In this document: positions 1 to 64,000 of the stretch, one piece after another
Layout: each line of letters starts with the position of its first letter
How positions within the stretch are numbered: the first letter of the stretch is position 1
NCBI RefSeq assembly: GCF_024138165.1
Contig: NZ_CP100000.1
Coordinates: 2,790,001 to 2,854,000, forward strand
DNA length: 64,000 nt
Direction: 5' to 3'
Origin: Halorussus vallis
GTDB lineage: Archaea; Halobacteriota; Halobacteria; Halobacteriales; Haladaptataceae
Program-made: the position numbers and the translations under genes
The notes under the pieces: model-generated
What the model saw: the letters and a program-made list of their open reading frames with translations, nothing else
What the model was told of the DNA's origin: nothing
Databases searched by the model: none

Positions 1-214
1 GATACCTGTCGACCAGTTACTGATAGGCGAACGGCTCAGTCACGGCGGATGCGAGTGCGAACAGTTGCCGCGTTGTCGTCACGAACGCACTCCGCTAGCC
101 TCGACGACTTCGCTCCGCTCACGTCGCCTCGGTGTGTTCCGCACAACCCCGCACGCCTCCATATGTGACCGTCGTCACGGTGGGAAACTCCTCTTGCACC
201 GACCGAAACATTAG

Positions 215-234
215 TAGTTCTGTGTTAGGAACTA
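215..234 (+). promoter_or_regulatory. Putative operator of the aldehyde dehydrogenase gene
   Basis: A perfect inverted repeat, TAGTTC, eight bases, GAACTA, lies just downstream of a weak TATA-like stretch (about 208-214) and ends nine bases before the ATG at 244. A repressor bound here would block initiation. The IclR regulator encoded next door is the natural candidate, but this is inferred from position only. Confidence 0.5.
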
Positions 235-243
235 TCAAGGGCG

Positions 244-1695
244 ATGTCCACAGCGTACGGTAACTACATCGGCGGAGAGTGGGTAGACTCGGAGTCGGCC
301 GAAACGTTCGACGTTCTCGACCCGGCGAACACCGACGAGGTCGTCGGCCGGTATCAGGATTCCACGGCGGAAGACGTCGAAACAGCGGTCGAGGCCGCGG
401 TCGACGCCCAGGACGAGTGGAGCGACACGCCCGGGCCCGCGAGGGGAGCGATACTTCGCGACGCCGCCGGCGAACTCGAAGCGCGCAAGGAGCAGGTCAC
501 CGAAACCCTCGTCTGCGAGGAGGGAAAGACCCGCTCTGAGGCGTCGGGCGAGGTTCAGCGCGCCGTCGACATCTTCTACTACTACGCGGAGAAGGCCCGC
601 GACTTCGGCGGGACCGTGAAATCGCCGAGCGCGTCGGGGAAGGACCTGCACACGAAACGCGAACCGCTCGGGACCGTCGGACTCATCACGCCCTGGAACT
701 ACCCCATCGCGATTCCGGCGTGGAAGCTCGCGCCCGCGCTCGCGGCCGGGAACACGGTCGTCCACAAGCCGGCGTCGGCCGCGCCGAACAGTTCCCGCGT
801 CCTGTACGAGTGTCTCGACGAGGCCGGCCTCCCCGACGGCGTCGCGAACATGGTCACCGGGTCGGGCAGCGAGGTCGGGTCGCCGTTGGCGGCCGCCGAG
901 GCGGTCGACGGCGTCTCCTTCACGGGGAGCACGGCGGTCGGAACGGCGGTGGCCGAAACCGCCGCGCAGGACCTGAAGCGCGTCCAGTGCGAGATGGGCG
1001 GGAAGAACCCGACCGTCGTGATGCCGAGCGCCGACGTCGAGGAGGCGGTCGAAATCGTCGGCGTCGGCGCCTTCGGGACCACCGGACAGTCGTGCACCGC
1101 GTGTTCGCGGGCCATCGTCCACGAGCAGGTCTACGACGAATTCGTCGAGGCGATCACCGAGTACGCCGAGTCGCTCGACGTCGGTCCCGGCGTCGACGAC
1201 CCCGACGTGGGACCGCACGTCTCCCAGGACGAACTCGACTCGACGCTCGAATACGTCGACGTCGGGAAGGAGGACGGAGCTACCCTCGAGACGGGCGGGG
1301 AGCGCCTCACCGGCGGCGAGTACGACGACGGCTACTTCGTCGCGCCGACCGTCTTCTCGGACGTCGACAACGGCGCGCGCATCGCCCAGGAGGAGATCTT
1401 CGGCCCGGTGCTCTCGGTCATCCGGGTCGGCGACTTCGAGGAGGCCCTCGCCACCGCCAACGACGTCGACTTCGGCCTCTCGGCGAGCATCGTCACCCAG
1501 GACCACTCCGAAGCCGGGACCTTCGTCGAGGACGTCGAAGCGGGCGTCGCCAAGGTGAACGAGAAGACCACGGGACTGGAGCTCCACGTCCCGTTCGGCG
1601 GTTACAAGGACTCCTCGACGAACACTTACCGCGAGCAGGGCGACGCCGGTCTGGACTTCTTCTCGTCGGTCAAGACCGTCTACGACAACTACTGA
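244..1695 (+). CDS. NAD(P)-dependent aldehyde dehydrogenase, probably 2-oxoglutarate semialdehyde dehydrogenase
   Basis: This 483-residue protein is a full-length aldehyde dehydrogenase. The Rossmann-type N-terminal half carries PWNYP (Asn152) and HKPAS (Lys175). The general base is Glu250 in CEMGGKNP and the catalytic thiol is Cys284 in GQSCTACSR. Haloarchaeal relatives oxidise 2,5-dioxopentanoate (2-oxoglutarate semialdehyde) to 2-oxoglutarate, the last step of oxidative pentose and aldarate degradation. The neighbours support that role: an IclR regulator follows, then a DapA-family gene of the kind that produces this aldehyde. An inverted repeat at 215-234 sits between the TATA region and the start. 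The family is certain; the exact substrate is inferred from context and could be another sugar-derived aldehyde. Confidence 0.9.
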   Translation: MSTAYGNYIGGEWVDSESAETFDVLDPANTDEVVGRYQDSTAEDVETAVEAAVDAQDEWSDTPGPARGAILRDAAGELEARKEQVTETLVCEEGKTRSEASGEVQRAVDIFYYYAEKARDFGGTVKSPSASGKDLHTKREPLGTVGLITPWNYPIAIPAWKLAPALAAGNTVVHKPASAAPNSSRVLYECLDEAGLPDGVANMVTGSGSEVGSPLAAAEAVDGVSFTGSTAVGTAVAETAAQDLKRVQCEMGGKNPTVVMPSADVEEAVEIVGVGAFGTTGQSCTACSRAIVHEQVYDEFVEAITEYAESLDVGPGVDDPDVGPHVSQDELDSTLEYVDVGKEDGATLETGGERLTGGEYDDGYFVAPTVFSDVDNGARIAQEEIFGPVLSVIRVGDFEEALATANDVDFGLSASIVTQDHSEAGTFVEDVEAGVAKVNEKTTGLELHVPFGGYKDSSTNTYREQGDAGLDFFSSVKTVYDNY

Positions 1696-1803
1696 GCGCT
1701 CCTCCGCCGCTTTCTCGTTTCTTCGGCCTGTTCCCTCGGGTCGCATCCCCGGCAGTTCCCCAGGAGGGAACAACATTATACGTGGCCCGTCTAATGTACC
1801 TGT

Positions 1804-2577
1804 ATGCCGAACAAAACGGACGGACGCCCCGGACGAACGATACGGTCGGTGAAGATCGCCTTCAACGTCATCGACCTCTTGCAGGAGCGGGGCCGAATCG
1901 GGGTCACGGAGATCGCCGACGAACTGGGCCACTCGAAGAGCACCGTTCACAGTCACCTCCGGACGCTCGAGGACCGCCGGATGATCGTCCGGGAGGAGGA
2001 GGGCTATCGGCTGAGCCTGAAGTTCCTGGACATGGCGACCCACGTCAAAGAGCAGGTCGGGAACTACGACGTCATCCGCAACGAGGTCGAGGAGTTAGCC
2101 GCGGTGACCGACGAAATCGCCCAGTTCGGTGTCGAGGAGCACGGGCAGGTCGCCTACCTCTACAAGGCGACCAGCGAGCGAGCGGTCGAGACGCGCTCGC
2201 GCGTCGGGCGTCGGGCCCCGATGCACTCGACGTCGCTCGGCAAGACGATCCTCGCCTACCTTCCCGTCGAGCGGACCGAGGAGATCGTCGAGTCGATGGA
2301 GTTCGAGCGCTTCACGCCGGAGACGATCGCGAGCGCCGACGAACTCTACGACGACCTCGAACGCATCCGCGAACGGGGCTACGGAATCGACGACGAGGAG
2401 AACATCGAAGGACTCCGGTGCATCTCGGCGCCGGTGAAGAACGAGGACACCGTCCTCGGCGCGGTCAGCGTCACCGGCCCGTCGAGTCGCGTCACCGACG
2501 AACGAATCCGAGAGGAACTCGCCGACCAGGTCCAGCGGGCCGCGAACGTCATCGAACTGAATACGAAGTTCTCGTAA
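1804..2577 (+). CDS. IclR-family transcriptional regulator
   Basis: The 257-residue protein has the IclR layout. An N-terminal winged helix-turn-helix (about residues 12-75, including GVTEIADELGHSKSTVHSHLRTLE) is followed by a C-terminal effector-binding domain (about 85-250, with SRVGRRAPMHSTSLGKTILAYLP). IclR proteins usually control adjacent catabolic genes in response to a pathway intermediate. A TATA-like ATTATAC at 1775-1781 lies about 26 bases before the ATG, so the transcript is probably leaderless. It stands between the aldehyde dehydrogenase and DapA-family genes and is the likely regulator of both; both have inverted repeats at their promoters. Confidence 0.93.
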   Translation: MPNKTDGRPGRTIRSVKIAFNVIDLLQERGRIGVTEIADELGHSKSTVHSHLRTLEDRRMIVREEEGYRLSLKFLDMATHVKEQVGNYDVIRNEVEELAAVTDEIAQFGVEEHGQVAYLYKATSERAVETRSRVGRRAPMHSTSLGKTILAYLPVERTEEIVESMEFERFTPETIASADELYDDLERIRERGYGIDDEENIEGLRCISAPVKNEDTVLGAVSVTGPSSRVTDERIREELADQVQRAANVIELNTKFS

Positions 2578-3202
2578 GTGCCGCAACCGATTTTCCGTCC
2601 GAAGCGGTCCGACGGTCGGCGTACCGTACATCGACCGTCGTTCTCTACATCTGGCGTCCGGCATCCACCCTCGGTTCCCCTACCACGAACCGTTACAGTT
2701 CTAATCCTGTAATGGATTCTGGCTTCTCTCCGCTCATCGCGCTCGTCCAACCGGCGACGGACGTCTCGAAATTTCGACGAGGTGCCGTAAACGGCAGGGA
2801 GAGCGCCCGGAAAGTGTAGAGGCGGAGAGTTCGCGAGAGCAGAACTGGTCGGGGGATTTCGACCGGCCGGTGGGACGAACGACGCTCCGACGGCGTCCGA
2901 AACCCTCCGTTCGGCGTTTCGACGCCGAATATTCACGTCATTGCCCCCAGGAGCGTTCCCGTCTCGGGAACGCTCGTCGCCCCGTAGCGTTCGACGGTCG
3001 GACGGCCGGCGTAACGACGGCGAGGGAAGGAGCGAGGAGCGGGAATCGAGAGACGAATCGGTGGCGTCACCGACCGGTGTTCGGTATCGGCATCGTCCAG
3101 AGAACACGTGTCCGACGGTGCGAGCGTGACGTCCGGGACTCCCGGAGTACCGTCCTTCGAACGTCGCTTTACCGCTCTCGCTTCGCGGTCGTCGGTCCTC
3201 GC
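2578..3202. other. Gene-free stretch between convergent genes
   Basis: No reading frame here looks real: the long frames are GC-driven and lack family signatures. The stretch contains a perfect 6-8-6 inverted repeat (TTACAG, eight bases, CTGTAA) at 2693-2712, with the same geometry as the one at 215-234, and a short hairpin CGTTCCCG-TCT-CGGGAACG near 2955-2975. It may hold terminators for the converging iclR and dapA-family transcripts. Confidence 0.4.
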
Positions 3203-4141
3203 TCACCCGATGAGTCGGGCGATGTTGTCGTCGAGTTGGTTGTACAGTTCCTCCGCGCGCCGTTCGTTCTCCCCCGAGAGGGGTCGAATCGGCTCGCGGA
3301 CCGCGCCGCCGTGGAGTCCGGCGAGTTCGAGGCCCTTCTTGACCACCGAGACGCTGACCGCACCCGGAATCGAGTTGTCGGCGCCCGTCTCGTCGCGGAG
3401 TCGCTGGAAGGGCATGCAGATGTTCCTGAGCGTGCGGGCGCGCTCCCAGTTCCCCTCGGCGAGCGCGTCGAACAGTTCGAGGCCGACCTCCGGCCTGAAG
3501 TTGCTCACCCCCGCGGAGAAGCCCTCGATTCCCTCGCCCCAGAACGACACCGCGAACGGTTCGGCGAGGCCGTCGACCCAGACGACGTCGTCGTCACCCG
3601 CGGCGACTCCCTCGCCCAGTTTCACGCCGTCCTTCAAGGCGTACTTGATGCCGACGACGCCGTCGATGCGGGTCAGGTCCGCGAGGTAGTTCACCGACGG
3701 GTCGAATCCTCGGACGTAGGGGACGAGCGGCGTCTCGGTGGCGGCGTCGAGTTTTCGGTAGTATTCGAGCAACCCGCGTTCGTGGATGTAGGTGTGGTCG
3801 GGCGGCATGATCATCATCGCGTCGACCCCGACGCGGTCGTAGGCGCGAATGAGTTCCGTCGCCGCGGCCGTCGACCCGCCGACGCCCGCGAGCACGCACG
3901 CGTCGTCGGGGAGCGCGTTCACGCTGGTCCTCGCCACCTCGATTCGCTCTTCGTGGGAGAGCGAGTGGTACTCGCTGATGTTCGCCGTCGCGAGGAACGT
4001 CCGGATGCCGCGGTCGTAGATGTCCTGCGCGTTCTCTTCGATTTTCCCGTGTTCGATTTCGAGGTCATCGTCGAACGGCGTCAGTAGCCCGACGGCGACG
4101 CCACGTAGACGTGCCCGAACCTGCTCAACTGGCAGTGGCAT
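3203..4141 (-). CDS. DapA/KDG aldolase-family protein, probable 5-dehydro-4-deoxyglucarate dehydratase or KDG-type lyase
   Basis: This is a 312-residue class I TIM-barrel lyase of the dihydrodipicolinate synthase family. The Schiff-base lysine is Lys166 in GVVGIKYAL and the partner tyrosine is Tyr142 in VPYVRG. The usual GTTGE pattern is replaced by ATANISEYHSLSHEER, which is nearer to sugar-acid dehydratases and aldolases than to true DapA. With the semialdehyde dehydrogenase beside it, conversion of a 2-keto-3-deoxy sugar acid to 2-oxoglutarate semialdehyde is the likely reaction, but aldol cleavage of KDG is not excluded. The start at 4141 is chosen because a TATA box (4163-4172 on this strand) lies about 27 bases upstream, giving a leaderless mRNA. 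The frame stays open upstream, but that part has no family similarity. Confidence 0.85.
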   Translation of the reverse strand: MPLPVEQVRARLRGVAVGLLTPFDDDLEIEHGKIEENAQDIYDRGIRTFLATANISEYHSLSHEERIEVARTSVNALPDDACVLAGVGGSTAAATELIRAYDRVGVDAMMIMPPDHTYIHERGLLEYYRKLDAATETPLVPYVRGFDPSVNYLADLTRIDGVVGIKYALKDGVKLGEGVAAGDDDVVWVDGLAEPFAVSFWGEGIEGFSAGVSNFRPEVGLELFDALAEGNWERARTLRNICMPFQRLRDETGADNSIPGAVSVSVVKKGLELAGLHGGAVREPIRPLSGENERRAEELYNQLDDNIARLIG

Positions 4142-4143
4142 GT

Positions 4144-4172
4144 TATGCCAATACGGTCGGCATAGTATAAAT
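4144..4172 (-). promoter_or_regulatory. Promoter and putative operator of the DapA-family gene
   Basis: On the minus strand a TATA box (complement of 4163-4172) is followed by an inverted repeat, TATGCC (4144-4149) and GGCATA (4159-4164) with nine bases between. The repeat fills the space between the TATA box and the leaderless start at 4141, an ideal place for repression by the neighbouring IclR protein. Confidence 0.5.
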
Positions 4173-4305
4173 CCATCGTCCGGAATCCTCGAATTCGCCA
4201 TCCGGCGAGAATCCGTGCTTCGGAGGGGCGCGTGGGGCGTACGGTCGGCGCGTGATACTTCGGCGGACGTTTCCGGGCCGCGGCGGTTCGGACGGACGGC
4301 GCCGA

Positions 4306-5988
4306 CTACTCGTGTTCGACTTCCGGGTCGAACGCCGAGAACTCCACGCCGGGCGAGAGCATCGCGTCGAGGGTCAGGAGTCGCTCGGCGACCGACCGCG
4401 CGGTTTCGAGGGCCTGCGAGAACGTGCGCCGGGGTTCGACGACCCCCGCCTCCCACGCATCGACGCTCTCGCCGGTCGTTAAATCGAGGCCGGGAGCGTA
4501 GTCCGGGTCGCGGGCGAGCGCGGCCCGCAGGTTCGCCGTCGCGTCGACGTGGTTCAGGCCGGCGTTTCGTGCGAGCACTCCCAGGAAGTCTTCGAGCGCG
4601 TCGGCGAACGCCTCGACGGCGAGTTGCTCTCGCCCGGGGACCGACCGCGTCTCCCGTCGAAGTTCGTGCATCACCGCGGCGGCGGGGGCGCCCGCGCCGG
4701 GGACGACCTGGCGGTCGACCGCCGCCACCGTGGTCACCGCGACCGCGTCGGAGACGAGTCGTTCGCGCTGTCTCGCCGACGCTTCGAGTTCGACCGGGAC
4801 GACGAGGGTGAACGCGCTCCCGTCGCACTCGTCGAAGACGGTCCACTTCTCGTCGTCGTGGACGATTTCGCGCACGCGCCCGGCGGTGCCGACGACGGCC
4901 TCGGTCACGTCGTCGACGTGGGAGACGACCGTGGCCCCGGTCGCGCGGGCCAGGCGGTACACGTCCGACTTCGGATACTGCACGCGGTCGACGACCGCGA
5001 TTCCCGCCCGGTTCAGCGCGAGTCGGAGCGGGTCGTCGACCTCCGCCTGGGAGACGAACACCGACACGTCCATCGCCGCGAGACGCTCGGCGAACTCCCG
5101 ACGGCGACCGCTCCGCGCGGCCCGCTCGCGTTCGAGTTCGGCGGGCGACCCGACGCGGGTGTCCGTCGTCTGCGTCGCCGTCGCGCCGAAGGTCATCTCG
5201 TCGTCGACGACGACGAGGTTCGCGTCTTCGAGCGCGCCCTCGACGACCGGTTCCCAGTCGAAGTCGACGTCAGCGTCCTCGGCCTCTTCGAGCGGGGTTG
5301 GTCGTCGCCGCGCCACGACGCCCCGGTGGAATCCGCGCTCGCCCTGAGTCGTGGCGATTACGTCGACGTCGTCGCTGTCGATCCACCGTCCGTCGGTCGC
5401 CTCCGCGAGGCCGGCGACGGCCTCGGCGACTTGGTCGGCGTAGCCGCGTCGAACCTCTCCCGTGACGTCGGCGGTCACGGCGGTGGCGGCGACGCGGGCG
5501 AGCAGTTCGCGGTCGGTCGGGTCACAGGGCCGCGCGAGTTCGTCGAGCACTTCACCTGCTCGGGCCGCGGCGAGCGCGTAGCCGGCGACCACGGTGTTCG
5601 GGTGGAGGCCGGACTCGACGAGGTCCAACCCGCGGTGGACGAGCGCCTCCGCGAGGACCACCGCCGTTCCGGTCCCGTCGGCGAGCGCCCGCTGCATCGA
5701 GTCGACGGCGTCGACGAACAGCGCGGCGACGGGGTCGTTGAACCCGCCGCCGCGCTCGACTCCCTTCAGAATCTCGTCGGCGTCGGCGGTGAGAATCGTC
5801 TCCGGTTCGTCCTGGTGGTCCCTGGTTTCGACGAGTTTCTCCAGGGTCCGCGGCCCGACCGTCGACCGGACCAGCGAAGCGACGTCCTCGGTCGTTCGCC
5901 TGACGTACTCGCGCACCTCTTCGTCCCGAATCGCCCACTCGCCGCGGTCGAGACGCTCGAAATCGGGCTCCGTGTCACCGATGTCCAT
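4306..5988 (-). CDS. Diverged group II chaperonin (thermosome/TCP-1-like) paralog 1
   Basis: The 560-residue protein aligns over its whole length with archaeal chaperonin subunits: VRSTVGPRTLEKL, then LADGTGTAVVLAEALVHRG and LHPNTVVAGYA in the first equatorial half, and VVPGAGAP followed by REQLAVEAFADALEDF and LARNAGL in the second. It is far from a canonical subunit. The ATP loop GDGTT reads ADGTGT, NDGATI reads ADADEI, the GGGAPE motif reads GAGAPA, and the tail is acidic and lacks the GGM repeat. The catalytic-region Asp (SDAVAVT) is kept. TFGATATQTTDTRVG in the apical region is unusual. A TATA-like TTTTATTA overlaps the end of the preceding gene (about 6012-6020), about 28 bases from the ATG. 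It lies within a sugar-acid locus. A dedicated chaperone for a local protein is one guess. Confidence 0.85.
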   Translation of the reverse strand: MDIGDTEPDFERLDRGEWAIRDEEVREYVRRTTEDVASLVRSTVGPRTLEKLVETRDHQDEPETILTADADEILKGVERGGGFNDPVAALFVDAVDSMQRALADGTGTAVVLAEALVHRGLDLVESGLHPNTVVAGYALAAARAGEVLDELARPCDPTDRELLARVAATAVTADVTGEVRRGYADQVAEAVAGLAEATDGRWIDSDDVDVIATTQGERGFHRGVVARRRPTPLEEAEDADVDFDWEPVVEGALEDANLVVVDDEMTFGATATQTTDTRVGSPAELERERAARSGRRREFAERLAAMDVSVFVSQAEVDDPLRLALNRAGIAVVDRVQYPKSDVYRLARATGATVVSHVDDVTEAVVGTAGRVREIVHDDEKWTVFDECDGSAFTLVVPVELEASARQRERLVSDAVAVTTVAAVDRQVVPGAGAPAAAVMHELRRETRSVPGREQLAVEAFADALEDFLGVLARNAGLNHVDATANLRAALARDPDYAPGLDLTTGESVDAWEAGVVEPRRTFSQALETARSVAERLLTLDAMLSPGVEFSAFDPEVEHE

Positions 5989-6011
5989 TGTCTGAACGTT
6001 TGGCAGATGCC

Positions 6012-7121
6012 CTAATAAAACTGCGCCACCGCGGTACTAGGCCCGAACTCGACGGAGGCGTTCGCGGCGGCCCGGTCGCCGGCGAGCAGCGTCTCCCGGA
6101 TTCGGCCGATTCGGGGGTTCGACCCGGGGAGTTTCTGGGCCTTGCGGTCGAGCGCGTCGGCGACGCTCCGCTCGGCGCTCCGCAGGTTCGCCTCTATCTG
6201 CGAGACGTCGGCCCGAGACGCGCCCGGAGCGTTCCCCTCGCGGGCTTCCGCCAGAAGCAGTCGCGCGTTCTCGGCGATGGCGAGCGCGTCCCGACCGTGG
6301 GCGGTGACCCGACCGGTCGTGTTGTACTCCCAGCCGATTTCGACCGCCTCCTCTTCGAGCATCCCGACGAGGAACCGGGCTTTCTCCAGCGACGCCCGAC
6401 GCTCGGACATCCCGGGGTCGACATCCGACCGGGCGTCGATGGCGACGAGCATCCCCCGCTCGGCGGGGTTGTACGCGTCGGACTGGTACGCGGCGCCGAC
6501 GACGCCGCCGGTGCCGAGCACCACCAGGACGACCGCCGCGAGCGCGAGCGCGACCTTCGGGGCCCGCCGAATCGGCGCCGACCTGCCGAACGGGTTGATG
6601 TCTGCCGGTTCGACCGAGACGGAGAACGTCTCCTCTATCTCCTCGACCAGTCGCCGGGTCTTCTCGGACGTCCCGTTCACGACCAGTCGACTCGCGTCGG
6701 TCACCCGGACGAACGAGTTGTGGAAGCCGGCGTGGGTAACCGTCAGTCCGTCGCCCTCGGGGAACGACTCCCGACGAACCCCGTCGTACGCGTCGTCGTC
6801 CCGAATCGTCGCGGCGAGTCGGTCGAGCACGTCGTCGGGGACGGGCGACGCGGAGACGAACGTCGACCTCGGAACGGCACCGTCCCCGTCGGGTTGCCGG
6901 GCGCTCTCGCGCCAGAATCGTAGGAACCGCAGCCCCTGCCGGAACCGGAACCGACCGGCGACGTAGGCCCGCGGGAGCGCCGCCACGGCCACCCCGAGCG
7001 CCGCGGTTCCGAGGAAGGGGACGAATCCGCCGGTCGGGCCGTACTCGAGCAGCGCCCAGGCCGAGAGCGCGAACAGGAATCCGCCGCCGCCGGCGGTGAA
7101 CGCGCGCAGTTTACTCGCCAT
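6012..7121 (-). CDS. Membrane protein of unknown function with an extracytoplasmic C-terminal domain
   Basis: I do not recognise a family for this 369-residue protein. Two hydrophobic segments near the N-terminus (roughly residues 8-26 and 30-52) are followed by a soluble region of about 140 residues containing VTHAGFHNSFVRVTDASRLVVNG. A third membrane span (APKVALALAAVVLVVLGTGGVVGAAY) leads to a helical, charged C-terminal domain. The start at 7121 is two bases after the stop of the 94-residue gene upstream, so the two are co-transcribed. The chaperonin-like gene follows after 23 bases, giving a three-gene set whose joint function is unknown. An open frame extends upstream of this start but overlaps the real upstream gene. 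Confidence 0.75.
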   Translation of the reverse strand: MASKLRAFTAGGGGFLFALSAWALLEYGPTGGFVPFLGTAALGVAVAALPRAYVAGRFRFRQGLRFLRFWRESARQPDGDGAVPRSTFVSASPVPDDVLDRLAATIRDDDAYDGVRRESFPEGDGLTVTHAGFHNSFVRVTDASRLVVNGTSEKTRRLVEEIEETFSVSVEPADINPFGRSAPIRRAPKVALALAAVVLVVLGTGGVVGAAYQSDAYNPAERGMLVAIDARSDVDPGMSERRASLEKARFLVGMLEEEAVEIGWEYNTTGRVTAHGRDALAIAENARLLLAEAREGNAPGASRADVSQIEANLRSAERSVADALDRKAQKLPGSNPRIGRIRETLLAGDRAAANASVEFGPSTAVAQFY

Positions 7122-7123
7122 CG

Positions 7124-7408
7124 TCACCGCCCGTAGAACGCGCGCTTGACCTTGCCGAAGAGACCGACTCGCCGGGACTCTGCCTCGCGTTCGAAGACCG
7201 GCCCGAACAGTCGCTCCAGTTCGTCTCGACTCTCGATCTCCCTCGCGTCGACGTCGGCCAGCAGTTCCGCGACCATGACGGAGTTCCCCTTCGCGTCGAC
7301 CGGGACGTTGGCGAACGCGTGCTCCCGCTCCAGTTTGCGGACTCTGACGGGGTAGGACCACCCCGACTCCTCGATGAGTTCGTGTATCGCGTCTGGCCCG
7401 GTTGTCAT
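7124..7408 (-). CDS. Small conserved-type haloarchaeal protein (DUF5789-like)
   Basis: The 94-residue protein has a YPVRVRKLE core, an AELLADV segment and an IESRDELERLF segment near the middle. That order resembles short haloarchaeal DUF5789 proteins (compare the gene at 20674-20988). The C-terminus is basic (GLFGKVKRAFYGR), unusual in a haloarchaeon, and might contact nucleic acid or the membrane. A TATTTAAA box about 27 bases before the ATG gives a leaderless start, and the next gene begins two bases after its stop. The family assignment is tentative. Confidence 0.7.
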   Translation of the reverse strand: MTTGPDAIHELIEESGWSYPVRVRKLEREHAFANVPVDAKGNSVMVAELLADVDAREIESRDELERLFGPVFEREAESRRVGLFGKVKRAFYGR

Positions 7409-7571
7409 ACTGGCCTCTATTGTGACGAGATATTTAAATCCATTTCCGGCGGCAGGGTCCTCGAAGGCGGTCCTCGCTCGGAAACGACCGCGTCGTCCCG
7501 CCGAACGCCGCCGACCAGTGAGAACATTTATTAGGGTTGAACATGACTATCAGGTGGTGCAATAGACTGTC

Positions 7572-9167
7572 ATGGTGAGACGTACCACATCCTCGGGCTC
7601 GGATTCCCCGACCGAGGACGAACGGACGAGCGAAGCGGACGACAAAACATCGACGGACATCGACCGTCGAAGCGTGATGAAACTGGCCGGTGGCGTCAGC
7701 GCCGGGGCGCTCGGCGCGCTCGCGGGATGCGCGGGCCAGTCGAACGACGGTAAGAAGACGGACGGAGAGGGCAACGCGAACTCCAAAGACGACACCGCCG
7801 CCAACAAGGACGGCGGTCAGCAGGAGTCGGTCACGGTTTCGTACTGGTCGGGTAAGGCGGCCGAAACCCCTCAGCTGAAGCAGTACTTCCAGAAGGGGAT
7901 GAAGACGTTCGAGAAGCAGAACAGCAAGGTCAAGGTCGACCTGAGCGTGATGTCCTGGGACCAGTTGAACCAGAAGTACATCACGACGATGCAGTCGGGG
8001 ACCAACCCACCGGACCTCGCGGCCGCCGGCACGTACGGCCTCGAGATGTTCCAGAACGGGAAGGTGGCCGAACTCTCGACGTTCATGGAGGGCGACTCCG
8101 ACCTACCCGAGAAGTGGACGCCGGCGATGCAGGAGGCGACCGACTACCGGGGCAAACAGTGGGCCGCGGGAATCGGCGGCCTGAACACCACCGTCTTCGC
8201 CCTGCGTTCGGACATCTTCCGGAACGCCGCCGGAATCCAGAACCCGGAGAAGGAACTCAAGACGTGGACCCAGATGCGCCGGGCGCTGGACAAGATCAAG
8301 AAGAACACCGACGCGCACGCGTACGAGGTGACCGGCACCCAGGCCGACGTCGAACCCTACTGGGGCAACGCCAGGACCGCCTACACCGGCGGCACCGACC
8401 CCTGGATCGACGTCGAGGACAAGGGGTCCTCGAAGGACCCGCACGTCAAACCCGGGAAGGCCGCCCGCACCGACGGGATGATAAAGAACAACATCGACCT
8501 CGGCAAGGCGTACTCGACCGACAAGCACCCGTCGCGGGGCGACGAGGGCGTCATCCCGCTATTCGTCCGTGGCGACATCGCCTCGTACGGCTACAGCCTG
8601 AGCGTCAAATCCATCAAGGCGATCAACCCCGACGCCACGTTCGGGTGGGACGGGGAGGCCTACGCGCTCGCCGCGCCGAAACTCGACCCGAACTACGGGA
8701 ACGAGTTCGACATTCCGGAACTGGCCGACAAGAAGGGCCAGCACGGCGGTCACTCCTGGACCCTGGAGGGCCAGCTCTGCCTGACCAAGTCCTCGAAGGT
8801 CAAGGACGCGGCGTTCAAACTCGCGAAGTTCCGCAACACGAGCAAGGACTTCGGACTGCCGCTGTACGTCGACCCGAAGCTCGCGCAGTCGGTCCCGGCG
8901 TACAAGCCGCTGCTCGAGGCGATCCAGCAGTCGAAGTACGAGAAGATGCGGACCCAGCCGCTGAACAAGCAGATCAGCCTGCTCGAAAACTACGGCGACA
9001 ACTACCGGACGACCGGCGCGAAATGGGACATCCCCAGCACGAGCACCATCCGGTGGGACAACATCGGCGGGACGATGGCCAAGGCCTACGCGGGCCAGAT
9101 CAAGCGCGACAAGGCGCCCCAGCAGATGGGCAAGGCCATCGAGAAGACCATCCAGAGCGCCGGATAA
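7572..9167 (+). CDS. Sugar ABC transporter substrate-binding lipoprotein (family 1)
   Basis: This 531-residue solute-binding protein has a twin-arginine signal (DRRSVMKLAG, Arg32-Arg33) and a lipobox ending at Cys53 (LGALAGC), so it is exported folded by Tat and lipid-anchored. The mature protein starts with an acidic low-complexity linker and then a family-1 fold (VTVSYWSGKAAETPQLKQYF onwards), as in maltose- and glycerol-phosphate-type binding proteins. The matching ATPase and permease genes start at 11068, 12453 and 13412 on the same strand but are separated from it by a chaperonin-like gene on the other strand. The ligand is probably a sugar or uronide, judging from the neighbouring sugar-acid enzymes. 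The TATA box is ATTTATTA near 7525-7533. The extended region before the RR motif is long, and a later start is possible. Confidence 0.9.
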   Translation: MVRRTTSSGSDSPTEDERTSEADDKTSTDIDRRSVMKLAGGVSAGALGALAGCAGQSNDGKKTDGEGNANSKDDTAANKDGGQQESVTVSYWSGKAAETPQLKQYFQKGMKTFEKQNSKVKVDLSVMSWDQLNQKYITTMQSGTNPPDLAAAGTYGLEMFQNGKVAELSTFMEGDSDLPEKWTPAMQEATDYRGKQWAAGIGGLNTTVFALRSDIFRNAAGIQNPEKELKTWTQMRRALDKIKKNTDAHAYEVTGTQADVEPYWGNARTAYTGGTDPWIDVEDKGSSKDPHVKPGKAARTDGMIKNNIDLGKAYSTDKHPSRGDEGVIPLFVRGDIASYGYSLSVKSIKAINPDATFGWDGEAYALAAPKLDPNYGNEFDIPELADKKGQHGGHSWTLEGQLCLTKSSKVKDAAFKLAKFRNTSKDFGLPLYVDPKLAQSVPAYKPLLEAIQQSKYEKMRTQPLNKQISLLENYGDNYRTTGAKWDIPSTSTIRWDNIGGTMAKAYAGQIKRDKAPQQMGKAIEKTIQSAG

Positions 9168-9224
9168 CCCGACTTCGGGCGGCGCGACTCGACCGCGAAC
9201 GTTCTCCCCCTTCTCGACGGTCCC

Positions 9225-9252
9225 CTCGCCGGATTCGTCCGAATCCGGCGAG
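9225..9252 (+). terminator. Hairpin terminator after the binding-protein gene
   Basis: A perfect 12-bp stem (CTCGCCGGATTC and its complement) with a four-base loop lies 58 bases after the stop of the lipoprotein gene, between it and the convergent chaperonin-like gene. It can serve transcripts from both sides. Confidence 0.6.
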
Positions 9253-9317
9253 TGGGCCGCTCTCACGATATATTCTGCCGATTCACGTTCGTTCTCGCCG
9301 ACCCCCGAGCGACGCGG

Positions 9318-10916
9318 CTACCGGGCGCCCTCGTCGTCCGCCTCCTCGGCGGCTCCCTCGGGGCGCAAGTCCGTCGCCGCGACCTGCGCGTCGATTCGCG
9401 TCAGTTTGATCGCCAGTTCGGTCGCGGCGTTCCACGCCGCTCGCTTGAGCGAAACCGGTTCGACGACGGCGTCGTCGGCGAGGACGTCGCCGACGGCGCC
9501 CCGGTCGGAGTCGACGCCCAGCGCGTCCCGCCCGTCACCGTGCCCGACGCGAAGTCGGGTGAGCGCCGCGTGGCCGTCCATGCCGGCGTTCGTCGCCAGC
9601 GTCCGCGGAACCGCCAGCAGCGCGTCGGCGAACGCCTCGACCGCGAGTTGCGAGCGGTCGTCGACCGACCGCGCGCGCTCTTCGACCGCGAGGGAGACGC
9701 CGGTTTCGACCGCGCCGCCGCCCGGAACCACCGTCCCGGTTTCCTCGGCCGCCAGCGTCGCCGCGACGGCATCCGAAACCGACTGCTCGAACTCGTCGCT
9801 GGAGCGGGGGTCGGGCGCGCGGCAGAAGAGGGTGAACGTCGGTTCGCCGGCGTCCGATTCGACCACCGTCATGTCCCGGCCCGCGGTCCGTCGGACGGTG
9901 ACGGTCGCGGTTCCTCGGCTTTCCTCGTCGAACGTCCCGAGATTGGGAACGACGCGCCCGCCGGTCGCGCGCGCGATTCGCGCCAGGTCCTCGTCGTCGA
10001 CGCGCTCTATCGCGAGTATCCCCCGGTTGGCGAGCGTCCGCTCGACCCGGTCGTTGACCGCGCCGCTCGTCAGGATGCAGTCACAGCCAGCCGCGACGGC
10101 GGCGTCCAACTGGTCCCGAAACGCCTGGCGCTCCCGGTCGCCGATAGCGACCCGGTCCTCGAACGACTCGACCGGCACCCCCTCGGTCGAATCGCCGGAG
10201 ACGCCGCCGGCGACCGACGGCACGTCGACGGTCGACGAGAGCAGGGCCAGACCCGCCCGTTCGCGCGTCCGCGGCATGTCCTCGGCGACCGGCTTCGCGT
10301 CGAGCACGACGCCCGCGACCAGTTCGGTTTCGGACTGGGCGCCGCCGAGGCGCGAGACGACCTTCACCTGCCGGCGGTCGGTGGCGGTCGCGGTCCCGGT
10401 TTCGGTTCCGGTCCCGGTTCCCCGCGACAGTTCCGCCACCGCCAGCGAGACGTACTGCGCGACGTCGGCCCGAACGTTCGGGTCCCGAGTCCCCGTGAGC
10501 GCGGTTCGCGCGACGGCCTCCCGCCCGACCGTCGAGAGCGGCGACGCGCGTCGCTCCAGTTCCTCCGACGCGACGGCCATCGCGTCGCGGTACCCCCGCT
10601 CGATGGCGGTCGGGTGGAGGCCCAGTTCGGCGAGTCGGTCGGCCTCCGACAACAGCGCGCCGAGGAGGGTCACGAGTCCGGTCGACCCGTCGCCGTGTCG
10701 CGACCGGAAGTCCGAGGCTGCCGTTCTGAGCAGTGTGACCGTCGGATTCGTGAGGTCGAGTTCTTCGAGGACTACCGCCCCGGACGACGTCGTCAGCACG
10801 GTTCCGTCTTCCCGGACTACCAATTTGCTCGCGCCAAGCGGTCCCAGCGTGGTTCGAACGACGTCGCACAGCGCGTCGAGGTCGCCGACGTTGCCACCGC
10901 CTGTCTCGGTAGGCAT
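9318..10916 (-). CDS. Diverged group II chaperonin (thermosome/TCP-1-like) paralog 2
   Basis: The 532-residue protein is a second, different chaperonin relative. Recognisable blocks are VRTTLGPLGASKLVV, HGDGSTGLVTLLGALLSEA, LGLHPTAIERGYRDA, VVPGGGAVETGVSLAVEE, and RSQLAVEAFADALLAVPRTLATNAGMD. The ATP-site loop is nearly normal (GDGST), but NDGATI has become SSGAVV, losing the Asp of that motif. The Asp before the GGGA block (VSDAVAAT) is kept. A GTGTGTETGTATAT low-complexity insertion sits near residue 170, and the acidic tail lacks a GGM repeat. It lies between the binding-protein and ATPase genes of the sugar transporter, on the opposite strand. It could form mixed rings with paralog 1; no partner is visible in the sequence. 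Confidence 0.83.
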   Translation of the reverse strand: MPTETGGGNVGDLDALCDVVRTTLGPLGASKLVVREDGTVLTTSSGAVVLEELDLTNPTVTLLRTAASDFRSRHGDGSTGLVTLLGALLSEADRLAELGLHPTAIERGYRDAMAVASEELERRASPLSTVGREAVARTALTGTRDPNVRADVAQYVSLAVAELSRGTGTGTETGTATATDRRQVKVVSRLGGAQSETELVAGVVLDAKPVAEDMPRTRERAGLALLSSTVDVPSVAGGVSGDSTEGVPVESFEDRVAIGDRERQAFRDQLDAAVAAGCDCILTSGAVNDRVERTLANRGILAIERVDDEDLARIARATGGRVVPNLGTFDEESRGTATVTVRRTAGRDMTVVESDAGEPTFTLFCRAPDPRSSDEFEQSVSDAVAATLAAEETGTVVPGGGAVETGVSLAVEERARSVDDRSQLAVEAFADALLAVPRTLATNAGMDGHAALTRLRVGHGDGRDALGVDSDRGAVGDVLADDAVVEPVSLKRAAWNAATELAIKLTRIDAQVAATDLRPEGAAEEADDEGAR

Positions 10917-11067
10917 ACTCTACGATACTTGCATTCCCCCTTATGTGTACTGGATGGGGCGACGACGACGCGCCCGCGGGCGGCACTTCACTTCCCGCCG
11001 CGCGTGGACTTGTGTAAGGGATAAGTATTTATGATTCTGGCCTGAATCTGGAAGACACGACCAAACA

Positions 11068-12234
11068 ATGGCAAGTGTTAGCTTTGACAACGTCACGAAG
11101 GTGTTCGACTCCAAGTCGAACGCCATCGTCGCGGTCGAGGAGCTCGATTTGAGCATCGAGGACGGCGAGTTCGTCGTCTTCGTGGGGCCGTCGGGCTGCG
11201 GGAAGTCGACCACGCTCCGGATGCTCGCGGGCCTGGAGACGGTGACCGACGGCGAGATACGACTCGACGACGACGTGGTGAACGACGCGTCGCCGAAGGA
11301 CCGCGACATCGCAATGGTGTTCCAGGACTACGCGCTCTACCCCCACAAGACCGTCCGCGGCAACATGGGCTACGGCCTCAAGATCGGTACCGACCTCTCG
11401 GACGAGGAGATAGACCGTCGCATCCGGGAGGCCGCCGAGATGATGGGCATCGAGGACTTGCTCGACAAGAAGCCCGCCTCGCTCTCGGGCGGCCAGCAAC
11501 AGCGGGTCGCGACCGGCCGCGCCATCGTTCAGGAGCCGTCGGTGTTCCTGTTCGACGAACCGCTCTCGAACCTCGACGCGAAGCTCCGCAAGCACATGCG
11601 GACCGAACTGGCCCGTCTGCACTCCGAACTCGAGATCACGAGCATCTACGTGACCCACGACCAGGAGGAGGCGATGACGATGGCCAGTCGGATCGTCATC
11701 TTGAACGACGGGAAACTCCAGCAGGTCGGCACGCCCAAGCAGGTCTACTACCGACCCGCCAACCGGTTCGTCGCCGACTTCATCGGCTCGCCGAGCATGA
11801 ACTTCTTCGACGTCGAACTCCGCGAGAACGACGACGGTTCCAGGGAGTTCGTCTGTCCCGGCCACTTCAGCTACGAGATCTCCGAGCGACTGTACGAGCG
11901 AGTCGCCCGGAACGCCGACGCCACCGAGTTCGAGATCGGCATCCGACCTGAGAACATGACGGTCGACGAGAACGCGCCGGAATCGGTGAGCGTCCGGGCG
12001 CCGGTCGACGTCGTCGAGGTGGTCGGTTCGGACAACTTCATCTACCTCGACCTCGCCGACCGCGAGGCATGCATCCGGACCCCCTCGTCCATCGAACCCG
12101 AGGAGGGCGAGGTCGTGAACCTCACCTTCGACGAGAGCGACCTCCACGTCTTCGAGCGCGAGGGCGGCGAGGCCATCGTGCACGGCCACCGAGAGAACGA
12201 CGACACCGCCGCGGAGTCGAAGGTCGAACTGTGA
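11068..12234 (+). CDS. Sugar ABC transporter ATP-binding protein (MalK/UgpC family)
   Basis: The 388-residue ATPase has Walker A GPSGCGKST (residues 40-48), a Q-loop in VFQDYALYP, signature LSGGQQQR (138-145), Walker B VFLFDEP (about 159-165) and the switch histidine in VTHDQEE. The C-terminal 140 residues form the TOBE/MOP-like regulatory domain typical of carbohydrate importers. It energises uptake with the permeases at 12453 and 13412 and the lipoprotein at 7572. A TATA box (AGTATTTATG, about 11024-11033) precedes a short leader that contains a GATTC-N6-GAATC repeat. Confidence 0.95.
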   Translation: MASVSFDNVTKVFDSKSNAIVAVEELDLSIEDGEFVVFVGPSGCGKSTTLRMLAGLETVTDGEIRLDDDVVNDASPKDRDIAMVFQDYALYPHKTVRGNMGYGLKIGTDLSDEEIDRRIREAAEMMGIEDLLDKKPASLSGGQQQRVATGRAIVQEPSVFLFDEPLSNLDAKLRKHMRTELARLHSELEITSIYVTHDQEEAMTMASRIVILNDGKLQQVGTPKQVYYRPANRFVADFIGSPSMNFFDVELRENDDGSREFVCPGHFSYEISERLYERVARNADATEFEIGIRPENMTVDENAPESVSVRAPVDVVEVVGSDNFIYLDLADREACIRTPSSIEPEEGEVVNLTFDESDLHVFEREGGEAIVHGHRENDDTAAESKVEL

Positions 12235-12452
12235 CCGCCGGGTCGCGGTCCGGTCGCCCTTCGGACCTTCCCGCCCATCGACAGGGCGGGCGAGCGATCG
12301 AACACGTCTGATAAGCTACACACGGCCACGATACCCCGGCGAACCGGGGTGCTATCGTCGCTTTCGCGCCGCGAGCGTCGCGTCTAACCGGTCACGTTTT
12401 CGTCCGGGAACACAATCTTTATGCGGTAAAAGGTGAATTGGTAATAGACGAC

Positions 12453-13400
12453 ATGGCACATAGTGAAGACAGCACCGCGCAGAATTTTCGCGATAAATAC
12501 GGGATGGAAGAAGAGTCCCTCCTGGACCGCCTGAAGGCACACAAGACGGATTACCTCTTCATCCTCTTTCCCGTCGTCGCCTTCACGGTGTTCTTCTACT
12601 ACCCCATCGCCAGGGGAATCTGGCTGACGCTCCACCGGGTGAACCTCGGCGGGTCGAACGTCTGGGTCGGACTCCAGAACTACCAGTGGCTGGTCACCAA
12701 CGACCTGTTCGTCTTCGCGCTCGGCTGGTCGATCGTGTTCGTCGGGGCGTCGACGTTCTGCCAGCTCTTCTTCGGAATGTTGCTGGCCGTGCTGTTGAAC
12801 GAACTCCGCGGGGCGAAAGAGCGCTGGACCACGGCGACCCTGATGGCGCCGTACTTCAGCGCGCCGCTCGTCGGCGGGATAATCTGGCTGTGGTTCCTGA
12901 ACCCCAACTACGGCTTCGTCGCGCGGCTCTTCACGACGTTCGGGCTCGAACCCATCGACTTCCTCTCGGGGTCGTTCTGGCCGTACGTCTCGCTTATCGT
13001 CGCACAGAGTTGGCACGACTACGCGTACGCGGGCATCATCTACGCGGCGGCGCTCAAGTCGATTCCCAGTTCGCAGTACGAGGCCGCGGCGATGGACGGG
13101 GCGGGTCGGCTCCGCCGGTTCTGGGACGTCACGCTCCCGCACCTGAAGATTCCCACCATCATCATCCTCGCGATACGGACCGCGTGGAACTTCGCGGAGT
13201 TCGCCCAGCCGTTCGTGCTGACCGGCGGCGGGCCGGGGACCCGGACGATGCTGTTGAGCATCCTGGTCTACCGGGTGGCGTTCCTCCGGACGCACTTCGG
13301 GCGGGCCTACGCCATCGGCATCGTCATGCTCGCCATCTCGGTGCTCGCGGCGGTGCTGTACATCACGCTGATCGGCGAAGAAGAGGACATGTACCTCTGA
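12453..13400 (+). CDS. Sugar ABC transporter permease (MalF/UgpA type)
   Basis: The 315-residue membrane protein has six predicted spans beginning at DYLFILFPVVAFTVFFYYPI. The permease EAA motif reads YEAAAMDGAGRLRRFWDVTLPHL and contacts the ATPase. The ATG at 12453 is preferred over an upstream TTG: a CTTTATG TATA box at about 12417-12423 places transcription initiation close to it. The partner permease starts 12 bases after its stop, so the two form an operon. Confidence 0.93.
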   Translation: MAHSEDSTAQNFRDKYGMEEESLLDRLKAHKTDYLFILFPVVAFTVFFYYPIARGIWLTLHRVNLGGSNVWVGLQNYQWLVTNDLFVFALGWSIVFVGASTFCQLFFGMLLAVLLNELRGAKERWTTATLMAPYFSAPLVGGIIWLWFLNPNYGFVARLFTTFGLEPIDFLSGSFWPYVSLIVAQSWHDYAYAGIIYAAALKSIPSSQYEAAAMDGAGRLRRFWDVTLPHLKIPTIIILAIRTAWNFAEFAQPFVLTGGGPGTRTMLLSILVYRVAFLRTHFGRAYAIGIVMLAISVLAAVLYITLIGEEEDMYL

Positions 13401-13411
13401 GGTGACCACGA

Positions 13412-14248
13412 ATGATAGAATCACGCAGAAGAGACCGACTCGCACTGTACGCCGGACTCGCCGTCTTCGGTCTGGTCGCACTGCTCCCGTACCTGTGGAT
13501 CATCCGGACGTCGTTCCTGACCAACCTCGCGGCCATCAGTACCGACGTTCCGCTCATCGTCCTCCCCGGCATGGAGTCGTTCTCCATCCAGAGCTTCATG
13601 ACCGTCTGGGAGAACTACAAACTGGTGACCTACTTCAAAAACAGCGTCTTCATCTCGCTGAGCGCCACCGTCATCGCGCTACTCGTCTCGATTCCGGGCG
13701 CCTACGCGTTCGCCCGCCGGGACTTCCCCGGCCGGCGGATCATCTTCTACACCGCGGTGTTCACCGTGATGTTCCCCTCCATCGTCATCTTCATCCCGGT
13801 CTACGAACTGTTCTACTGGCTCCGGCTGGTGAACACGTACGCCGGCCTCATCATCGGTCTGGGCGTGTTCGTGATGCCGCTGTCCATCTGGCTGCTCCAG
13901 GGTTTCTTCCGCCAGGGCATCCCGCCGAACATCGAGGAGGCCGCCAAACTCGACGGCCTGACCGACCTGACGGCGTTCCTCCGGATCGTCCTGCCGCTGA
14001 GCGCGCCGGCGGTCGCCGTCACGGCGCTGTTCGCGTTCCTGAACGCCTGGAACAACTTCCTGTGGGTCTACCTGCTCACCAGCGACAGCGGCAAACACAC
14101 CGCGACGGTCGCCATCTACTACCTGACCGCCGGCGACACGCTCCGCCAGTGGAACCAGATCATGGCGGTCGTGGTGATGCTCGTGCTCCCGCCGGTGCTG
14201 TTCTACGGCCTCATCCAGGGCCGCGTCGGCGAAGGCATGACTGGCTGA
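13412..14248 (+). CDS. Sugar ABC transporter permease (MalG/UgpE type)
   Basis: The 278-residue second permease has about six membrane spans and the EAA loop NIEEAAKLDGLTDLTAFLRIVLPL, followed by WNNFLWVYLL, which is typical of MalG-type subunits. It follows the MalF-type gene by 12 bases and ends 65 bases before a strong hairpin. With the ATPase and lipoprotein it completes the importer. Confidence 0.94.
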   Translation: MIESRRRDRLALYAGLAVFGLVALLPYLWIIRTSFLTNLAAISTDVPLIVLPGMESFSIQSFMTVWENYKLVTYFKNSVFISLSATVIALLVSIPGAYAFARRDFPGRRIIFYTAVFTVMFPSIVIFIPVYELFYWLRLVNTYAGLIIGLGVFVMPLSIWLLQGFFRQGIPPNIEEAAKLDGLTDLTAFLRIVLPLSAPAVAVTALFAFLNAWNNFLWVYLLTSDSGKHTATVAIYYLTAGDTLRQWNQIMAVVVMLVLPPVLFYGLIQGRVGEGMTG

Positions 14249-14312
14249 GCCTCGGTCGTCGCGTTCTCGTCTTCTTTCCGTATTCTCGCCCGCGTCCTCG
14301 TTCCAACTTAAC

Positions 14313-14352
14313 CCGGGCGACGCGACTCAACTTGCTGAGTCGCGTCGCCCGG
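14313..14352 (+). terminator. Strong hairpin after the permease operon
   Basis: A perfect 17-bp stem with a six-base loop (ACTTGC) lies 65 bases after the permease stop and about 60 bases before the mannonate dehydratase start. It probably ends the transporter transcript; the downstream gene has its own TATA box. Confidence 0.65.
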
Positions 14353-14413
14353 CGAGCGTCGTGGCGGATTTCCGAGGATAAAACTTATTGGTGGAGTCCG
14401 ACCTTGCTATACT

Positions 14414-15502
14414 ATGGCAGATACGACTGTTGCGGAGCCAGCCGAGGGTGAAGCCGTCGAAGACCGAATGCGCGTGGGATTCCGGACGCGGGAGTTCTCC
14501 GATGCGCGACTCCGATTCATCAAACAGCTGGGGGTGAACGACGTCTTCCTCGACCACTCGGCGGTCGAGGAGGAACCTGACGAATTCATCGACAACACGC
14601 AGGCGGGACGCTCGGACACCCTCACCCTCGGCGGGGAGTACGTCCCCTCGGTCGAGGAACTCGTCCAGGCGCGGACGAAAATCGAGGACGCCGGCCTCAG
14701 CCTCACCGGAGTCCACTCGCTTCCCTACTCCACCTACGGCGACATCATGTTCGGCCGGGATGGGAAGGATACCCAGATAGACCGGATAAAGACCCTGATT
14801 CGTAACATGGGGAAGGCGAAGGTCCCGATACTGGGCTACCAGTGGAACCCCCGCGGACTGGTGCCCATGCGAACCTCGAAGACGCGGCGGATTCGCGGCG
14901 AGGCGCGGGCCACCGGCTTCGACGTCGAGGACATCGAGGACCCGGAGGCGCCGTTCGCCGACGCCGACGCCGACTACTCGGAGGCGGAGTTCTGGGACAA
15001 CTACGAGTACTTCCTGGAGGAGGTCCTGCCGGTCGCCGAGGAGGCCGGGGTCCGGATGGCCCTCCACCCCGCAGACCCGCCGGTGATGGCGAAGATGGGC
15101 GGCATCCCGCGACTGTTCCGGGACTTCGAGAGCTTCAAGCGCGCCATGGAACTCGTTCCGAGCGAGAACCACGGCCTGAAACTCTGCCTCGGCTGTTTCT
15201 CCGAGATGGGCGAGGACATCCCGAACGTGGTCCGGTACTTCGGCGAGCGCGACGAGATAATCTTCGTCCACTTCCGCGACGTGGCGGGGACGATGCCGTC
15301 GTTCAACGAGACGTTCGTCGACGAGGGCAACTTCGACGAACTCGCCGTGATGCGGACGCTCCGGGACGTCGGCTTCGACGGCGCGATGCTCCCCGACCAC
15401 GTCCCGCGGATGGAGGGCGACTCCCAGTGGGGCCACCGGGCGAACGCGTTCACGGCCGGCTACCTCCGCGGACTGGTCGAGGCCGTGCTCCGCGAGGAGT
15501 GA
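14414..15502 (+). CDS. uxuA: D-mannonate dehydratase (UxuA family)
   Basis: The 362-residue TIM-barrel protein matches UxuA in its C-terminal half: MALHPADPP, LCLGCFSEMG, EIIFVHFRDVAGT and LPDHVPRMEGD carry the His, Cys, His and Asp that bind the divalent metal in known mannonate dehydratases. The enzyme dehydrates D-mannonate to 2-keto-3-deoxygluconate (KDG), a hexuronate pathway step. A KDG kinase is encoded at 53615-54568, and the local DapA-family enzyme could also use the product. The N-terminal 20 residues are an acidic extension. A TATA-like AACTTATT lies about 28 bases before the ATG, so it has its own promoter after the transporter terminator. Confidence 0.85.
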   Translation: MADTTVAEPAEGEAVEDRMRVGFRTREFSDARLRFIKQLGVNDVFLDHSAVEEEPDEFIDNTQAGRSDTLTLGGEYVPSVEELVQARTKIEDAGLSLTGVHSLPYSTYGDIMFGRDGKDTQIDRIKTLIRNMGKAKVPILGYQWNPRGLVPMRTSKTRRIRGEARATGFDVEDIEDPEAPFADADADYSEAEFWDNYEYFLEEVLPVAEEAGVRMALHPADPPVMAKMGGIPRLFRDFESFKRAMELVPSENHGLKLCLGCFSEMGEDIPNVVRYFGERDEIIFVHFRDVAGTMPSFNETFVDEGNFDELAVMRTLRDVGFDGAMLPDHVPRMEGDSQWGHRANAFTAGYLRGLVEAVLREE

Positions 15503-15560
15503 CTCCGAAGACCGCGACTCCGAAACCACGAGCACGAGCGCGCGAAGACCGACGCTCGAC

Positions 15561-16517
15561 TCACGTGCCTGCGAGGTGTTCGTACGCCGCGTCGAGTCGG
15601 TCGCGCTCCCACTCCGACAGCTCCCAGCGCTCGATTCGGTCCCACCCGCTCGCCGAGAGGGTCACCGGCACGCTCATACAGACGTCGTCGAAGCCGTACT
15701 CGCCGGCCAGCGGGACCGACAGACAGACCGTCTCCTCGGTTCCCCCGGTCAGAATCGCGTGGGCCACCGCCGCGGCGCCCCGGCCGGACACCCACCGCGA
15801 CGACTTGTCGGCCCCGCGCTGTCGCATGACCTCGTAGGGGACGTCCCGGACGTAGTCGACCACCCGCTCGCGCTCCCGGTCGGTGAAGTCGGTCGGTTCG
15901 CCCTCGACAGTGGTCTTCGAGAACACCGGAACGACGCGTTCGCCGTGTTCGCCCATCGTCGGACACCGAACGTCGCTCGCGGCCGCGTCGTGGAGGCGAC
16001 CGATTTCGGCCGCGGCGCGGGCGGTTTCCGACAGCGAGTAGCCGACGAACGAACGGCGCGGCCACCCGGACGCCCGCCACAGTCGCTCGGTGATGCGGTC
16101 GACGGGGTTCGTGACGACGACGACGGGCCGCGGGTCGGCTTTCCGCATCCAGGCTCCGAGTTCGTCGGCGACCGCGCTGTTCTGCTCGAAGTAGACGTCC
16201 CTCCCGCCCCGCCCGACCGCCTCGTCGGGGCGCGAGACGTTGTAAACGACGACGACGCAGTCGGTGTTCCGGACGGCTTCGGGTCCGGGCGCCGCTGTCT
16301 CGACCGGACCGCGACCGGCCTCGACGTCGGGCGCGATGGCCCGACCGACCGCGTGGGCGTCGTGGTTCGTCGCGTGTTCGATGTCCGTCGCGTGGCCGGC
16401 CACGGCGTCGTCTTCGACGTCCACCATACGGACTCGGACGTCGGGGACCGTGACCGCCAGCGTGTACGCGAGGGTCGATCCGACAGAACCGGCGCTACCG
16501 ATGACGGTTACGTGCAT
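15561..16517 (-). CDS. Malate/L-lactate dehydrogenase-family protein, diverged active site
   Basis: The 318-residue protein has the LDH/MDH fold. The NAD-binding glycine motif is VIGSAGSVGS (residues 5-14). VVVVTNPVD and the catalytic histidine in MGEHGERVVPVFSK are present. Differences from haloarchaeal malate dehydrogenase are clear: the mobile substrate loop PRQPGQTR is replaced by SRPDEAVGRGGRD, and the LDSAR helix reads SETAR, so Glu stands where the catalytic Asp is expected. It may reduce a different 2-keto acid. The start at 16517 is chosen because it begins directly with the dinucleotide-binding strand. Confidence 0.8.
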   Translation of the reverse strand: MHVTVIGSAGSVGSTLAYTLAVTVPDVRVRMVDVEDDAVAGHATDIEHATNHDAHAVGRAIAPDVEAGRGPVETAAPGPEAVRNTDCVVVVYNVSRPDEAVGRGGRDVYFEQNSAVADELGAWMRKADPRPVVVVTNPVDRITERLWRASGWPRRSFVGYSLSETARAAAEIGRLHDAAASDVRCPTMGEHGERVVPVFSKTTVEGEPTDFTDRERERVVDYVRDVPYEVMRQRGADKSSRWVSGRGAAAVAHAILTGGTEETVCLSVPLAGEYGFDDVCMSVPVTLSASGWDRIERWELSEWERDRLDAAYEHLAGT

Positions 16518-17115
16518 TGTCTTGGGTCGTCCTGTTTGCGAGACCGCTCGGTGTTTCCGCCGACTACGGTAGTACCGCGGCCTCGTCGGTACCGTAGACG
16601 CGACCGCTATTAAAACCCGACCGGCGGTCACGCTCGATTCGAAGTCCGCCGCCGTCGGTGACGGTATCGAGCGGGCATCGCTCGGCATGGGATAAACGCG
16701 AACTTCAAGTTTCCCTCCGAGAAACTATCCAATCGTAAGTTACTGACGATTACAAGTTTTTGTCCGTGAGTCACGCTAATATATATGGGTATTCTGGGAG
16801 GTACCGTAATCTATCTCGCCAAAAACCAGGAATAGAATCCGAAAATTAGATTTTAGAGTGTATCTCTTACCTACATATTATATAATATTTACATGAGAAC
16901 TGGATATGGGTGGCGACCGTTGGAAATTTCCTATGGCGCGATTGCTCACACTCATCCGCCGTCACAGGTACGCTTCGAAATCACCAAAATCCGGTCGTTC
17001 GGCGACGGTCACGGCCGCCTTCGGCTCACACCGTCTCGAGGAATCGCCGGCGTCCGAAGGTGGCCTACCCGAGTGAACGACGCGAACGCGAGCAGGCTGA
17101 AACCATCGTGGGCGT
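16518..17115. other. Gene-poor stretch with an AT-rich island
   Basis: From about 16735 to 16915 base composition drops sharply, with runs such as CTAATATATATGG and TATTATATAATATTTAC, unlike the rest of the window. A 16-codon frame starting at 16785 (MGILGGTVIYLAKNQE) follows a TATA-like string, but it is too short to call. I see no RNA gene or recognisable mobile-element gene. The island could be a transfer remnant or a promoter cluster. Confidence 0.45.
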
Positions 17116-17871
17116 CTATCGTCCGGCGAGGGTCGCGTTCACGACGACTCCCGCCATGAGCGCGACCGAGGCGATGTAGAGGCTGGTGAGGATGAGGATG
17201 ATTCCGCTGAGGGCGCCGTAGACCGCGTATCGACTGGCGTGGTCGGCGTAGAACTGGATGCCGGCGAGGAGCGCGGTCCACCCGAACGCGGCAATGAACG
17301 AACCGGGAACCGTCGCCGACACCGAGGTCACCGCCTCGGAGGGGACGTAGTACATCGGGACGAACGACAGCGAGAGCGAGACGAGGAGCACGACGAGGCC
17401 GCCGCCGACGACGTGCGTCCGGACCGGTAGCAGGCTGAAGAGGACGCTGGTGAGCACGACCGAGACGACGGCGAAACCGAGCGACACGAGGACGCTGGCG
17501 GCGCCGGGAACCTTCTCGACCAGCGACTGCTCGGGCGTCTCCTCGACCCGCTCGACGACCGTCAGGAACCCCTCGGCGACGTTCACCCCGCTCCAGGTGA
17601 GCACGGCGGCCGCGAACAGCGCCGCGCCGGTCCGCCCCGAGTTGTTCGTCATCGCCTCGTAGACGAGGCGCTGGGCCTCGGGCGTGAGAAAGCGGGGCGA
17701 GGCGGCCTCGATTTGCCCGGCGGCCGATTCGCCGACGACCGCCAGCATGAGCACCATCAGCGGGAGCAGAGAGACGAACCCGTAGTACGCGAGCGCGGCG
17801 GCGGGGTAGTGGATCTCGTGTTCGCCCGCCTCCCGGACGACGGTCAGCGCGGCGTCGAGTCTGTCGGCCAT
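17116..17871 (-). CDS. YihY/BrkB-family integral membrane protein
   Basis: The 251-residue protein has the family pattern of about six membrane segments: HYPAAALAYYGFVSLLPLMVLMLAV at the N-terminus, then VLTWSGVNVAEGFLTVVERVEETPEQ, and SLYIASVALMAGVVVNATL at the end. The short cytoplasmic N-terminus (residues 1-20) is typical. The function of this family is not settled; some members have been proposed as transporters. It is monocistronic. Confidence 0.88.
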   Translation of the reverse strand: MADRLDAALTVVREAGEHEIHYPAAALAYYGFVSLLPLMVLMLAVVGESAAGQIEAASPRFLTPEAQRLVYEAMTNNSGRTGAALFAAAVLTWSGVNVAEGFLTVVERVEETPEQSLVEKVPGAASVLVSLGFAVVSVVLTSVLFSLLPVRTHVVGGGLVVLLVSLSLSFVPMYYVPSEAVTSVSATVPGSFIAAFGWTALLAGIQFYADHASRYAVYGALSGIILILTSLYIASVALMAGVVVNATLAGR

Positions 17872-18138
17872 GCGAGGTGCACGAATCGTACGTGGACGAC
17901 TCCCGTATGCTTCACGCCCGAAACTCCCCGCGCCGATGCCGACGCCGACCGAACTCGACCGATAACCGCCCCGCCCGATCGCTCGACCTTGTCACTCGGT
18001 ATCGTGTCTCGAGAACTGATTTATGAGAGACGCGAGTTAGCAGAACGATAGCGACAGCGAACCGGCCGCGGCTAATTTCGAATTCGCACGGCCCGCAACA
18101 CACAACCTTCAAATCCACCCCTTTCGTTTCGAAACACA

Positions 18139-19659
18139 ATGTCCTCCGCACGCTCGACCGGCTCCATAACGGAGGGCGGACTCACCCGCCCGATGTTCAG
18201 GCTCGCCTGGCCCATCGTGGTCGTCGAGCTACTGCAGGTAATGTACAACATCGCCGACACGTTCTGGCTCGGGCGGCTCTCCTCGGACGCGGTCGGCGCG
18301 CTGAGCCTCGCGTTCCCGCTCATCTTTCTGCTCATCTCGGTCGCGGGCGGGTTCACCGCCGCCGGCTCCATCCTCGTCGCCCAGTACACCGGCGCCGACA
18401 GCGAGGGGTCGGCGGGCGCGGTCGCCGGCCAGGTGATGATGTTCGTCACCCTCATGTCGGTGGTCCTCGGCGTTCTGGGCTACTTCGCCACCGACCCGAT
18501 GCTCGCGCTCCTGCCCAGTAGAGGCGAGACGACCACCCAGTTGGTACCGCTGGCCTCCGACTACATGCGGGTGTTCTTCCTCGGCATGCCGTTCCTGTTC
18601 GGCTTCTTCACCTTCATGTCGCTGTTACGGGGGTACGGCAACACCCGGACGCCGATGCGCGTGATGGTGGTCAGCGTCGCGTTCAACGTCGTGCTCGACC
18701 CGCTGCTCATCTTCGGCTGGGGACCATTCCCGGCGATGGGCATCGAGGGCGCGGCCGTCGCCACGGTGACCGCCCGGGCTGTCGCGACGGTCATCGGGTT
18801 CTACGTGCTGTTCGGCACCGACGCCGGCCCGGACGTCGAGTTGACCCATCTCGTGCCCGACCTCGACATCATCGAGAAGGTCGTCCGCCTCGGCGTCCCC
18901 TCGTCGCTCGAACAGTCGATGAGCGCGCTGGCGATGATCACCCTGACCGCGATGGTCGTCCAGTTCGCGCCGCCGGTCGTCAGCGCGTACGGCCTCGGCA
19001 ACCGCCTCGCCTCGCTGGTGTTCCTGCCCGCGATGGGGCTGGGTCGGGCGACGAACACGATGGTCGGCCAGAACCTCGGGGCGGGCAAGTCCGACCGCGC
19101 CGAGCGCGCGGTGTGGCTCGCGACCAAGGTCGGCGCGAGCGTGATGCTCGCGGTCGCCGTCGTTGCCGCGCTGTTCGCCGAACCCATCGTTTCGGTGTTC
19201 ATGGCGACCGGGACCGACGCCGCCCGCAAGACGGTCGAGCACGGCGCGACCTACCTGCGCATCCGGTCGGTCGAGTTCGGCTTCATGGCCGTCCTGCAGG
19301 TGATGCTCGGCGCCTACCGCGGCGCGGGCAACACCCGGACCGCGCTGGGCTTCTCGATGGTCGCGCTCTGGCTCGGCCGGGTCCCGACGGTCTACTACCT
19401 GTCGTTCGTCGGGGGCATGGGCGCGACCGGTCTGTGGGTCGGCATGACGTTCGGCAACGTCCTCGGGGCGACCGCGGCCGCGCTGTGGTTCACCCGCGGG
19501 ACGTGGAAGAAAGCGGTCGTCGACGAAGGCAAAGCGGGCGTCGCGCCGGAAGCCGACGTCGACCACGACGCGGGAGCGTCGGCCGACGGTGACGCCGTGG
19601 CCCCTGCCGACGTCGCCGCGGAAACCGACGTCACCTCCGACGGCGGCCGCGACCGATAG
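18139..19659 (+). CDS. MATE-family multidrug/cation efflux transporter
   Basis: The 506-residue protein has twelve predicted membrane helices in two six-helix halves. The first half starts PMFRLAWPIVVVELLQVMYNIADTFWLGRL and the second starts VRLGVPSSLEQSMSALAMITLTAMV, as in NorM/DinF proteins. Members export organic cations or drugs in exchange for Na+ or H+. The C-terminal 40 residues are an acidic cytoplasmic tail. Its stop codon directly abuts that of the convergent gene at 19660. Confidence 0.93.
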   Translation: MSSARSTGSITEGGLTRPMFRLAWPIVVVELLQVMYNIADTFWLGRLSSDAVGALSLAFPLIFLLISVAGGFTAAGSILVAQYTGADSEGSAGAVAGQVMMFVTLMSVVLGVLGYFATDPMLALLPSRGETTTQLVPLASDYMRVFFLGMPFLFGFFTFMSLLRGYGNTRTPMRVMVVSVAFNVVLDPLLIFGWGPFPAMGIEGAAVATVTARAVATVIGFYVLFGTDAGPDVELTHLVPDLDIIEKVVRLGVPSSLEQSMSALAMITLTAMVVQFAPPVVSAYGLGNRLASLVFLPAMGLGRATNTMVGQNLGAGKSDRAERAVWLATKVGASVMLAVAVVAALFAEPIVSVFMATGTDAARKTVEHGATYLRIRSVEFGFMAVLQVMLGAYRGAGNTRTALGFSMVALWLGRVPTVYYLSFVGGMGATGLWVGMTFGNVLGATAAALWFTRGTWKKAVVDEGKAGVAPEADVDHDAGASADGDAVAPADVAAETDVTSDGGRDR

Positions 19660-20634
19660 CTACAACGCCACGTCCTCACCGATACCTCGTTTCTCCGCCT
19701 CCTCGAAGACGCGTTCGGCGGCCGCCGCGTCCAGCACCGCGGTGCCGACGCTCTCGACGACCAGGATCTCCTCGTCTCGCTCCCTGCCGACGTCGCCTTC
19801 GAGCGCCGACGAGAACGCGAGCAGTTCGTCGGCGCCGACGTCGGCCGACAGCACGTCGCCGACCTCCGCGACCTCCTCGGGCACGTCGGCGAACACCTTC
19901 GCGGCCCGGTCGAACGTCGCGGCGTCGAGTTCGCGCATCTCGGACGTGTACGCGCCGACCGCGACGACGAGTGCGCCGGGTTCGAGGTCGTTGCCCGAGA
20001 AGACCGGCTCCGCGCTGGTCGTCGCGGTCACCACCACGTTCGCGCCGGAGACGGCCTTTTTCGGCGAGGCGACGGCCTCCGCGGGTACGCCGAGTTCGGA
20101 TTCGAGGTCGGCGGCGCAGGCCTCCTTCGAGTCGCTCGGCGAGTACACCCGGATCGACTCCAGGTCGGTCGCCGCGGCGATGGCCCGGGCCTGCCAGCGC
20201 GCTTGGGTGCCCGCGCCGAGAATGCCGAGCGAGACGGGGCCGGTCGCCAGTTCCGCGGCCGCCAGCCCGCCGATACAGCCGGTTCTGGCGCTGGTGATGC
20301 GATTGCCGGAGAGGTAGGCCACAGGTCGGCCGGTGTCGGCTTCGGTCAGCGCGATCTGGGCGTTGACGGTCGGCAGACCGCGTTTGGCGTTGCCCTCGTG
20401 GACGCCCACCAGTTTCGTCGCGTAGTGGGCCGCGCCGTGGACGTAGGCGGGCATCACCAGGCCGGTCCCCTTTGGGTCCGGACCGTCGAGTCCCGCACCG
20501 ACGGGGAAGTGCGGTCTATCGGGACGCTCGACCGCACCCCGGCCCTGCGCGATGAACGCGTCTCGGACGACGCCGAGGAGGTCCGGAAGCGACAGACACG
20601 TCGCGACCGCCTCGTCGGAGAGGATGCGAACCAT
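19660..20634 (-). CDS. Ornithine cyclodeaminase/mu-crystallin family protein
   Basis: The 324-residue enzyme has the family order: an N-terminal substrate region (VMPAYVHGAAHYATKLVGVHEGN, with the substrate-contacting Lys), GNRITSARTGCIGGLAA, then the NAD-binding motif LGILGAGTQARWQARA and VVVTATTS. Members act as ornithine cyclodeaminase, L-alanine dehydrogenase or ketimine reductase; sequence alone does not decide which. It converges on the MATE gene with no bases between the stop codons. Confidence 0.88.
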   Translation of the reverse strand: MVRILSDEAVATCLSLPDLLGVVRDAFIAQGRGAVERPDRPHFPVGAGLDGPDPKGTGLVMPAYVHGAAHYATKLVGVHEGNAKRGLPTVNAQIALTEADTGRPVAYLSGNRITSARTGCIGGLAAAELATGPVSLGILGAGTQARWQARAIAAATDLESIRVYSPSDSKEACAADLESELGVPAEAVASPKKAVSGANVVVTATTSAEPVFSGNDLEPGALVVAVGAYTSEMRELDAATFDRAAKVFADVPEEVAEVGDVLSADVGADELLAFSSALEGDVGRERDEEILVVESVGTAVLDAAAAERVFEEAEKRGIGEDVAL

Positions 20635-20673
20635 ACCGCGGGTTCGTCGCCCGGCCCCTTCGTGTTTTGCCCC

Positions 20674-20988
20674 TCAGAACGACTCGTCGGTGTTCTCGCC
20701 CTCGTTTCCGGCCCCGCGGTCGGAGTAGCCCTCGCGGCCGACCGCCTCACCGCTGACCCGGTTGAGGATGGCCTGCTGGACCTCGTCGGCCGACTCGAAC
20801 GTCTCGTTGTCGCCGGTCGCCAGCGCCTCCCGGAGGGTTTCGGACCCGCCCTGGAGTTCGAGTTCCCGGTCGCCGAACTTCTCCATCAACTCGCCCGAGT
20901 CCATCGGGTAGTCGGCGTTTTCGAGGTCGTCTTCGAGGTCGCCGAGTTCGACGCCCAGCTCTCTGCTGTCGTCTCCGGATTCGCTCAT
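20674..20988 (-). CDS. DUF5789-family small haloarchaeal protein
   Basis: The 104-residue acidic protein has the DUF5789 pattern: ADYPMDSGELMEKFGDRELEL, then ETLREAL, then FESADEVQQAILNRV. Start and end regions are low-complexity and acidic. The function is unknown. The start at 20988 removes an unlikely upstream extension. The gene follows the cyclodeaminase-family gene divergent to it in promoter direction, with no clear operon link. Confidence 0.8.
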   Translation of the reverse strand: MSESGDDSRELGVELGDLEDDLENADYPMDSGELMEKFGDRELELQGGSETLREALATGDNETFESADEVQQAILNRVSGEAVGREGYSDRGAGNEGENTDESF

Positions 20989-21115
20989 GGGTTGAGCTAG
21001 TCCGCGTAACTGGATAAGCGGTGTGGCCCCTCTCACCGGTGCGTGGTATCTAGTCGACGGTGTGCCCGCGTTCGGGACCGCCAGTCGGTGATTTTGGACG
21101 GCGAGTGCTGCGACC

Positions 21116-21215
21116 GTGACTGCTTCGAAAGCCCCCGCCCGTTCGTACGCGATGCCTAATTCCCAACCGCAACAGCGACGTTCTCGAAAGTCCCACCCGC
21201 GGTGGTGGGTGTCAC
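21116..21215 (+). repeat. Dispersed element family A, partial copy
   Basis: Two GCTTCGAAAG-type units 59 bases apart (TCGAAAG at 21125 and 21184) are recognisable. The second runs directly into the family's 3' motif TCCCACCCGCGGTGG, so the central branched stem is missing. The copy lies between divergent genes. Confidence 0.6.
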
Positions 21216-21302
21216 CGGGCGCTCGCAGCAGTAGGTCGGCCGGGCGCTCCCGGTCGGTGGTGTCGCTGGTCGCATCCAGTAGACCGGTCGGCCGTCGCGT
21301 CC

Positions 21303-21337
21303 ACGCGGTCGCGTCTCGCCCCGAGACGCGACCGCGT
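21303..21337. repeat. Long palindrome between divergent genes
   Basis: A perfect 16-bp inverted repeat with a CCC loop lies about 40 bases before the creatininase-family start. Both flanking genes point away from it, so it is not their terminator. Confidence 0.7.
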
Positions 21338-21377
21338 TTCCGCCGGGTACAAGGCCACTGCCTGCGTGCGTCGGGAC

Positions 21378-22115
21378 ATGGACCTCTTCGACGCGACGTG
21401 GACGGACGCCGACGCGGCCGAGACGGACCTGGCGCTCCTCCCCGTCGGCAGCACCGAACAGCACGGCCCGCACGCGCCGCTCGGGACCGACGTGCTCACC
21501 GCCGAGGCGGTCGCGGAGGCCGGCGCGGCGGCCTACGACGGCGAGGTCGTGGTCGGGCCGGCGATTCCGGTCGGCGTCGCCGCCGAGCACCGCCAGTTCA
21601 CCGGGACGCTGTGGGTCAGCGAGGAGACCTTCCGGGACTACGTCCGCGAGACGGTCGCCAGCCTCGCGTCTCACGGCTGGGACCGCGTGGTGCTGGTCAA
21701 CGGCCACGGCGGCAACGTCGGCGCGCTCCGGGAGGTCGCGAGCACGATAACACGCGAGGACGACGCCTACGCGGTCCCGTTCACGTGGTTCGAGGCGGTC
21801 GGCGAGCACGCCGGCGACATGGGCCACGGCGGACCGCTCGAAACCGCGCTCCTCCGTCACGTCGCACCCGAGACGGTCCACGAGGACCGAATCGAGGACG
21901 CCCGCGCGGGCGCCAGCGACGGCTGGGGCGACTGGGTCAGTTACGCCAACTTGGCGGTCGATAGCGCGGAGTTCACCGAGAACGGCGTCGTCGGCGACCC
22001 CGCCGCGGGCGACGCGGCCCGCGGCGAGGAACTGCTCGACCTGGCGGGCGCCGCGCTGGCGAAACTCCTCGATGCGGTCGAAGCCCGGGACGTCTCCCGG
22101 CCGCCGCACAAGTGA
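21378..22115 (+). CDS. Creatininase-family amidohydrolase (possible ArfB-type deformylase)
   Basis: The 245-residue protein has the creatininase metal-site motifs: LPVGSTEQHGPHAPLGTD near residue 25, VLVNGHGGNVGAL in the middle and GDMGHGGPLETALL after it, supplying the Glu, Asp and His ligands. In archaea one family member (ArfB) hydrolyses a formamidopyrimidine in the riboflavin/F420 pathway, and others have unknown amide substrates. The ATG at 21378 is preferred to a GTG four codons upstream. No other flavin gene is adjacent, so the specific role is open. Confidence 0.85.
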   Translation: MDLFDATWTDADAAETDLALLPVGSTEQHGPHAPLGTDVLTAEAVAEAGAAAYDGEVVVGPAIPVGVAAEHRQFTGTLWVSEETFRDYVRETVASLASHGWDRVVLVNGHGGNVGALREVASTITREDDAYAVPFTWFEAVGEHAGDMGHGGPLETALLRHVAPETVHEDRIEDARAGASDGWGDWVSYANLAVDSAEFTENGVVGDPAAGDAARGEELLDLAGAALAKLLDAVEARDVSRPPHK

Positions 22116-22136
22116 CGCGAGGGCGTCCTACTCCCG

Positions 22137-22565
22137 GACTGCGCAGTTTTCGCTAACACCCCGGCGCGCGCTGGCGCGACTCCGCGGTCACGCGAGCGAA
22201 GCGAGGGTGACCTCGGAAGACGCGGTTTGTCTTTCGGCGGTTTTGGAGTCGCGCCGATGCGCGCGAGGTCTGCACGAGCGAAGCGAGTGCAGGCTCGGAG
22301 GACGCGGTTTGTCCTCCGGTGGACGACCGAGCGCCTGTAAGGCACGACGGAGTCGGTTGGGGAGGGCGTGGCTTGCATCTGCGCGAGCGAAGCGAGTGCA
22401 GGCTCGTCGGACCGAAGGTCCGACGGCGGTGGCGGTGCGGTACTCAGTTGCATCGTGCGAGCGGCGGTCTGCTGTGCTGTCATCTTCACGTCCTAGTTTA
22501 CGAGGGGTTCTCCGTCGGAGTCGTGCGAGTAGCAGTCTACGCTGCGGCCGCTGTCGCAGTAGCTG
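22137..22565 (+). repeat. Dispersed element family B, longest copy
   Basis: This gene-free stretch is built of short hairpins of the GAGCGAAGCGAG type (three occurrences), GG(A/T)(A/G)GACGCGGTTTGTC segments, a CGTCGGACC-GAA-GGTCCGACG hairpin and a 3' motif CTCAGTTGCATCGTGC. The same order recurs at about 27990-28235, and the 3' half recurs at 32815-32950. I see no protein-coding gene in it. Confidence 0.65.
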
Positions 22566-22677
22566 AGTGAACCAGTATTGGAAATCCGAAAATAGACCGA
22601 ATCTACACGCCGAGAGAGCGAACGCTATCGACTTCCGAGGGCTCCCTGTTCGAACCGCGACCGCGATTTCGACGCTG

Positions 22678-23151
22678 TCAGGCTTCCGCGGCGGCCTCTT
22701 CGGCTTCCTCTTCTTCGTCGTCTTCGTCGGCTTCCGCCTCTTCCTCCTCTTCTTCCGGTTCGGCGTCGAGTTCCTCCAGTGTGTTCTTCAGGCCGGGGAT
22801 GGTGCTCGCGAGGTCGCCGACCTGCTCTTTGGCGTCGCCGATGTCCTCGATGGCGTCCTCGATGCGCGCGATCTCGGCTTCGAGGTCGTCGGCGTCCTCG
22901 AAGGCGTCGGCCCGCACGCCCATGGTGTACCACTTCTTGGCGTCGCGCAGGTCGTCCTCGGCGTCGCCCGCGTCGAGCGCCGAGCGCAGGGCGTTGAGCG
23001 CCCCGAGGGCGTTGTCGGCCTCGACGTTCCAGATGTCGTCGGCGTCGGGGAGCGCCGCCGCGGCGTCGTCGAGACTCGATTCGACGTCCGTGCGGATCTC
23101 GTTGGCCGCCTCGCCGAACAGTTCGTCCTCGTCGAGTGTCGATTGACTCAT
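22678..23151 (-). CDS. DUF5790-family coiled-coil protein
   Basis: The 157-residue protein starts MSQSTLDEDELFGEAANEIRTDVE and has mostly helical content with heptad-like spacing. It contains IWNVEADNALGALNALRSAL and KKWYTMGVRADAF, then a tail of about 35 Glu/Asp/Ala residues. This matches the haloarchaeal DUF5790 family, whose function is unknown. It is a single-gene unit beside a family B repeat. Confidence 0.85.
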   Translation of the reverse strand: MSQSTLDEDELFGEAANEIRTDVESSLDDAAAALPDADDIWNVEADNALGALNALRSALDAGDAEDDLRDAKKWYTMGVRADAFEDADDLEAEIARIEDAIEDIGDAKEQVGDLASTIPGLKNTLEELDAEPEEEEEEAEADEDDEEEEAEEAAAEA

Positions 23152-23312
23152 ACGTTAGCGTTGGTCGCGGTTCCTTTTAAAGGCACGCCCGAAACCGAAA
23201 GTGAAACCGCCCTACGCACCCGGGTGGCCCGGGACGAAACCGAAAGCGTCCTCGTTCGCCCGAACTCTTCTCGGCCGCCGAACTGGTTCGACGGCGGGTC
23301 GAACCGGGTCGA

Positions 23313-23690
23313 CTACCGCCGGACCGACTCAACCCGCATCAGCGGGTAGCCGTCCTCCATCTCCATGCGCGTGACGACTTGACAGTCCTCGCGCTCGACG
23401 ACGATTTCGACCTCCATGAACCGACCTGTGAGTTCGGTGTACTCGTGTTCCATCTCCGCCGCCAGTTTCTCCTCCAGAATGTCGACGGTCACCGACTCGC
23501 AGAACGGCTGGTTCTCGATGGACTCCTCCATCGCGCGTTCGAGGCTGGCCGCGCTGTCGGGGCTGACCGGCGTGCCCGCGAACTGGTGGTAGAGCGCGCC
23601 GAACTTGATGCCCGCCTCGAAGCACGCCCGCTCGCCGTCGGTCGGTGTCGTCGCTTCCGCGTCGTCGCCTTCGTCGTCGCCAGTGCTCAT
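23313..23690 (-). CDS. mptD: Archaeal dihydroneopterin aldolase MptD
   Basis: The 125-residue protein matches the archaeal aldolase family (formerly DUF372): ERACFEAGIKFGALYHQFAGTPVS, then SLERAMEESIENQPFCESVTVDI and a terminal strand pair ending GYPLMRVESVRR. MptD cleaves 7,8-dihydroneopterin to 6-hydroxymethyl-dihydropterin on the archaeal pterin route. The first 20 residues are an acidic extension. Confidence 0.88.
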   Translation of the reverse strand: MSTGDDEGDDAEATTPTDGERACFEAGIKFGALYHQFAGTPVSPDSAASLERAMEESIENQPFCESVTVDILEEKLAAEMEHEYTELTGRFMEVEIVVEREDCQVVTRMEMEDGYPLMRVESVRR

Positions 23691-23852
23691 GGTCGGCTCG
23701 ATGTTCGCCCGGCGCTAAACTCCTTCGCGTGCGTACGACGTCCGCCGTGCTAAAGCGCGCCGGGCGTCGACCTTCGCCCCGAATACGTAGTCTACTCGTC
23801 ATGTGTCGGCGACTCACGGAACACCTATCCGTCTCAGACTCCTCGTGCGCGT

Positions 23853-24461
23853 ATGGACTACAGTTCGAGCCTCGACAGAGCCATGGACGCGGTACCCGAG
23901 TTCGAGGGTTCCGACGAGCGATTCAGCTACCCGGACGCCCAGACCCAGAAGGACGGCGCGTTCACCCGACTCACGAACCTCAGCGACATCGCCGACGCGC
24001 TAAGTCGGGACCCCGAGCACATCCACAGCGCGCTCCAGCGCGAACTCGGGACCAACGGGAAACTGGACGACGGCCGGGCCCGTTACAACGGCACCTTCTC
24101 CGGGTCGGACTTCGACACCGCCCTGGAGAGCTACGTCGAGGAGTTCGTCCTCTGCTCGGAGTGCGGCCTCCCCGACACCCGCCTCGTCCGCGAGAACCGC
24201 AACCTCATGCTCCGCTGTGACGCCTGCGGTGCGTTCCGCCCCGTCACCAAGCGCTCCTCGACGACCCAGACCCAGAACCGCGAGGCGGTCGAAGAGGGGA
24301 GCACCTACGAGGTCAAGATCACCGGCACCGGCCGCAAGGGCGACGGCGTGGCCGAGAAGGGCAAGTACACCATCTTCGTTCCCGGCGCCCAGGAGGGCGA
24401 CGTGGTGCAGATCTACATCAAGAACATCTCGGGCAACCTCGCGTTCGCCCGGTTGGCCTGA
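23853..24461 (+). CDS. Translation initiation factor aIF2 beta with C-terminal TRAM domain
   Basis: The 202-residue protein starts with the aIF2-beta core. An alpha/beta domain (FTRLTNLSDIADALSRDPEHI) is followed by a C4 zinc ribbon (CSECGLPDTRLVRENRNLMLRCDACG, cysteines near residues 105, 108, 123 and 126). A TRAM domain follows (EEGSTYEVKITGTGRKGDGVAEKGKYTIFVPG to the end), a fusion found in haloarchaea. The core helps deliver initiator tRNA to the ribosome; TRAM domains bind RNA. Confidence 0.95.
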   Translation: MDYSSSLDRAMDAVPEFEGSDERFSYPDAQTQKDGAFTRLTNLSDIADALSRDPEHIHSALQRELGTNGKLDDGRARYNGTFSGSDFDTALESYVEEFVLCSECGLPDTRLVRENRNLMLRCDACGAFRPVTKRSSTTQTQNREAVEEGSTYEVKITGTGRKGDGVAEKGKYTIFVPGAQEGDVVQIYIKNISGNLAFARLA

Positions 24462-24513
24462 ACTGGCCAGCGCGTCTCCGTCTTCTCTTTCGTTTTCGCA
24501 TTTCTTCCGCGTT

Positions 24514-24741
24514 TTACTCCGTCAGCGGCATGATTATCCCGAACACGAGCGGCGACAGCAGTGCGCCGAGCGTCCCGACGATTTCCATGTCGGTGAACAG
24601 TGCGTTCTCCCACGCCGGGAGTGTCACGTGCATCGCCGCCACGCCGAGTTCCGCGCCCGCGCCGACCGCGAACACCGCCAGGCTCAGTGCGAAGCCGAGT
24701 TTGGTCAGTCGACCGTAATCCAGGTTTCCGTATCGGCCCAT
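24514..24741 (-). CDS. Small two-span membrane protein
   Basis: The 75-residue protein starts MGRYGNLDYGRLTKLGFALSLAVFAVG and has two hydrophobic segments (about residues 14-35 and 52-72) joined by an acidic loop. Short haloarchaeal proteins with the same RYG-LDY-RLTKLGF start are common, and their function is unknown. It converges on the aIF2-beta gene. Confidence 0.7.
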   Translation of the reverse strand: MGRYGNLDYGRLTKLGFALSLAVFAVGAGAELGVAAMHVTLPAWENALFTDMEIVGTLGALLSPLVFGIIMPLTE

Positions 24742-24832
24742 GCCGACGAAGTCCGTCGCCGACCCCGAAAAACGTTCCTGAATCGTCGGTAACGCGAAAG
24801 CCCCTTATGAATGCGGTTCGTTTCCCGAGCTA

Positions 24833-25066
24833 ATGTACGAACTCCTACTCGAACTCGGCGGCGAGGCCTTCCTCGTCGTCGGCTACGCGGTCGGCACTCT
24901 CGCGCTGTCCGCGGTCGGCGCGTTCGCGGAGTACGAGGGCCTCCAGCAGTTCATGACCGGCGACCAGACGCTCGCGGCGTGGTACGCCTACGTCGGCCTC
25001 GTCGCGCTGGCGCTCGCGTTCCAACTCGGTCGCAAGCGACTCGCACCGCAGGTCGCGGGTCGGTGA
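24833..25066 (+). CDS. Small two-span membrane protein
   Basis: The 77-residue protein has two hydrophobic segments (FLVVGYAVGTLALSAVGAF and LAAWYAYVGLVALALAFQLG) and a short basic tail. I do not recognise a family. It starts 91 bases from the divergent small membrane gene and ends 80 bases before azf. Confidence 0.65.
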   Translation: MYELLLELGGEAFLVVGYAVGTLALSAVGAFAEYEGLQQFMTGDQTLAAWYAYVGLVALALAFQLGRKRLAPQVAGR

Positions 25067-25146
25067 GTTCGACGCGGAAACGGACCGGAACCGGTCCGGT
25101 CGCGAATCGCACGTTACTTATCGCCGGATTCCCTCCCTCCACCTGA

Positions 25147-25902
25147 ATGGACGACCCAGTCCTGCTTACGGGCGCGGGCGGGCGCGTCGGGCAGGCCATC
25201 CTCTCGGACCTCTCGGAGAAGTACGAGTGGCGACTGCTCGACCGGGACCCGCCCACCGAGGATACCGCCCACGAGTTCGTCGTCGCCGACATCACCGACG
25301 CCGAAGCGATTCGAGAGGCCGTGGAGGGCGTCGGCGCCGTCGTCCACCTCGCGGGCGACCCCCGTCCGGAAGCACCCTGGAACAGCGTGCTCCACAACAA
25401 CATCGACGGCACACAGAAGATACTGGAGGCCGCCTGCAACGCGGGCGTCGAGAAGTTCGTGTTCGCCTCCTCGAACCACGCCGTGGGCGCGTTCGAAACC
25501 GACGAGCGGAAACCCGACATCTACCGGCCCCACGACGAGTTCCGCCTCGAAGGGACCGAACTCCCGCGACCGAGCAACCTCTACGGCGTGAGCAAGGCGA
25601 CCGGCGAGATTCTGGGGCGGTACTACCACGACCACCGCGACATCAGCGTCGTCTGCGTCCGCATCGGCAATCTCACCAAGAACCACCCGCCGAAGGACTA
25701 CGAGCGCGGCCAGGCGATGTGGCTCTCCCACCGCGACTGCGCTCACCTGTTCGACCGGTGCATCCAGGCCGACTACGACTTCGAGATCGTCTACGGCATC
25801 TCGGACAACGACCGGAAGTACTACTCCATCGAGCGCGCCAAGCGGGTGCTGGGCTACGACCCACAGGACAACTCCGCGGAGTTCCCGAACGCGCGGCCGT
25901 AG
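25147..25902 (+). CDS. azf: NAD-dependent glucose-6-phosphate dehydrogenase Azf (extended SDR, uronate-dehydrogenase-like)
   Basis: The 251-residue extended short-chain dehydrogenase has the NAD motif TGAGGRVGQAI (residues 8-18), HLAGDPRPEAPWNSVLHNNIDGT, a catalytic YGVSK (Tyr-X3-Lys) and a C-terminal YGISDNDRKYYSIERAKRVLGYDPQDN. These stretches closely match my memory of the archaeal zwischenferment of Haloferax, which oxidises glucose 6-phosphate for the oxidative pentose phosphate pathway. The same fold includes bacterial uronate dehydrogenases, so oxidation of a uronate is a reasonable alternative given the sugar-acid genes 10 kb away. A TATA-like TTACTTATC lies about 30 bases before the ATG. 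Confidence 0.85.
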   Translation: MDDPVLLTGAGGRVGQAILSDLSEKYEWRLLDRDPPTEDTAHEFVVADITDAEAIREAVEGVGAVVHLAGDPRPEAPWNSVLHNNIDGTQKILEAACNAGVEKFVFASSNHAVGAFETDERKPDIYRPHDEFRLEGTELPRPSNLYGVSKATGEILGRYYHDHRDISVVCVRIGNLTKNHPPKDYERGQAMWLSHRDCAHLFDRCIQADYDFEIVYGISDNDRKYYSIERAKRVLGYDPQDNSAEFPNARP

Positions 25903-26218
25903 CGGTCACCGGTACTCCGACTTCTCCGTTTGGTCCGTCGTCTGCAACAGATTCGCGTCTCACCCGATACGCACGACACGTACCCGACGGTATCGATTCG
26001 GTGTCTTCCGAAAACCCGAGAGCAGTCGCTCGCGGTTGTTGGAAAGACGGGGTAGGTCAGTCAGCAGTTGGCTCACGTGGAAACCACGCGAGTCGAAAGG
26101 TGGCTGTCCGACCGTGCCGCCTGCATGACTCTCTCCGCTATCGCTATAAAACACCTCCGGTCCTCGGCTCCGGCGGCGTCGTTCCTGGTCGCCGGACTTT
26201 CACGCGCTCGCGCCGACT
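25903..26218. other. Intergenic stretch, nothing recognised
   Basis: This space between convergent azf and htpX has no convincing gene. A 64-codon minus-strand frame (25960-26154) follows a GTTTTATAG string, but it has no similarity I recognise and reads like random GC-rich sequence. Confidence 0.3.
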
Positions 26219-27049
26219 TCAGGCGAGCAGTTCCGGCGCGAGGCGCGCGATTCGCTTCTCCATCGGCGGGTGCGTCGCGAACAGCGTCGCCAGCAAGCCC
26301 CGCTTGCCGCCGAAGATGCAGAGCGCGCCGACCCGGTCCTGCACGTCCGGCGCGTCGTCGTGGCGGCCGACCTGCGCGATCTTGGCCAACGCCGAGGCCA
26401 TCGCCTCGGGGTCGCCGGTGTACTCGGCGGCGTCGCTGTCGGCGACGTACTCGCGGTGCCGGGAGATGGCGAGCACGAAGACGGTCACGACCATCTGAAC
26501 GATGGCGCTGAGAATCCACGCGACGATGGTGCCCGCGATGCCGTCGTCGGCGAGCGCGACGACCCAGAAGACGACCATCCCGAGCATCTGGGCGACGCTC
26601 TGGCCCAGCACCATCAGCACCACGTCGCGGTTCTTGACGTGGGCGAGTTCGTGGGCTAGCACGCCCTCAAGTTCGTCGTCCTCCAGCAGTTCCAGCAGGG
26701 TTTCGGAGACGACGACCACGCCCGCGCCCTTTCGACCGACCGCGAAGGCGTTGGGGACGCCCATCCGGCCGACCATGAGTCGGGGTTTCGGAATCTCCAT
26801 GTCGTCGCTCAGTCGCTCGACGGTGCGGTGGACCTCGGGGTACTCGTCCTCGGGGAGGTCCTCGGCGCCGACGCCCCGCAGCGCCAGCCACTTGCCGAGT
26901 TTGTACTGGGCCGCCGCGAAGACGACGCTGAGCGCCAGTATCACCGGCAGGCCGAACAACCCCCGGAGGAACCACGCCATCGCGGCGTAGAACGCGAAGA
27001 CGATCGTTCCGGACAGTACCATCCGCGCTTTCAGTCCAGCGTGTCGCAT
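26219..27049 (-). CDS. htpX: HtpX-like M48 membrane zinc metalloprotease
   Basis: The 276-residue protease has two N-terminal membrane spans, the zinc motif HELAHVKNRD (HEXXH) after LLEDDELEGVL, two more spans (VLMVLGQSVAQMLGMVVFWVVAL and ILSAIVQMVVTVFVLAI) and the third ligand Glu in SRHREYVADSDAAEYTG. It ends THPPMEKRIARL, as HtpX proteins do. It degrades damaged membrane proteins. The start at 27049 (MRHAGLKARMVL) is preferred because a CTTATTTCG box lies about 26 bases upstream; an ATG at 27082 is possible. Confidence 0.93.
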   Translation of the reverse strand: MRHAGLKARMVLSGTIVFAFYAAMAWFLRGLFGLPVILALSVVFAAAQYKLGKWLALRGVGAEDLPEDEYPEVHRTVERLSDDMEIPKPRLMVGRMGVPNAFAVGRKGAGVVVVSETLLELLEDDELEGVLAHELAHVKNRDVVLMVLGQSVAQMLGMVVFWVVALADDGIAGTIVAWILSAIVQMVVTVFVLAISRHREYVADSDAAEYTGDPEAMASALAKIAQVGRHDDAPDVQDRVGALCIFGGKRGLLATLFATHPPMEKRIARLAPELLA

Positions 27050-27124
27050 ACCCCGACGCGCGAACCCGAACGAAATAAGCATTGTTCGGATTATCGATAC
27101 TAATAACGCCGACCCTCCTGCGGA

Positions 27125-27161
27125 CGGATGCCGGCGGTCGCGATAGGACCGTCGGCATCCG
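27125..27161 (-). terminator. Hairpin between DUF309 and htpX genes
   Basis: A 15-bp stem with one mismatch and a seven-base loop begins a few bases beyond the DUF309 stop on the minus strand. It probably ends that transcript before the htpX promoter. Confidence 0.55.
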
Positions 27162-27167
27162 ACCTGT

Positions 27168-27785
27168 TCAGTCGAACAGTCCCTCCACGTCCGTCTCCTC
27201 GTGCTCGCGCTTGCCGACCGCGTCACGGAGTCGCTGGAAGATTATCCCCCGATTCGCCTCGTCGCGCGCGAAGTCGAGGACGAACGTGACGAACCGGCTG
27301 GTCGCCTTCCCGGCTTCGAGGTCGGCGCGGGCGTACTCGACCGCCTTCTCTATCACCGCCTCGTCGTAGCCGTACTCCTCGGCCAGCACCTCGGCGGCGA
27401 TGGCGCCCGCCTCGAAGCGCAGGTCCTCGGGCACCAGCGCCACGCCCTCGTGGGTCAGTTTCGGCGGCGCGACCCGTTCGACGTGCTCGGGGTCGGTCGC
27501 GACCGCCCGGAGGTACTCGTGGACCGCCCCGACGTTCACCTCGCGGTAGTCGGCCGGGAGGTCGGCGAGGTACGCCGTGCCCGACTCGGCGAGTCCCCGC
27601 GTCCCCTCCCAGTTCCGGCCGGCGGCGTGGTGGACCGCCGCGGTGAACTGGATGAGGCCGTGGAGGAATCGCTCGTCGTCGGTGTCGGCCTCCAGGTCGA
27701 GCCAGTACTCCTCCCAGGCGTCGTGGGCCGCGTGGAACTCCCCGGCGTTGTAGATGGCCACGCCCGCGCGGAGATGGTTTCTCAT
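27168..27785 (-). CDS. DUF309-family protein
   Basis: The 205-residue helical protein has the DUF309 signature in its N-terminal third: AGVAIYNAGEFHAAHDAWEEYWL, with conserved His and Glu residues, then FLHGLIQFTAAVHHAAGRNWEGTRGLAESG. The family is widespread with no proven activity; the conserved His/Glu set suggests a metal or small-molecule site. The start at 27785 drops an unlikely upstream extension that reads through a repeat. Confidence 0.87.
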   Translation of the reverse strand: MRNHLRAGVAIYNAGEFHAAHDAWEEYWLDLEADTDDERFLHGLIQFTAAVHHAAGRNWEGTRGLAESGTAYLADLPADYREVNVGAVHEYLRAVATDPEHVERVAPPKLTHEGVALVPEDLRFEAGAIAAEVLAEEYGYDEAVIEKAVEYARADLEAGKATSRFVTFVLDFARDEANRGIIFQRLRDAVGKREHEETDVEGLFD

Positions 27786-27879
27786 ATCCGGTGAGTTCGC
27801 TGTTCGGGGAGAAGATGGTTTGGGAAGACCGCCGAGTCGGAGGGGGTACGAGAGCGACAACGAAGAAGCCCACTCGGGC

Positions 27880-27930
27880 GACCAAGCGAACACGAGCGGG
27901 CGGGATTGAAACGGACCGCTCTGCCGGCTG
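27880..27930 (-). repeat. Dispersed element family A, degenerate inverted copy
   Basis: Read on the minus strand, GAGCGGTCC followed by TTTCAATCCCGCCCGCTCG (27914 to 27896) resembles the 3' motif of family A (GAGCGGCC then CCCCTTTCAGTCCCGCCC). Only this end is recognisable. Confidence 0.4.
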
Positions 27931-27989
27931 ATTCGCCGGGTGCTTGCGGTGGACCATCCCACCGGCCGTTTCTGTCGCTAACTTGGCCT

Positions 27990-28235
27990 CTTGGCGCGCG
28001 CTGGCGCGGCCCTGCGGTCACGCGAGCGAAGCGAGGGTGACATCGGAAGACGCAGGTTGTCTTCCGGCGGTTTGGGGCCGCGCCTTCGTGCGCGAGGGAT
28101 GAGTGAACGAGCGCAGCGAGTGAGCGAATCGGCTGGGGAGGCGTGTGGCTTGCGGTCGCAGTTGCAGTGCGGCTACTCAGTTGCATCGTGCAAGTAGCGG
28201 TCGCGGAAGCCGTCGCTGTGGTGGTTGCGGCCGTC
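27990..28235 (+). repeat. Dispersed element family B, second copy
   Basis: The order seen at 22137-22565 recurs: GGCGCGCGCTGGCGCG, TCACGCGAGCGAAGCGAG, GGAAGACGCAGGTTGTCTTCC, a GAACGAGCGCAGCGAG hairpin, GGGGAGGCGTGTGGCTTGC and finally CTCAGTTGCATCGTGC. It is shorter because one hairpin module is missing. No gene is present between the DUF309 gene and tRNA-Arg. Confidence 0.65.
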
Positions 28236-28341
28236 AGTTTACCATTTTATCGCTCCGACAGTGATTCTTGAGGTCGCTATCCAGCCGATTCCACTGACTG
28301 AAAGTACAGAATCCACTCGTCGTCGTTGCGCTGAAGAGAAA

Positions 28342-28414
28342 CGTCCTGACGGAGATTTGAACTCCGGTCACTGGCTCCGCAAGCCAATAGGATAGTCCAC
28401 TACCCTACCAGGAC
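28342..28414 (-). tRNA. tRNA-Arg (anticodon GCG)
   Basis: On the minus strand a 73-base cloverleaf folds with acceptor GTCCTGG/TCAGGAC and discriminator G. The D-stem is GGGT/ATCC, the anticodon loop TTGCGGA gives GCG, and the T-arm is CGGAG-TTCAAAT-CTCCG. The CCA end is not encoded. Confidence 0.93.
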
Positions 28415-28552
28415 TCATCTCTACGTATGCCGGTTCCGTTAATAAGGCCTGCGGTCTGCTCGCGGAGTGAGACGCCGACGCAAGCCACGGTGGCACAAAC
28501 GCCCATTTTTCCATCCATGAACGTTATGAAAGTCCGGAGCGTGCCACTTCGT

Positions 28553-29029
28553 ATGGACCGACGCGAACTGCTCACGCGAACCGGCGCGCTCCTCGGTGCC
28601 GTCTCGCTCGGCGGCTGTCTCAGCCGCTACGGCGAGATTCCCGGCGGAGGCGGGGGCACCACCGCGAGCAGTCCCACCTTGGCGGAGCGGTCGTTCGAGA
28701 TGACCGACGCCGGCTGTGGCAACCCGACCAACGAGGCGAGCGTCGCGTTCGACCCGGAACGGTCGACCGTGGTCGTCACGGGGACGATTTCGGCTCAAAA
28801 CGCCTGCCATCGCGCGAAACTCGTCGACACGAGCTACGACCCCGAGGCGGGGACGCTCGCCGTAACCGTCGCCACGACCCCGCGCGAAGGAGCGGAGGTC
28901 TGCGCCCAGTGCATCTTCGAAATCGACTACGAGGCGACCTTCCGGTTCGACGGCGGCCTCCCGGCGAAGGTTTCCGTTACGCACGACGGCCTTGGCGGGT
29001 CGAAGACCGTAACGACGACGAAACGGTAG
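28553..29029 (+). CDS. Predicted lipoprotein of unknown function
   Basis: The 158-residue protein starts MDRRELLTRTGALLGAVSLGGCL. A twin-arginine-type signal with a lipobox cysteine at residue 23 indicates Tat export and lipid anchoring. A glycine-rich linker follows, then a beta-rich domain with four further cysteines (DAGCGN, NACHRA, VCAQCIF) that could form two disulfides or bind metal. I do not recognise the family. The ATG at 28553 is chosen because CGTTATGAA lies about 26 bases upstream; ATGs further upstream precede this box. Confidence 0.72.
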   Translation: MDRRELLTRTGALLGAVSLGGCLSRYGEIPGGGGGTTASSPTLAERSFEMTDAGCGNPTNEASVAFDPERSTVVVTGTISAQNACHRAKLVDTSYDPEAGTLAVTVATTPREGAEVCAQCIFEIDYEATFRFDGGLPAKVSVTHDGLGGSKTVTTTKR

Positions 29030-29057
29030 GAGCGCGAACGTCGACGTACTAACGAAC

Positions 29058-29115
29058 GTGACCGCCTCGAAAGCCCCGAGGTAGAAGTCGTGGCCGGGCG
29101 TTCGCAGTAGTTCAG
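29058..29115 (+). repeat. Dispersed element family A, single-unit remnant
   Basis: GTGACCGCCTCGAAAGCCCC (29058-29077) is the exact 5' unit of family A. The remainder is degenerate (GGCCGGGCGTTCGCAG resembles the 3' flank at 21200). It lies in the 308-base gap before the rpaC-like gene, where I see no other feature. Confidence 0.5.
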
Positions 29116-29337
29116 TTCGCCGAGCGTTCTCGGACGATTGGCTGGTACGCCATCGCACACGAAATCTTCCACTTCCTTCACCGAACGTTTATAAACGAAA
29201 CCGGCACAACCCCGTGGCGTGACACGCCCCCGACCCGGAGACGCGAACGCCGAGTTGACCGCTCAGACCGCCGTTCTGTCGGCTCAGCGGCAAGGACAAT
29301 GCTTAAGCGCGGGCCACCCTTGCTCGCTAATACGATT

Positions 29338-30813
29338 ATGGGCGCGATAGAGGACGTTCACGCGGACCTCGAAGCAGATATCTCTCTGGAGGAGTTCCGC
29401 GAGACGGTCGAGGAGAAAGTCGAGCAGATGGGAGGTCTCGCCGACGAGGAGACGGCGGCGATGCTGGTCGCTCACGAACTGGACGACGAGGGCGGCGAGG
29501 TCAACAGCGTCGCCGACGTCGAACCCGGCATGGAGGAGGTCAAGTTCGTCGCGAAGGTCGTCAGCGTCGGCGACGTCCGGACCTTCGAGCGCGACGACGA
29601 GGAGGCCGAGGACGGCCGCGTGCTCAACGTCGAGGTAGCCGACGAAACCGACTCGGTCCGCATCACCTTCTGGGACAAGCAGGCCGACGGCGCCGAGGAA
29701 GCGCTCGAACCCGGCGACGTACTCCGCATCGCGGGCCGACCCAAGGACGGCTACAACGGCGTCGAGGTCAACGTCAACAAGGCCGAACCCGACGACGAAA
29801 CCGAAATCGACGTCCAGATTCAGGACACCTACCGGGTCGAGGACCTCTCGCTCGGCCTCTCGGACGTGAACCTCCGCGGGAAACTGCTGGACACCGACTC
29901 CATCCGCACCTTCTCGCGGGACGACGGCTCGGAGGGTCGCGTCTCAAACCTGAAGGTCGGCGACGAAACCGGCCGCATCCGGGTGACCCTCTGGGACGAG
30001 CAGGCCGACCTCGCCGAGGAACTCGACCCCGGCATCTCGGTCGAGGTCGTCGACGGCTACGTCCGCGAGCGCGACGGGAGCCTCGAACTCCACGTCGGCA
30101 ACCGCGGCGCGGTCGAGGAGATCGACGAGGAGATAGAGTACGTTCCCGACGCCGCCGACATCGGGAGCCTCGAAATCGGCGACGTCGTCGACGTGGTGGG
30201 CGTCGTGCGCTCGGCCGACCCCAAGCGGACCTTCGACCGCGACGACGGGTCGGAAGGCCAGGTCCGGAACATCCGCGTCCAGGACGAGACGGGCGACGTC
30301 CGAGTCGCGCTCTGGGGTGAGAAAGCCGACGCCGAGGTCGCGCCGGGCGACAAGGTCCACCTCGCCGACATCGAGATACAGGACGGCTGGCAGGACGACA
30401 TCGAGGGGTCGGCCGGCTGGCAGTCGACGGTCGCGGTCCTCGACAGCGACGTGGGCACCGGGAGCGGCGCCAGCGAGGACGCCAGCGACTCGGGCGAGGC
30501 CGGACTGGGCGCCTTCACCGACGACTCGGAGTCCGGTTCGTCCGGCGCGTCCGGAGCGTCGGACTCGGCCGCCGAAGCGGCCGAGTCCGACGCCGGCGCG
30601 TCCGCTGGCGGAAGTAACGACGCCGCCGGGAGCGCCGACGGCGAGTACGTCGAGTTCACGGGGACGGTCGTGCAGGCCGGGAACCCGGTGGTGCTGGACG
30701 ACGGCAAAGAGACGGTGAGCGTCGAGACGGAGACGGACGTGACCCTCGGTCAGAAGGTCACCGCCCGGGGCGAACTCCGCGACGGACGGCTCGACGCCGA
30801 GGACCTGTTCTAA
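29338..30813 (+). CDS. rpaC: Single-strand DNA-binding protein RpaC-like (multiple OB folds)
   Basis: The 491-residue protein has a helical N-terminal region (residues 1-55) and three consecutive OB folds. Each carries a version of RTFxRDDGSEGxVxNLxVxDETG-x-RVTLWDE (around residues 75-170, 180-275 and 285-375). A long Ser/Ala/Asp/Gly linker (about 385-435) leads to a fourth short OB-like segment (YVEFTGTVVQAGNPVVL). This matches the haloarchaeal RpaC type, which binds single-stranded DNA in replication and repair. The ATG at 29338 is preferred to one 13 codons upstream because the conserved MGAIEDVHADL start is there. Confidence 0.92.
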   Translation: MGAIEDVHADLEADISLEEFRETVEEKVEQMGGLADEETAAMLVAHELDDEGGEVNSVADVEPGMEEVKFVAKVVSVGDVRTFERDDEEAEDGRVLNVEVADETDSVRITFWDKQADGAEEALEPGDVLRIAGRPKDGYNGVEVNVNKAEPDDETEIDVQIQDTYRVEDLSLGLSDVNLRGKLLDTDSIRTFSRDDGSEGRVSNLKVGDETGRIRVTLWDEQADLAEELDPGISVEVVDGYVRERDGSLELHVGNRGAVEEIDEEIEYVPDAADIGSLEIGDVVDVVGVVRSADPKRTFDRDDGSEGQVRNIRVQDETGDVRVALWGEKADAEVAPGDKVHLADIEIQDGWQDDIEGSAGWQSTVAVLDSDVGTGSGASEDASDSGEAGLGAFTDDSESGSSGASGASDSAAEAAESDAGASAGGSNDAAGSADGEYVEFTGTVVQAGNPVVLDDGKETVSVETETDVTLGQKVTARGELRDGRLDAEDLF

Positions 30814-31028
30814 CTGTTGAACGGTTCTTCGTCGCGGTGGTTGTCGACGTTCTGCTCGTCGCCCGCCGCGTCCTCGCGCGCCTCGTCCTGCTCGACTCTG
30901 GTTTCGTCTTCGATCTGTTCCTCGCGGGCCTGTTCGGCCTCGGCCTTCTCCTCTTCGACCTCCTCGTCTTCGTCCGATTCGTCCTTCTCTTTCGCCATCG
31001 TCCGCTCTCGCTCGTGGTCGTCGGCCAT
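30810..31028 (-). CDS. Small, highly charged haloarchaeal protein
   Basis: The 72-residue protein is almost entirely Glu, Asp, Lys, Arg and Gln (KDESDEDEEVEEEKAEAEQ) and likely forms a single helix or is disordered. It has no hydrophobic core. Its stop codon overlaps that of rpaC by four bases on the opposite strand. The function is unknown and the coding status is moderately sure. Confidence 0.5.
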   Translation of the reverse strand: MADDHERERTMAKEKDESDEDEEVEEEKAEAEQAREEQIEDETRVEQDEAREDAAGDEQNVDNHRDEEPFNS

Positions 31029-31150
31029 GCCCGAACGTAGGCCGGCGAATTCCTTATGTTTGCTGGCGGGTCGCCCCCGGAGAAACGCGCGCAGGCCGCC
31101 CGAACGACGCTACGGAAAGAACTAAGGGCGCGACATTCGGGGGTTGGGGT

Positions 31151-31582
31151 ATGAGCGTCGAGTTGCCGTTCGCACCGGTCGACACCATCATCAGACGGAA
31201 CGCCGGCGACCTCCGGGTGAGCGCCGACGCCGCCGAGGAACTCGCCCGGCGCATCCAGCGCCACGGGGCCGAACTCGCGGTCGCCGCGGCCGAACGAGCC
31301 ACCGATGACGGCCGGAAGACGTTGATGAGCCAGGACTTCGGCGTCGAACAGGTCGTCGACAAGGACAGCCTCGAACTCCCCGTCGCGCCCATCGACCGCA
31401 TCGCCCGCCTCGACATCGACGACGACTACCGGGTGGCGATGGACGCCCGCATCGCGCTCGCCGACATCCTCGAGGACTACGCCGACAACGTCGCGCGGGC
31501 GGCGGCCACCCTCGCGAACCACGCCGACCGTCGAACGGTCAAGGCGGAGGACATCGAGACGTACTTCAAGTTGTTCGAGTGA
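31151..31582 (+). CDS. Archaeal histone, fused double histone fold
   Basis: The 143-residue protein has two tandem histone folds: ELPFAPVDTIIRRNAGDLRVSADAAEELARRIQ and ELPVAPIDRIARLDIDDDYRVAMDARIALADIL each start one. This is the end-to-end histone dimer typical of haloarchaea. It is acidic, and these proteins may act more like regulators than packagers. A histone-deacetylase-family gene follows on the same strand 180 bases downstream. Confidence 0.95.
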   Translation: MSVELPFAPVDTIIRRNAGDLRVSADAAEELARRIQRHGAELAVAAAERATDDGRKTLMSQDFGVEQVVDKDSLELPVAPIDRIARLDIDDDYRVAMDARIALADILEDYADNVARAAATLANHADRRTVKAEDIETYFKLFE

Positions 31583-31761
31583 CCGCACGGTCCACTGCCC
31601 TCCTCCGACGACCGGCCGCTCGACGAGTCGCCCCCGGTGCGACGTCGGCGAACGGTTCGCGGAGCGAAGCCGTTAAATTCCACTGGGGCGGTGTAGTTGA
31701 TAGACGTGCTACCGACTGCCGCGGCCCGCCGTCGCTCGGCGGACGACGGACGTAACCAACG

Positions 31762-32772
31762 ATGAACTTCGGCTACAGCGACGAGTGTCTGGCACACGAT
31801 ACGGGCGAGCGCCACCCGGAGAACCCCGACCGCCTGCGGGCCATCCGCGAGGGACTGGCCCGGAGACACGGCGTCGAGTACGTCGACGCCGACTCGGCCT
31901 CCGCCGAGGTGGTGGAGGCGGTCCACGACGCCGACTACGTCGAGGAGTTCCGGGAGTTCTGCGAGAGCGGCGGCGGCAACTGGGACCCCGACACGGTGGC
32001 GGTCGAAGCGACCTGGGACGCCGCGCTCCAGTCGGCGGGGCTGGCCCGCTGGGCGGCCCTGTCGGCGCTCGACGGCGACGACGGTCGCGAGACGCCGTTC
32101 TCGGTCGGTCGGCCGCCGGGCCACCACGCCCTCTCGGACGACGCCATGGGCTTTTGCTTCTTCAACAACGTCGCGGTGGCGGCCAGGGCGGCCATCCGCG
32201 AACGAGACGCGGAGTGCGTGGCGATTCTGGACTGGGACGTCCACCACGGTAACGGCACCCAGGAGATATTCTACGACGTCGACGACGTCTTCTACGCCTC
32301 GCTCCACGAGGACGGCCTCTACCCCGGCACCGGCGAGGTCGAAGAGTCCGGCGAGGGCGCCGGCGAGGCGACGACGCTGAACGTCCCCTTGCCCGCGGGC
32401 GCGGGCGACCCCGAGTACCGTGACGCGGTCGACGACCTCGTCGCACCCGCGTTCGAGGCGTTCGACCCGGACCTGTTGCTCATCAGCGCGGGCTTCGACG
32501 CCCACCGCCACGACCCCATCTCCCGGATGCGGGTTTCCTCGGAGGGGTACGGCATGCTCACCGCGCGGGTCCGCGACGTCGCGGAGCGAACCGACGCCGC
32601 GCTGGGGTTCGTCCTCGAAGGCGGCTACGGACTCGACACGCTGGCCGAGAGCGTCGCGGAGGTCCACGAGACGTTCGACGGTCGCAAGCCCGTGGTCCCC
32701 GACGACGAGGCCAACGAGGACGTCCGCGAACTAATCGAGGAGACTCGGACGAGCCACCCGATTTTCGACTGA
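31762..32772 (+). CDS. Histone deacetylase/AcuC-family zinc amidohydrolase
   Basis: The 336-residue protein has the full class I/II deacetylase motif set. RPPGHHALSDDAMGFCFFNNVAVAA supplies the charge-relay histidines, ILDWDVHHGNGTQEIFY the zinc Asp and His, ISAGFDAHRHDP the second zinc Asp, and EGGYGLDTLAES the closing loop. It removes acetyl groups from lysine or small amines. It follows the histone gene directly on the same strand, a link also known in Haloferax. Confidence 0.94.
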   Translation: MNFGYSDECLAHDTGERHPENPDRLRAIREGLARRHGVEYVDADSASAEVVEAVHDADYVEEFREFCESGGGNWDPDTVAVEATWDAALQSAGLARWAALSALDGDDGRETPFSVGRPPGHHALSDDAMGFCFFNNVAVAARAAIRERDAECVAILDWDVHHGNGTQEIFYDVDDVFYASLHEDGLYPGTGEVEESGEGAGEATTLNVPLPAGAGDPEYRDAVDDLVAPAFEAFDPDLLLISAGFDAHRHDPISRMRVSSEGYGMLTARVRDVAERTDAALGFVLEGGYGLDTLAESVAEVHETFDGRKPVVPDDEANEDVRELIEETRTSHPIFD

Positions 32773-32814
32773 GGTGCGCTAATTTTACGCCGAGTCCGGT
32801 CGACGCACCGACCG

Positions 32815-32950
32815 GAGGATGCGCGAGGGGTCGCAGACCCCGAACGGGGAGGGTCGGGGCGCGGTGCTGTGCGGTGGGTGCTGTTCTCACCTGCATCGTG
32901 CGAGTGGCGGCCGCAGTCGCGGACGCGATTGCGGTCACTGTTGGATTTGG
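32815..32950 (+). repeat. Dispersed element family B, 3' fragment
   Basis: GGGGAGGGTCGGGGCG, GTGCGGTGGGTGC and CTCACCTGCATCGTGCGAG match the 3' part of the copies at 22137 and 27990. The 5' hairpins are absent except for a GGGGTC-GCA-GACCCC hairpin. Confidence 0.5.
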
Positions 32951-33002
32951 TGTTCGCGTCGCCGTCCCGCCCCACGCCTATCCTGCAGTAAGTGACAGAA
33001 GG

Positions 33003-33461
33003 CTATTCGCCGGTCTTCTCGCGGACATCGTCCGAGCAGGCACCGTACTCCTCCTGGGGCGCGCTGCACGCCCCGTCGCAGGGGTGGCCGACGTACTCCC
33101 GGAGTCGGTGGACCGTCTCCTCCGAGAGCGTGTGGCCGATGGTGCGCGGGTCGCCGTCGCCCTCCTCCAGCGTCGCGGCGTCGAGGCCCAGGTCGTCTTC
33201 GAGGAAGTTCTCGGCGACGCAGTGGCGCCAGAGGAGCTTTCGGGCGGTTTCCTCGCCGTCGTCGGTGAGCGAGACGCCCTCGTACTTCTCGTAAGTCGCG
33301 AACCCGCGCTCCTCCAGCGTGGCGAGCATCTCGGTGACGCTGGCGGGGCTCACGTCCAGCGCGGCGGCGAGTTCGCCCGTGCCGGCCCGCCGCTCGCCGC
33401 CGGCGCTCAACAGGTGGACGGCCCGGAGGTACCGCCCGACGCTCGCCGAAACCTCGCTCAT
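33003..33461 (-). CDS. DtxR/MntR-family metal-dependent regulator
   Basis: The 152-residue protein has an N-terminal winged helix (GTGELAAALDVSPASVTEMLATLEERGFATYEKYEGVSLT) and a dimerisation/metal domain. The latter has the DtxR order of residues: ARKLLWRHCVAENFLEDDL, GHTLSEETVHRLREYVGHP and Cys-rich CDGACSAPQEEYGACSD. It lacks the SH3-like third domain, as short archaeal IdeR/SirR proteins do. It likely represses Fe or Mn uptake genes elsewhere. Confidence 0.9.
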   Translation of the reverse strand: MSEVSASVGRYLRAVHLLSAGGERRAGTGELAAALDVSPASVTEMLATLEERGFATYEKYEGVSLTDDGEETARKLLWRHCVAENFLEDDLGLDAATLEEGDGDPRTIGHTLSEETVHRLREYVGHPCDGACSAPQEEYGACSDDVREKTGE

Positions 33462-33550
33462 GGTAGGCGGGCAGTCGGCCCGCGGCGACGTAAATTTTTC
33501 CTGCGCGCGAGAGCCACACGATTTACCACCGCTCCGACCCGAGCGGTCGT

Positions 33551-34081
33551 ATGGACGACGACTGGCGCGTCATCGAGTCGGTCGCGGAGTACGAGACGGG
33601 GTGGTACACCGGCGGCTACGACCTGGTCGAACAGCCCGACGGTTCGACGAAGAAGTACTACTGGGCCGAACTCCCGCCCGCGGTGGTGGTCCTCGCGGTG
33701 GAGGACGACCGGGTCGTCTTCGTCGAACAGTACCGGCCGGTCATCGGCGAGACGTGCCTGGAGTGTCCCGCGGGCATCGTCGAGGACGGCGAGTCCTACA
33801 CTCAGGCCGGCACCCGGGAACTCCGCGAGGAGACGGGCTTCGAGGCGGCGGGCGTGAGCTTGCTTGAAGATTTCTACTGCTCGACCGGTGTGCTCCGCCA
33901 CGAGCGCGGCATCGTCTTCGCCGAGGGGCTGACCCCCGTCGAACGGGACCTCGACGACAACGAGTTCCTCCGGGTCCGGAGCCTCCCGGTCGACGAGGCG
34001 CTCGCGGCGGCCCGCGAGGACCCGGCCAACGACGCGACCATCGAGGCGCTGTTGCTGGCCGAGGAGGAGGGCCTGCTCTGA
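33551..34081 (+). CDS. Nudix hydrolase, ADP-ribose pyrophosphatase-like
   Basis: The 176-residue protein has a complete Nudix box, GIVEDGE-x7-RELREETGF (residues about 77-99), preceded by VVVLAVEDDRVVFVEQYRPVIGETCLECPAG, as in ADP-ribose and sugar-nucleotide pyrophosphatases. It cleaves nucleoside diphosphate derivatives with Mg2+. A TATA-like ATTTACC 27 bases before the ATG gives a leaderless start. The end nearly meets the convergent glycosylase gene, five bases away. Confidence 0.92.
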   Translation: MDDDWRVIESVAEYETGWYTGGYDLVEQPDGSTKKYYWAELPPAVVVLAVEDDRVVFVEQYRPVIGETCLECPAGIVEDGESYTQAGTRELREETGFEAAGVSLLEDFYCSTGVLRHERGIVFAEGLTPVERDLDDNEFLRVRSLPVDEALAAAREDPANDATIEALLLAEEEGLL

Positions 34082-34085
34082 GCGG

Positions 34086-34733
34086 TCAGCGCGCGGCCGC
34101 GATTCGGTCGCGAATCGCGTCGACGTACTCCTCGCGGGTGTAGCCGATGCGCGGGAGCCAGACGTTCTGGTAGGAGGGGTGCAACAGCGGCAGGACGGTC
34201 GTCTCGAACTCCGGAGATTCGCGGGGTCCGAGCACCGAATCGAGGAAGCCGCCCGGCAACTCGCCGAGCACCGCAAGGGTGGCATGCTTGCCGGTCGTCG
34301 CCACCACGGCCGGGCCGATTTCGTCGATTTCGGTCGCGAGGTGGTCGCGGCAGTTGCGGCGCTCCTCGGCGGTCGGTTCGCGGTTGGTGGGGTACTCGTC
34401 CTCGTTCTTGGAGTCGTCACCCTCGGCCCGTGGGAAGCACTTCACCGCGTTCGTGAAGTACAGTTCTTCGGGCGTGAACCCGGCATCCGAGAAGAGGTCC
34501 CGGACCTGTCGACCGGAGTGCCTGGAAGTGTAGGCCATGCCGGTCCAGTTGCCACCCTGCCAGCGGTCGGCCTCGGGATTCCCGTATGCTGGCGCTTCGC
34601 CGACCACAACCACGTCGGCGTTGAGCGACCCGACACCCCACGAGATGCACTCGCGCGACTTGACCAGGACGGGACACCGCGCACACCCCGATTCGAGGAC
34701 GTTCCGCGAGTCGCGGTCCGGAAACTCGGTCAT
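34086..34733 (-). CDS. Uracil-DNA glycosylase superfamily protein with Fe-S cysteines
   Basis: The 215-residue protein has the glycosylase motif VVVGEAPAYGNPEADRWQGGNW and the C-terminal HPSYQNVW, with cysteines placed as in iron-sulfur family 4/5 enzymes (CARC near residue 17, NAVKCFPR, and CRDHL). It probably removes uracil or deaminated bases from DNA. The motif contains an insert (NPEADRWQGGNWTGMAYTSRHSGR) compared with standard family 4. Confidence 0.87.
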   Translation of the reverse strand: MTEFPDRDSRNVLESGCARCPVLVKSRECISWGVGSLNADVVVVGEAPAYGNPEADRWQGGNWTGMAYTSRHSGRQVRDLFSDAGFTPEELYFTNAVKCFPRAEGDDSKNEDEYPTNREPTAEERRNCRDHLATEIDEIGPAVVATTGKHATLAVLGELPGGFLDSVLGPRESPEFETTVLPLLHPSYQNVWLPRIGYTREEYVDAIRDRIAAAR

Positions 34734-34773
34734 GGACGAGGTTGGCGTCCCGCGACCCTGAATTGCACGTTTC

Positions 34774-34810
34774 CGCGGTAGGGGTCGGTCGGCGACCGAC
34801 CCCTACCGCG
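34774..34810. repeat. Long palindrome between divergent genes
   Basis: A perfect 18-bp inverted repeat with one central base lies between the glycosylase start (34733, minus) and the acetyltransferase start (34867, plus). It is outside both transcripts if they start at their TATA boxes, so it is not a terminator of either. Confidence 0.75.
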
Positions 34811-34866
34811 CGAACGGTTCCCGCGGTCACCGAACGCTTTTATCAACTACCGACCACGTAGCCGAC

Positions 34867-35364
34867 ATGGAGTTCGACGTCCGGGAGGCGACGCCGGCGG
34901 ACGCAGACGCCGTCCACCGGGTCGCCCGCGATGCCTGGCACGCCGCCCACGAGGACGCGCTCGGCGCGGCGGCGGTCGAACGCGCGATTGCCGAGTGGTA
35001 CGACCCCGAAACACTCGCGGCGTCGACGCAACGGGAGGACGGCCGCTTCCTGGTCGCGTCGGCAGACGGCGAAGTGGTCGGATTCGCGCAGGCCGTCCTC
35101 GGCGAGGCGGACGAACCGGCCGACCTCGCCCGTATCTACGTCGCACCCCACCGCTGGGGCGAGGGCGTCGGCACCGTCCTGCTCGAACGAATCGAGCGCT
35201 GGCTCCGCGAGCAGGAGGTCGACCGCCTCCGGTTGGCCGTCGTGGCCGACAACGAGGTTGGCAACGCTTTCTACGAGAAGCACGGCTACGCGGTGGTCGA
35301 GGAGCGCGAACAGGAACTGTTCGGCGCGACGTTCGACGACTACGTCCGGGAGAAGGAGTTGTGA
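34867..35364 (+). CDS. GNAT-family N-acetyltransferase
   Basis: The 165-residue protein has the GNAT fold: VREATPADADAVHRVARDAW at the start, the acetyl-CoA loop RIYVAPHRWGEGVGTVLLERIE (residues about 89-110) and VADNEVGNAFYEKHGY near the end. The acceptor is unknown. CTTTTATC 27 bases before the ATG gives a leaderless start. Confidence 0.92.
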   Translation: MEFDVREATPADADAVHRVARDAWHAAHEDALGAAAVERAIAEWYDPETLAASTQREDGRFLVASADGEVVGFAQAVLGEADEPADLARIYVAPHRWGEGVGTVLLERIERWLREQEVDRLRLAVVADNEVGNAFYEKHGYAVVEEREQELFGATFDDYVREKEL

Positions 35365-35380
35365 TTTAATCTTCGAATAT

Positions 35381-35550
35381 GGGCTTTCGGGACGGTCTGA
35401 TGAACGACAACACCGTCGCGGAGACCGTCCCGAAAGCCCCCGACCGCTCTCCAACGACGACCGCAACGACAGCTAACGGGAACGCTTCGAAAGCCCCCGG
35501 CCCCTTTCAGTCCCGCCCGGTGGACTGTAGAGTCGAGCGCCTTCGGGGGG
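35381..35550 (+). repeat. Dispersed element family A with a local inverted repeat
   Basis: Two units (CCGAAAGCCCCCG at 35430 and TCGAAAGCCCCCG at 35487) are followed at once by the 3' motif CCCCTTTCAGTCCCGCCC, so the branched stem is deleted. The first unit forms the right arm of a perfect 18-bp inverted repeat (35381-35398 and 35422-35439, 23-base loop) that starts 17 bases after the acetyltransferase stop and may act as its terminator. The remaining bases to 35642 hold nothing I recognise. Confidence 0.6.
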
Positions 35551-35642
35551 TTGGTCGTTCCGTTGTTACCGTCGGTGGGGTAGACTGTCGCTACTGTCGG
35601 TCGGCGAAACGCACTCCGACGAAAAGAGATTCCGTCCGAAAC

Positions 35643-36929
35643 TCAGTCTTCGTCTTCCTCGACGACCTCGATGCCGCGGTTGTTGACCGCGTTCGGGTCG
35701 AGACCGACCTCTTGGAGGTACTGCTTGTACTCGCGCTCGCAGGCCTCGGCGTCGGCCTGCTTGTCGCTGGCGCGGTCGCACAGCGCCACGAGGTCCTCGG
35801 GCACGTCGTTGGTGTAGACGATCCAGTGGTTGATGAGGTCGGACAGTCGCCGGATGGGGCTGGTGAAGTGGCCGTATATCTCGAAGTTGAGCGCGTGGTG
35901 GCCGCCGAACGGGTCGTTCATGTACCGCGCCCGGGGCATCACCTTCATCACGGCCCACTGGATCTTGTCGAGCTGGCGAGCCGGGGCCTCCTCCAGCGTT
36001 GCGTTGACCGCCTTCCGGGGGTCGTCCCACGCGTCGCCGGGGATGGAGACGCCGTCCAGGTCTTGAATCTCCTGGAGGGCCTCGCTCCACTCGTCGGGCG
36101 TCGGCTGGGGATGGACCCGGTACATCGCCTCGACCCCGCGGTCCCACATGAGGGTGTGCGTGACGGCCTTGTTCGCCTTCAGCATGCACTCCTCGATGAT
36201 GGTGTGGGCGCGGTCACGCCGGGGGTTTAGCACGAGGCTCCCCTCCTCCTTGCGCTGTTCGTGCATCCGGTCGGCGACCTCGAACGCGAGTTTGTTCTCC
36301 TCGTGGAGCGGCGCGTCCTCGTCGTCGATGCGGTTCTCGGCCTGCGAGTAGGTGAGTCGCTCGTCGCTGTTGATGACCGACTTGTATATCTCGATGTCTT
36401 CGTAGCCCAAGTGCTCCTTATCGAGGTGCATCTCGACGGTGTGGGCGAGTCGGTCCTCGTTCGGGACCAGCGAACAGACCGTCTCGGCCAGCATCGGCGG
36501 GAGCATGTGGATGGTGTAGGCCGGCAGGTAGACGGTGTTGGCCCGCTCGACCGCCTCCTCCCACATGTTCGTCTCGGGGTTGACGTAGTGGGTCACGTCG
36601 GCGATGTGGACCCAGAGGACGTACTCGTCGTCGCGCTCCTCGATGGAAATGGCGTCGTCGAAGTCCTGGGCGTCGATCGGGTCGGTCGTCCACGTCGTCA
36701 TGTCCCGGAGGTCCCGGCGCTCGTCGACCTCGTCCTGAATCTCCTGCTGGATGTCCTCGGTGCGCTTCTCGGCCTCGGTCATCACCGCCTGCGGGAACTC
36801 GTCGCGTATCTCGAACTTCTCGAACAGCTCCTCGCGCCGTGCTTCGAGTCGCTCTGCCAGTTCAGGGGAAATCTCGACGGGGCCCTGGCCTTCGGCGGTT
36901 CCGGCCTCGGCCTGCGCGTCGCTGGTCAT
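35643..36929 (-). CDS. RNB-domain ribonuclease (RNase R/II-like) without S1 domain
   Basis: The 428-residue protein consists of a short charged N-terminus and an RNB catalytic domain. DAQDFDDAISIEERDDEYVLWVHIADV holds the Asp cluster that binds Mg2+, and later motifs include LPPMLAETVCSLVPNEDRLAHTV, FEIYGHFTSPIRRLSDLINHW and MLKANKAV. Cold-shock and S1 domains are missing, so it is shorter than bacterial RNase R, a form known in haloarchaea. It is expected to degrade RNA from the 3' end. Confidence 0.93.
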   Translation of the reverse strand: MTSDAQAEAGTAEGQGPVEISPELAERLEARREELFEKFEIRDEFPQAVMTEAEKRTEDIQQEIQDEVDERRDLRDMTTWTTDPIDAQDFDDAISIEERDDEYVLWVHIADVTHYVNPETNMWEEAVERANTVYLPAYTIHMLPPMLAETVCSLVPNEDRLAHTVEMHLDKEHLGYEDIEIYKSVINSDERLTYSQAENRIDDEDAPLHEENKLAFEVADRMHEQRKEEGSLVLNPRRDRAHTIIEECMLKANKAVTHTLMWDRGVEAMYRVHPQPTPDEWSEALQEIQDLDGVSIPGDAWDDPRKAVNATLEEAPARQLDKIQWAVMKVMPRARYMNDPFGGHHALNFEIYGHFTSPIRRLSDLINHWIVYTNDVPEDLVALCDRASDKQADAEACEREYKQYLQEVGLDPNAVNNRGIEVVEEDED

Positions 36930-37083
36930 GACACGGAATTACGTCGGGGAGTAGTTAGACGTGTCGGGACCGCCCGAGCGGCAGCGCGACGGTTCGAGGC
37001 GACGCTCGGCGTCCGGTGCATCGAGGTGGCCGTCGTTCGCCCCCGCGTCGGGATGCGAGTAACCGCCGCTTACCGCCCGCGAC

Positions 37084-37383
37084 TCACCCCTCGTGGTCGA
37101 CCGAGTCGTATCGCTCTTCGACCGCGTGCCGATATCGGTCGAGGAACTCGGTTTCCGTGAGGGTGCCGGCGTCGATGTCGACCAGCAGGTCTTCGAGTTC
37201 GTCTCGTTTCTGGTGACAGAGGTCGTCGTGACAGCCCTTACAGAGGTACTCGAACTGCTTTCCCTCTCGGTCCCACCTGTCTCCCTCTTTGTCGTACTCT
37301 CTGGCGTCGGAGCGGCGGACGGTCTCGCCGCAGGCGATGCAGTCGACCGAATCGCTCCCCCGGCGCCTCCGGGAACCCCACAT
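37084..37383 (-). CDS. Small zinc-ribbon protein of unknown function
   Basis: The 99-residue protein has a CIACGETV...YLCKGCHDDL arrangement (two CXXC pairs, about residues 15-18 and 48-51) and a nearby His, typical of a zinc finger. The C-terminal half (LEDLLVDIDAGTLTETEFLDRYRHAVEERY) is helical. I do not recognise a named function. Similar short haloarchaeal proteins exist. Confidence 0.75.
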   Translation of the reverse strand: MWGSRRRRGSDSVDCIACGETVRRSDAREYDKEGDRWDREGKQFEYLCKGCHDDLCHQKRDELEDLLVDIDAGTLTETEFLDRYRHAVEERYDSVDHEG

Positions 37384-37716
37384 ACCCCTACAGAGGGCCT
37401 ACCGTTACTTGCTCTTTTTGGACAGTCGCCAAATATATTCGAAGAATGCTATTGTGAAAGTAATCTCGGCTTACCCCCTCCGGTCGTCCTTCTCGTCACG
37501 CCCCGAACGGGCGCCGGTGACGCGCTCGCCGCCGTCGCAGTCGCCGACGCCGCGCCCGCAGGCCTGCGGGCGCGGCGTCGGCCAGCGAGTCGGTTCTATC
37601 GGCGTCGCGTTTCCGGGAGATGCGGCGTCGAGAGGGCGGTGCCAGCGGTGCGTCCGCGGCGGAGCAGGTCGATTCGACCGCGGGGCTTATCCGGAACGAC
37701 GCCCAACGTCGTCTCG
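37384..37716. other. Divergent intergenic region with an AT-rich patch and a 40-base palindrome
   Basis: No gene is visible between the divergent zinc-ribbon and rhodanese genes. About 37420-37475 is AT-rich (CCAAATATATTCG). The 40-base perfect palindrome at 37543-37582 has 20-bp arms and no loop, with GGCC at its centre. Confidence 0.6.
37543..37582. repeat. Perfect 40-base palindrome
   Basis: The left arm 37543-37562 and right arm 37563-37582 are exact reverse complements with no spacer. It lies between divergent genes about 130 bases from the rhodanese start and 160 from the zinc-ribbon start. Confidence 0.85.
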
Positions 37717-38085
37717 ATGGACGGCGAAATCTCTCCCGAAGCTCTCAACGACCTCCTGGAGGCCGACGAGGACGTCCGCGTGGTGGACATCCGTCCCCGC
37801 CAGCAGTTCGAACGCGGCCGCATCCCCGGCAGCGAGAACATCCCGTTCCACGCCCTCTCGCGGGACATCGACTCGCTCGACGGTGCCGAGCGCGTCGTCA
37901 CCGTCTGCCCGCACGGAAAATCGAGCGTGCAGGCGGCGCGACTCGTCGCCTCCTACGAGGGGATTCCGGACGACGCCCGCGTCGAGAGCATGGCCGGCGG
38001 CCTCGACGCCTGGGAGTACGACCTCGAAACCGACGGTGACGACGCCGAGGTCGGCGACGACGCCGCGCCCGACAGTCCGTTTTGA
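37717..38085 (+). CDS. Rhodanese-domain protein
   Basis: The 122-residue single-domain rhodanese has VRVVDIRPRQQFERGRIPGSENIPF and an active-site loop VCPHGKSS with the catalytic cysteine near residue 68, then SMAGGLDAWEYDL. It likely handles persulfide sulfur. The acidic tail after residue 105 is unstructured. The ATG at 37717 follows a GGCTTATCC box by about 29 bases; the longer frame upstream crosses the palindrome and is not coding. Confidence 0.9.
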   Translation: MDGEISPEALNDLLEADEDVRVVDIRPRQQFERGRIPGSENIPFHALSRDIDSLDGAERVVTVCPHGKSSVQAARLVASYEGIPDDARVESMAGGLDAWEYDLETDGDDAEVGDDAAPDSPF

Positions 38086-38187
38086 ATCCGCCTCTCGCCG
38101 GGACGGCCACCGCCGCCGCCGGAACGACCCGGCCGCGACCGGCCTCGAATCGGTAGTAAAATTACCTCCGCGAGCGTTACGGCTCCC

Positions 38188-38529
38188 GTGTCGCCTCCGC
38201 TAGCCCGAGGGTCGCTCGTTCCCTACTGGTACCTGATTACCGGCGTACTGTTCGTCCTCTACGGTGTTAGCGCGGTGGGGTGGCTCGTCTGGCGCGACCC
38301 CGACGCCGACTGGCGCGCCCGGAGTTCGAGCGCGCTCGTCCTCGTCGGGTGCATCCTCGTCTGCATCTACTGGCTCGCGCGGATCTACCCGGCGTGGGCG
38401 GTGCGGGTGCTCTCGGTCCGGTTCCTCGTCCTCGTGCTCGCCGGCGTCGCCGTCGGGACGCTGGCGGCCACCGTGTTCGCGGCGCTGCTGGTAAGGGCGA
38501 TACGCTACGTCCGGGTCAACCGGGTCTGA
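38188..38529 (+). CDS. Three-span membrane protein, GTG start
   Basis: The 113-residue protein has three hydrophobic segments (about residues 13-34, 48-64 and 76-100) and basic ends. There is no recognisable family. An AAAATTACC box about 26 bases before the GTG supports a leaderless start. Confidence 0.55.
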   Translation: MSPPLARGSLVPYWYLITGVLFVLYGVSAVGWLVWRDPDADWRARSSSALVLVGCILVCIYWLARIYPAWAVRVLSVRFLVLVLAGVAVGTLAATVFAALLVRAIRYVRVNRV

Positions 38530-38611
38530 GAGTCGCGGTGTCGAGAAATCGGAGATTCGCGAGAGCGTCGCCACTCCCGACGTAGAAACGAGACAGAACC
38601 GAGGGGGTCGG

Positions 38612-38932
<321 letters not shown>

Positions 38933-38959
38933 TTAAACATTGTCGGGAACTCGGTGGGT

Positions 38960-41227
38960 TCACCGCCCCGAGAGGAGGCCCTGTCGCTCGGTTACGAGGT
39001 CGTCGACGAGCGAAACCGCCTCGTCGGCGACTCCCTCGTCGGCCCGGCCGGCGTAGCGCGCTCGCTCGTGGAGTTCGCCGACCCGGCGCGCCCGCTCGTC
39101 GAGGCCCTCGATGGCCGACAGGTACTCCCGCGGCGTCTCGCCGGGTCGGCGCTCGCGGTACTCCGCCGCCAGCAGGTGTTCGAGTCGGTCGAACGCCCGC
39201 TCGACGTCGGTTTCGGGGTCCCTGCGGGGTTGCCACCGGAGCCAGACCGCCCGCTGGGTGCGCTCGGCGAGGCCGCTCCGCCGGGCGGCCGCGAACAGGC
39301 CGACCAGGAGCAGGCCGCCGAACGCGGCCTGCTCGCGCGTGGGCGGCCAGAACGGAACGTCGCCGATTCCGAAGCCGCCGCCCTCGCCGGCGGTCCCGTT
39401 GGCCGCGGTCGTGATCGTTCCGACGGTGCCGTTGTACGAATCGCCCAACCCGGGGCCGAGTCGATTGGGGTCGACGGTTCCGACGCCGGGCCCGGAGGTG
39501 ACGGTCGTCCCGTTCGGTGCGGTCGAGGTTTCGTTCCCGTCGGTCGTGGTCGTCTCGGTGGGCGTGGGCGTCCACGTCCCCTGCTCGCTCCCGGCGGCGT
39601 CGACGTTCGAGACGTTGCTCGCGCGGGCCTGCGTGACCTGGGTGCCCTCTCTGCTCTGGCGCGGACCGGCGGGCGTCGGGTCGAACGCCACCCAGCCGAC
39701 GTCCGGGAAGTACACCTCGACCCAGGCGTGGGAGTCGAGGCCGCGGACGACCCACTCGTCCTCGGCGACCCGCTGGCCCGACGTGTAGCCGACGACGAAC
39801 CGCGCGGGAACTCCCTGCGAGCGGAGCATCGTCACCATCGCGGAGGCGTAGTAGGTGCAGTAGCCCTTCTCCATGTCGAAGATGAACTTCTCGGCGATGT
39901 CGCCCTGCGGGCGCTGGACGTCGAGCGAGTAGCGCTTGTTCGACTCCAGCCACTTCTCGACCGCCTTGGCCTTGGCGTAGGGGGTCCGGTTTCCGGCGAC
40001 GATTTCGTTTGTCTTCTGCTGGATGTGGTCGGCCGAACTCTCGGGCAACTGGAGGTAGCGGCTCCGGATTTCGGCCGGGTAGTCGGTGCCGGCCCGCCGG
40101 AGCGTCCGCCGGGTCGGGTCCGGTACGCGACTGACGACGGTGTACTGCTCGCCCTCTCGGAGCGCCCCGACGGGGACGAGCGCGCCCAGCGAGGTCCGGC
40201 GGGTGTTGTCGCGGTCCCCGGCGGTCAACCGGGTGGGCTTCCACGCCGCCGGCATGGCGCCCAGCCGTTTCGCCTTCACGGTCACCGTCTGCTCGACGCG
40301 CTTCGTTCGACCTTCCGGCGCCGACATGACGGTGTAGTCGCTCGCGTCGCCGGTTCGAATCCAGCCGCCGCCGTCGTAGCGGTCGTAGGCGCCGACCCGC
40401 CAGTAGCCGGGTTCGTTCGACTCGACGGTGAACCGGACCTTCGGCGACAGCCGAATCGAGCCGACGACGCTGACCCGCTGGTCGTTGTTCAGCAGGCTCC
40501 CCTGGACGGTCGGCGTCCCCGCGCCCGAACTCCCCGGCAGAAGCGGGCTCGCGCTCCCGCCGGGGACGAGGCTCACCGTCGAGGCGAGCACGACCATCGC
40601 CACCAGCACGACCGCGACCGTATCGACCTGCGCCGACGTGCCGCCCCGCCGGGCCATCGTGCCGAACGCGAGCGTCGCGGCGGCCGCCAGGGCGCCGACG
40701 AGCGTGAGGACGTTCCCCGCGTCGCCCGTCAGGACGAAGAAGCAGAGCGCGGCCCCGCCGGCGGTGACCGCGAGCGCGTAGCGCCGCCGGAGGACGAAGT
40801 ACCACGGCCCGAACAGCAGCGCGGGCGCGACGCCGAGCGCCCACGCGCCGACCTCGGTCATCCGGAGGACCGACAGCCCGCTCAGTAGCGCGAGGTTGTC
40901 GCTCAGCAGTTTCCCGGTCGAGAGCGCGACGAGGTAGGCGCTGGGCACCGCCAGGTAGTAGGCGACGAGCCCGACCGCAAGCAGCGCCAGCGCCAGCAGG
41001 CCGGCCTGGTAGGCCTTGAGGTGACGCGCCACCAGCGCCCCCGCGACCAGCGTCGCCGCGACCAGCGCCAGCAGGGTCGCGGTCCCGCCCACGATGTCGG
41101 TGACGTGGTAGAGGATGCTCCCGTAGGTCGCCATCAGCACGAGCGTCGCGGCGACCGCCAGCCAGTGGTACGGCACCGCCACGCCGCCGAGTTCGAAGTC
41201 GCGGCCGGTTTCGGTCGGCGCGCTCAT
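38960..41227 (-). CDS. Transglutaminase-like membrane protein (DUF3488/TgpA family)
   Basis: The 755-residue protein has six or more membrane spans in residues 15-210 and a large external region. That region contains a transglutaminase core: GYCTYYASAMVTMLRSQGVPARFVVGY has the catalytic Cys, and GLDSHAWVEVYFPDVGWVAFDPTP has the His and Asp. A Thr-rich linker, one more span (AAFGGLLLVGLFAAARRSG) and a helical C-terminal DUF4129-like domain follow. Its start overlaps the DUF58 stop by four bases, giving a MoxR-DUF58-TgpA operon, a conserved set of unproven function often linked to protein maturation. Confidence 0.93.
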   Translation of the reverse strand: MSAPTETGRDFELGGVAVPYHWLAVAATLVLMATYGSILYHVTDIVGGTATLLALVAATLVAGALVARHLKAYQAGLLALALLAVGLVAYYLAVPSAYLVALSTGKLLSDNLALLSGLSVLRMTEVGAWALGVAPALLFGPWYFVLRRRYALAVTAGGAALCFFVLTGDAGNVLTLVGALAAAATLAFGTMARRGGTSAQVDTVAVVLVAMVVLASTVSLVPGGSASPLLPGSSGAGTPTVQGSLLNNDQRVSVVGSIRLSPKVRFTVESNEPGYWRVGAYDRYDGGGWIRTGDASDYTVMSAPEGRTKRVEQTVTVKAKRLGAMPAAWKPTRLTAGDRDNTRRTSLGALVPVGALREGEQYTVVSRVPDPTRRTLRRAGTDYPAEIRSRYLQLPESSADHIQQKTNEIVAGNRTPYAKAKAVEKWLESNKRYSLDVQRPQGDIAEKFIFDMEKGYCTYYASAMVTMLRSQGVPARFVVGYTSGQRVAEDEWVVRGLDSHAWVEVYFPDVGWVAFDPTPAGPRQSREGTQVTQARASNVSNVDAAGSEQGTWTPTPTETTTTDGNETSTAPNGTTVTSGPGVGTVDPNRLGPGLGDSYNGTVGTITTAANGTAGEGGGFGIGDVPFWPPTREQAAFGGLLLVGLFAAARRSGLAERTQRAVWLRWQPRRDPETDVERAFDRLEHLLAAEYRERRPGETPREYLSAIEGLDERARRVGELHERARYAGRADEGVADEAVSLVDDLVTERQGLLSGR

Positions 41228-42303
41228 CGGCGGTCACCTCCGCCGTCCGTCGCGACCGACTCCCAGGCCCCGCTCCCTGCGGCTACGGGGGACTCTGCAG
41301 AGTCGCCCGCGGTCGCGCCCGGCGTCGCGTCGGCGTCGCCGGACAACTGCCCGAAGGTGACGGTCCGCTCGCCGACGGTGACGCGGACCTCCTCGGAGTC
41401 CTTCGGCCCCGCGACGACCACGTCGGCGTCCTCGCGCCGGTCGCCCGCCACGGTTCCGGCCGACGTTCGAGCCAGCGCGCTCAGCAACTCGGTCAGATGT
41501 TCGTCGCCGGCGCCGGGTTCGACCCGGCCGCCGGGCACCGTCAGGCCGACCGCGAGGTCGGCCTCCAGCAGGTAGGTCGCGACGCTCGCGGCCGCCTCGG
41601 CCACGTCGTCGGCCCGGCCCTCGTCGGCCTCCGCGAGGAGTTCGATTCGCTGGCGCTCCTCGTCGGCCTCGAACTCCATCACCACGAGGTCGGCGTCGGG
41701 GCGCTTGGCGCTCGACTTCCAGTGGACGTCCCGGAGCGGGTCGCCACGCTCGTACTCGCGCAACTGGTCGAAGCGCTCGCGGCCGTTCAGGCCGAACTCC
41801 CGGTGGAGCGCGGCGAGGTCGCCGGCGTCCCGGAGTCGCCGAATCCGCGGGAAGACGACGACCTCGCGCTCGACGGGGTAGCGGTAGGTCCGCTTCCAGA
41901 GGCCGAACACGTCCTGGGCGACGACCTCGACCGGCCCGACTCGGCCGACCCCGCGCTCGCGCAGGTCCACGTCGAAGGTGACGGTCCCCGAGTCGACGGT
42001 CGTCTCGACCCGGTCGTCGGACGCGTCGAGGCCGTCGGCGGCGTCGAGTGCCACGACCGCAGAGAGCGGCGTCGGCGCGTCGAAGTCGAGCGAGACGGTC
42101 GCGGTTTCGCCCGCGAAGCCGTACTCGGGCACTCGGAGCTTCAGGTCTGGCTGGGCGGCGCGTCGCATCTGGACGGCCGCAGCGACCAGCGCGACCACCG
42201 CCGGACCGACGACGGCGTTCAACGCCCGCGGGCTGAACCGGGCGGCCATCGCCACGGCGGCGACCACGACCGCGACGAGCGCCCAGCCGCGTCGCGTCAG
42301 CAT
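41224..42303 (-). CDS. DUF58-family protein
   Basis: The 359-residue protein has two short membrane spans in the first 45 residues, then beta-rich sequence and the DUF58 signature ERFDQLREYERGDPLRDVHWKSSAKRPDADLVVMEFE, followed by a von Willebrand A-like fold. It lies between moxR (one base upstream) and the transglutaminase gene (four-base overlap). DUF58 proteins are thought to act with MoxR ATPases on a shared substrate. Confidence 0.93.
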   Translation of the reverse strand: MLTRRGWALVAVVVAAVAMAARFSPRALNAVVGPAVVALVAAAVQMRRAAQPDLKLRVPEYGFAGETATVSLDFDAPTPLSAVVALDAADGLDASDDRVETTVDSGTVTFDVDLRERGVGRVGPVEVVAQDVFGLWKRTYRYPVEREVVVFPRIRRLRDAGDLAALHREFGLNGRERFDQLREYERGDPLRDVHWKSSAKRPDADLVVMEFEADEERQRIELLAEADEGRADDVAEAAASVATYLLEADLAVGLTVPGGRVEPGAGDEHLTELLSALARTSAGTVAGDRREDADVVVAGPKDSEEVRVTVGERTVTFGQLSGDADATPGATAGDSAESPVAAGSGAWESVATDGGGDRR

Positions 42304-42304
42304 C

Positions 42305-43294
42305 TCACTCCACCGGCACGGCGTCGAGCGCTTCCCGAATCAGGCCCCGACCCGAGCGGCCGCCGGTCTCCGCGCCGGTCCGGACCCGGTGGCCGAGGAC
42401 GGTTTCGGCCTCCGCCTGCACGTCGTCGGGGACGACGTAGTCCCGGCCGTCGAACACCGCGCGGGCCTGGGCGGCCCGGAGCAAGGCGATGGACCCCCGC
42501 GGGCTGACCCCGAGGTCGGCCCGGTCGCGGGTGTAGTTCGCCAGTCGGGTGACGTACTCTCGGACGGCCGCCTCGGCGGTGACCTCGGAGACGGTTGCGC
42601 GGGCGCGCCGCAGGTCCTCGGCGGTCGTCACCGGTTCGAGTTCGTCGATGGGGTGGCGACCCACCACGCGCCGGAGCACCTCCGCCTCGTCCTCCGGGCT
42701 GGGGTAGCCAAGCGAGAGCTGTTTGGAGAAGCGATCGATCTCGGCGATTGGGAGTTCGTAGGTCCGGTCGCCCTCGACGTCGTTCTGGGTGGCGATGACG
42801 GTGAACGGCTGGTCGAGTTCGCGGGTCTGGCCGTCGACGGTGACCGTGGCCTCCTCCATCGCCTCCAGGAGCGCCGACTGGGTCTTCGGCGGCGCGCGGT
42901 TGATCTCGTCCGCGAGGACGACGTTGCCGAAGATGGGGCCGGGCTGGAACTCGAACTCGCGGGTCTGCTCGTTGAAGACGTTGACGCCGGTCACGTCGGT
43001 CGGCATCAGGTCGGGGGTGAACTGGACCCGGGTGAACGTGCAGTCGACCGACTTCGCGAGCGCGCGGGCGAGCATCGTCTTGCCGACCCCCGGCACGTCC
43101 TCCAGCAGGAGGTGGCCGCGCGCCAGGATGGCGGTGACGATGTGTTCGGTGGCCTCGTGGTGGCCGACGATGACCCGTTCGACGTTCTCGACGACCCGCG
43201 AGGCGAGGTCGGAGGCCTCTTCGACCGACAAGGGTTCGGGCGACGCTCCCGTTCGACGCGGCTGGGGTTTCGCGTTCGGATTGGCTTCCGTCAT
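42305..43294 (-). CDS. MoxR-family AAA+ ATPase
   Basis: The 329-residue ATPase has Walker A EDVPGVGKTML (about residues 64-73), Walker B VVLADEINRAPPKTQSALLEAM, sensor 1 FTVIATQND, and an arginine finger and C-terminal helical lid (SPRGSIALLRAAQARAVFDGRDYVVPDDV). It is the first gene of the moxR-DUF58-TgpA operon and likely a metal-insertion or assembly chaperone. Confidence 0.95.
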   Translation of the reverse strand: MTEANPNAKPQPRRTGASPEPLSVEEASDLASRVVENVERVIVGHHEATEHIVTAILARGHLLLEDVPGVGKTMLARALAKSVDCTFTRVQFTPDLMPTDVTGVNVFNEQTREFEFQPGPIFGNVVLADEINRAPPKTQSALLEAMEEATVTVDGQTRELDQPFTVIATQNDVEGDRTYELPIAEIDRFSKQLSLGYPSPEDEAEVLRRVVGRHPIDELEPVTTAEDLRRARATVSEVTAEAAVREYVTRLANYTRDRADLGVSPRGSIALLRAAQARAVFDGRDYVVPDDVQAEAETVLGHRVRTGAETGGRSGRGLIREALDAVPVE

Positions 43295-43578
43295 GTATCG
43301 TGAGTGGCGCTGGAGGGCGAGAGCGGCGACGGTCGACCCGCGCCGACCGCGACCGCCGTCGGTACGCCTGTTGCCCGTACGTAGTTATCCCTCCCTTGTA
43401 ACTTTTGTCGCAGTTTTCTCGCAGACGGAACGAGGGGTTCCGACCGCGCTCCTCGAAAACGCGTTGTGCGCGTCGAAACCGGCGCGTTGGGTCGAGCTAT
43501 CGCCGACTCACCGCGTCGAACCGACGCGCCACGCCTCGCCGGTCGGCGATGCTCCGGCCCGCGGCGCTCCCGGTAGAA

Positions 43579-44040
43579 TCACCAGTCTTTGCAGTCTTCG
43601 CACACGAGGTCGCCCTCGCGCTCGCCGTCGGCGCGCCACCGCCGCTCGACCGCTTCGCCGCAGGCGGCGCACTCGCCGCCCGCGGGCGACCACCCGTAGG
43701 TTGAAACCGCCGGTTCGACCGCCGACGCCTCGGTCCCGTCCGAGGCGTCGCTTGGGGCGGTTTCGACGTCACCGTCGGTCGCGTCGGATTCGACGTCGCC
43801 GTCTTCCGGGCCGGATTCGGCGTCGGTTTCGCCGTTGAGTTCCGCCGTGTCCGTCTCGCCGGACGCGGCGGTGTCGGTTTCGTTGGGGGCGACGGTCCCG
43901 CCCGCTTCGGCGTCCGTCCCCTCCGCGTCGGCGGCGTCCGTCGCGACGGACGCCGCCGACGCGGAGTCGTCTTCGTTCCCGTCTTCGTCCTCGGCCGACG
44001 GGAGGAACGAATCGAGCGAGGCGTCTTCTGGCACGGCCAC
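43579..44040 (-). CDS. Acidic protein with C-terminal zinc ribbon
   Basis: The 153-residue protein starts with a short SLDSFLPS motif, continues as a long Asp/Glu/Thr/Ala low-complexity stretch (about residues 17-115) and ends with a CAACGEAVERRWRADGEREGDLVCEDCKDW zinc ribbon (four Cys). The layout is common in haloarchaea, and the function is unknown. A long palindrome separates it from cca. Confidence 0.7.
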   Translation of the reverse strand: MAVPEDASLDSFLPSAEDEDGNEDDSASAASVATDAADAEGTDAEAGGTVAPNETDTAASGETDTAELNGETDAESGPEDGDVESDATDGDVETAPSDASDGTEASAVEPAVSTYGWSPAGGECAACGEAVERRWRADGEREGDLVCEDCKDW

Positions 44041-44112
44041 CGCTACGCATGCCCCCGTCGTAAGCGTGGCGGAGTGGGCCGAGTCGGTCGGCCGTCGAAC
44101 CCGGGAGTCGCG

Positions 44113-44162
44113 CGGTCGTGAGCGAGGTGCGGCGGCGCGCCGCCGCGCCTCGCTCGCGACCG
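44113..44162. repeat. Long palindrome downstream of cca
   Basis: Two 25-base arms with no loop are reverse complements apart from two positions (44119/44156 and 44128/44147), which would be G-U pairs in plus-strand RNA and A-C mismatches in minus-strand RNA. It starts five bases after the cca stop on the minus strand. Confidence 0.75.
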
Positions 44163-44166
44163 ACCG

Positions 44167-45567
44167 TCACGGCCGCGGGTCGAAGTACGCCGCCAGTTCC
44201 GTCCCGAACTCGCCGGCCAGCGTCGCGATTTCCTCGCCGACCAGCACGTCGTAGTCGTGCTTCAGCGCCGAGGCCACCCGGACGCCGAGCGCCACGTCCA
44301 GCAGCGCCTCGCTCTCCAGGAATTCGCGGGCGGCGACGAACTCCCGCTCTCGCTCGACGACGTAGCGGTCGCCGTCGACGAACGGGCCGTAGGCGTCCTC
44401 GTCGTCGGCGTACTTCTCGAAGAACCCCGTCGCGTGCGGGCGGACGGCGACCGGCGGCCCCTCGTGGCGCTCCACCCTCGGCCGCTCGGGGACTTCGAGT
44501 TCCACCAGCAAGACCGCCGACTCGTCGGCGAACGCGGCGGTCCGGAGCGGGTCGAACCCCCGGCGGTCGAGTTCGTCCCGGACGCCCGAGAGCGACTTGC
44601 GGAGCTGGGGGTAGAGCTGGTCCTCGACGACGTCCGGGGCGTTGAAGCGCACCGCCACTGGCGTCGTGCCCCGGCGCTGGACGTGCTCGCGGACCGCCTC
44701 GGCCGAGAGCGGTTCGGTCGGGTCGAGGAAGAACAGCTCTTCGCGGGGCGATTCGAGCAGGTCGCGGGCGTAGTGCTGGAGTCGCGCGACGTTGTCGGCC
44801 GACAGCACCGCGGCGACGTTCCGCTCGGGGTCGGTCGGGTCGATCAGCACCAGTTGGTCGTCGAACTCGGCGATTCCGTGGTCCTCGGGGTCGAACCGGA
44901 CCGGCGGCTGCCAGTCGGCCGCGGCCGCGACCGTCTCGCGGAAACCGCCGTGTTCGAGCACGAGCAGTTCGGTCAGGTAGCCTGAGAACCCTCGCGTCCG
45001 GAGGTCGCTACCGTAGGCGCCGACGCCCTTGAGGAACTGCTTGAACAGTCGAACCTCGCCCGCGAGTTCGTCGTCGAGTCGCTCGGCCAGGTACTCGGTG
45101 TGGAAGGGGGTGCGGTCGACCGCCGACTGAATCTCTGTCGCCGAGTCGAGGCGGTAGCAGGGCACTAAGTCCACGTCGAAGCCGTCGTGTTCGCCGGTGA
45201 CGTAGGGGTGTTCGGCGAACTCCTCGCGGCCCTCCGGGAGGACGGCGTGGCCGACTTCGAGTCCGTAGGACTCCAGGCGGTCGCGTTCGAGGTCGGCGGG
45301 AAAGCGCACGAACAGGTCGATGTCGCGGTCGCCGGCGATCCAGGTCCCGCGGGCGGTGCTGCCGACCTGGACCACGTCGGCCGCAACCGGCAGGTCGGCG
45401 ATGGCGTCCTCAGCCCGGCCGCGGAGCGTCTCGACCGCCTCGCGCATCCGCTCGCGCTCGGCGGCGTCGGGGGCGATTCGCTCGCCCACCGCGGCGGTCA
45501 CCGCATCGAACGCCTCGCGCTCGCCCGTCCCCTCGCGCCCGTCCGAATCCTCGTCCTCGCCGGTCAT
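44167..45567 (-). CDS. cca: CCA-adding tRNA nucleotidyltransferase (archaeal class I)
   Basis: The 466-residue enzyme has the class I nucleotidyltransferase motif QVGSTARGTWIAGDRDIDLFVRF with the two catalytic aspartates, a third carboxylate in FDVDLVPCYR, then RLFKQFLKGVGAYGSDLRTRGFSGYLTELLVLEHG. It adds or repairs CCA on tRNA 3' ends; the tRNAs in this window do not encode CCA, so it is needed. The ATG at 45567 is chosen because the family core starts soon after. Confidence 0.95.
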   Translation of the reverse strand: MTGEDEDSDGREGTGEREAFDAVTAAVGERIAPDAAERERMREAVETLRGRAEDAIADLPVAADVVQVGSTARGTWIAGDRDIDLFVRFPADLERDRLESYGLEVGHAVLPEGREEFAEHPYVTGEHDGFDVDLVPCYRLDSATEIQSAVDRTPFHTEYLAERLDDELAGEVRLFKQFLKGVGAYGSDLRTRGFSGYLTELLVLEHGGFRETVAAAADWQPPVRFDPEDHGIAEFDDQLVLIDPTDPERNVAAVLSADNVARLQHYARDLLESPREELFFLDPTEPLSAEAVREHVQRRGTTPVAVRFNAPDVVEDQLYPQLRKSLSGVRDELDRRGFDPLRTAAFADESAVLLVELEVPERPRVERHEGPPVAVRPHATGFFEKYADDEDAYGPFVDGDRYVVEREREFVAAREFLESEALLDVALGVRVASALKHDYDVLVGEEIATLAGEFGTELAAYFDPRP

Positions 45568-45628
45568 TGGCGGTGGATTCTCGGCCCGCGAGTGAAAACG
45601 TGTCGTCTCTCGACGCGGCCGACACGGC

Positions 45629-45669
45629 TTCGCGGGTCGACCGGCGGGACCCGCCGGTCGACCCGCGAA
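45629..45669. repeat. Long palindrome between cca and tRNA-Asn
   Basis: Arms of 20 bases with one central base are exact reverse complements. The cca gene reads away to the left and the tRNA to the right, so this cannot terminate either. Confidence 0.75.
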
Positions 45670-45750
45670 CGTGTGCCAGCGCATCACTCCCGTCGTGCGA
45701 AAACGAAAGGTCTATCAGAGTACTCACGCTATCTGGAAATGCGTTCGAAA

Positions 45751-45823
45751 GCCGCCGTAGCTCAGTTGGTAGAGCACCTGGTTGTTACCCAGGTTGTCCC
45801 AGGTTCGAGCCCTGGCGGCGGCG
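45751..45823 (+). tRNA. tRNA-Asn (anticodon GTT)
   Basis: A 73-base cloverleaf has acceptor GCCGCCG/CGGCGGC with discriminator G, D-stem GCTC/GAGC, anticodon stem CCTGG/CCAGG with loop TTGTTAC (anticodon GTT) and T-arm CCAGG-TTCGAGC-CCTGG. CCA is not encoded. Confidence 0.96.
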
Positions 45824-45962
45824 CTACGTTTTCGCGGTCTTCCGATCGATAACCGCCCGACAGCGCACACGCTTCCACCGTCGTTTCGCTACGGCTTCGG
45901 GAGTAACCGCCAGACGCTATCCGGTAAGCTTAAAGAGCGTCGCGCGAGAAATACGGATAGAA

Positions 45963-46072
45963 GGGCCCTTAGCTCAGTCTGGTTAGAGCGCTCGGCTCAT
46001 ACTGACAACCGGATTACATTTCCGGCGTCATGGGACACCGAGTGGTCGATGGTTCGAATCCGTCAGGGCCCA
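45963..46072 (+). tRNA. tRNA-Met (anticodon CAT) with a 35-base BHB intron
   Basis: Exons 45963-46001 and 46037-46072 join to a 75-base tRNA with acceptor GGGCCCT/AGGGCCC, discriminator A, D-stem GCTC/GAGC, anticodon stem CTCGG/CCGAG and loop CTCATAA. The intron (46002-46036) lies after position 37. It forms a canonical bulge-helix-bulge: 3' bulge ACA (46035-46037), four-pair helix CTCA/TGGG, 5' bulge TAC (46000-46002) and inner helix TGAC/GTCA, topped by a CCGGA/TCCGG hairpin. Elongator Met is more likely than Ile(CAU), but the anticodon alone does not decide. Confidence 0.9.
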
Positions 46073-46155
46073 TCCTTCAGATTATTCTCGGTGGTAGACG
46101 ACGTCTCGTACGTAGCTACGCCCCTTTTCCCTTCGCCGACCCGGGACGGGTACGG

Positions 46156-46171
46156 CTCGAACATGTTCGAG
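46156..46171. promoter_or_regulatory. CGAACATGTTCG palindrome, copy 1
   Basis: CTCGAACATGTTCGAG is a perfect 16-base palindrome ending 39 bases before the ATG at 46211. No ordinary TATA box is visible between it and the gene. Near-identical copies lie at 46995-47007 and 47721-47732. Confidence 0.7.
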
Positions 46172-46210
46172 TGAACACCCACGGCGAACCGCCACCTCGT
46201 TGCGACCACG

Positions 46211-46651
46211 ATGGTAACCACGTACAGACTGTTCGACGCGTTGCACCTGTTAGTCGCCGGCGTGTGGGCCGGGTGGACCGTATTCATGGCCGCGCTCGTC
46301 GTTCCGGCGGCGCGCGACGGTCGACTCGGTTCGAGCGCGCTCGTCGGACTGACGGAGCGGTTCGCCCGATTCTCGCAGGTGGCCCCGCTCGTCATGCTCG
46401 TGACGGGCGGATACATGGCGAGTCTGACGTTCATCTCCGACTCACTGCTGAAGACCACGCGAGGCCAACTCGTGCTGACGATGGTCGGTCTCTGGGTCGT
46501 GCTCTCGGCTCTGACCAACGTTGCGAGTCGGCGCCTAACCGCCGACGTCGAGTCGGTCGGCGCCGAGCGCTCGGCTCGCGGCGCCTCGACGGCGTTCTCT
46601 GCGGCGGCGGCCGTCGCCCTCGCACTGTTGCTCGTCGGCGGTTGGATCTGA
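46211..46651 (+). CDS. Four-span membrane protein, CopD-like
   Basis: The 146-residue protein has four hydrophobic helices. The first contains LFDALHLLVAGVWAGWTVFMAAL with a His in the span, the second APLVMLVTGGYMASL, the third LVLTMVGLWVVLSALTNVA and the last the C-terminal AAVALALLLVGGWI. The pattern resembles CopD/DUF4149-type proteins that bind copper or haem, but no function is assured. It is first in a set of small genes around a Bat-type regulator that share an upstream palindrome. Confidence 0.75.
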   Translation: MVTTYRLFDALHLLVAGVWAGWTVFMAALVVPAARDGRLGSSALVGLTERFARFSQVAPLVMLVTGGYMASLTFISDSLLKTTRGQLVLTMVGLWVVLSALTNVASRRLTADVESVGAERSARGASTAFSAAAAVALALLLVGGWI

Positions 46652-46774
46652 CGGGACGAGTCGTCGACGCCGCATTCGGCTTCTCGTTCGATAGAACTCC
46701 GCGACCACTTTCGGGCCAGCGGAACGACGCGGCGTCGAGAACTTCGACGCCGCGTCTCGATTTCGCGACCCGGA

Positions 46775-46957
46775 CTACTCCGTCTCGGTGCCGGACCGTC
46801 CCCTGCGGGCCGCGAAGAGGCCGAGGGCGACGCCGAGGCCGAAGACGACGAAGCGAGGCGGTCCTCGCCTTGCGGGTCGGTCGCGGTCGGGGTTCGGTTT
46901 CGTTCGAGCGCACTCTGCACGGGACTTCGATCGAATCGGACACGACTTCGGTGTCAT
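46775..46957 (-). CDS. Possible small single-span membrane protein
   Basis: This 60-codon frame is basic in its first half and ends in one hydrophobic span (RFVVFGLGVALGLFAARRG) and a short polar tail. On composition alone it would be doubtful. It is listed because a CGAACATGTT motif lies 37 bases before its start on the same strand, the same spacing as for the neighbouring genes. The rest of 46652-47039 shows nothing else. Confidence 0.35.
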   Translation of the reverse strand: MTPKSCPIRSKSRAECARTKPNPDRDRPARRGPPRFVVFGLGVALGLFAARRGRSGTETE

Positions 46958-46994
46958 CGACCTAGCGGAGGTGCCCCCGACCCCTCTAGATTCG

Positions 46995-47007
46995 CTCGAA
47001 CATGTTG
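46995..47007. promoter_or_regulatory. CGAACATGTT motif, copy 2 (one arm imperfect)
   Basis: CTCGAACATGTTG keeps ten bases of the palindrome CGAACATGTTCG; the last two positions are altered. It is 38 bases upstream of the minus-strand start at 46957 and just after the regulator's stop codon. Confidence 0.5.
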
Positions 47008-47039
47008 CACACCCGCCCAGTCGGTGTCTCGCGCCCGGA

Positions 47040-47681
47040 CTACTCGGTCGACTCGGCGAAGAACTCCTTGACTATCGTCTCTTCGGCGCGGTGGAGGACG
47101 ACGCTCACCGTCGACTTGCTGACGCCGAGTTCGTCCGCGAGGTCGGTGAGCGAACACCCTCTCGGGGTGTCGTAGTACCCGCCTTCGATGGCGGCCAGCA
47201 CGAACTGACGCTGACGGTCGGTCAGGAGTTCGACCGGTTCGACCGACTGCCTGACCCACTCGACTTCGAACGCGAAGCTGCTGGATTCGAGTTCGTCACG
47301 GAACTCCGACAGCCGCTCGTGGGAGGTGGTGAGTTCGCAGACCATCCAGCCGTCCTCGACGGTGTAGGGGAACTGCGGCAGGTTCTTCGAGGCGAAGACG
47401 GCGTGGTACGGGGCCGGGACGAACGGCAGCTCGAACTGGAGCAATACCGTCTGCTCGTCGGCGTGCAACACCTCCGTGTAGAGGTCGACGGGGGCGTCGT
47501 CGAACAGGTGAACGACCGCCTGGGGGTCCGACGTGGTCGCCTGCAGTACGACGAGCAGTCCCCGCTCGGTCGGGAGGGCACTCAGGATCCGGAGGTTGTC
47601 GTCGGGATGGTTCCGCGAGTGCCGGAACGGACCGCCGGCCTGCGTCACCGGCGGTTTAAACTTCACTCTTGCCAAGGGCAT
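47040..47681 (-). CDS. Bat-type (HTH_10) transcriptional regulator
   Basis: The 213-residue protein has an N-terminal sensor-like half (to about residue 150, with PFRHSRNHPDDNLRILSALPTERGLLVVLQA) and a C-terminal bacterio-opsin-activator helix-turn-helix: LLTDRQRQFVLAAIEGGYYDTPRGCSLTDLADELGVSKSTVSVVLHRAEETIVKEF. Such proteins activate nearby haloarchaeal genes, and the ligand is unknown. A CGAACATGTTCG palindrome lies 39 bases upstream and is shared with the divergent gene at 47780, so it probably controls itself and its neighbours. Confidence 0.88.
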   Translation of the reverse strand: MPLARVKFKPPVTQAGGPFRHSRNHPDDNLRILSALPTERGLLVVLQATTSDPQAVVHLFDDAPVDLYTEVLHADEQTVLLQFELPFVPAPYHAVFASKNLPQFPYTVEDGWMVCELTTSHERLSEFRDELESSSFAFEVEWVRQSVEPVELLTDRQRQFVLAAIEGGYYDTPRGCSLTDLADELGVSKSTVSVVLHRAEETIVKEFFAESTE

Positions 47682-47720
47682 ATGTCTCCTAGGCGCGAGC
47701 CGCTCTTATCCGCTCGGCCG

Positions 47721-47732
47721 CGAACATGTTCG
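47721..47732. promoter_or_regulatory. CGAACATGTTCG palindrome, copy 3 in a divergent promoter
   Basis: The 12-base palindrome lies 39 bases from the regulator start (47681, minus) and 47 bases from the membrane-protein start (47780, plus). One protein dimer here could control both genes. Confidence 0.7.
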
Positions 47733-47779
47733 AGCGAATTTCAACGGTCTGGCCGCTCCGACTGCTTCCCGTGGATACG

Positions 47780-48238
47780 ATGGACGACTCTCCCGCCGTT
47801 CGGTCCGACGAATCGTCGACGTCCGACGCGGTTCGACCGCCTGACCGCCGCGACGAGCCAGATGCGTCTCCGACGCTCTGGAGGATACGGGCGTTGCTGG
47901 CGGCGGAGGCCGCGTCGTTCTTCCTCGCCGCCGCGTTCCACGCGGGCGTGCTCGTCGGCGGATACGAACACGACGAAGCGATGCTCGCCGAGACGGTGAT
48001 CGGCGCCGTGCTGGTAGGTGGCCTGGCGCTGACCTGGGCTCGCCCGCGCTCGACATTCTCGCTCGCCGCGGGCGTCCAGGCGCTCGCACTGGTCGGGACG
48101 CTCGCCGGTGTCGTGGCGATACTCGTCGGCGTCGGTCCTCGCACCGCCCCGGACGTCGCGTACCACGTCGTCGTCCTACTGGTTCTGACGGCCGGCCTCA
48201 GACTGGCGTGGAACGCACGCGGGAGCAAATCGACCTGA
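47780..48238 (+). CDS. Four-span membrane protein of unknown function
   Basis: The 152-residue protein has an acidic, polar N-terminus (about 45 residues) followed by four hydrophobic helices (ALLAAEAASFFLAAAFHAGVLVGG, VIGAVLVGGLALTWA, VQALALVGTLAGVVAILVGVG, VAYHVVVLLVLTAGLRLAW). Two His residues lie in or near spans. No family is recognised. The ATG at 47780 is preferred to one at 47726 because the latter lies inside the regulatory palindrome. Confidence 0.72.
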   Translation: MDDSPAVRSDESSTSDAVRPPDRRDEPDASPTLWRIRALLAAEAASFFLAAAFHAGVLVGGYEHDEAMLAETVIGAVLVGGLALTWARPRSTFSLAAGVQALALVGTLAGVVAILVGVGPRTAPDVAYHVVVLLVLTAGLRLAWNARGSKST

Positions 48239-48554
48239 GAGGCGGTCGGGTGTCGTCGGACTCCGAGAACTCGACGCCCGCCGATGTCGGCCGTGACGAT
48301 GGCGTCGACCACCGCACCGAACCCGGTAAATAGCTCAGCCATCGCCGCTGGTCGAAACGCCGGTTTCGGTCGAGAATCGGGCCACCACGTCGGACTCGCC
48401 CGGGAGACGAAACGCGCGCACGGCGGTGTCGAGAACGACGTGGAGCGACACGCCGGACCGAGAAGAGACGGACGACCGCTCGGGACCGAGAAAGCCGAAC
48501 GACGCGCCCGAACCGCCGAGCGTCGGGCGACCGCGCCGGTGGGTGAACGACCGC
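48239..48554. other. Intergenic stretch, nothing recognised
   Basis: This gap between two convergent genes has no convincing frame, hairpin or known element that I can see. Confidence 0.3.
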
Positions 48555-49034
48555 TCAGACGGAGGAGAGACGCGCGATGTAGACCAGACTCAGCACGTGG
48601 TCGTCGGCGTCCAGGTCGGCGGGACCCGGCTGGTCGGGGTCGAAGCTCTCGACCTCAGAGAAGCCGCGCATGTACTCCCGGAGGCCCTGGCGAGTTCGCT
48701 CGGTGATCCAGCCGACCTCCTCGTAGTACGACAGCGCGTTGCCGGTCTTCTCGAAGCCCGCCTTGTTGATGAGGAAGTCGAGCCACTCGAAGACGACGAC
48801 CTCCGTGCCGTAGCTGTCGGGTAGTCCGTCGAGATACGGCTTCTCGGGCAGGCCGCCCGAGGCGGCGAGTTGGGACTGGAGGCGGACCAGTTCGTCGCGC
48901 TGGGTGTGTCTCAGGACCTCCTGGGGCGACGCGGGGAGGTCGATTCCGTCCTCGAACTCCGCCGGCGTCTCCCGGTTCGGGTCGGCGATGCGGCGCAAAT
49001 CTCGCAGGTCGTAGGTTCCGGGCTCGGTCGGCAT
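48555..49034 (-). CDS. Free-standing FlaD/FlaE-domain protein
   Basis: The 159-residue protein ends in an archaellum FlaD/E domain: KPYLDGLPDSYGTEVVVFEWLDFLINKAGFEKTGNALSYYEEVGWITERTRQGLREYMRGF. The N-terminal MPTEPGTYDLRDLRRIAD matches the start of archaellum-associated FlaD/E proteins, which link the motor to the chemotaxis machinery. No other archaellum or chemotaxis gene is nearby. The start at 49034 fits a TTTAAA box at 49072-49077 (transcript start near 49049); an ATG at 49067 lies upstream of that predicted transcript start. Confidence 0.85.
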   Translation of the reverse strand: MPTEPGTYDLRDLRRIADPNRETPAEFEDGIDLPASPQEVLRHTQRDELVRLQSQLAASGGLPEKPYLDGLPDSYGTEVVVFEWLDFLINKAGFEKTGNALSYYEEVGWITERTRQGLREYMRGFSEVESFDPDQPGPADLDADDHVLSLVYIARLSSV

Positions 49035-49352
49035 GGCGGTCTCGTATTTCCGAGATGACTCAGACATCACATTTAAACTTTCGTGCCGACGGACGGAGGA
49101 TTTCGCGCTCATCGCAACTCGCGCTGACCGCTGCTGTCTCGGGCGCCGAAGCACCGCACCGAGCGACGACTTGTTCGAAACGCCACACTGCTCGGTCGTT
49201 GACGCGTCCGTCGCGTCGAAGCACGACCGACGGTCCTCCGCGACGCCGGTCGAACGGTGCTCCGTGGACGATTCGACTCGACGCGACTCGAGAACGACTC
49301 TCGGGTTTCGAACGCGACTCGAAAAAACGGGCGGCGGTACTCGCCGGGCGGC
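49035..49352. other. Intergenic stretch, nothing recognised beyond a TATA box
   Basis: Apart from the TTTAAA promoter box of the FlaD/E-domain gene I see no gene, RNA or repeat here. A run of short GACTCG-type repeats near 49265-49325 is noted. Confidence 0.3.
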
Positions 49353-49712
49353 CTACTTTCCGCGGCGACGCACCGCGGCCACGAGGCTGACGAGCGCGAC
49401 GACCAGTCCGAGCGCGCCGGCGACCTTCCCCTTCGCGCCGCCGGACCCCGTGTCGAATTCGGTTTCGACCTCCGCCTCGAAGTCGGCTTCCTCGCCGAAC
49501 TCGGGTCCGTCGCTCCCGCCGCTAGATTTGAGCTTCCAGACCAGCACGCCGACGCCGGCCAGCGCGATGAGCAGGCCGAGCAGTTTGCCCTTTCCGCCGC
49601 CGGAGCTGGATTTTCCGTCGCTGCGCTGCGTTCCGGTTCGAGTCTCGGCATCCGCGAACTGGTACTCCTCGACCAGCGCGGGTTTCTCGAGATTTATCTC
49701 TAGAATCGCCAT
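49353..49712 (-). CDS. Two-span membrane protein of unknown function
   Basis: The 119-residue protein starts with a conserved-looking MAILEINLEKPALVEEYQFAD and has a Gly/Ser-Lys stretch before span one (LLGLLIALAGVGVLVWKLK). An acidic segment and span two (GKVAGALGLVVALVSLVAAVRRRG) follow. No family is recognised. The start fits a CTATACACG box about 28 bases upstream. Confidence 0.7.
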   Translation of the reverse strand: MAILEINLEKPALVEEYQFADAETRTGTQRSDGKSSSGGGKGKLLGLLIALAGVGVLVWKLKSSGGSDGPEFGEEADFEAEVETEFDTGSGGAKGKVAGALGLVVALVSLVAAVRRRGK

Positions 49713-49812
49713 CGTCGATAGTTCGACGGTCGGACGTGTATAGATTGCGGCCGGAACCGGGGGAGTGGCGACTGCGGGGCTCCCTATTCGCCGGCAACGA
49801 GAGTGGGGAAGA

Positions 49813-50085
49813 ACGCCTCGAAAGCCCCCGCTCGGATGTCGGAGAAGCTGTCGGTGAGAACGCTTCGAAAGCCCCCGCCCGCTCGTCAGCAGTAATATCG
49901 AGGACAGTACCGACGGACAACGTGACCGCCTCGAAAGCCCCCGCCCGCTCGCGGTCGCTGGCCGGGATATTCGGGTCGGGCCTGCGGCCTTCCCCGAATA
50001 GTGGCCCGACCAGACGACCACGTCCTTCGGACGCGAGCGGGCGGCCCCTTTCAGTCCCGCCCTCGGTGGAAGGCGTCGCCGAGCG
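49813..50085 (+). repeat. Dispersed element family A, complete copy with three 5' units
   Basis: Three units of TCGAAAGCCCCCGC type start at 49818, 49865 and 49931, followed by a branched stem. The long helix pairs GGTCG (49953-49957) with CGACC (50015-50019) and TATTCGGG (49968-49975) with CCCGAATA (49993-50000). The short arm is CGTCC-TTC-GGACG (50021-50033). The 3' motif CCCCTTTCAGTCCCGCCC ends it. The gap 49713-50270 lies between divergent genes and holds no coding sequence I can support. Confidence 0.75.
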
Positions 50086-50270
50086 TTTTCGGCAGAAAAC
50101 CCACCGGGCGCATTCGGCCGGCTGGTCGGTCTGCTATCGCCTCGCCGAAGGTCGAACTTCGCATCCGTCGTGGGAATCGCGCCGACGCGTCGGCGCGACC
50201 CCCGCGACTCCTTCCTTCCTTCCCGCCGCTGGCCCCAATCCTTTCCGCGTTGGCGGCCGAACTGCCGACG

Positions 50271-50444
50271 ATGGCGGAGTGTCCCGTCTGCGGCATGGAC
50301 GTGGAGACGACTAGCCCCGAGGAAACCGACTACCGCGACGAGAGCTTCTCGCCCGCGCAGGTCGAGTACGAGGGCGAAACCTACGAGTTCTGCGGCGAGG
50401 AACACCGCGAGGCGTTCGAGGCCGACCCCGACGAGTACGTCTGA
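50271..50444 (+). CDS. YHS-domain protein
   Basis: The 57-residue protein is a single YHS domain: CPVCGMDVE at the start, then VEYEGETYEFCGEEHREAFEADPDEYV. The three cysteines and one His suggest metal binding, as in domains of copper and heavy-metal proteins. It converges on a mercuric-reductase-like flavoprotein gene 20 bases away. Confidence 0.92.
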   Translation: MAECPVCGMDVETTSPEETDYRDESFSPAQVEYEGETYEFCGEEHREAFEADPDEYV

Positions 50445-50463
50445 ATCGGGGTCGCCGCCCGCG

Positions 50464-51879
50464 CTACGCTCGCTCGTCCAACTCCGCCTTCGCCTGCCGG
50501 AACAGGCCGTCGAGAATCTCCGGCGTCGTCGGATGGTACGCCCGGTCGGGCACCTCGCGGACGTCCATCTCGTTCTCGACGATCACCTGCATCGTCTTGG
50601 CCATCGCATCGGCGTGGTAGTGCAGGCCCTGGTAGCCCAGCACCGTCCCGTCGTCGGCGTCGACCACCAGTTTCGCCAGCCCCTCGGGCACCGCCTTGGT
50701 GGTGAACACGCCGTCCTCGCCGGCCGGGCGCGTGACCGCGACGTAGTCGCGGTCCTCCGCCGCCACCGCCTCCTCCGAGACGCCGACCCGGGCGAAGGGG
50801 TAGACGCTCACCCCGGAGAAGACGACGTGGTGGTGGACGTTGCGGTACGGCCGGAGGTCCTCACCCTCGCGGTGGGCCAGCACGTTCTCGGCCGCCAGGG
50901 CCCCCTGTTCCTTGGCGACGTGCAGAATCGGCTCGTGACCGTTGGCGTCGCCGACGACGAAGACGCGGTCGTGGTCGCGGGCCTGCATCGTGTCCCGGAC
51001 CCAGCCGTGACCTGGGTCGAGCGCCGTGTGCTCCAGTCCGATGTCGTCGACGGCGGGCCGCCGTCCCGTGAACAGGAACAGTTCGTCGGCCTCGACCGTC
51101 CAACTCTCTCCGTCGCGCTCGACGCGGAGGCCGACCCCGCCGTCGCCCCCGCCGAGCGGTTCGACCGACCGCTCGACGGTGTCGGTGAGGACGGTCACGC
51201 CGAACTCCTCCCGGTAGAGTTCCAGCAATCGCTTCCGGAACGGTTCGTCGGCCTCGTCCAGCGGGTAGTCGTCGTGTTCGATGACGGTGAGGTCCATCCC
51301 GGCGGCCTCGCTGAGGTACGGCACCAGTTCGAGGCCGACGTAGCCGAACCCCATCACGACGCCCGAGTCGGGGAACTCGGTCGCGTCGAGCACGTCGGCG
51401 CTGGTCGAGTAGTCGACCTCGTCGAGGCCGGGGAGGTCCGGGACGTTGACGGTCGACCCCGTGGCGACGACGACGTAGTCGGCCTCGATTTCCCGGTCGC
51501 CGACCGCGACGGTGCGGTCGTCGACGAACCGCGCCCGTCGGTGGACGAACTCGACGTTCTCGCGCGCCGCGAGGTCCCGGACCGCCGCCCGGCGGTGCTC
51601 GGCGAAGTTCTCGACGTGGCGCTCCTTGGTCGCGACGACTGCTTCCAGGTCGACCTCCGGCGCGCCCTCCAGGCGGTCGTCGTGACGCGCCTGGAAGCGG
51701 TGTTCGGCCGCCGACAGCACCTCCTTCGACGGCATGCACCCGCGGAGGATGCAGAGGCCGCCCCCAGGTTCGCCGTCGTCGATGAGCGTGAGTCTCACGT
51801 CCTCGGCGTCGGCCAGCGTCCGGGCGACCGCGACCCCGGCGCTCCCGTAGGCCCCGACGATGACGACGTGTGTGGTCAT
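50464..51879 (-). CDS. Pyridine nucleotide-disulfide oxidoreductase (dihydrolipoamide dehydrogenase/mercuric reductase-like)
   Basis: The 471-residue flavoprotein has an N-terminal FAD motif VVIVGAYGSAGVAVA, a redox-active disulfide CILRGCMPSK (CX4C), a central NAD-binding GFGYVGLEL, the second FAD motif RVFVVGDANGHEPILHVA and a C-terminal dimerisation domain with HYHADAMAK and RAYHPTTPEIL supplying the catalytic His. The first glycine motif (GAYGSAG) is atypical. No lipoate-complex genes are near, so the substrate is unknown; the YHS neighbour hints at a metal role. The start at 51879 excludes a long read-through into repeat A. Confidence 0.88.
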   Translation of the reverse strand: MTTHVVIVGAYGSAGVAVARTLADAEDVRLTLIDDGEPGGGLCILRGCMPSKEVLSAAEHRFQARHDDRLEGAPEVDLEAVVATKERHVENFAEHRRAAVRDLAARENVEFVHRRARFVDDRTVAVGDREIEADYVVVATGSTVNVPDLPGLDEVDYSTSADVLDATEFPDSGVVMGFGYVGLELVPYLSEAAGMDLTVIEHDDYPLDEADEPFRKRLLELYREEFGVTVLTDTVERSVEPLGGGDGGVGLRVERDGESWTVEADELFLFTGRRPAVDDIGLEHTALDPGHGWVRDTMQARDHDRVFVVGDANGHEPILHVAKEQGALAAENVLAHREGEDLRPYRNVHHHVVFSGVSVYPFARVGVSEEAVAAEDRDYVAVTRPAGEDGVFTTKAVPEGLAKLVVDADDGTVLGYQGLHYHADAMAKTMQVIVENEMDVREVPDRAYHPTTPEILDGLFRQAKAELDERA

Positions 51880-51949
51880 AGATACTCCATTACGGCGACG
51901 GCATTTATCGATTCGCCCCTCGCCACGAATCACGATGGGTAACGGAACA

Positions 51950-52175
51950 GTGACCGCCTCGAAAGCCCCCTTCCGACGGAAACGACAGCAACGGAGAACA
52001 CCTCGAAAGCCCCCGCCCGCTCGCGGTCGCTCAGCGACATATCCGGCTCGCGCCTTCGGCGCTCGCCAGATAGGGGTCGCTGAGACGACTGAAGTGAACG
52101 CGAGCGGCCGGCCCCTTTCAGTCCCACCTGCCGGTTGATTCACCGAGCGCTTCCGTCGGAGGTGTCACCGAGCGC
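51950..52175 (+). repeat. Dispersed element family A, complete copy
   Basis: Two units (TCGAAAG at 51959 and 52003) precede the branched stem: GGTCG (52025-52029) with CGACT (52086-52090), and TCAGCGAC (52031-52038) with GTCGCTGA (52076-52083), enclosing a GCGCC-TTC-GGCGC hairpin. The 3' motif is at 52101-52128. It lies upstream of the oxidoreductase gene. Confidence 0.75.
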
Positions 52176-52181
52176 TTCCGG

Positions 52182-52212
52182 CGGCCGACCGACTCTCGGA
52201 GTCGGTCGGCCG
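52182..52212 (-). terminator. Hairpin after the PGF-CTERM gene
   Basis: A perfect 14-bp stem with a three-base loop lies 56 bases beyond the stop of the surface-protein gene on the minus strand. It has no T-run but is a plausible transcript end. Confidence 0.5.
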
Positions 52213-52267
52213 GGGGAGTCGCCCAAAAAATTCGGATGCGAGGAACGTCGAAGACAGGGAGGAGAAG

Positions 52268-53479
52268 TTACCGCAGGCGGGTGAGCAGGACCGCCGCGAC
52301 CAGCGCCGCGACCGAGGCGGTCACGCCGAATCCGGGGATGTTCCCGGTGTTCTCGTCGTCGTCGGTCAGCGTCGGGTCGCCCGACCCGCCGTCGGTGGTT
52401 CCGGCCCCGTTGCTGGAACCGTTCGTGGTCCCCGCCGCGGTCGTCTGCGGCGCGGGGTCGGCCTCCGACCGGAGCGAGACGGTGCGCTCGGAGAAGTGGT
52501 TCACCGCGACCAGCACGTCGGCGCTGGCGTTCGCGCTCGCGTCGCCCGACGACGACACCAGGTAGCGCGAGCGGTCGCTCCCGATGGCGCTCTCCAGTTG
52601 CGTGTAGGTCGCGGCCTTCACCGCGGCCTCGCCGTTGACCCGGACGTCGACGCCCTCGGTGGTGTTCAGCGCCTTCTCGGAGACGCTGGCGACGATGACG
52701 GTCCCCTCGTGGGTCGTCCGGTTCACCGCGAACGAGACGTTGCCTTCTGCGGTCTGCTTCGTCTGGATGGTCGTGTTCCGGCCGTAGCTCACGGTGTCGA
52801 CGACCACTTCGCCGCTCTCGGCCATCACGTAGGCCTCGGCTCTCGCCTTGCCGTCGGCGATGAGTCGCTCCTGCTTCTCGTCGGCGTCGTCCTTGCCGTC
52901 CGGGTACGCCCGGAAGACGAGGCGGCCGTCTTGGCCGAGGCGAGCGCTGACGTTCCCGTCGTCGTTGACCGTGACGTTCCCCTGGCCGACGACGAGGAAG
53001 GTGCCCTCGGTACCGTTGGCGGTGGTGACCGACACCTGCGAGTCGCCCTCGGCGGTGGCGTTCGCGCCTGCCGAGAGGTTCGCGAGGACCACCTGGCCGC
53101 CGCGGTCGCCCTGGACGACGAGGACGCCGCGGGCGTTGTCGTGGGCGATCACTTCGGCGCCGCTCTCGGTCGCGATCTTCGCCTGCGTCTCGGACGTCGC
53201 GCCGATCTGGACGCCGCCCGCCTGGATGCTGGTCACGGCCGACAGCGAGGCGCCGGTCCCGCCGAGGAGGCCGCCGCCCTCGGCGGATTCGGCCGACCGG
53301 AGTTTCACGGAGTCGATCATCGTCTCGCCGTGGACCGCGTAGTCGGTCACGGCGTGCGCGGACGTGTCGAACGAGACGTGCGTTCCGGCGTACGCCGTTC
53401 CGGACGCCTGTCCGACCGCCGCGGGGGCGATGCCCGAAACCAGGACGAGCATCGCGAGGGAGATTGCGATTCGTCTCAT
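52268..53479 (-). CDS. Secreted surface protein with PGF-CTERM anchor
   Basis: The 403-residue protein has an N-terminal Sec signal (MRRIAISLAMLVLVSGIAPAAVGQA), a long beta-rich middle with several NxS/T sites (NLSAGANATA, NVTVNDDGNVSA, NTTIQTKQT), a Thr/Gly/Ser linker and a C-terminal IPGFGVTASVAALVAAVLLTRLR. The last is a PGF-CTERM signal, which an archaeosortase cuts to attach a lipid anchor. Function beyond surface location is unknown. The start at 53479 begins at the signal peptide. Confidence 0.88.
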   Translation of the reverse strand: MRRIAISLAMLVLVSGIAPAAVGQASGTAYAGTHVSFDTSAHAVTDYAVHGETMIDSVKLRSAESAEGGGLLGGTGASLSAVTSIQAGGVQIGATSETQAKIATESGAEVIAHDNARGVLVVQGDRGGQVVLANLSAGANATAEGDSQVSVTTANGTEGTFLVVGQGNVTVNDDGNVSARLGQDGRLVFRAYPDGKDDADEKQERLIADGKARAEAYVMAESGEVVVDTVSYGRNTTIQTKQTAEGNVSFAVNRTTHEGTVIVASVSEKALNTTEGVDVRVNGEAAVKAATYTQLESAIGSDRSRYLVSSSGDASANASADVLVAVNHFSERTVSLRSEADPAPQTTAAGTTNGSSNGAGTTDGGSGDPTLTDDDENTGNIPGFGVTASVAALVAAVLLTRLR

Positions 53480-53614
53480 GACGGTCGGGCGTGAGTCGTA
53501 ACGCCGTAATACGTCTTCTGGCTTCGTCCCAAAAACGTGAACTAATTGAGGGGCTTCGACGGTCGAAAACGGAAGTCGATGCCCAGATCCGCCCATCGCG
53601 AGCGGGACCGGGAC

Positions 53615-54568
53615 CTACCGCGAGATTTCGCCGCCCGCCTCGGAGACGACGCGCTCGACCTCCTCGGGGGTGACGACCGCCACGTCGCCCGGAATCGTCC
53701 GCTTGAGTGCCGCGGTCGCCGCGGCGTATTCGAGCGCGGCGGGGACGTCGTCGCCCGCGTGCCGCCGGACGAGGTAGGCCCCGACGAAGGCGTCGCCGGT
53801 GCCGATGGGGTCGAGCGTCTCGGTTTCGAACGCGCCCTGCTCGTAGGTTCGGCCGTCGTTGCGGGCCAGCGCTCCGTCCTCGCCCCGGGTGACGACGACC
53901 GTCTCGAAGTCGAACTCCTCGGCGAGTTCCGTCGCGATCTCCTCGGCGTCGCCCTCGCGCGCCAGCACCTCGCGGGCGTCGCGCTCGGCCGTGACCAGCA
54001 CGTCGATGTCGGCGAACAGCGATTCGAGGACCTCGCGGGCCTCTTCGGGGCTCCAGAGCTTCGAGCGATAGTTCACGTCGAACGCGGTGGTCGTCCCGGC
54101 CTCCCGGGCCGCCGCCAGCAGGTCGGCCGTGGTCGCTTCGAGGGTGTCCGAGAGCGCGGGCGTGATGCCGCAGGTGTAGAAGAAGTCGGCGTCGCGGACG
54201 CGCTCGACCGGCAACTCGCCGAACTCGGCGGTCGTGACCGCCGCGCCGGTCCGGTCGTAGATGACGTTCGTCCCCCGCGGCGCGCCGCCGTGTTCGAGGT
54301 AGTAGGTGCCCTGGCGGCCCTCGTCGCTCCACACCACGTCGGTCGCGACGCCGTGGCGGCGCAGGCCCGCGACGACCCGCCGACCCAACGGCGAGTCCGG
54401 AAGCTTCGACAGCCACGTCGCGTCGGCGCCGAGTCTGGCGGCCGCGACCGCGACGTTGCTCTCCGCGCCCGCCGCCCGGAACTCCAGTTCGTCGGTCGTC
54501 TCCAGTCGCTCGCCGTTCGGCGGAGAGAGTCGGAGCATCGTCTCCCCGAACGTCACGATGTCGGTCAT
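53615..54568 (-). CDS. kdgK: 2-keto-3-deoxygluconate kinase (PfkB family)
   Basis: The 317-residue sugar kinase has the PfkB pattern. GGxE-like [34 protein letters not shown] is at the start, and [23 protein letters not shown] carries the catalytic Asp and anion hole near residue 255. It phosphorylates KDG (and often 2-keto-3-deoxygalactonate) in the semi-phosphorylative Entner-Doudoroff pathway. The substrate would come from the mannonate dehydratase encoded near 14.4 kb or from glucose oxidation. It stands alone here, beside a family A repeat. Confidence 0.87.
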
Positions 54569-54650
54569 GTCTCGGGCGTCGCGCCCGCGGGCTATAATTT
54601 ACTCGGTAGCGGATACTCGGCGGGTTCTGGATAAGGTAACGCCAAGAAAG

Positions 54651-54890
54651 GTGACCGCTTCAAAAGCCACCGGCCGGTGACTCGGTGACGATGCCAAGTC
54701 GAGCACGACTCCGAACGTCTCGAAAGCCCCCGCCCGCTCGCGGTCGCTCAGCGACATATCCGCGGCGCGGCTTCGCCGCGCCACGCATAGGGGTCGCTGA
54801 GACGACCACGCCCTTCGGGCGCGAGCGGCCGGCCCCTTTCAGTCCCACCAGCGGTGGACTGTCTGGCTGAGCGCTTCCGGCGGTTTGGTC
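54651..54890 (+). repeat. Dispersed element family A, complete copy
   Basis: Units start at 54651 (GTGACCGCTTCAAAAGCC) and 54720 (TCGAAAGCCCCCGC). The branched stem pairs GGTCG (54742-54746) with CGACC (54803-54807) and TCAGCGAC (54748-54755) with GTCGCTGA (54793-54800). The short arm is CGCCC-TTC-GGGCG (54809-54821), and CGCTCG (54735-54740) pairs with CGAGCG (54822-54827). It lies between divergent kdgK and sirtuin genes. Confidence 0.75.
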
Positions 54891-54992
54891 CGTCGAGCGT
54901 TCCCGGTAGTTCGTGTTACCGAGCGCACCCGTCCGGAAAACGCAATCGCATCAGGGCGACGGTTTTTGTCTCCCGCGGCGTTACTCCTCGGT

Positions 54993-55742
54993 ATGGACGA
55001 ACTCGACGATGCGGCCCGGGCGCTCCGCGAGGCGGACGCTGCGGCCGCGCTCACCGGGGCCGGCGTGAGCGTCCCGTCCGGAATCCCGCCGTTCCGCGGC
55101 GAAAACGGCGTCTGGAACGAGTACGACCCCGACGCTTTCGACGTGCGCCGACTCCGCGCCGAACCCGGACCGTTCTGGGAGGACTGGCTGGAACTTCGGG
55201 CCGACCTGCTCGACGCCGACGTCGCGCCGAACGCCGCCCACGACGCGCTCGCGTCGCTCGCGCGGTCCGGCCACCTCGACGCCGTCATCACCCAGAACAT
55301 CGACGGCCTCCACGGCGACGCCGACACCGGGGACGTCGTGGAACTCCACGGAAACGGGACCCGGGCGTCCTGCCGGCGGTGCGACCGAACGGTGCCGGCC
55401 GAGGCGGTCCGGAATCGGGCGCAGGACGGCGAACTCCCGCCGCTGTGTTCGGAGTGCGGCGGCGTCCTCGAACCCGACGCCGTGCTGTTCGGCGAGCGCC
55501 TCCCGGTGGCCGAACTCTCTCGGGCGGAGGACCTCGCGGAGGAGAGCGACGTCTTCCTGGTCGCGGGGTCGTCGCTCACGGTCCAACCCGCCGCGTCGCT
55601 TCCGGCGCGCGCGGCCCGCACCGGCGCGACGGTGATACTGGTGAACCTCGACGAGACGCCCCACGACTCGCGGGCCGACTACGTCTTCCGCGAGGACGTC
55701 ACCGAGGTACTGCCGGCGCTCGAAGCCGCGGTGATGGGGTAG
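54993..55742 (+). CDS. Sirtuin, NAD-dependent protein deacylase (Sir2 family)
   Basis: The 249-residue protein has the sirtuin motifs TGAGVSVPSGIPPFRGENGVW (NAD site), ITQNIDGLHGDA and the catalytic His in VELHGNG, a C4 zinc site (CRRC and CSEC), then EPDAVLFGERLP and LVAGSSLTVQPAASLP. It removes acyl groups from lysine using NAD. The ATG at 54993 follows a GTTTTTG box by 27 bases. Confidence 0.94.
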   Translation: MDELDDAARALREADAAAALTGAGVSVPSGIPPFRGENGVWNEYDPDAFDVRRLRAEPGPFWEDWLELRADLLDADVAPNAAHDALASLARSGHLDAVITQNIDGLHGDADTGDVVELHGNGTRASCRRCDRTVPAEAVRNRAQDGELPPLCSECGGVLEPDAVLFGERLPVAELSRAEDLAEESDVFLVAGSSLTVQPAASLPARAARTGATVILVNLDETPHDSRADYVFREDVTEVLPALEAAVMG

Positions 55743-55752
55743 AATAGGGTCG

Positions 55753-57993
55753 CTATTCCTCGGCGCGCCGTCCGGCGTGACCCGGGTAGTCGCGCTCGAA
55801 GCGGTCCTCTATCTCGCGCTCGCCGAACTCCACCAGCACGGGCCGGCCGTGGGGGCAGGCGTAGGGGTTCTCGCAGTCGTCGAGCGCCGCGAGCAGTTCG
55901 ACCACCGACCCCTCCCGGAGCGACGTGTTGCCCGTGATGGAGGGGTAGCACGCGAGGTCGGCCAGCAGGTCGTCGGCCACCGCCTCGACCGTCCCGCCGC
56001 GTGAGTCGGGGTCGGTCGAGACGAACTCGCCCAGTGCGTCCCGGAGCAGTTCGGGGTCGAGCGTCGCGTCGAGCACTGTCGGAACGGTCCGGACCGTCAC
56101 TTCGCGTTGTCCGGCCCGCTCCGCCCTGAATCCCAGCGTCTCGAGCGCCTCGCGGTACTCGTCGAAGACGGCCGCCTCGCCCGCGGTGAGTTCGAGGTCG
56201 ACCGGTTGGGCGAGCATCTGGGTGGTCGTGTCGTCGGCGAACGCCGCCGCGAGTCGCTCGTAGTTGACCCGCTCGTCGGCGGCGTGCTGGTCGACCAGCA
56301 CGAGGCCGTCGGGCGTCTCGGCGACCAAGTAGGTGTCGCGCAACTGCCCGAGGATGCGCATCCGGGGGAGCGTCTCGAACTCGGGGGTTTCGGTCGCCTC
56401 GCCGGAGAGCGTCGCGGTTTCGGTCGGCGCGTCGAACTTCCGGGCCGTGTCGGCGCCGGTCGCCGAATCCCGCTCCGAAGTGTCGGCCGCGGGTTCGTCG
56501 GTTCCCGCCGCCGCCGAGGCGGCGTCGTGATCGCGCTCCGTCGCCGCCTCGGCGTCCGCGGTTCGAGTCGTCGACTCGCGTCCGTCCTTCACCTTCGGGC
56601 GATTCGCCGAGGTCGTCGTCGACTCGCGGTCGGTTTCCGTCTGCGGGGTTCTCGCGTTTGCAGTCGTCGTCCGTGACGGGGTGCTCGTCGCTCGCGACCC
56701 GGTGGTCGTCGCCTCGGTACTCGCCGCCTCTCCACTCGTCTCGGCGTCGCTCACCGCGGTTTCGTCTCCCGCTGCGGCGGCACCCTCGTTCGCGTCGAGC
56801 GTCGACTGCTCGCTCCGGTCGGGGGCGTCCGCGTCCGGCGTCAACTCGGTCTGCTCGCTCGCGTCCGGGCCGTCCGAATCGCGCGCGCCGACGTCCGACG
56901 CCGGTTCCACGCGCGCCTCGTCGGGCGCGGAGCGCCCGCGAGGCGCGCTCGAGCGCACGAGGCCGTGGTCGAGCAGCGCATCCGAGACGGCGGTTTCAAC
57001 CGCCTCGCGGACCGCCGACTCGTCGCCGAACCGGACCTCCATCTTTCTGGGGTGGACGTTGACGTCGACCGAACCGGCCGGCACGTCGACGAACAGCACC
57101 GCGAAGGGGTAGCGTTCGGTCGATAGCTGGCCGCCGTAGGCGTCGAGCAGCGCCTCCCGGAGCGCGGCCGAGCGCACGTACCGGCCGTTGACGTAGGTCG
57201 AGACGTATTCGTGGCTGGCCCGGGTCGTCTCAGGGTCGCTGACGTGGCCCGTGACGCCGATTTCGCCCCCGGACGCGCCTCCCTCCACTTCGATCATCGA
57301 CGTCGCCACCTCGCGGCCGTACACCGACAGCATCGCCGCTCGGAGGTCGCCCCGGCCGTCGGTGGCGAACACCTCTCGGTCGTCGTGGGTCAGCGACACC
57401 GCCACGTCGGGGTTGGCCAGCGCGTAGCGCGTCACGGCCGCGTTGACGCGCGAGAACTCGGTCGCGGTCGTCTTGAGGTACTTCCGGCGCGCGGGGGTGT
57501 TGTAGAAGAGGTCCGCGACCTCGACCGTCGTGCCGGCCGGTCGGCCCGCCGGGCCGACCGACGCGACCTCGCCGCCTTCGAGGCGGAGTTCGGTCGCGCG
57601 GTCGTCGGCTCCCCCGTTCCCGTCTGCGTCTCGGGGCTTCGTGGTGACCGTGGTCCGGGAGACGGCGCCGATGGTGTGGAGCGCCTCGCCCCGGAAGCCG
57701 AGCGTGGCGACGCCGGCTTCGAGGTCGTCGACGTCGGCTATCTTGGACGTGGTGTGTTCGCGCACCGCGGCCCGGACGTCGGCCTCGCTCATCCCGACGC
57801 CGTCGTCGCTCACGGCGATTCGCTCGGTGCCGCCCGCCTCGACGGCCACGTCGATGCGGTCGGCGTCGGCGTCGAGGCTGTTCTCGACCAGTTCCTTCAC
57901 GACCGAGGCGGGCCGCTCGACGACCTCGCCCGCGGCTATCTTGCGCACGGTGTCGTCGTCGAGTTTCGTGATTCGGTCGCTCTCGGTCGTCAT
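55753..57993 (-). CDS. mutL: DNA mismatch repair protein MutL
   Basis: The 746-residue protein has the GHKL ATPase N-terminus: KIAAGEVVERPASVVKELVENSLDA, DDGVGM and TLGFRGEALHTIGAVS. A long disordered acidic linker (about residues 350-540) joins it to a C-terminal domain with the endonuclease metal motif DQHAADERVNYE and the ending CPHGRPVLVEF. MutS is not in this window. An alternative GTG lies three codons upstream. It converges on the sirtuin gene ten bases away. Confidence 0.96.
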   Translation of the reverse strand: MTTESDRITKLDDDTVRKIAAGEVVERPASVVKELVENSLDADADRIDVAVEAGGTERIAVSDDGVGMSEADVRAAVREHTTSKIADVDDLEAGVATLGFRGEALHTIGAVSRTTVTTKPRDADGNGGADDRATELRLEGGEVASVGPAGRPAGTTVEVADLFYNTPARRKYLKTTATEFSRVNAAVTRYALANPDVAVSLTHDDREVFATDGRGDLRAAMLSVYGREVATSMIEVEGGASGGEIGVTGHVSDPETTRASHEYVSTYVNGRYVRSAALREALLDAYGGQLSTERYPFAVLFVDVPAGSVDVNVHPRKMEVRFGDESAVREAVETAVSDALLDHGLVRSSAPRGRSAPDEARVEPASDVGARDSDGPDASEQTELTPDADAPDRSEQSTLDANEGAAAAGDETAVSDAETSGEAASTEATTTGSRATSTPSRTTTANARTPQTETDRESTTTSANRPKVKDGRESTTRTADAEAATERDHDAASAAAGTDEPAADTSERDSATGADTARKFDAPTETATLSGEATETPEFETLPRMRILGQLRDTYLVAETPDGLVLVDQHAADERVNYERLAAAFADDTTTQMLAQPVDLELTAGEAAVFDEYREALETLGFRAERAGQREVTVRTVPTVLDATLDPELLRDALGEFVSTDPDSRGGTVEAVADDLLADLACYPSITGNTSLREGSVVELLAALDDCENPYACPHGRPVLVEFGEREIEDRFERDYPGHAGRRAEE

Positions 57994-58102
57994 CGACAGC
58001 ACGCCCCCTCGGGTGACCGCCTGCTCATGGAACCACCCACGAAACAGGTGTCCATCAATCCACCGTTGGCGCCGGGTCGGGAGAGAACGAGACGCGACCG
58101 GC

Positions 58103-59086
58103 CTACAGCAGGTCGCGCTTCCGGAAGTAGAGCAGACCGGCCAGCGGCGCGAGCGCGGTCCACACCAGTAGCACGACGGCCGCGAACGGGTAGCCGAGCG
58201 CCACCGACGAAATCGGTTCGTAGGGCGTCGAGATGAGCGGGTGGCCGCCGCCGACGTCCGCGAACAGCGTCGTAAGCTTCACGTAGGCGTTGATGGGGTT
58301 GATCCGACCGATCCAGTAGTACCACTCCGGCCGGGAGAACCGGTCCCGGACGCCCTGCAAGAGCACGAACTGGAGGCCGGGCCAGCCGACCCTGAGCGCG
58401 ACGAACGCCGCGAGGGCGACCGCGACCGCCCGGTTGGAGGTGTCGGAGTACGCCGACGCCGAGAGGCCGATGCCGACGAACAACAGCGCGTAAGGAATCG
58501 AGACGAGCGTCAGCCCCATCATCCCGAGGAACGAGCCGTCCCGGAAGGTGGCCGCGACGATGACGCCCGTGAGCGCCAGACAGACGACCAGCGGGACGAC
58601 CACGATGGTCGCCCGCGAGCGGTACTTACCGAGGTAGGCGTCGTCCCGGGAGTTCGGCAGGCCGAGCAGGAACCGGACGCTCCCCGTCTCGGACTCGCCG
58701 ACCAGCGCGGCGTAGCTTCCGACCAGACAGACCAGCGGGAGCAGGAACGACAGCGCCGACCCGACGGTGACCACCGCCAGCGCCATCGGCGGCCGGTAGC
58801 GCGCCGACTGGGGGTCGGACAGCGCGAGCGTCAGCGCGACCGCGAGCACGGTGAACGCCACGACCACGCCGGCGATCTGCTTCGGGTTGCCCAGGAAGAC
58901 GAGCGCGACGATGGCGCCCACGGTGAGCAGCGCGCCGACGCCCGCGAGCGCCGTCACGTCCGACGAGAGCGCGAACAGGCCCGCCGCGACCACGGTGGCG
59001 AGCGCGACGATGGCGCTGACCGCGGTTCCGGTCCGCGAGCGGTAGACGCTCCGGAGGTCCCGGCGGAACACGTCGGTTCGGCTCAC
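58103..59086 (-). CDS. ABC-2-type transporter permease
   Basis: The 327-residue protein has about seven to eight hydrophobic spans. A cytoplasmic segment YAALVGESETGSVRFLLGLPNSRDDAYLGKYRSR is typical of ABC-2 permeases of the NosY-like type. The family is seen in many haloarchaeal genomes paired with an ATPase. Its start overlaps the ATPase stop by four bases, so they form an exporter. The substrate is unknown. Confidence 0.9.
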   Translation of the reverse strand: MSRTDVFRRDLRSVYRSRTGTAVSAIVALATVVAAGLFALSSDVTALAGVGALLTVGAIVALVFLGNPKQIAGVVVAFTVLAVALTLALSDPQSARYRPPMALAVVTVGSALSFLLPLVCLVGSYAALVGESETGSVRFLLGLPNSRDDAYLGKYRSRATIVVVPLVVCLALTGVIVAATFRDGSFLGMMGLTLVSIPYALLFVGIGLSASAYSDTSNRAVAVALAAFVALRVGWPGLQFVLLQGVRDRFSRPEWYYWIGRINPINAYVKLTTLFADVGGGHPLISTPYEPISSVALGYPFAAVVLLVWTALAPLAGLLYFRKRDLL

Positions 59087-59994
59087 GCCCGACCCTCCGT
59101 GTACTTCGAGAAGACGTCCGACAGCGAGGCGTCGCGGACCTCGAAGTTATCGAACACGCCCGCCTCGGCCACCGCGTTCAGCGCCCGGAGCTTCGTCTCG
59201 CCGTCGCCGTCGCAGGCGATTTCGATCTGGCCGTGACGCGGCGTGACCTCGCGGACGCCGTCCAGTTCGCGCAGGTCCGCCAGCAGTGGGTCCGAGACCG
59301 CCGACACCCACACCGAGAGCGTCGTGCCCGCGCCGAGTTCCCGGCGGAGTTCCTCGACGCCGCCGACCGCCGCCAGCGACCCGTCGAGCAAAATGCCGAT
59401 GCGGTCGGCGACCGCGTCGACCTGTTCGAGGATGTGGCTGGAGAAGAAGACGGTCGCGCCGCGGTCGGCCTCCGACTGGACGACCTCCCGGAGGGTCCTG
59501 GCCCCGTTGGGGTCGAGGCCGGTCGAGGGTTCGTCGAAGACGAGCAGGTCGGGGTCGCCGACCAGCGCCACCGCCAGCGCCATCCGCTGACGCATCCCCT
59601 TCGAGTAGCCGCCGGCGCGGCGGTGGGCCGCGTCGGACAGGCCGACGCGTTCGAGGAGTTCGTCGGGGTCGTCGTCGGCGTCCTTCGTGGCGATGGCGTG
59701 CTCGACGTGCTCGCGGCCGGTGAGTCGGGGGTACGCGCCGTACCCCTCCAGCAGGAGGCCGGCCCGTCGCCGGATGGCGACCGAGTCGCGGTGGGCGTCG
59801 TGACCGAACACGGAGACCGACCCGGCGGTCGGTTTCGTGAAGTCGAGCATCGCGTTGATGGTCGTGGACTTGCCCGCGCCGTTCGGGCCAAGGAAGCCGA
59901 ACACCTCGCCCTCCTCGACCGAGAGCGAGAGGCCGTCGACGGCCGTGACGCCCTCGAACCGTTTGGTGAGGTTATCTATCTCTATTACTGACAT
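59083..59994 (-). CDS. ABC transporter ATP-binding protein (exporter type)
   Basis: The 303-residue ATPase has Walker A GPNGAGKST (residues about 36-44), signature GYSKGMRQRM, Walker B LLVFDEP and the switch His in FFSSHILEQVD. A C-terminal extension of about 80 residues is typical of ABC-2 partners. Its mRNA continues into the permease gene through a four-base overlap. Confidence 0.95.
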   Translation of the reverse strand: MSVIEIDNLTKRFEGVTAVDGLSLSVEEGEVFGFLGPNGAGKSTTINAMLDFTKPTAGSVSVFGHDAHRDSVAIRRRAGLLLEGYGAYPRLTGREHVEHAIATKDADDDPDELLERVGLSDAAHRRAGGYSKGMRQRMALAVALVGDPDLLVFDEPSTGLDPNGARTLREVVQSEADRGATVFFSSHILEQVDAVADRIGILLDGSLAAVGGVEELRRELGAGTTLSVWVSAVSDPLLADLRELDGVREVTPRHGQIEIACDGDGETKLRALNAVAEAGVFDNFEVRDASLSDVFSKYTEGRA

Positions 59995-60082
59995 TGGGGG
60001 ACCGTGGTGCAACCCCGGAACGGTGACGGAATAAGTCTTCTCACCCGTCTGTCGCGTCCGACGGCGGCGACTTCGCGTCCGG

Positions 60083-60114
60083 CCGGGCCGCCGCGGCGCG
60101 CCGCGGCGGCCCGG
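60083..60114. repeat. Perfect 32-base palindrome
   Basis: Two 16-base arms are exact reverse complements with no loop. It lies between the ABC ATPase start (59994) and the stop of the small membrane gene (60142), both on the minus strand, so it may terminate the symporter transcript. Confidence 0.65.
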
Positions 60115-60141
60115 TCGATTTCGTCCCGAAAAGAGTTCGAA

Positions 60142-60363
60142 CTACTCGCCGCCGCGGACCGACTTCAGCGACGCGAAGAAGCCGAAGTAGGCGACGACGC
60201 CGCCGAACAGCGCGAGGTGGATCGCCCACGTCGGCGCGCCGAGGAACTCGAACAGCGCCGAGACGACCGCGACCCAGACGACCGCGAACGCGAGGTCGAC
60301 GGCCATGCCCGACCGGTGTTCGTCGACGTGGTTCCGAATCGCGGCGATGACGTTCACGTCCAT
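60142..60363 (-). CDS. Small two-span membrane protein after the symporter
   Basis: The 73-residue protein has two hydrophobic helices (MAVDLAFAVVWVAVVSALFEFLG and WAIHLALFGGVVAYFGFFASL) and short charged ends. It begins three bases after the symporter stop, so it is in the same operon. The function is unknown; a transport accessory role is a guess. Confidence 0.75.
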   Translation of the reverse strand: MDVNVIAAIRNHVDEHRSGMAVDLAFAVVWVAVVSALFEFLGAPTWAIHLALFGGVVAYFGFFASLKSVRGGE

Positions 60364-60366
60364 CGT

Positions 60367-62079
60367 TCAGTCGTCGGCCTGCGGTTCGCCGCCGTCGGTG
60401 CTGACCGCCGTGCCGTCGGTGGCGACGACGTCCTCGGCGGCCTGCTGCTGGGCCATCGGTTCGGGGCTGTGACACTGCCGGACGATGCGCTTGATGCGCT
60501 CGTCGGGTTCGTCGGTGACCAGCGAGACGCCGATGGTGACCGCGAACACGACCGGAACCGCGACCAGCGCCGACCCGATGGCGGGCAGCCACTGGGCGAG
60601 CGCCGCCGAGTAGGGCTCGCCGTTGCCGATGTACGTCGGCAGGACCTCGTTTATCATCGGAATGAGCCAGATGACCAGTCCGGTCGTCATGCCGGCCAGC
60701 GCGCCCTGGCGGTTGGTGTTCTCCCACCAGAGGCCGAGGAAGAACATCGGGAACAGCACCGCACCGGCCAGCGAGAACGCGTAGGAGACCAGCGCGGCGA
60801 TGGGCGCCGCCGGGTTGAGCGCCGCGAGGGTGGTGATGACCCCGAGCGCGACGATGCTCCCGCGGCCGACCAGCACCTGCTGGCGCTGGGTCGCGTCCTC
60901 GTTGATGATGTTGGCGTAGATGTCGTGGGAGATGGCCGACGACCCGGCGATGAACAGGCCGGCGGTGGTCGCGATGGCCGCGGCGATGCCGCCCGCGGCG
61001 ACGAAGCCAACGAACCACTGGGGCATCCCCGCCAGTTGGGTCGCGAGCACGACGATGACGTCGCCCGCCGCGCTCGTCATGCCGGGGTCGCCGTACACCG
61101 GCCCGATGTTCTTCGCGTAGAGGTCGGTGCCGAACGCCGCGAACGCGGGCGCGGAGAGGTACAGCAGGCAGATGAAGAACAGGCCCCAGACGGTCGACCA
61201 GCGGGCGGTCCGCTCGCTCTCGACCGTGTAGAACCGCACCAGCACGTGGGGGAGTCCGCAGGTCCCGACGACCAGCGAGAACGCCGTCGCGATCCAGAGG
61301 TAGTAGCTACCGCCGACGAACGGTTCGCTGAACTCCGACCCGAGCGTGCTGATCATCGTGCCGTACTCGATCTGCGGGAGTATCGTCGAGTACCCCTGCG
61401 AGAGGCCGACCGCGTAGAGGCCGGCGAGGAACGCGACGATGAGGATGACGTACTGGACGGCCATGTTCTTGGTCGCGCCCAGCATCCCGGAGAGGGTGAG
61501 ATAGCCCACCGTTATCGTCATCATCAGGATGACCATCGACTGATAGCCGCTCATCCCGGGGATGCCGATGTCGCCGAAGATGTACAGGCCGACCAGCCCC
61601 ATGCCGCGGGCCTGGCCGATGGCGTAGACGAACCCGATGAGGAACGTCGTGATGGCCGCGATGGCCCGGGCGCTGTCGGAGTCGTACCGGTCGCCGACGA
61701 AGTCGGGCGCGGTGTACTTGCCGAACCGCCGCATCTGGGCGGCCAGGAAGATGAGCAGGATGAAGTAGCCCGTCGACCAGCCGACGACGAACGCTAGGCC
61801 GTAGAACCCCGAGAGCGCGATGAGCGCCGCCATCCCGAGGTAGGAGGCCGCGGACATCCAGTTGGCCCCGATGGCCAGGCCGTTCTCGACGTTCCCGATG
61901 GAGCGGCCGGCGACCCACATGCCCTCGGTGTCGGCGACCTTGAACACGAAGCCGATGACGAGGAACAGCAGCAGCATCGCCGAGACGAGGATGGCCGGCA
62001 GGAGCTTGAACGAGACGTTCAGCCCCTCCGGCAGGAGGCCGGCCTGGAGTACGACCGCGCTCGCCGCGCCGGTCGTCAT
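60367..62079 (-). CDS. Sodium:solute symporter family protein (acetate/ActP-like, VC_2705 subfamily)
   Basis: The 570-residue protein has about thirteen membrane helices and SSS-family features: ADTEGMWVAGRSIGNVENGLAIGANWMSAASYLGMAAL near the start, QARGMGLVGLYIFGD, TCGLPHVLVRFYTV, and GLWWENTNRQGALAG. The subfamily uses a separate small DUF4212 subunit, encoded just upstream with a four-base overlap. Likely substrates are acetate or other short carboxylates. The hydrophilic tail begins after residue 520. Confidence 0.92.
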   Translation of the reverse strand: MTTGAASAVVLQAGLLPEGLNVSFKLLPAILVSAMLLLFLVIGFVFKVADTEGMWVAGRSIGNVENGLAIGANWMSAASYLGMAALIALSGFYGLAFVVGWSTGYFILLIFLAAQMRRFGKYTAPDFVGDRYDSDSARAIAAITTFLIGFVYAIGQARGMGLVGLYIFGDIGIPGMSGYQSMVILMMTITVGYLTLSGMLGATKNMAVQYVILIVAFLAGLYAVGLSQGYSTILPQIEYGTMISTLGSEFSEPFVGGSYYLWIATAFSLVVGTCGLPHVLVRFYTVESERTARWSTVWGLFFICLLYLSAPAFAAFGTDLYAKNIGPVYGDPGMTSAAGDVIVVLATQLAGMPQWFVGFVAAGGIAAAIATTAGLFIAGSSAISHDIYANIINEDATQRQQVLVGRGSIVALGVITTLAALNPAAPIAALVSYAFSLAGAVLFPMFFLGLWWENTNRQGALAGMTTGLVIWLIPMINEVLPTYIGNGEPYSAALAQWLPAIGSALVAVPVVFAVTIGVSLVTDEPDERIKRIVRQCHSPEPMAQQQAAEDVVATDGTAVSTDGGEPQADD

Positions 62080-62525
62080 TCGCGCACACCTCCGTCGGTC
62101 GCGGCGGCGTCCTCGCCGCCGCCCGCGCCGGCGGTCGTCCCGGCGGCGTGGTCGATGCCGTACTTCTCGTCGAGGCGGTCGCGCTTGCGGGCGTACCACA
62201 CCGACAGGAGCAACGCGCCGGCCGGCGCGCCGATGCCGACCAGGAAGTAGTGCAGCGGGAAGCCGATGACCGGCATCTCGGACGTCATGACCGCCGGCGC
62301 GAGCGCCGTCAGCGTCACCGGTCCGAAGACGATGACCGCCCAGACCGCGAAGCTAGTCCAGATGAGTCGGAGGTGGTCGCGCATGAACGGCGTGCTCGGG
62401 TTGAGCAGGTTGACCTCCTCTTCGAGGTAGTCGGCGTCGCGGTGGTCGCGCGCCGTCGCGACCCCCGCGCCGTCCGTCTCGATTCGAGCGTTGTCGGTCG
62501 GTTCGTGCGAGTCGTTATCTGTCAT
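62076..62525 (-). CDS. DUF4212-family symporter small subunit
   Basis: The 149-residue protein has a polar N-terminus (about 50 residues), two membrane helices (LIWTSFAVWAVIVFGPVTLTALAP and FPLHYFLVGIGAPAGALLLSVWYA) and an Ala/Gly-rich tail. The family is the known partner of sodium:solute symporters of the VC_2705 type. Its stop overlaps the symporter start by four bases (ATGA). Confidence 0.92.
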   Translation of the reverse strand: MTDNDSHEPTDNARIETDGAGVATARDHRDADYLEEEVNLLNPSTPFMRDHLRLIWTSFAVWAVIVFGPVTLTALAPAVMTSEMPVIGFPLHYFLVGIGAPAGALLLSVWYARKRDRLDEKYGIDHAAGTTAGAGGGEDAAATDGGVRE

Positions 62526-62920
62526 GAATGGGTGTCGTGGTTCGTGCGGGTTTCGTCGTTCGCGTGAGTGTCGTCGTTCGTCGCGGTTCGCGAGAATCCG
62601 CGGGCGGCGGGGAGGTCGCCGCGTCGGCGACCTCCCCGCCGCGAATCGCCCTGGCTCACCGAGTCGGACGTTCGGGACGCCGGTCCGGACCCTCGGCGCG
62701 CCGCGCCGAGGGTCCGGGTCCCGCGCCCCGACTATCCTCTTTCTTCATGAGCTATGTTCACAACCGTCGATTCACCACATAAAGGATGGAACTAACTATG
62801 CTACGCCCCGCTAATCACCGGCAAGCACACCGACACGCCGGGGATTCGGTCCGCCGGTCGTCGGCCCGGCGCGCGCCGGGCCGACGACCGCCCGCAATTC
62901 TTGCGACCGTGGGTAAACAG
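62526..62920. other. Intergenic region with three long palindromes
   Basis: No gene is visible. Three different perfect palindromes lie at 62605-62641 (17-bp arms, CGT loop), 62685-62717 (16-bp arms, one central base) and 62855-62890 (18-bp arms, no loop). The last, 31 bases after the regulator stop, may be its terminator. The other two lie upstream of the symporter operon. An AT-rich patch near 62740-62785 (TTCACCACATAAAGG) may hold the symporter promoter. Confidence 0.6.
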
Positions 62921-64000
62921 CTAGTGTCCCCCGGCCGCGTCGGACGCGTCGGCGTCGTCGAACACCGCGTCGAGCACCTTCTGTTCGGCCTTCCGGAGGT
63001 GGTTGTGGAGCGTCGGCGACGAGACGTCCATCGAAGCCGCGAGTTCCTCGGCCGTGCTCCCGCGGGGCCACTCGAAGTAGCCCGCGAGGTAGGCGGCCCG
63101 GAGCACCGTCCGCTGGCGCTCGGTCAGGCTGTCGCGGGCCGTCCGCCGGACGCTGGCCGCGCTCGGAACCGGCGTCTCGATCTCGCGCTTCGAGCGCAGG
63201 CGGGTTTCGGGGAATCGGTCCTCGACGGCCTCGACGACCCGCCGGACGTCGACGCGCCGGGAGAAGACGCCGGTGACGTCGGCGACGCCGTCCTCGGCCG
63301 ACAACCCGCGGACCGTCCCGCCGCGCTCGACCACGACCGTCGCGATCGACTCGCCCGAGACGGCGAACTCGAACAGCGCGTCGTCGCCGTAGTCGCGGAC
63401 GAGGCGGGCGTCGTCGACCGGACCGGCGGCGCTCACTCGTTCGAGAACGTCGCTCACGGCGGACCCCCGGGCCGTCACGAAGTACAGTAGCGAGTGGTCC
63501 TCCACCGGGACGACTCCTTCGAGTTCGAACGCACAGCCGAGGTCGGCCGAGGCGGCCGCGAGGAACGCGCCCTCGTCGGCGGTCCGGAGCGAGAGTTCCA
63601 CGCCGGTGTCCGAGAGCAGCAGGCGCTTCCGCTCGATGGCCGTGAGCGTCCGGCCTACGCGCCGACCGGCGTCGGCGAGCAACGCCCGGTCGCCGGCCGC
63701 GAACGCGTCGGCGGCGACGCAGAGCAGACCTCGGGCGGCGTCGCTCGACCGGAGCGGCGCGACGGCGAACGGACAGCCAGCTAGCGGTCCGGCGACGCGA
63801 ATCTCGTCCACCACGGTCACGGCCGACTGGCCGCCGTCGTCGGACGACGGTGGCCAGTCGGCCGCGCTCGCGGCGTCTGCGACCGCGGCCGCAACGGCCT
63901 CGTCGGTCCCCGGCGGTGCGGTGCTGGCTCGGACTTCGCCGCGTTCGTCGCAGACCCAGACGCCGCGGTAGACATCGGCGAGGCGCTCGCAGGCGGCTTC
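62921..64000 (-). CDS. Bat-type regulator with sensor domain, cut by the window edge
   Basis: The frame is open from 64000 and ends at 62921, giving at least 359 residues; the 5' end is outside the window. A GAF-like sensor region (AGCPFAVAPLRSSDAARGLLCVAADAFAAGDRALLADAGRRVGRTLTAIERKRLLLSDT) is followed by a middle bacterio-opsin-activator domain. The C-terminal HTH_10 reads LTERQRTVLRAAYLAGYFEWPRGSTAEELAASMDVSSPTLHNHLRKAEQKVLD. It lies upstream of, and on the same strand as, the symporter genes and is their likely regulator. Confidence 0.9.
   Translation of the reverse strand, partial: EAACERLADVYRGVWVCDERGEVRASTAPPGTDEAVAAAVADAASAADWPPSSDDGGQSAVTVVDEIRVAGPLAGCPFAVAPLRSSDAARGLLCVAADAFAAGDRALLADAGRRVGRTLTAIERKRLLLSDTGVELSLRTADEGAFLAAASADLGCAFELEGVVPVEDHSLLYFVTARGSAVSDVLERVSAAGPVDDARLVRDYGDDALFEFAVSGESIATVVVERGGTVRGLSAEDGVADVTGVFSRRVDVRRVVEAVEDRFPETRLRSKREIETPVPSAASVRRTARDSLTERQRTVLRAAYLAGYFEWPRGSTAEELAASMDVSSPTLHNHLRKAEQKVLDAVFDDADASDAAGGH

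Follow-up and report, generated by a model that had tools for sequence, protein, structure and literature searches.

In Haloferax mediterranei, a motif search over the denitrification promoters of nosZ, nor and nirK gave the consensus CGAAYATDKTYG. In nosZ and nor it reads exactly as the 12-mer CGAACATGTTCG, and mutations in the motif lowered the activity of the nos and nor promoters (PMC10062603). Within the nirK-nor cluster the same motif also precedes a bacterioopsin-activator gene, and the regulator that binds it was stated as undisclosed (PMC11218638). Our literature search found no other archaeal paper with this motif. A further described case is the bop promoter, which is controlled by Bat and whose deviant TATA is preceded by the activator site (PMC1447603). 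In this study we describe a cassette of four genes around a Bat-type (HTH_10) regulator in the window, by which we mean the whole 64,000-nucleotide stretch that was analysed (C1:2790001-2854000 of genome G000, a haloarchaeon that falls into the family of Haladaptatus and probably into the genus Halorussus). An earlier note on this DNA had taken the palindrome of the cassette for an unstudied operator; the identical 12-mer, reported and mutated in the nosZ and nor promoters and tied to a bacterioopsin-activator gene, contradicts this (PMC10062603, PMC11218638). Sites 1 and 3 of the window match the consensus exactly, and site 2 differs in the outer two bases.

Operators, genes and promoters of the cassette

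Table 1. Features of the cassette in window coordinates, with operator distances to start codons.
Feature	Position	Strand	Description
Operator 1	46158..46169	.	CGAACATGTTCG, then AGTGAA to 46175; 53 nt upstream of the CopD-like gene; exact match and half-operator match
CopD-like four-span membrane protein, 146 aa	46211..46651	+	PF05425, 37.9 bits; orthologues 55-66%, operator at 49-53 nt
60-aa one-span protein	46775..46957	-	Homologues 45-71%, operator at 49-51 nt
Operator 2	46991..47008	-	GCAACATGTTCGAGCGAA, one arm imperfect; 51 nt upstream of the 60-aa gene; half-operator match
HTH_10 (Bat-type) regulator, 213 aa	47040..47681	-	PF04967, 68.6 bits; orthologues 57-71%; recognition helix KSTVSVVLH
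TATA-like element of the regulator promoter	47703..47711	-	GGATAAGAG; centred about -27; GGATAAG conserved in orthologous promoters
Operator 3	47721..47732	.	CGAACATGTTCG, between the divergent regulator and four-helix genes; half-operator runs to 47738
Four-helix membrane protein	47771..48238 (GTG 47771, or ATG 47780)	+	Homologues 46-59%; start 50 nt from the operator in homologues

A genome-wide pattern search found the exact 12-mer twice in 5,051,069 bases, both times in the cassette (Table 1), where an imperfect, one-armed copy lies at 46997-47008. The half-operator, a directional 16-mer (AAYATGTTCGANYRAA), had three perfect matches in the genome, all in the cassette, and its control, the reversed pattern, had none. 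One-mismatch copies of the 12-mer number 48, with few marginal ORF starts at matching distance; as nearly all of them fall inside predicted coding sequence, a wider regulon in this genome was rejected. Counted from the outer edge of the 12-mer, the start codons at 46211 (plus), 46957 (minus) and 47681 (minus) are 53, 51 and 51 nt away, and operator 3 lies 59 nt from ATG 47780 and 50 nt from GTG 47771. The GTG is the more likely start of the four-helix gene because the distance is then 50 nt, as in the homologues. A start at ATG 47726, within the palindrome, was rejected, since the starts of the homologues lie 50 nt downstream. The near-constant spacing described in the earlier note is hence confirmed, at 50-53 nt with the GTG start and with the exact 12-mer found only here; of its positions 47721 was correct, and 46156 and 46995 were each 2 nt early (actually 46158 and 46997). 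It had also named random placement of the motif as a possible objection, and in this genome the placement is not random.

The CopD-like protein exceeds the PF05425 cut-off of 32.1 bits, which one orthologue, at only 29.1, does not reach. In the regulator, the PF04967 match covers residues 153-204 (curated cut-off 23.1), and a domain profile search gave no other domain above cut-off, PAS and GAF being absent. The whole protein has two cysteines; its fold search returned no match at E<=0.001, just sigma-4-like HTH matches and a weak match to Ta1207. Neither the 60-aa nor the four-helix protein had a convincing family match, and both ORFs are, on comparison, real genes, since homologues in other genera carry the operator in front. 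The small protein has the conserved span GPPRFVVFGxGxALGL. Three histidines are invariant in the four-helix protein, one in helix 1, one in the following YxHxEA motif and one in helix 4, and would suit a site for a metal, haem or quinone; the structural model has four helices at low confidence (pLDDT 60).

Transcripts of haloarchaea are usually leaderless. If this is assumed here, the operator, which spans about -50 to -39 relative to the start codon, would occupy the place expected of an activator site, immediately before the BRE/TATA region. AGYGAA on the gene side of the core may belong either to the operator or to a TFB recognition element (BRE). The promoters of the CopD-like and four-helix genes are without a clear TATA, as had correctly been noted for the start at 46211. 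We favour activation with positive autoregulation, because the site lies directly upstream of BRE/TATA as in the Bat-controlled bop promoter. It might also be possible that the same regulator at the same operator is a repressor, or dual-acting, and is relieved by a signal like an autorepressed stress operon: an autoregulatory palindrome and a small closed regulon are typical of repressors as well, and one site serves two divergent promoters. However, the operator stops some 10 bp short of TATA and overlaps neither TATA nor start, promoters without TATA need help and not blocking, mutation of the same motif in Haloferax mediterranei led to lower activity (PMC10062603), and Bat and DmsR are activators (PMC1447603), so that we consider repression unlikely. 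The reading that we think quite probable is that of a self-activating one-component regulator, bound at the operator upstream of BRE/TATA, with a closed regulon of its own gene and the four-helix, 60-aa and CopD-like genes. The 213-aa protein would bind CGAACATGTTCG as a dimer, at roughly -50 to -39 if the genes are leaderless; its N-terminal domain would sense a signal, upon which all four genes of the cassette, its own included, would be activated. Direct binding, dimerisation and activation instead of repression are what we infer.

Conservation, spread and gene content

The cassette of CopD-like, 60-aa, HTH_10 and four-helix genes recurs in other haloarchaeal families, and full-length regulator orthologues were found in Haladaptatus, Natrialba asiatica and further families. 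The locus of Natrialba asiatica has all four genes and three sites arranged as in the window, one of them common to the divergent regulator and four-helix genes; such a shared divergent site is also present in G346, G411 and G027. Elsewhere, too, a site homologous to operator 1 precedes CopD-like genes, and asymmetric sites like operator 2 lie upstream of homologous small genes. Distances from operator to start in other genera are 50-52 nt for the regulator and, in nearly all four-helix homologues with a readable start, exactly 50 nt (for the other two genes see Table 1); exceptions among the regulators are G021, with its site only at -114, and G023, with none within range. In Haladaptatus genomes that carry the regulator, an unlinked pair of a four-helix and a small gene flanks a single symmetric site in divergent orientation, with 50-51 nt between the site and either start. 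Among ATG-started ORFs of at least 45 codons, a start lies 49-53 nt downstream of 30 of the 39 unique half-operator sites in carrier loci, and the other 5-nt bins hold 0-3. That the repeats are due to chance or are non-regulatory, as the one-mismatch copies elsewhere in the genome might suggest, is hardly credible: the spacing to starts is fixed across genomes and gene orders, and the sites move along with the genes. As far as sequence can tell, the palindromes with their fixed spacing are real and conserved, and they are probably functional. In Haladaptatus sp. DYF46 (L049/L094) the regulator orthologue is apparently frameshifted in its second half (L049 6001-6653), and the operator and the downstream small gene are intact.

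Of the 391 genomes in one panel, six (G000, G178, G233, G332, G346, G411) have a regulator orthologue that is full-length and at least 66% identical, and the four-helix protein is present in exactly those six. Perfect extended sites (TTCRCTCGAAYRTGTTCG) were found in 6 of 8 genomes with a regulator of this subfamily (G000, G022, G023, G024, G026, G027) and in 2 of 91 without it (G003, G031); control matches were absent from all 99 relatives. Comparison in this way establishes that the sites exist, keep a fixed spacing and go with the regulator subfamily, and that the regulon is closed in this genome. The earlier proposal of a local and complete small regulon around a Bat-type regulator is supported, the regulator and its sites being conserved in several haloarchaeal families. 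Its second possible objection, a motif kept by genomes that lack the regulator, applies to the bare 12-mer, which also occurs in such genomes and is used by other HTH_10 regulators; the extended form, CTCGAACATGTTCG or GTTCGAGYGAA, is alone specific to the subfamily.

How could the cassette have been distributed? It is patchy and probably moves horizontally, because the subfamily regulator was not found in the 17 same-genus genomes examined; it would thus be a compact regulon spread between genomes. The cassette sits just downstream of two tRNA genes. At 45963-46072 (plus strand), directly upstream of it and adjoining tRNA-Asn, there is an Rfam tRNA match that ARAGORN missed. This is probably an intron-containing elongator tRNA-Met (CAU), and a mobile cassette might have inserted at it. 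The link to CopD may be older, because in three genomes (G052, G063, G061) a CopD-like gene lies at most a few kb from a regulator homologue (32-41%) that lacks this operator.

Other genomes also hold richer cassettes, in which the site lies about 49-53 nt upstream of DrrA-type ABC ATPases, short-chain dehydrogenases, a high-potential iron-sulfur protein (HiPIP) and a SHOCT protein, with 61-62 nt for one possible start. In three genomes the HiPIP gene (PF01355) and the regulator gene point away from each other. The richer clusters also include ABC-2 permease, Usp and luciferase-domain genes. At L091, L092, L206, L208, L087 and L088 we noted enlarged regulons with HiPIP, ABC-2 exporters and short-chain dehydrogenase, many sites being about 50 nt before the start; they also hold a 284-aa protein of no known family. 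Within the window the hint at metal, haem or redox is based on one CopD match. The gene mix of the richer cassettes suggests a role in envelope, redox or toxic-compound stress rather than in copper specifically, and stress defence is plausible because redox and efflux genes are found in these cassettes. A literature search joining CopD, HiPIP and bacterioopsin found nothing.

HTH_10 helix classes and the denitrification motif

In same-genus genomes, 39-46% homologues of the window regulator lie in most cases within about 30 kb of nirK. These homologues have CCGAACATGTTCGG-type sites upstream of their own genes, and similar sites stand before DUF2249 and other island genes. The denitrification islands L169-L171 and L260-L262 contain many CCGAAC[NN]GTTCGG sites, some 50 nt upstream of genes that include those for DUF2249 and the regulator. 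The denitrification-type regulators have the helix KSTxSETLH and a G beside the core in 20 of the 21 own promoters with a site; for the window type, with KSTxSVVLH, the count is 0 of 14, including the frameshifted L049, whose helix is unreadable. Regulators of a third class, with the helix KSTxSRVLH, lack CGAACATGTTCG at the position where it is usually found. At L186, L187, L022 and L023, which hold regulators of this class, the palindrome is absent and a CATGnTyGyGTyAAA..AGAAG-like stretch, perhaps a third operator dialect, lies at a similar distance. Since the correlation of helix and flank follows clades and the samples are not independent, we regard it as a lead and not as proof. The palindrome does not stand before all HTH_10 genes: AAYATGTT-centred sites occur in several other clades, yet most clades have no significant palindrome.

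A regulator other than that of the window might bind the palindrome, another HTH_10 paralogue for example, the window regulator then being one more target. In this direction point the use of the bare 12-mer by denitrification-type homologues and the 61 first-look candidate HTH_10-like genes in this genome. We judge it very improbable, as the window regulator co-occurs perfectly with the target genes, no further close homologue exists in this genome at E<=1e-20, and the site flanks follow the helix class of the window regulator. Very improbable is a cassette that is no separate system and instead a remnant of a denitrification regulon. Its core operator is that of denitrification promoters, and the genome has a broken nirK: a copper nitrite reductase remnant in two frames with an internal stop (G000:C3:177619-178331; L168, about 9620-10330). 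However, helix class and flanks differ, no exact or half-operator site lies near the nirK remnant, other carriers such as Haladaptatus are without nirK above cut-off, and none of the four genes was seen in the denitrification islands inspected. No denitrification-type HTH_10 regulator was found in the genome of the window. The window regulator itself was rejected for that part, with nirK broken, no sites there and another helix class: it has the helix KSTVSVVLH, flanks of TCGAAC..GTTCGA and no nirK, nor or DUF2249 neighbours.

In the tree the SET and SVV classes, which share the operator, form separate clades with a long branch between them. Descent of the cassette regulator from a denitrification regulator is hence not supported, and the shared operator is either ancestral or convergent. 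For the Haloferax mediterranei motif, the SET-class HTH_10 proteins are candidate binders. It might be, with about even chances in our estimate, that the HTH_10 family reads one palindromic core through a helix patch (SVV, SET, SRV) and matching flanks, which would give insulated regulons for denitrification (SET) and for a mobile envelope-redox stress system (SVV). If this is true, the regulator that is missing for the Haloferax mediterranei motif would be of the SET class, and the SVV cassette would be built from CopD-like, four-helix and one-span genes, elsewhere also HiPIP and ABC-2 exporter genes.

Relation to described systems

The most useful by-product of our analysis is a candidate regulator class for a published orphan operator of denitrification, which can now be tied to a specific class of HTH_10 proteins; the cassette also shows this operator in a second role, apart from denitrification. 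With one regulator, three sites and four promoters in 5 Mb, this is a very small natural regulon, suited to direct study in Haloferax of activator spacing in archaea, promoters without TATA and the specificity of regulator and operator. Two uncharacterised families of membrane proteins gain a regulatory context.

NarO of Haloferax volcanii and DmsR of Halobacterium are, like the window regulator, short Bat-like HTH proteins without PAS or GAF (PMC11218638). Unlike theirs, the neighbourhood of the window regulator has no respiratory operon. NarO reportedly (Hattori 2016) has four conserved N-terminal cysteines, whereas the two of the window protein cannot form a four-cysteine motif. The Bat/bop regulon of Halobacterium shares the HTH_10 DNA-binding domain, an activator site in front of a deviant TATA and the small co-regulated set (PMC1447603); Bat sensu stricto differs in that the window regulator is without PAS or GAF and the cassette without bop, brp and crtB1. 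In the Haloferax mediterranei system, with its bacterioopsin-activator-like gene E6P09_00735 (PMC10062603, PMC11218638), the targets are denitrification genes, which those of the window are not. The outer flanks are T..A here and C..G there, the helix is SVV here and, to judge from a nirK-linked regulator of another genome (L260), SET there, and the published distance from motif to ATG is 66-79 nt, compared with 50-53 nt in the window. Both systems have a short Bat-like regulator and carry sites upstream of the regulator gene and of clustered targets, and the core 12-mer is identical to that of nosZ and nor. Judged by its sequence, the window system belongs to a known kind of HTH_10 regulator-operator system, of which it is a variant independent of denitrification.

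Follow-up and report, generated by a model that had tools for sequence, protein, structure and literature searches.

The question raised by this locus is what the branched palindromes are that recur between positions 49813 and 54890 of a 64,000 nucleotide stretch of the Halorussus vallis genome (the window), and why their pairing persists while their sequence changes. A first-pass annotation had recorded three complete copies with some partial ones, and proposed either an RNA or a DNA cruciform. Table 1 shows that the three copies are present; the starts originally assigned to them correspond to upstream half-units, and the hairpin cores lie further downstream. The short arms of copies 1 and 3 had been quoted correctly, copy 2 having none, and the long helix is identical in copies 2 and 3, while that of copy 1 differs yet pairs. 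Directly 3′ of each of the three cores lies AGTCCCRCC. The shared units and the end motif are indeed enriched, with 13 occurrences of the TCGAAAGCCCCCG unit in the window against 4.7 expected and 6 of the end motif against 0.49. Folded as DNA, copies 1–3 lie far beyond shuffled sequences (z −5.0 to −8.2). The partial copies fared less evenly: one is a collapsed copy, two are upstream half-sites, and the entry at 27880 is only a degenerate end with 3 mismatches on the minus strand.

Table 1. Members of the hairpin family and associated units in the window, with model R1 scores for the three cores.
Feature	Position	Strand	Model R1 score (range)
Core copy 1, branched hairpin GAAAG...CTTTC, long arm and short arm CGTCC-TTC-GGACG	49933..50052	+	148.6 bits (49923-50062)
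Copy 1, conserved 3′ tail AGTCCCGCC	50053..50061	+	
Copy 1, tandem pair of upstream half-sites (TCGAAAGCCCCCG + 5′ arm)	49818..49877	+	
Core copy 2, branched hairpin, second arm shrunk to unpaired loop	52005..52119	+	143.2 bits (51995-52129)
Copy 2, 3′ tail AGTCCCACC	52120..52128	+	
Copy 2, upstream half-site	51959..51971	+	
Tandem units of ~25-27 bp (CGGTTGATTCACCGAGCGCTTCC...) downstream of copy 2	52129..52186	+	
Core copy 3, branched hairpin, short arm CGCCC-TTC-GGGCG	54722..54840	+	142.1 bits (54712-54850)
Copy 3, 3′ tail AGTCCCACC	54841..54849	+	
Copy 3, upstream half-site, degenerate	54660..54672	+	
Collapsed copy GAAAGCCCCCGGCCCCTTTCAGTCCCGCC, hairpin gone; its half-site at 35430	35487..35517	+	
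Lone half-site, then degenerate fused end	21125..21137	+	
Lone half-site with downstream-type units	29067..29079	+	

The family consists of a branched hairpin of ~120 bases (core 115–122 nt) with the ends GAAAG...CTTTCAGTCC. Genome-wide counts, derived from pattern and model searches, give ~75 family sites in the H. vallis genome, where the end motif gave 73 hits, compared with 2 for a reversed control, and the TCGAAAGCCCCCG unit 102, compared with 5 for its control. The family is found in most Halorussus genomes, at 0 to 55+ copies per genome with some species holding 0 or 1, and also across haloarchaea. Rfam gave no family match at strict or loose thresholds, a literature search found no haloarchaeal repeats like this hairpin family, and the exact pattern had no match in IMG/VR, so that viral carriage is not supported. 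A coding role was rejected: the repeats contain spurious open reading frames only, and in several species, as judged by eye, TAG stops coincide with the unit boundary. Pneumococcal BOX elements are modular intergenic repeats with a variable count of tandem sub-units around a stem, and the tandem sub-units around the hairpin vary in number in the same way; however, the sequences are unrelated, here the hairpin's 5′ arm is part of the tandem half-sites, and the haloarchaeal family is linked to plasmids.

Upkeep of the fold was followed in an alignment of ~25 copies from the H. vallis genome, plus copies across genera. Two-sided changes were seen at 20 of the 43 base pairs and 94% of cells were paired, against 37–44% in slid controls, which bears out the original claim of pairing kept despite sequence change. 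The fold has a three-way junction, and its internal loop (ATAT / ATAGGGG) is conserved. From these alignments it is well supported that the fold is either under selection or kept up mechanistically.

The copies are insertional, since the intergenic sites that they occupy are empty in relatives with synteny retained. The closest, near-identical copies have in common exactly GAAAG...CTTTCAGTCCCRCC, that is the core and tail with zero flank, and the tail of copy 1 marks the point where their similarity stops. Copies group by species (44 label changes versus 65 when shuffled), and amplification has been separate in each lineage. Intergenic insertion, palindromic form and amplification by lineage would all fit a miniature transposable element that depends for its movement on an as yet unrecognised host transposase or HUH enzyme, as would the tail-to-tail arrangement of 6 out of 6 pairs; the termini are complementary (GAAAG/CTTTC), and the plasmid position described below would then be one old inherited insertion. 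However, searches for transposases, Y1 and reverse transcriptase found no enzyme that moves the copies. No transposase recurs beside them within the loci examined (part of each genome), 8 of the 18 Halorussus genomes lack the Y1 transposase PF01797, among them six with 34–55+ copies, and the reverse transcriptase PF00078 is present in 0 of 18. The many-copy genomes lacking PF01797 rule out dependence on Y1/RAYT or IS200/605, and the lack of reverse transcriptase in 18 genomes of the genus disposes of retro-mobility by a retroelement, retron or group II intron. No target-site duplication was visible at the empty and filled sites compared. The presence of two interior folds at one plasmid position counts against a miniature element, which we regard as doubtful. 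The suggestion that the copies are plain remnants of a known insertion sequence was not supported.

REP/REPIN/BIME elements (RAYT) likewise form many intergenic palindromes with tail-to-tail pairs and mosaic neighbours, but REP sequences are 20–40 bp long and tagged GTAG or CGTC, whereas the hairpin is ~120 nt, branched and ended differently, and several high-copy Halorussus genomes have no Y1 transposase. Haloarchaeal MITEs and PATEs are also short, palindromic, insertional and non-coding; unlike them, the hairpin has no partner transposase found beside copies in the loci examined and no visible target duplication, and it has two alternative interiors with identical ends and a fixed plasmid position.

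The gene downstream of that position encodes an OB-fold (SSB/RPA-like) protein. Among 30 OB-gene loci, same-ended copies were found at 20 (in relatives, plus plasmid C4 of H. vallis and its chromosome at 3.227 Mb), ~470–620 bp upstream of the gene and in a single orientation; at the remaining 10 the element was not detected with the pattern used. The same fixed position is seen on Haloarcula and Haladaptatus plasmids, with about one hairpin copy per plasmid. A related form, class II, is present on plasmids of 34 genera (120 records), its best placement being 623–754 bp upstream on the same strand in 11 of 19 checkable records, and its chromosomal copies align with the plasmid form. Two distinct interior folds with identical ends occupy one plasmid position. 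The neighbouring protein is 280–385 aa long, has a Pfam OB-fold match in 15 of 15 cases and by profile matches archaeal SSBs (2kbn, E=4e-14; Sulfolobus SSB, E=1e-4); phage records gave no match to it. Type IV secretion genes co-occur on plasmids bearing the hairpin, pNG500 encoding a coupling protein (TrwB_AAD_bind, 3e-30) and a VirB4-type protein, and C4 a TrbL/VirB6 protein (3e-139) and a TraG-like P-loop protein. TrbL shares contig and strand with the OB-fold gene, mostly at a distance of 8–38 kb.

A site present about once per plasmid next to an SSB-like gene, with an NrS-1-polymerase-like gene close by on C4, could also be a vegetative origin of plasmid replication (double- or single-strand) rather than a transfer element. 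The recurrent neighbours, however, are transfer genes, and active origins scattered on chromosomes would harm the host. A RepH-type replicon was rejected, PhiH1 repH being 2,787 bp and unrelated by annotation to the much smaller OB-fold neighbour. We consider a replication origin rather unlikely.

Which strand folds, and as what, was addressed with wobble pairs and hairpin loops. In predicted folds of related copies, which are not independent counts, G-T pairs are about twice as frequent on the complementary strand as on the other, both in H. vallis (67 versus 28; sign test p=0.001) and in other species (70 versus 33; p=0.004). Minus-strand triloops in H. vallis are cGNAg in 59 of 75 cases and cTNCg in 0, and 11 of 12 tetraloops are cGNNAg, whereas just 5 of 61 background hairpins have this loop type. 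The cGNAg and cGNNAg loops belong to an ultra-stable class of DNA hairpin loop. On account of the wobble pairs and the loops, it is probably the complementary strand that folds, as DNA; at the plasmid locus the best-folding strand is the template strand of the OB-fold gene. Strong covariation, the conserved internal loop and the three-way junction would also be consistent with a structured RNA made from the complementary strand and amplified, and the polarity is likewise compatible with a minus-strand RNA. However, wobble pairs are scarce (~2.6% of pairs even on the better strand), GNRA or UNCG loops are almost absent from the complementary strand, no Rfam family matched even weakly, and the sites are unconserved, with some Halorussus species nearly or wholly lacking copies. 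Of the two natures first proposed, a DNA hairpin is thus favoured, and RNA, given these features and the insertional sites, is improbable.

Chromosomal copies show one further regularity. The left-neighbour gene is on the minus strand, transcribed away from the element, in a ratio of 79:26 (p=2e-7; 34:13 in H. vallis, 45:13 in other genomes), with its start typically 100–230 bp off, the gene calls near these copies being composition-based with at least one miscall. This tie is unexplained by a plasmid role. No lagging-strand bias was seen in copy orientation along the chromosome (runs test p=0.30). The bias could mean that the copies are upstream insulators or regulators of the left gene, but this seems unlikely, as orthologous genes in relatives have no copies, the neighbours are unrelated housekeeping genes, and an insertion bias near promoters would give an identical pattern.

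On balance we favour the view that the copies are a mobile, dispersed form of a single-stranded DNA hairpin control site of haloarchaeal conjugation-type (T4SS) plasmids. When plasmid DNA is single-stranded, the template strand of the OB-fold gene would fold into the branched hairpin and be recognised. Recognition might lead to DNA processing, at a transfer origin or strand-replication origin; alternatively, the hairpin might allow expression of leading genes, SSB among them, while the DNA is single-stranded, as with Frpo on F. Same-ended copies have inserted repeatedly between chromosomal genes, retaining their pairing and amplifying in each lineage.

Integron attC sites can work through one DNA strand folded on itself, in which the tips vary and unpaired bases are conserved. 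The hairpin family may rely on a folded strand in the same manner, but has no cassette arrays and no R/L box motifs were seen. Another parallel is provided by the Frpo hairpins, located upstream of ssb in plasmid leading regions (PMC9849209, PMC11541004). As in Frpo/ssi, a branched or long DNA hairpin precedes an SSB gene in the vicinity of transfer genes, with the template strand as the one expected to fold (PMC9849209, PMC11541004). In contrast to Frpo, the haloarchaeal elements are archaeal, have a longer spacing of ~500 bp, lack −10/−35 boxes and have dozens of dispersed chromosomal copies. Class I contains an ATAT/ATAG stretch, and an archaeal TATA box is not evident by eye in the class II stem.

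In archaeal T4SS plasmids the relaxase is unrecognised, and hence the transfer origin also (PMC9905601, PMC3158045). How DNA transfer starts in these plasmids is an open question, and the hairpin may be the missing control site for transfer or replication. A bolder version, which we put forward tentatively and think doubtful, is that it is the missing oriT or single-strand promoter, read as single-stranded DNA with the OB-fold protein, and that the same machinery seeded the dozens of chromosomal copies; if so, these copies could act as start points for transfer or recombination. The hairpin is a concrete, conserved and unannotated site, which many haloarchaeal plasmids of culturable strains have next to an SSB-like gene. 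It is also a rare case in which base-pair covariation at the DNA level can be traced over many copies, and the family may account for one class of unexplained haloarchaeal intergenic repeats.

The three hairpin copies that the first-pass annotation had described in the window are real and were recovered from the sequence. Their cores are 115–120 nt long and are closed by a GAAAG/CTTTC helix, inward of which lies a 3×3 C-rich internal loop. The core stem is of 12 bp (most commonly CCGCCCGCTCGC/GCGAGCGGGCGG), and a three-way junction carries a short arm and a long arm, the latter with a variable tip and a conserved asymmetric loop of ATAT on one side and ATAGGGG or ATAGTGG on the other. AGTCCCRCC follows directly 3' of the core, tandem units of approximately 25–27 bp lie downstream, and half-sites, in which the 5' arm alone is repeated, lie upstream, 57 bp apart in Halorussus vallis. 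Two interior folds share identical ends: class I, to which the window copies belong, and class II (loci L011, L012, L020, L030 and others). In an alignment of 25 copies both-sided changes were seen at 20 pairs, 94% of cells were paired (37–44% with the partner slid) and the covariation score was 0.258, compared with 0.086 in shuffles. DNA folding of all three window copies was far below shuffles (z −5.0 to −8.2), and remote copies keep the ends while the closing helix is changed with compensation (GGAAG...CTTCC in L055 and L059).

In the 5.05 Mb H. vallis genome the end motif occurs 73 times and the 5' unit 102 times, versus 2 and 5 for the reversed controls, and the covariance model of the family, R1, identified approximately 75 sites. 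Of 18 Halorussus genomes searched with R1, most contain copies (0 to at least 55 each), and the model matched at E≤1e-6 in 161 of 292 sampled genomes of the class, representing 54 of 77 genera; E-values in this search are rough, and only the approximately 45 genomes with E<1e-12 are sure.

The family is insertional and not inherited in place. The genes flanking all three window copies are syntenic in relatives, where the element is missing: the kdgK–sir2 gap is 430 bp in H. vallis versus 139 bp in G004 and a similar length in G014, and the reductase–adhesin and small-protein–YHS gaps are likewise short. On the tree, copies from one species group together, with 44 label changes versus 65 after shuffling. 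Between the closest H. vallis copies (up to 97% identical) the match runs from GAAAG to AGTCCCRCC and then stops, indicating that the mobile unit is the core plus its tail. That the copies are remnants of a known insertion sequence, named in the first-pass annotation as a refuting outcome, is not supported. No transposase gene family recurs beside copies in the loci fetched. The Y1 transposase (PF01797) is absent from 8 of 18 Halorussus genomes, six of which have 34 to at least 55 copies, reverse transcriptase was not found in the genus, and IMG/VR gave zero exact matches to the core pattern; REP/RAYT, IS200/605 and retro mechanisms are therefore unsupported.

The branched stem had been proposed to be either an RNA or a DNA cruciform. 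In predicted folds, wobble pairs are approximately twice as frequent on the complementary strand, both in H. vallis (67 versus 28, p=0.001, sign test) and in other species (70 versus 33, p=0.004, sign test), and constitute only approximately 2.6% of pairs on this better strand. On the complementary strand of H. vallis copies, 59 of 75 triloops are cGNAg and none is cTNCg, while 11 of 12 tetraloops are cGNNAg (control, other six-base hairpins in the window: 5/61); a separate hairpin family shows both loop orientations, in small numbers. cGNA and cGNNA form an ultra-stable class of DNA loop, and GNA mini-hairpins are employed in published work. The GNRA and UNCG loops expected of RNA are almost absent. 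Together, the loop classes and the few, strand-biased wobbles favour DNA over RNA, and suggest, short of proof, that the element is a DNA hairpin folding on the complementary strand.

A BLAST search of plasmid records with one core identified Haloarcula, Haladaptatus and Halorussus plasmids, nearly all matches being intergenic and unannotated. In the Haloarcula plasmids the element and one gene share an orientation, with the element approximately 490–620 bp upstream; annotations of the gene product read 'SOSS complex subunit B family' or hypothetical. Haladaptatus salinisoli has the same arrangement, with the neighbour annotated 'DNA-binding protein'. No such gene was found near the plasmid copies of Halorussus salilacus, H. 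halophilus, H. caseinilyticus or Haladaptatus DYSN1. An OB-fold was found in 15 of 15 members of the neighbour protein family (the first below the curated cut-off), and the profile matches archaeal SSB structures (2kbn, 4e-14; Sulfolobus SSB, 1e-4). When the search was reversed, starting from the OB protein in 59 genomes, the element was at the same place and orientation in 20 of the 30 loci fetched, part of the screen using a permissive pattern; given the density of copies in the genome, we estimate the chance of this at <1% for each locus. Plasmid C4 of H. vallis is among these loci, and the arrangement recurs at a chromosomal locus of H. vallis.

Both interior classes are found upstream of the OB gene. 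The class II element is present in 120 plasmid records from 34 genera, and in 11 of 19 comparable records its best place shares the strand of the protein match and lies 623–754 bp upstream of it; the remainder have another place listed or an insertion, such as the TnpB and PhzF block that separates the two in pNRC200. Best matches are 90–94% identical between many haloarchaeal genera, although this DNA is non-coding and mostly unannotated (plasmid records H80–H139).

Coordinates of the features discussed
Feature	Replicon	Position	Remark
OB gene and element	C4	75108-76043; 76541-76662	both minus
Same arrangement	C1	gene near 3.2267 Mb; element 3227665-3227800	
Tail-to-tail pairs	C1	2056586/2056916; 2430670/2430909; 3118855/3119278	
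Tail-to-tail pairs	C1	3287123/3287376; 3370803/3371120; 3856207/3856643	
Second small hairpin insert	H. vallis genome		L061, L067, L070, L079, L085, L099
tRNA match	window	45963-46072	110 nt, sufficient for an intron

Several features of the copies were observed alongside. Half-sites echo the 5' arm of the adjoining core (L215, L243, L248, L154, L157, L162, L189, L055 and others), and their spacings are multiples of three in approximately 26 of 34 independent cases from different species, each species having spacers of its own. Close pairs in H. vallis are tail to tail in 6/6 cases, and the partner copy often bears a common tail module (CACGCCCTCCCCAGCCGACTCC...GGCGCGCGCTGGCGCG), an arrangement resembling BIME-type composites. 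In a survey of 126 cores from H. vallis and other haloarchaeal genomes, transcription of the neighbour on the GAAAG side runs away from the chromosomal copy in 79 of 105 cases (79:26, p=2e-7), a bias that holds separately for H. vallis and for the other genomes; genes were called from amino-acid composition, most being recognisable enzymes with at least one miscall. The plasmid model predicts neither this bias, nor the half-site spacing, nor the tail-to-tail pairing. At least six H. vallis copies carry a further small hairpin, GTCGGACC-NNN-GGTCCGACGAGCTCTCGTTCGC...GAGAACC, as an insert at one identical spot just after CCCTTTCAGTCC; the loop of this hairpin is found in both orientations (TCC/TTC and GAA/GGA). 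Another palindromic insert, GTCACGCGAGCGAAGCG.GTGACGTTGTCGGA..., lies within the core stem of L010, L022 and L091; several hairpin families thus nest in one another.

In the plasmid element, the strand that folds better serves as the template for the SSB-like gene, which fits a Frpo-type single-strand promoter, as these need template-strand folding. In F, Frpo2 is located upstream of ssb, whose early expression requires it (PMC9849209); hairpins resembling Frpo are common in leading regions (PMC11541004). Type IV secretion genes are found in the vicinity of the plasmid element. pNG500, the sole archaeal plasmid scored conjugative by the criteria of a published survey (PMC3158045), encodes a VirB4-type protein and a TrwB-type coupling protein, and C4 encodes TrbL/VirB6 (3e-139), a TraG/TraC P-loop protein and a HerA-like protein. 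TrbL shares the contig and strand of the OB gene in most genomes with both, usually 8–38 kb apart. The main alternative is a transfer origin to which the OB-fold protein binds, such proteins reportedly acting in relaxosomes of some bacterial elements (PMC12614216); a replication site ranks third. The account with the best support is a plasmid-linked DNA hairpin family, with a candidate function: the plasmid hairpin may serve as a Frpo-type single-strand promoter for the SSB-like gene, and the dispersed chromosomal copies would most simply have arisen through the same processing of single strands, working in trans.
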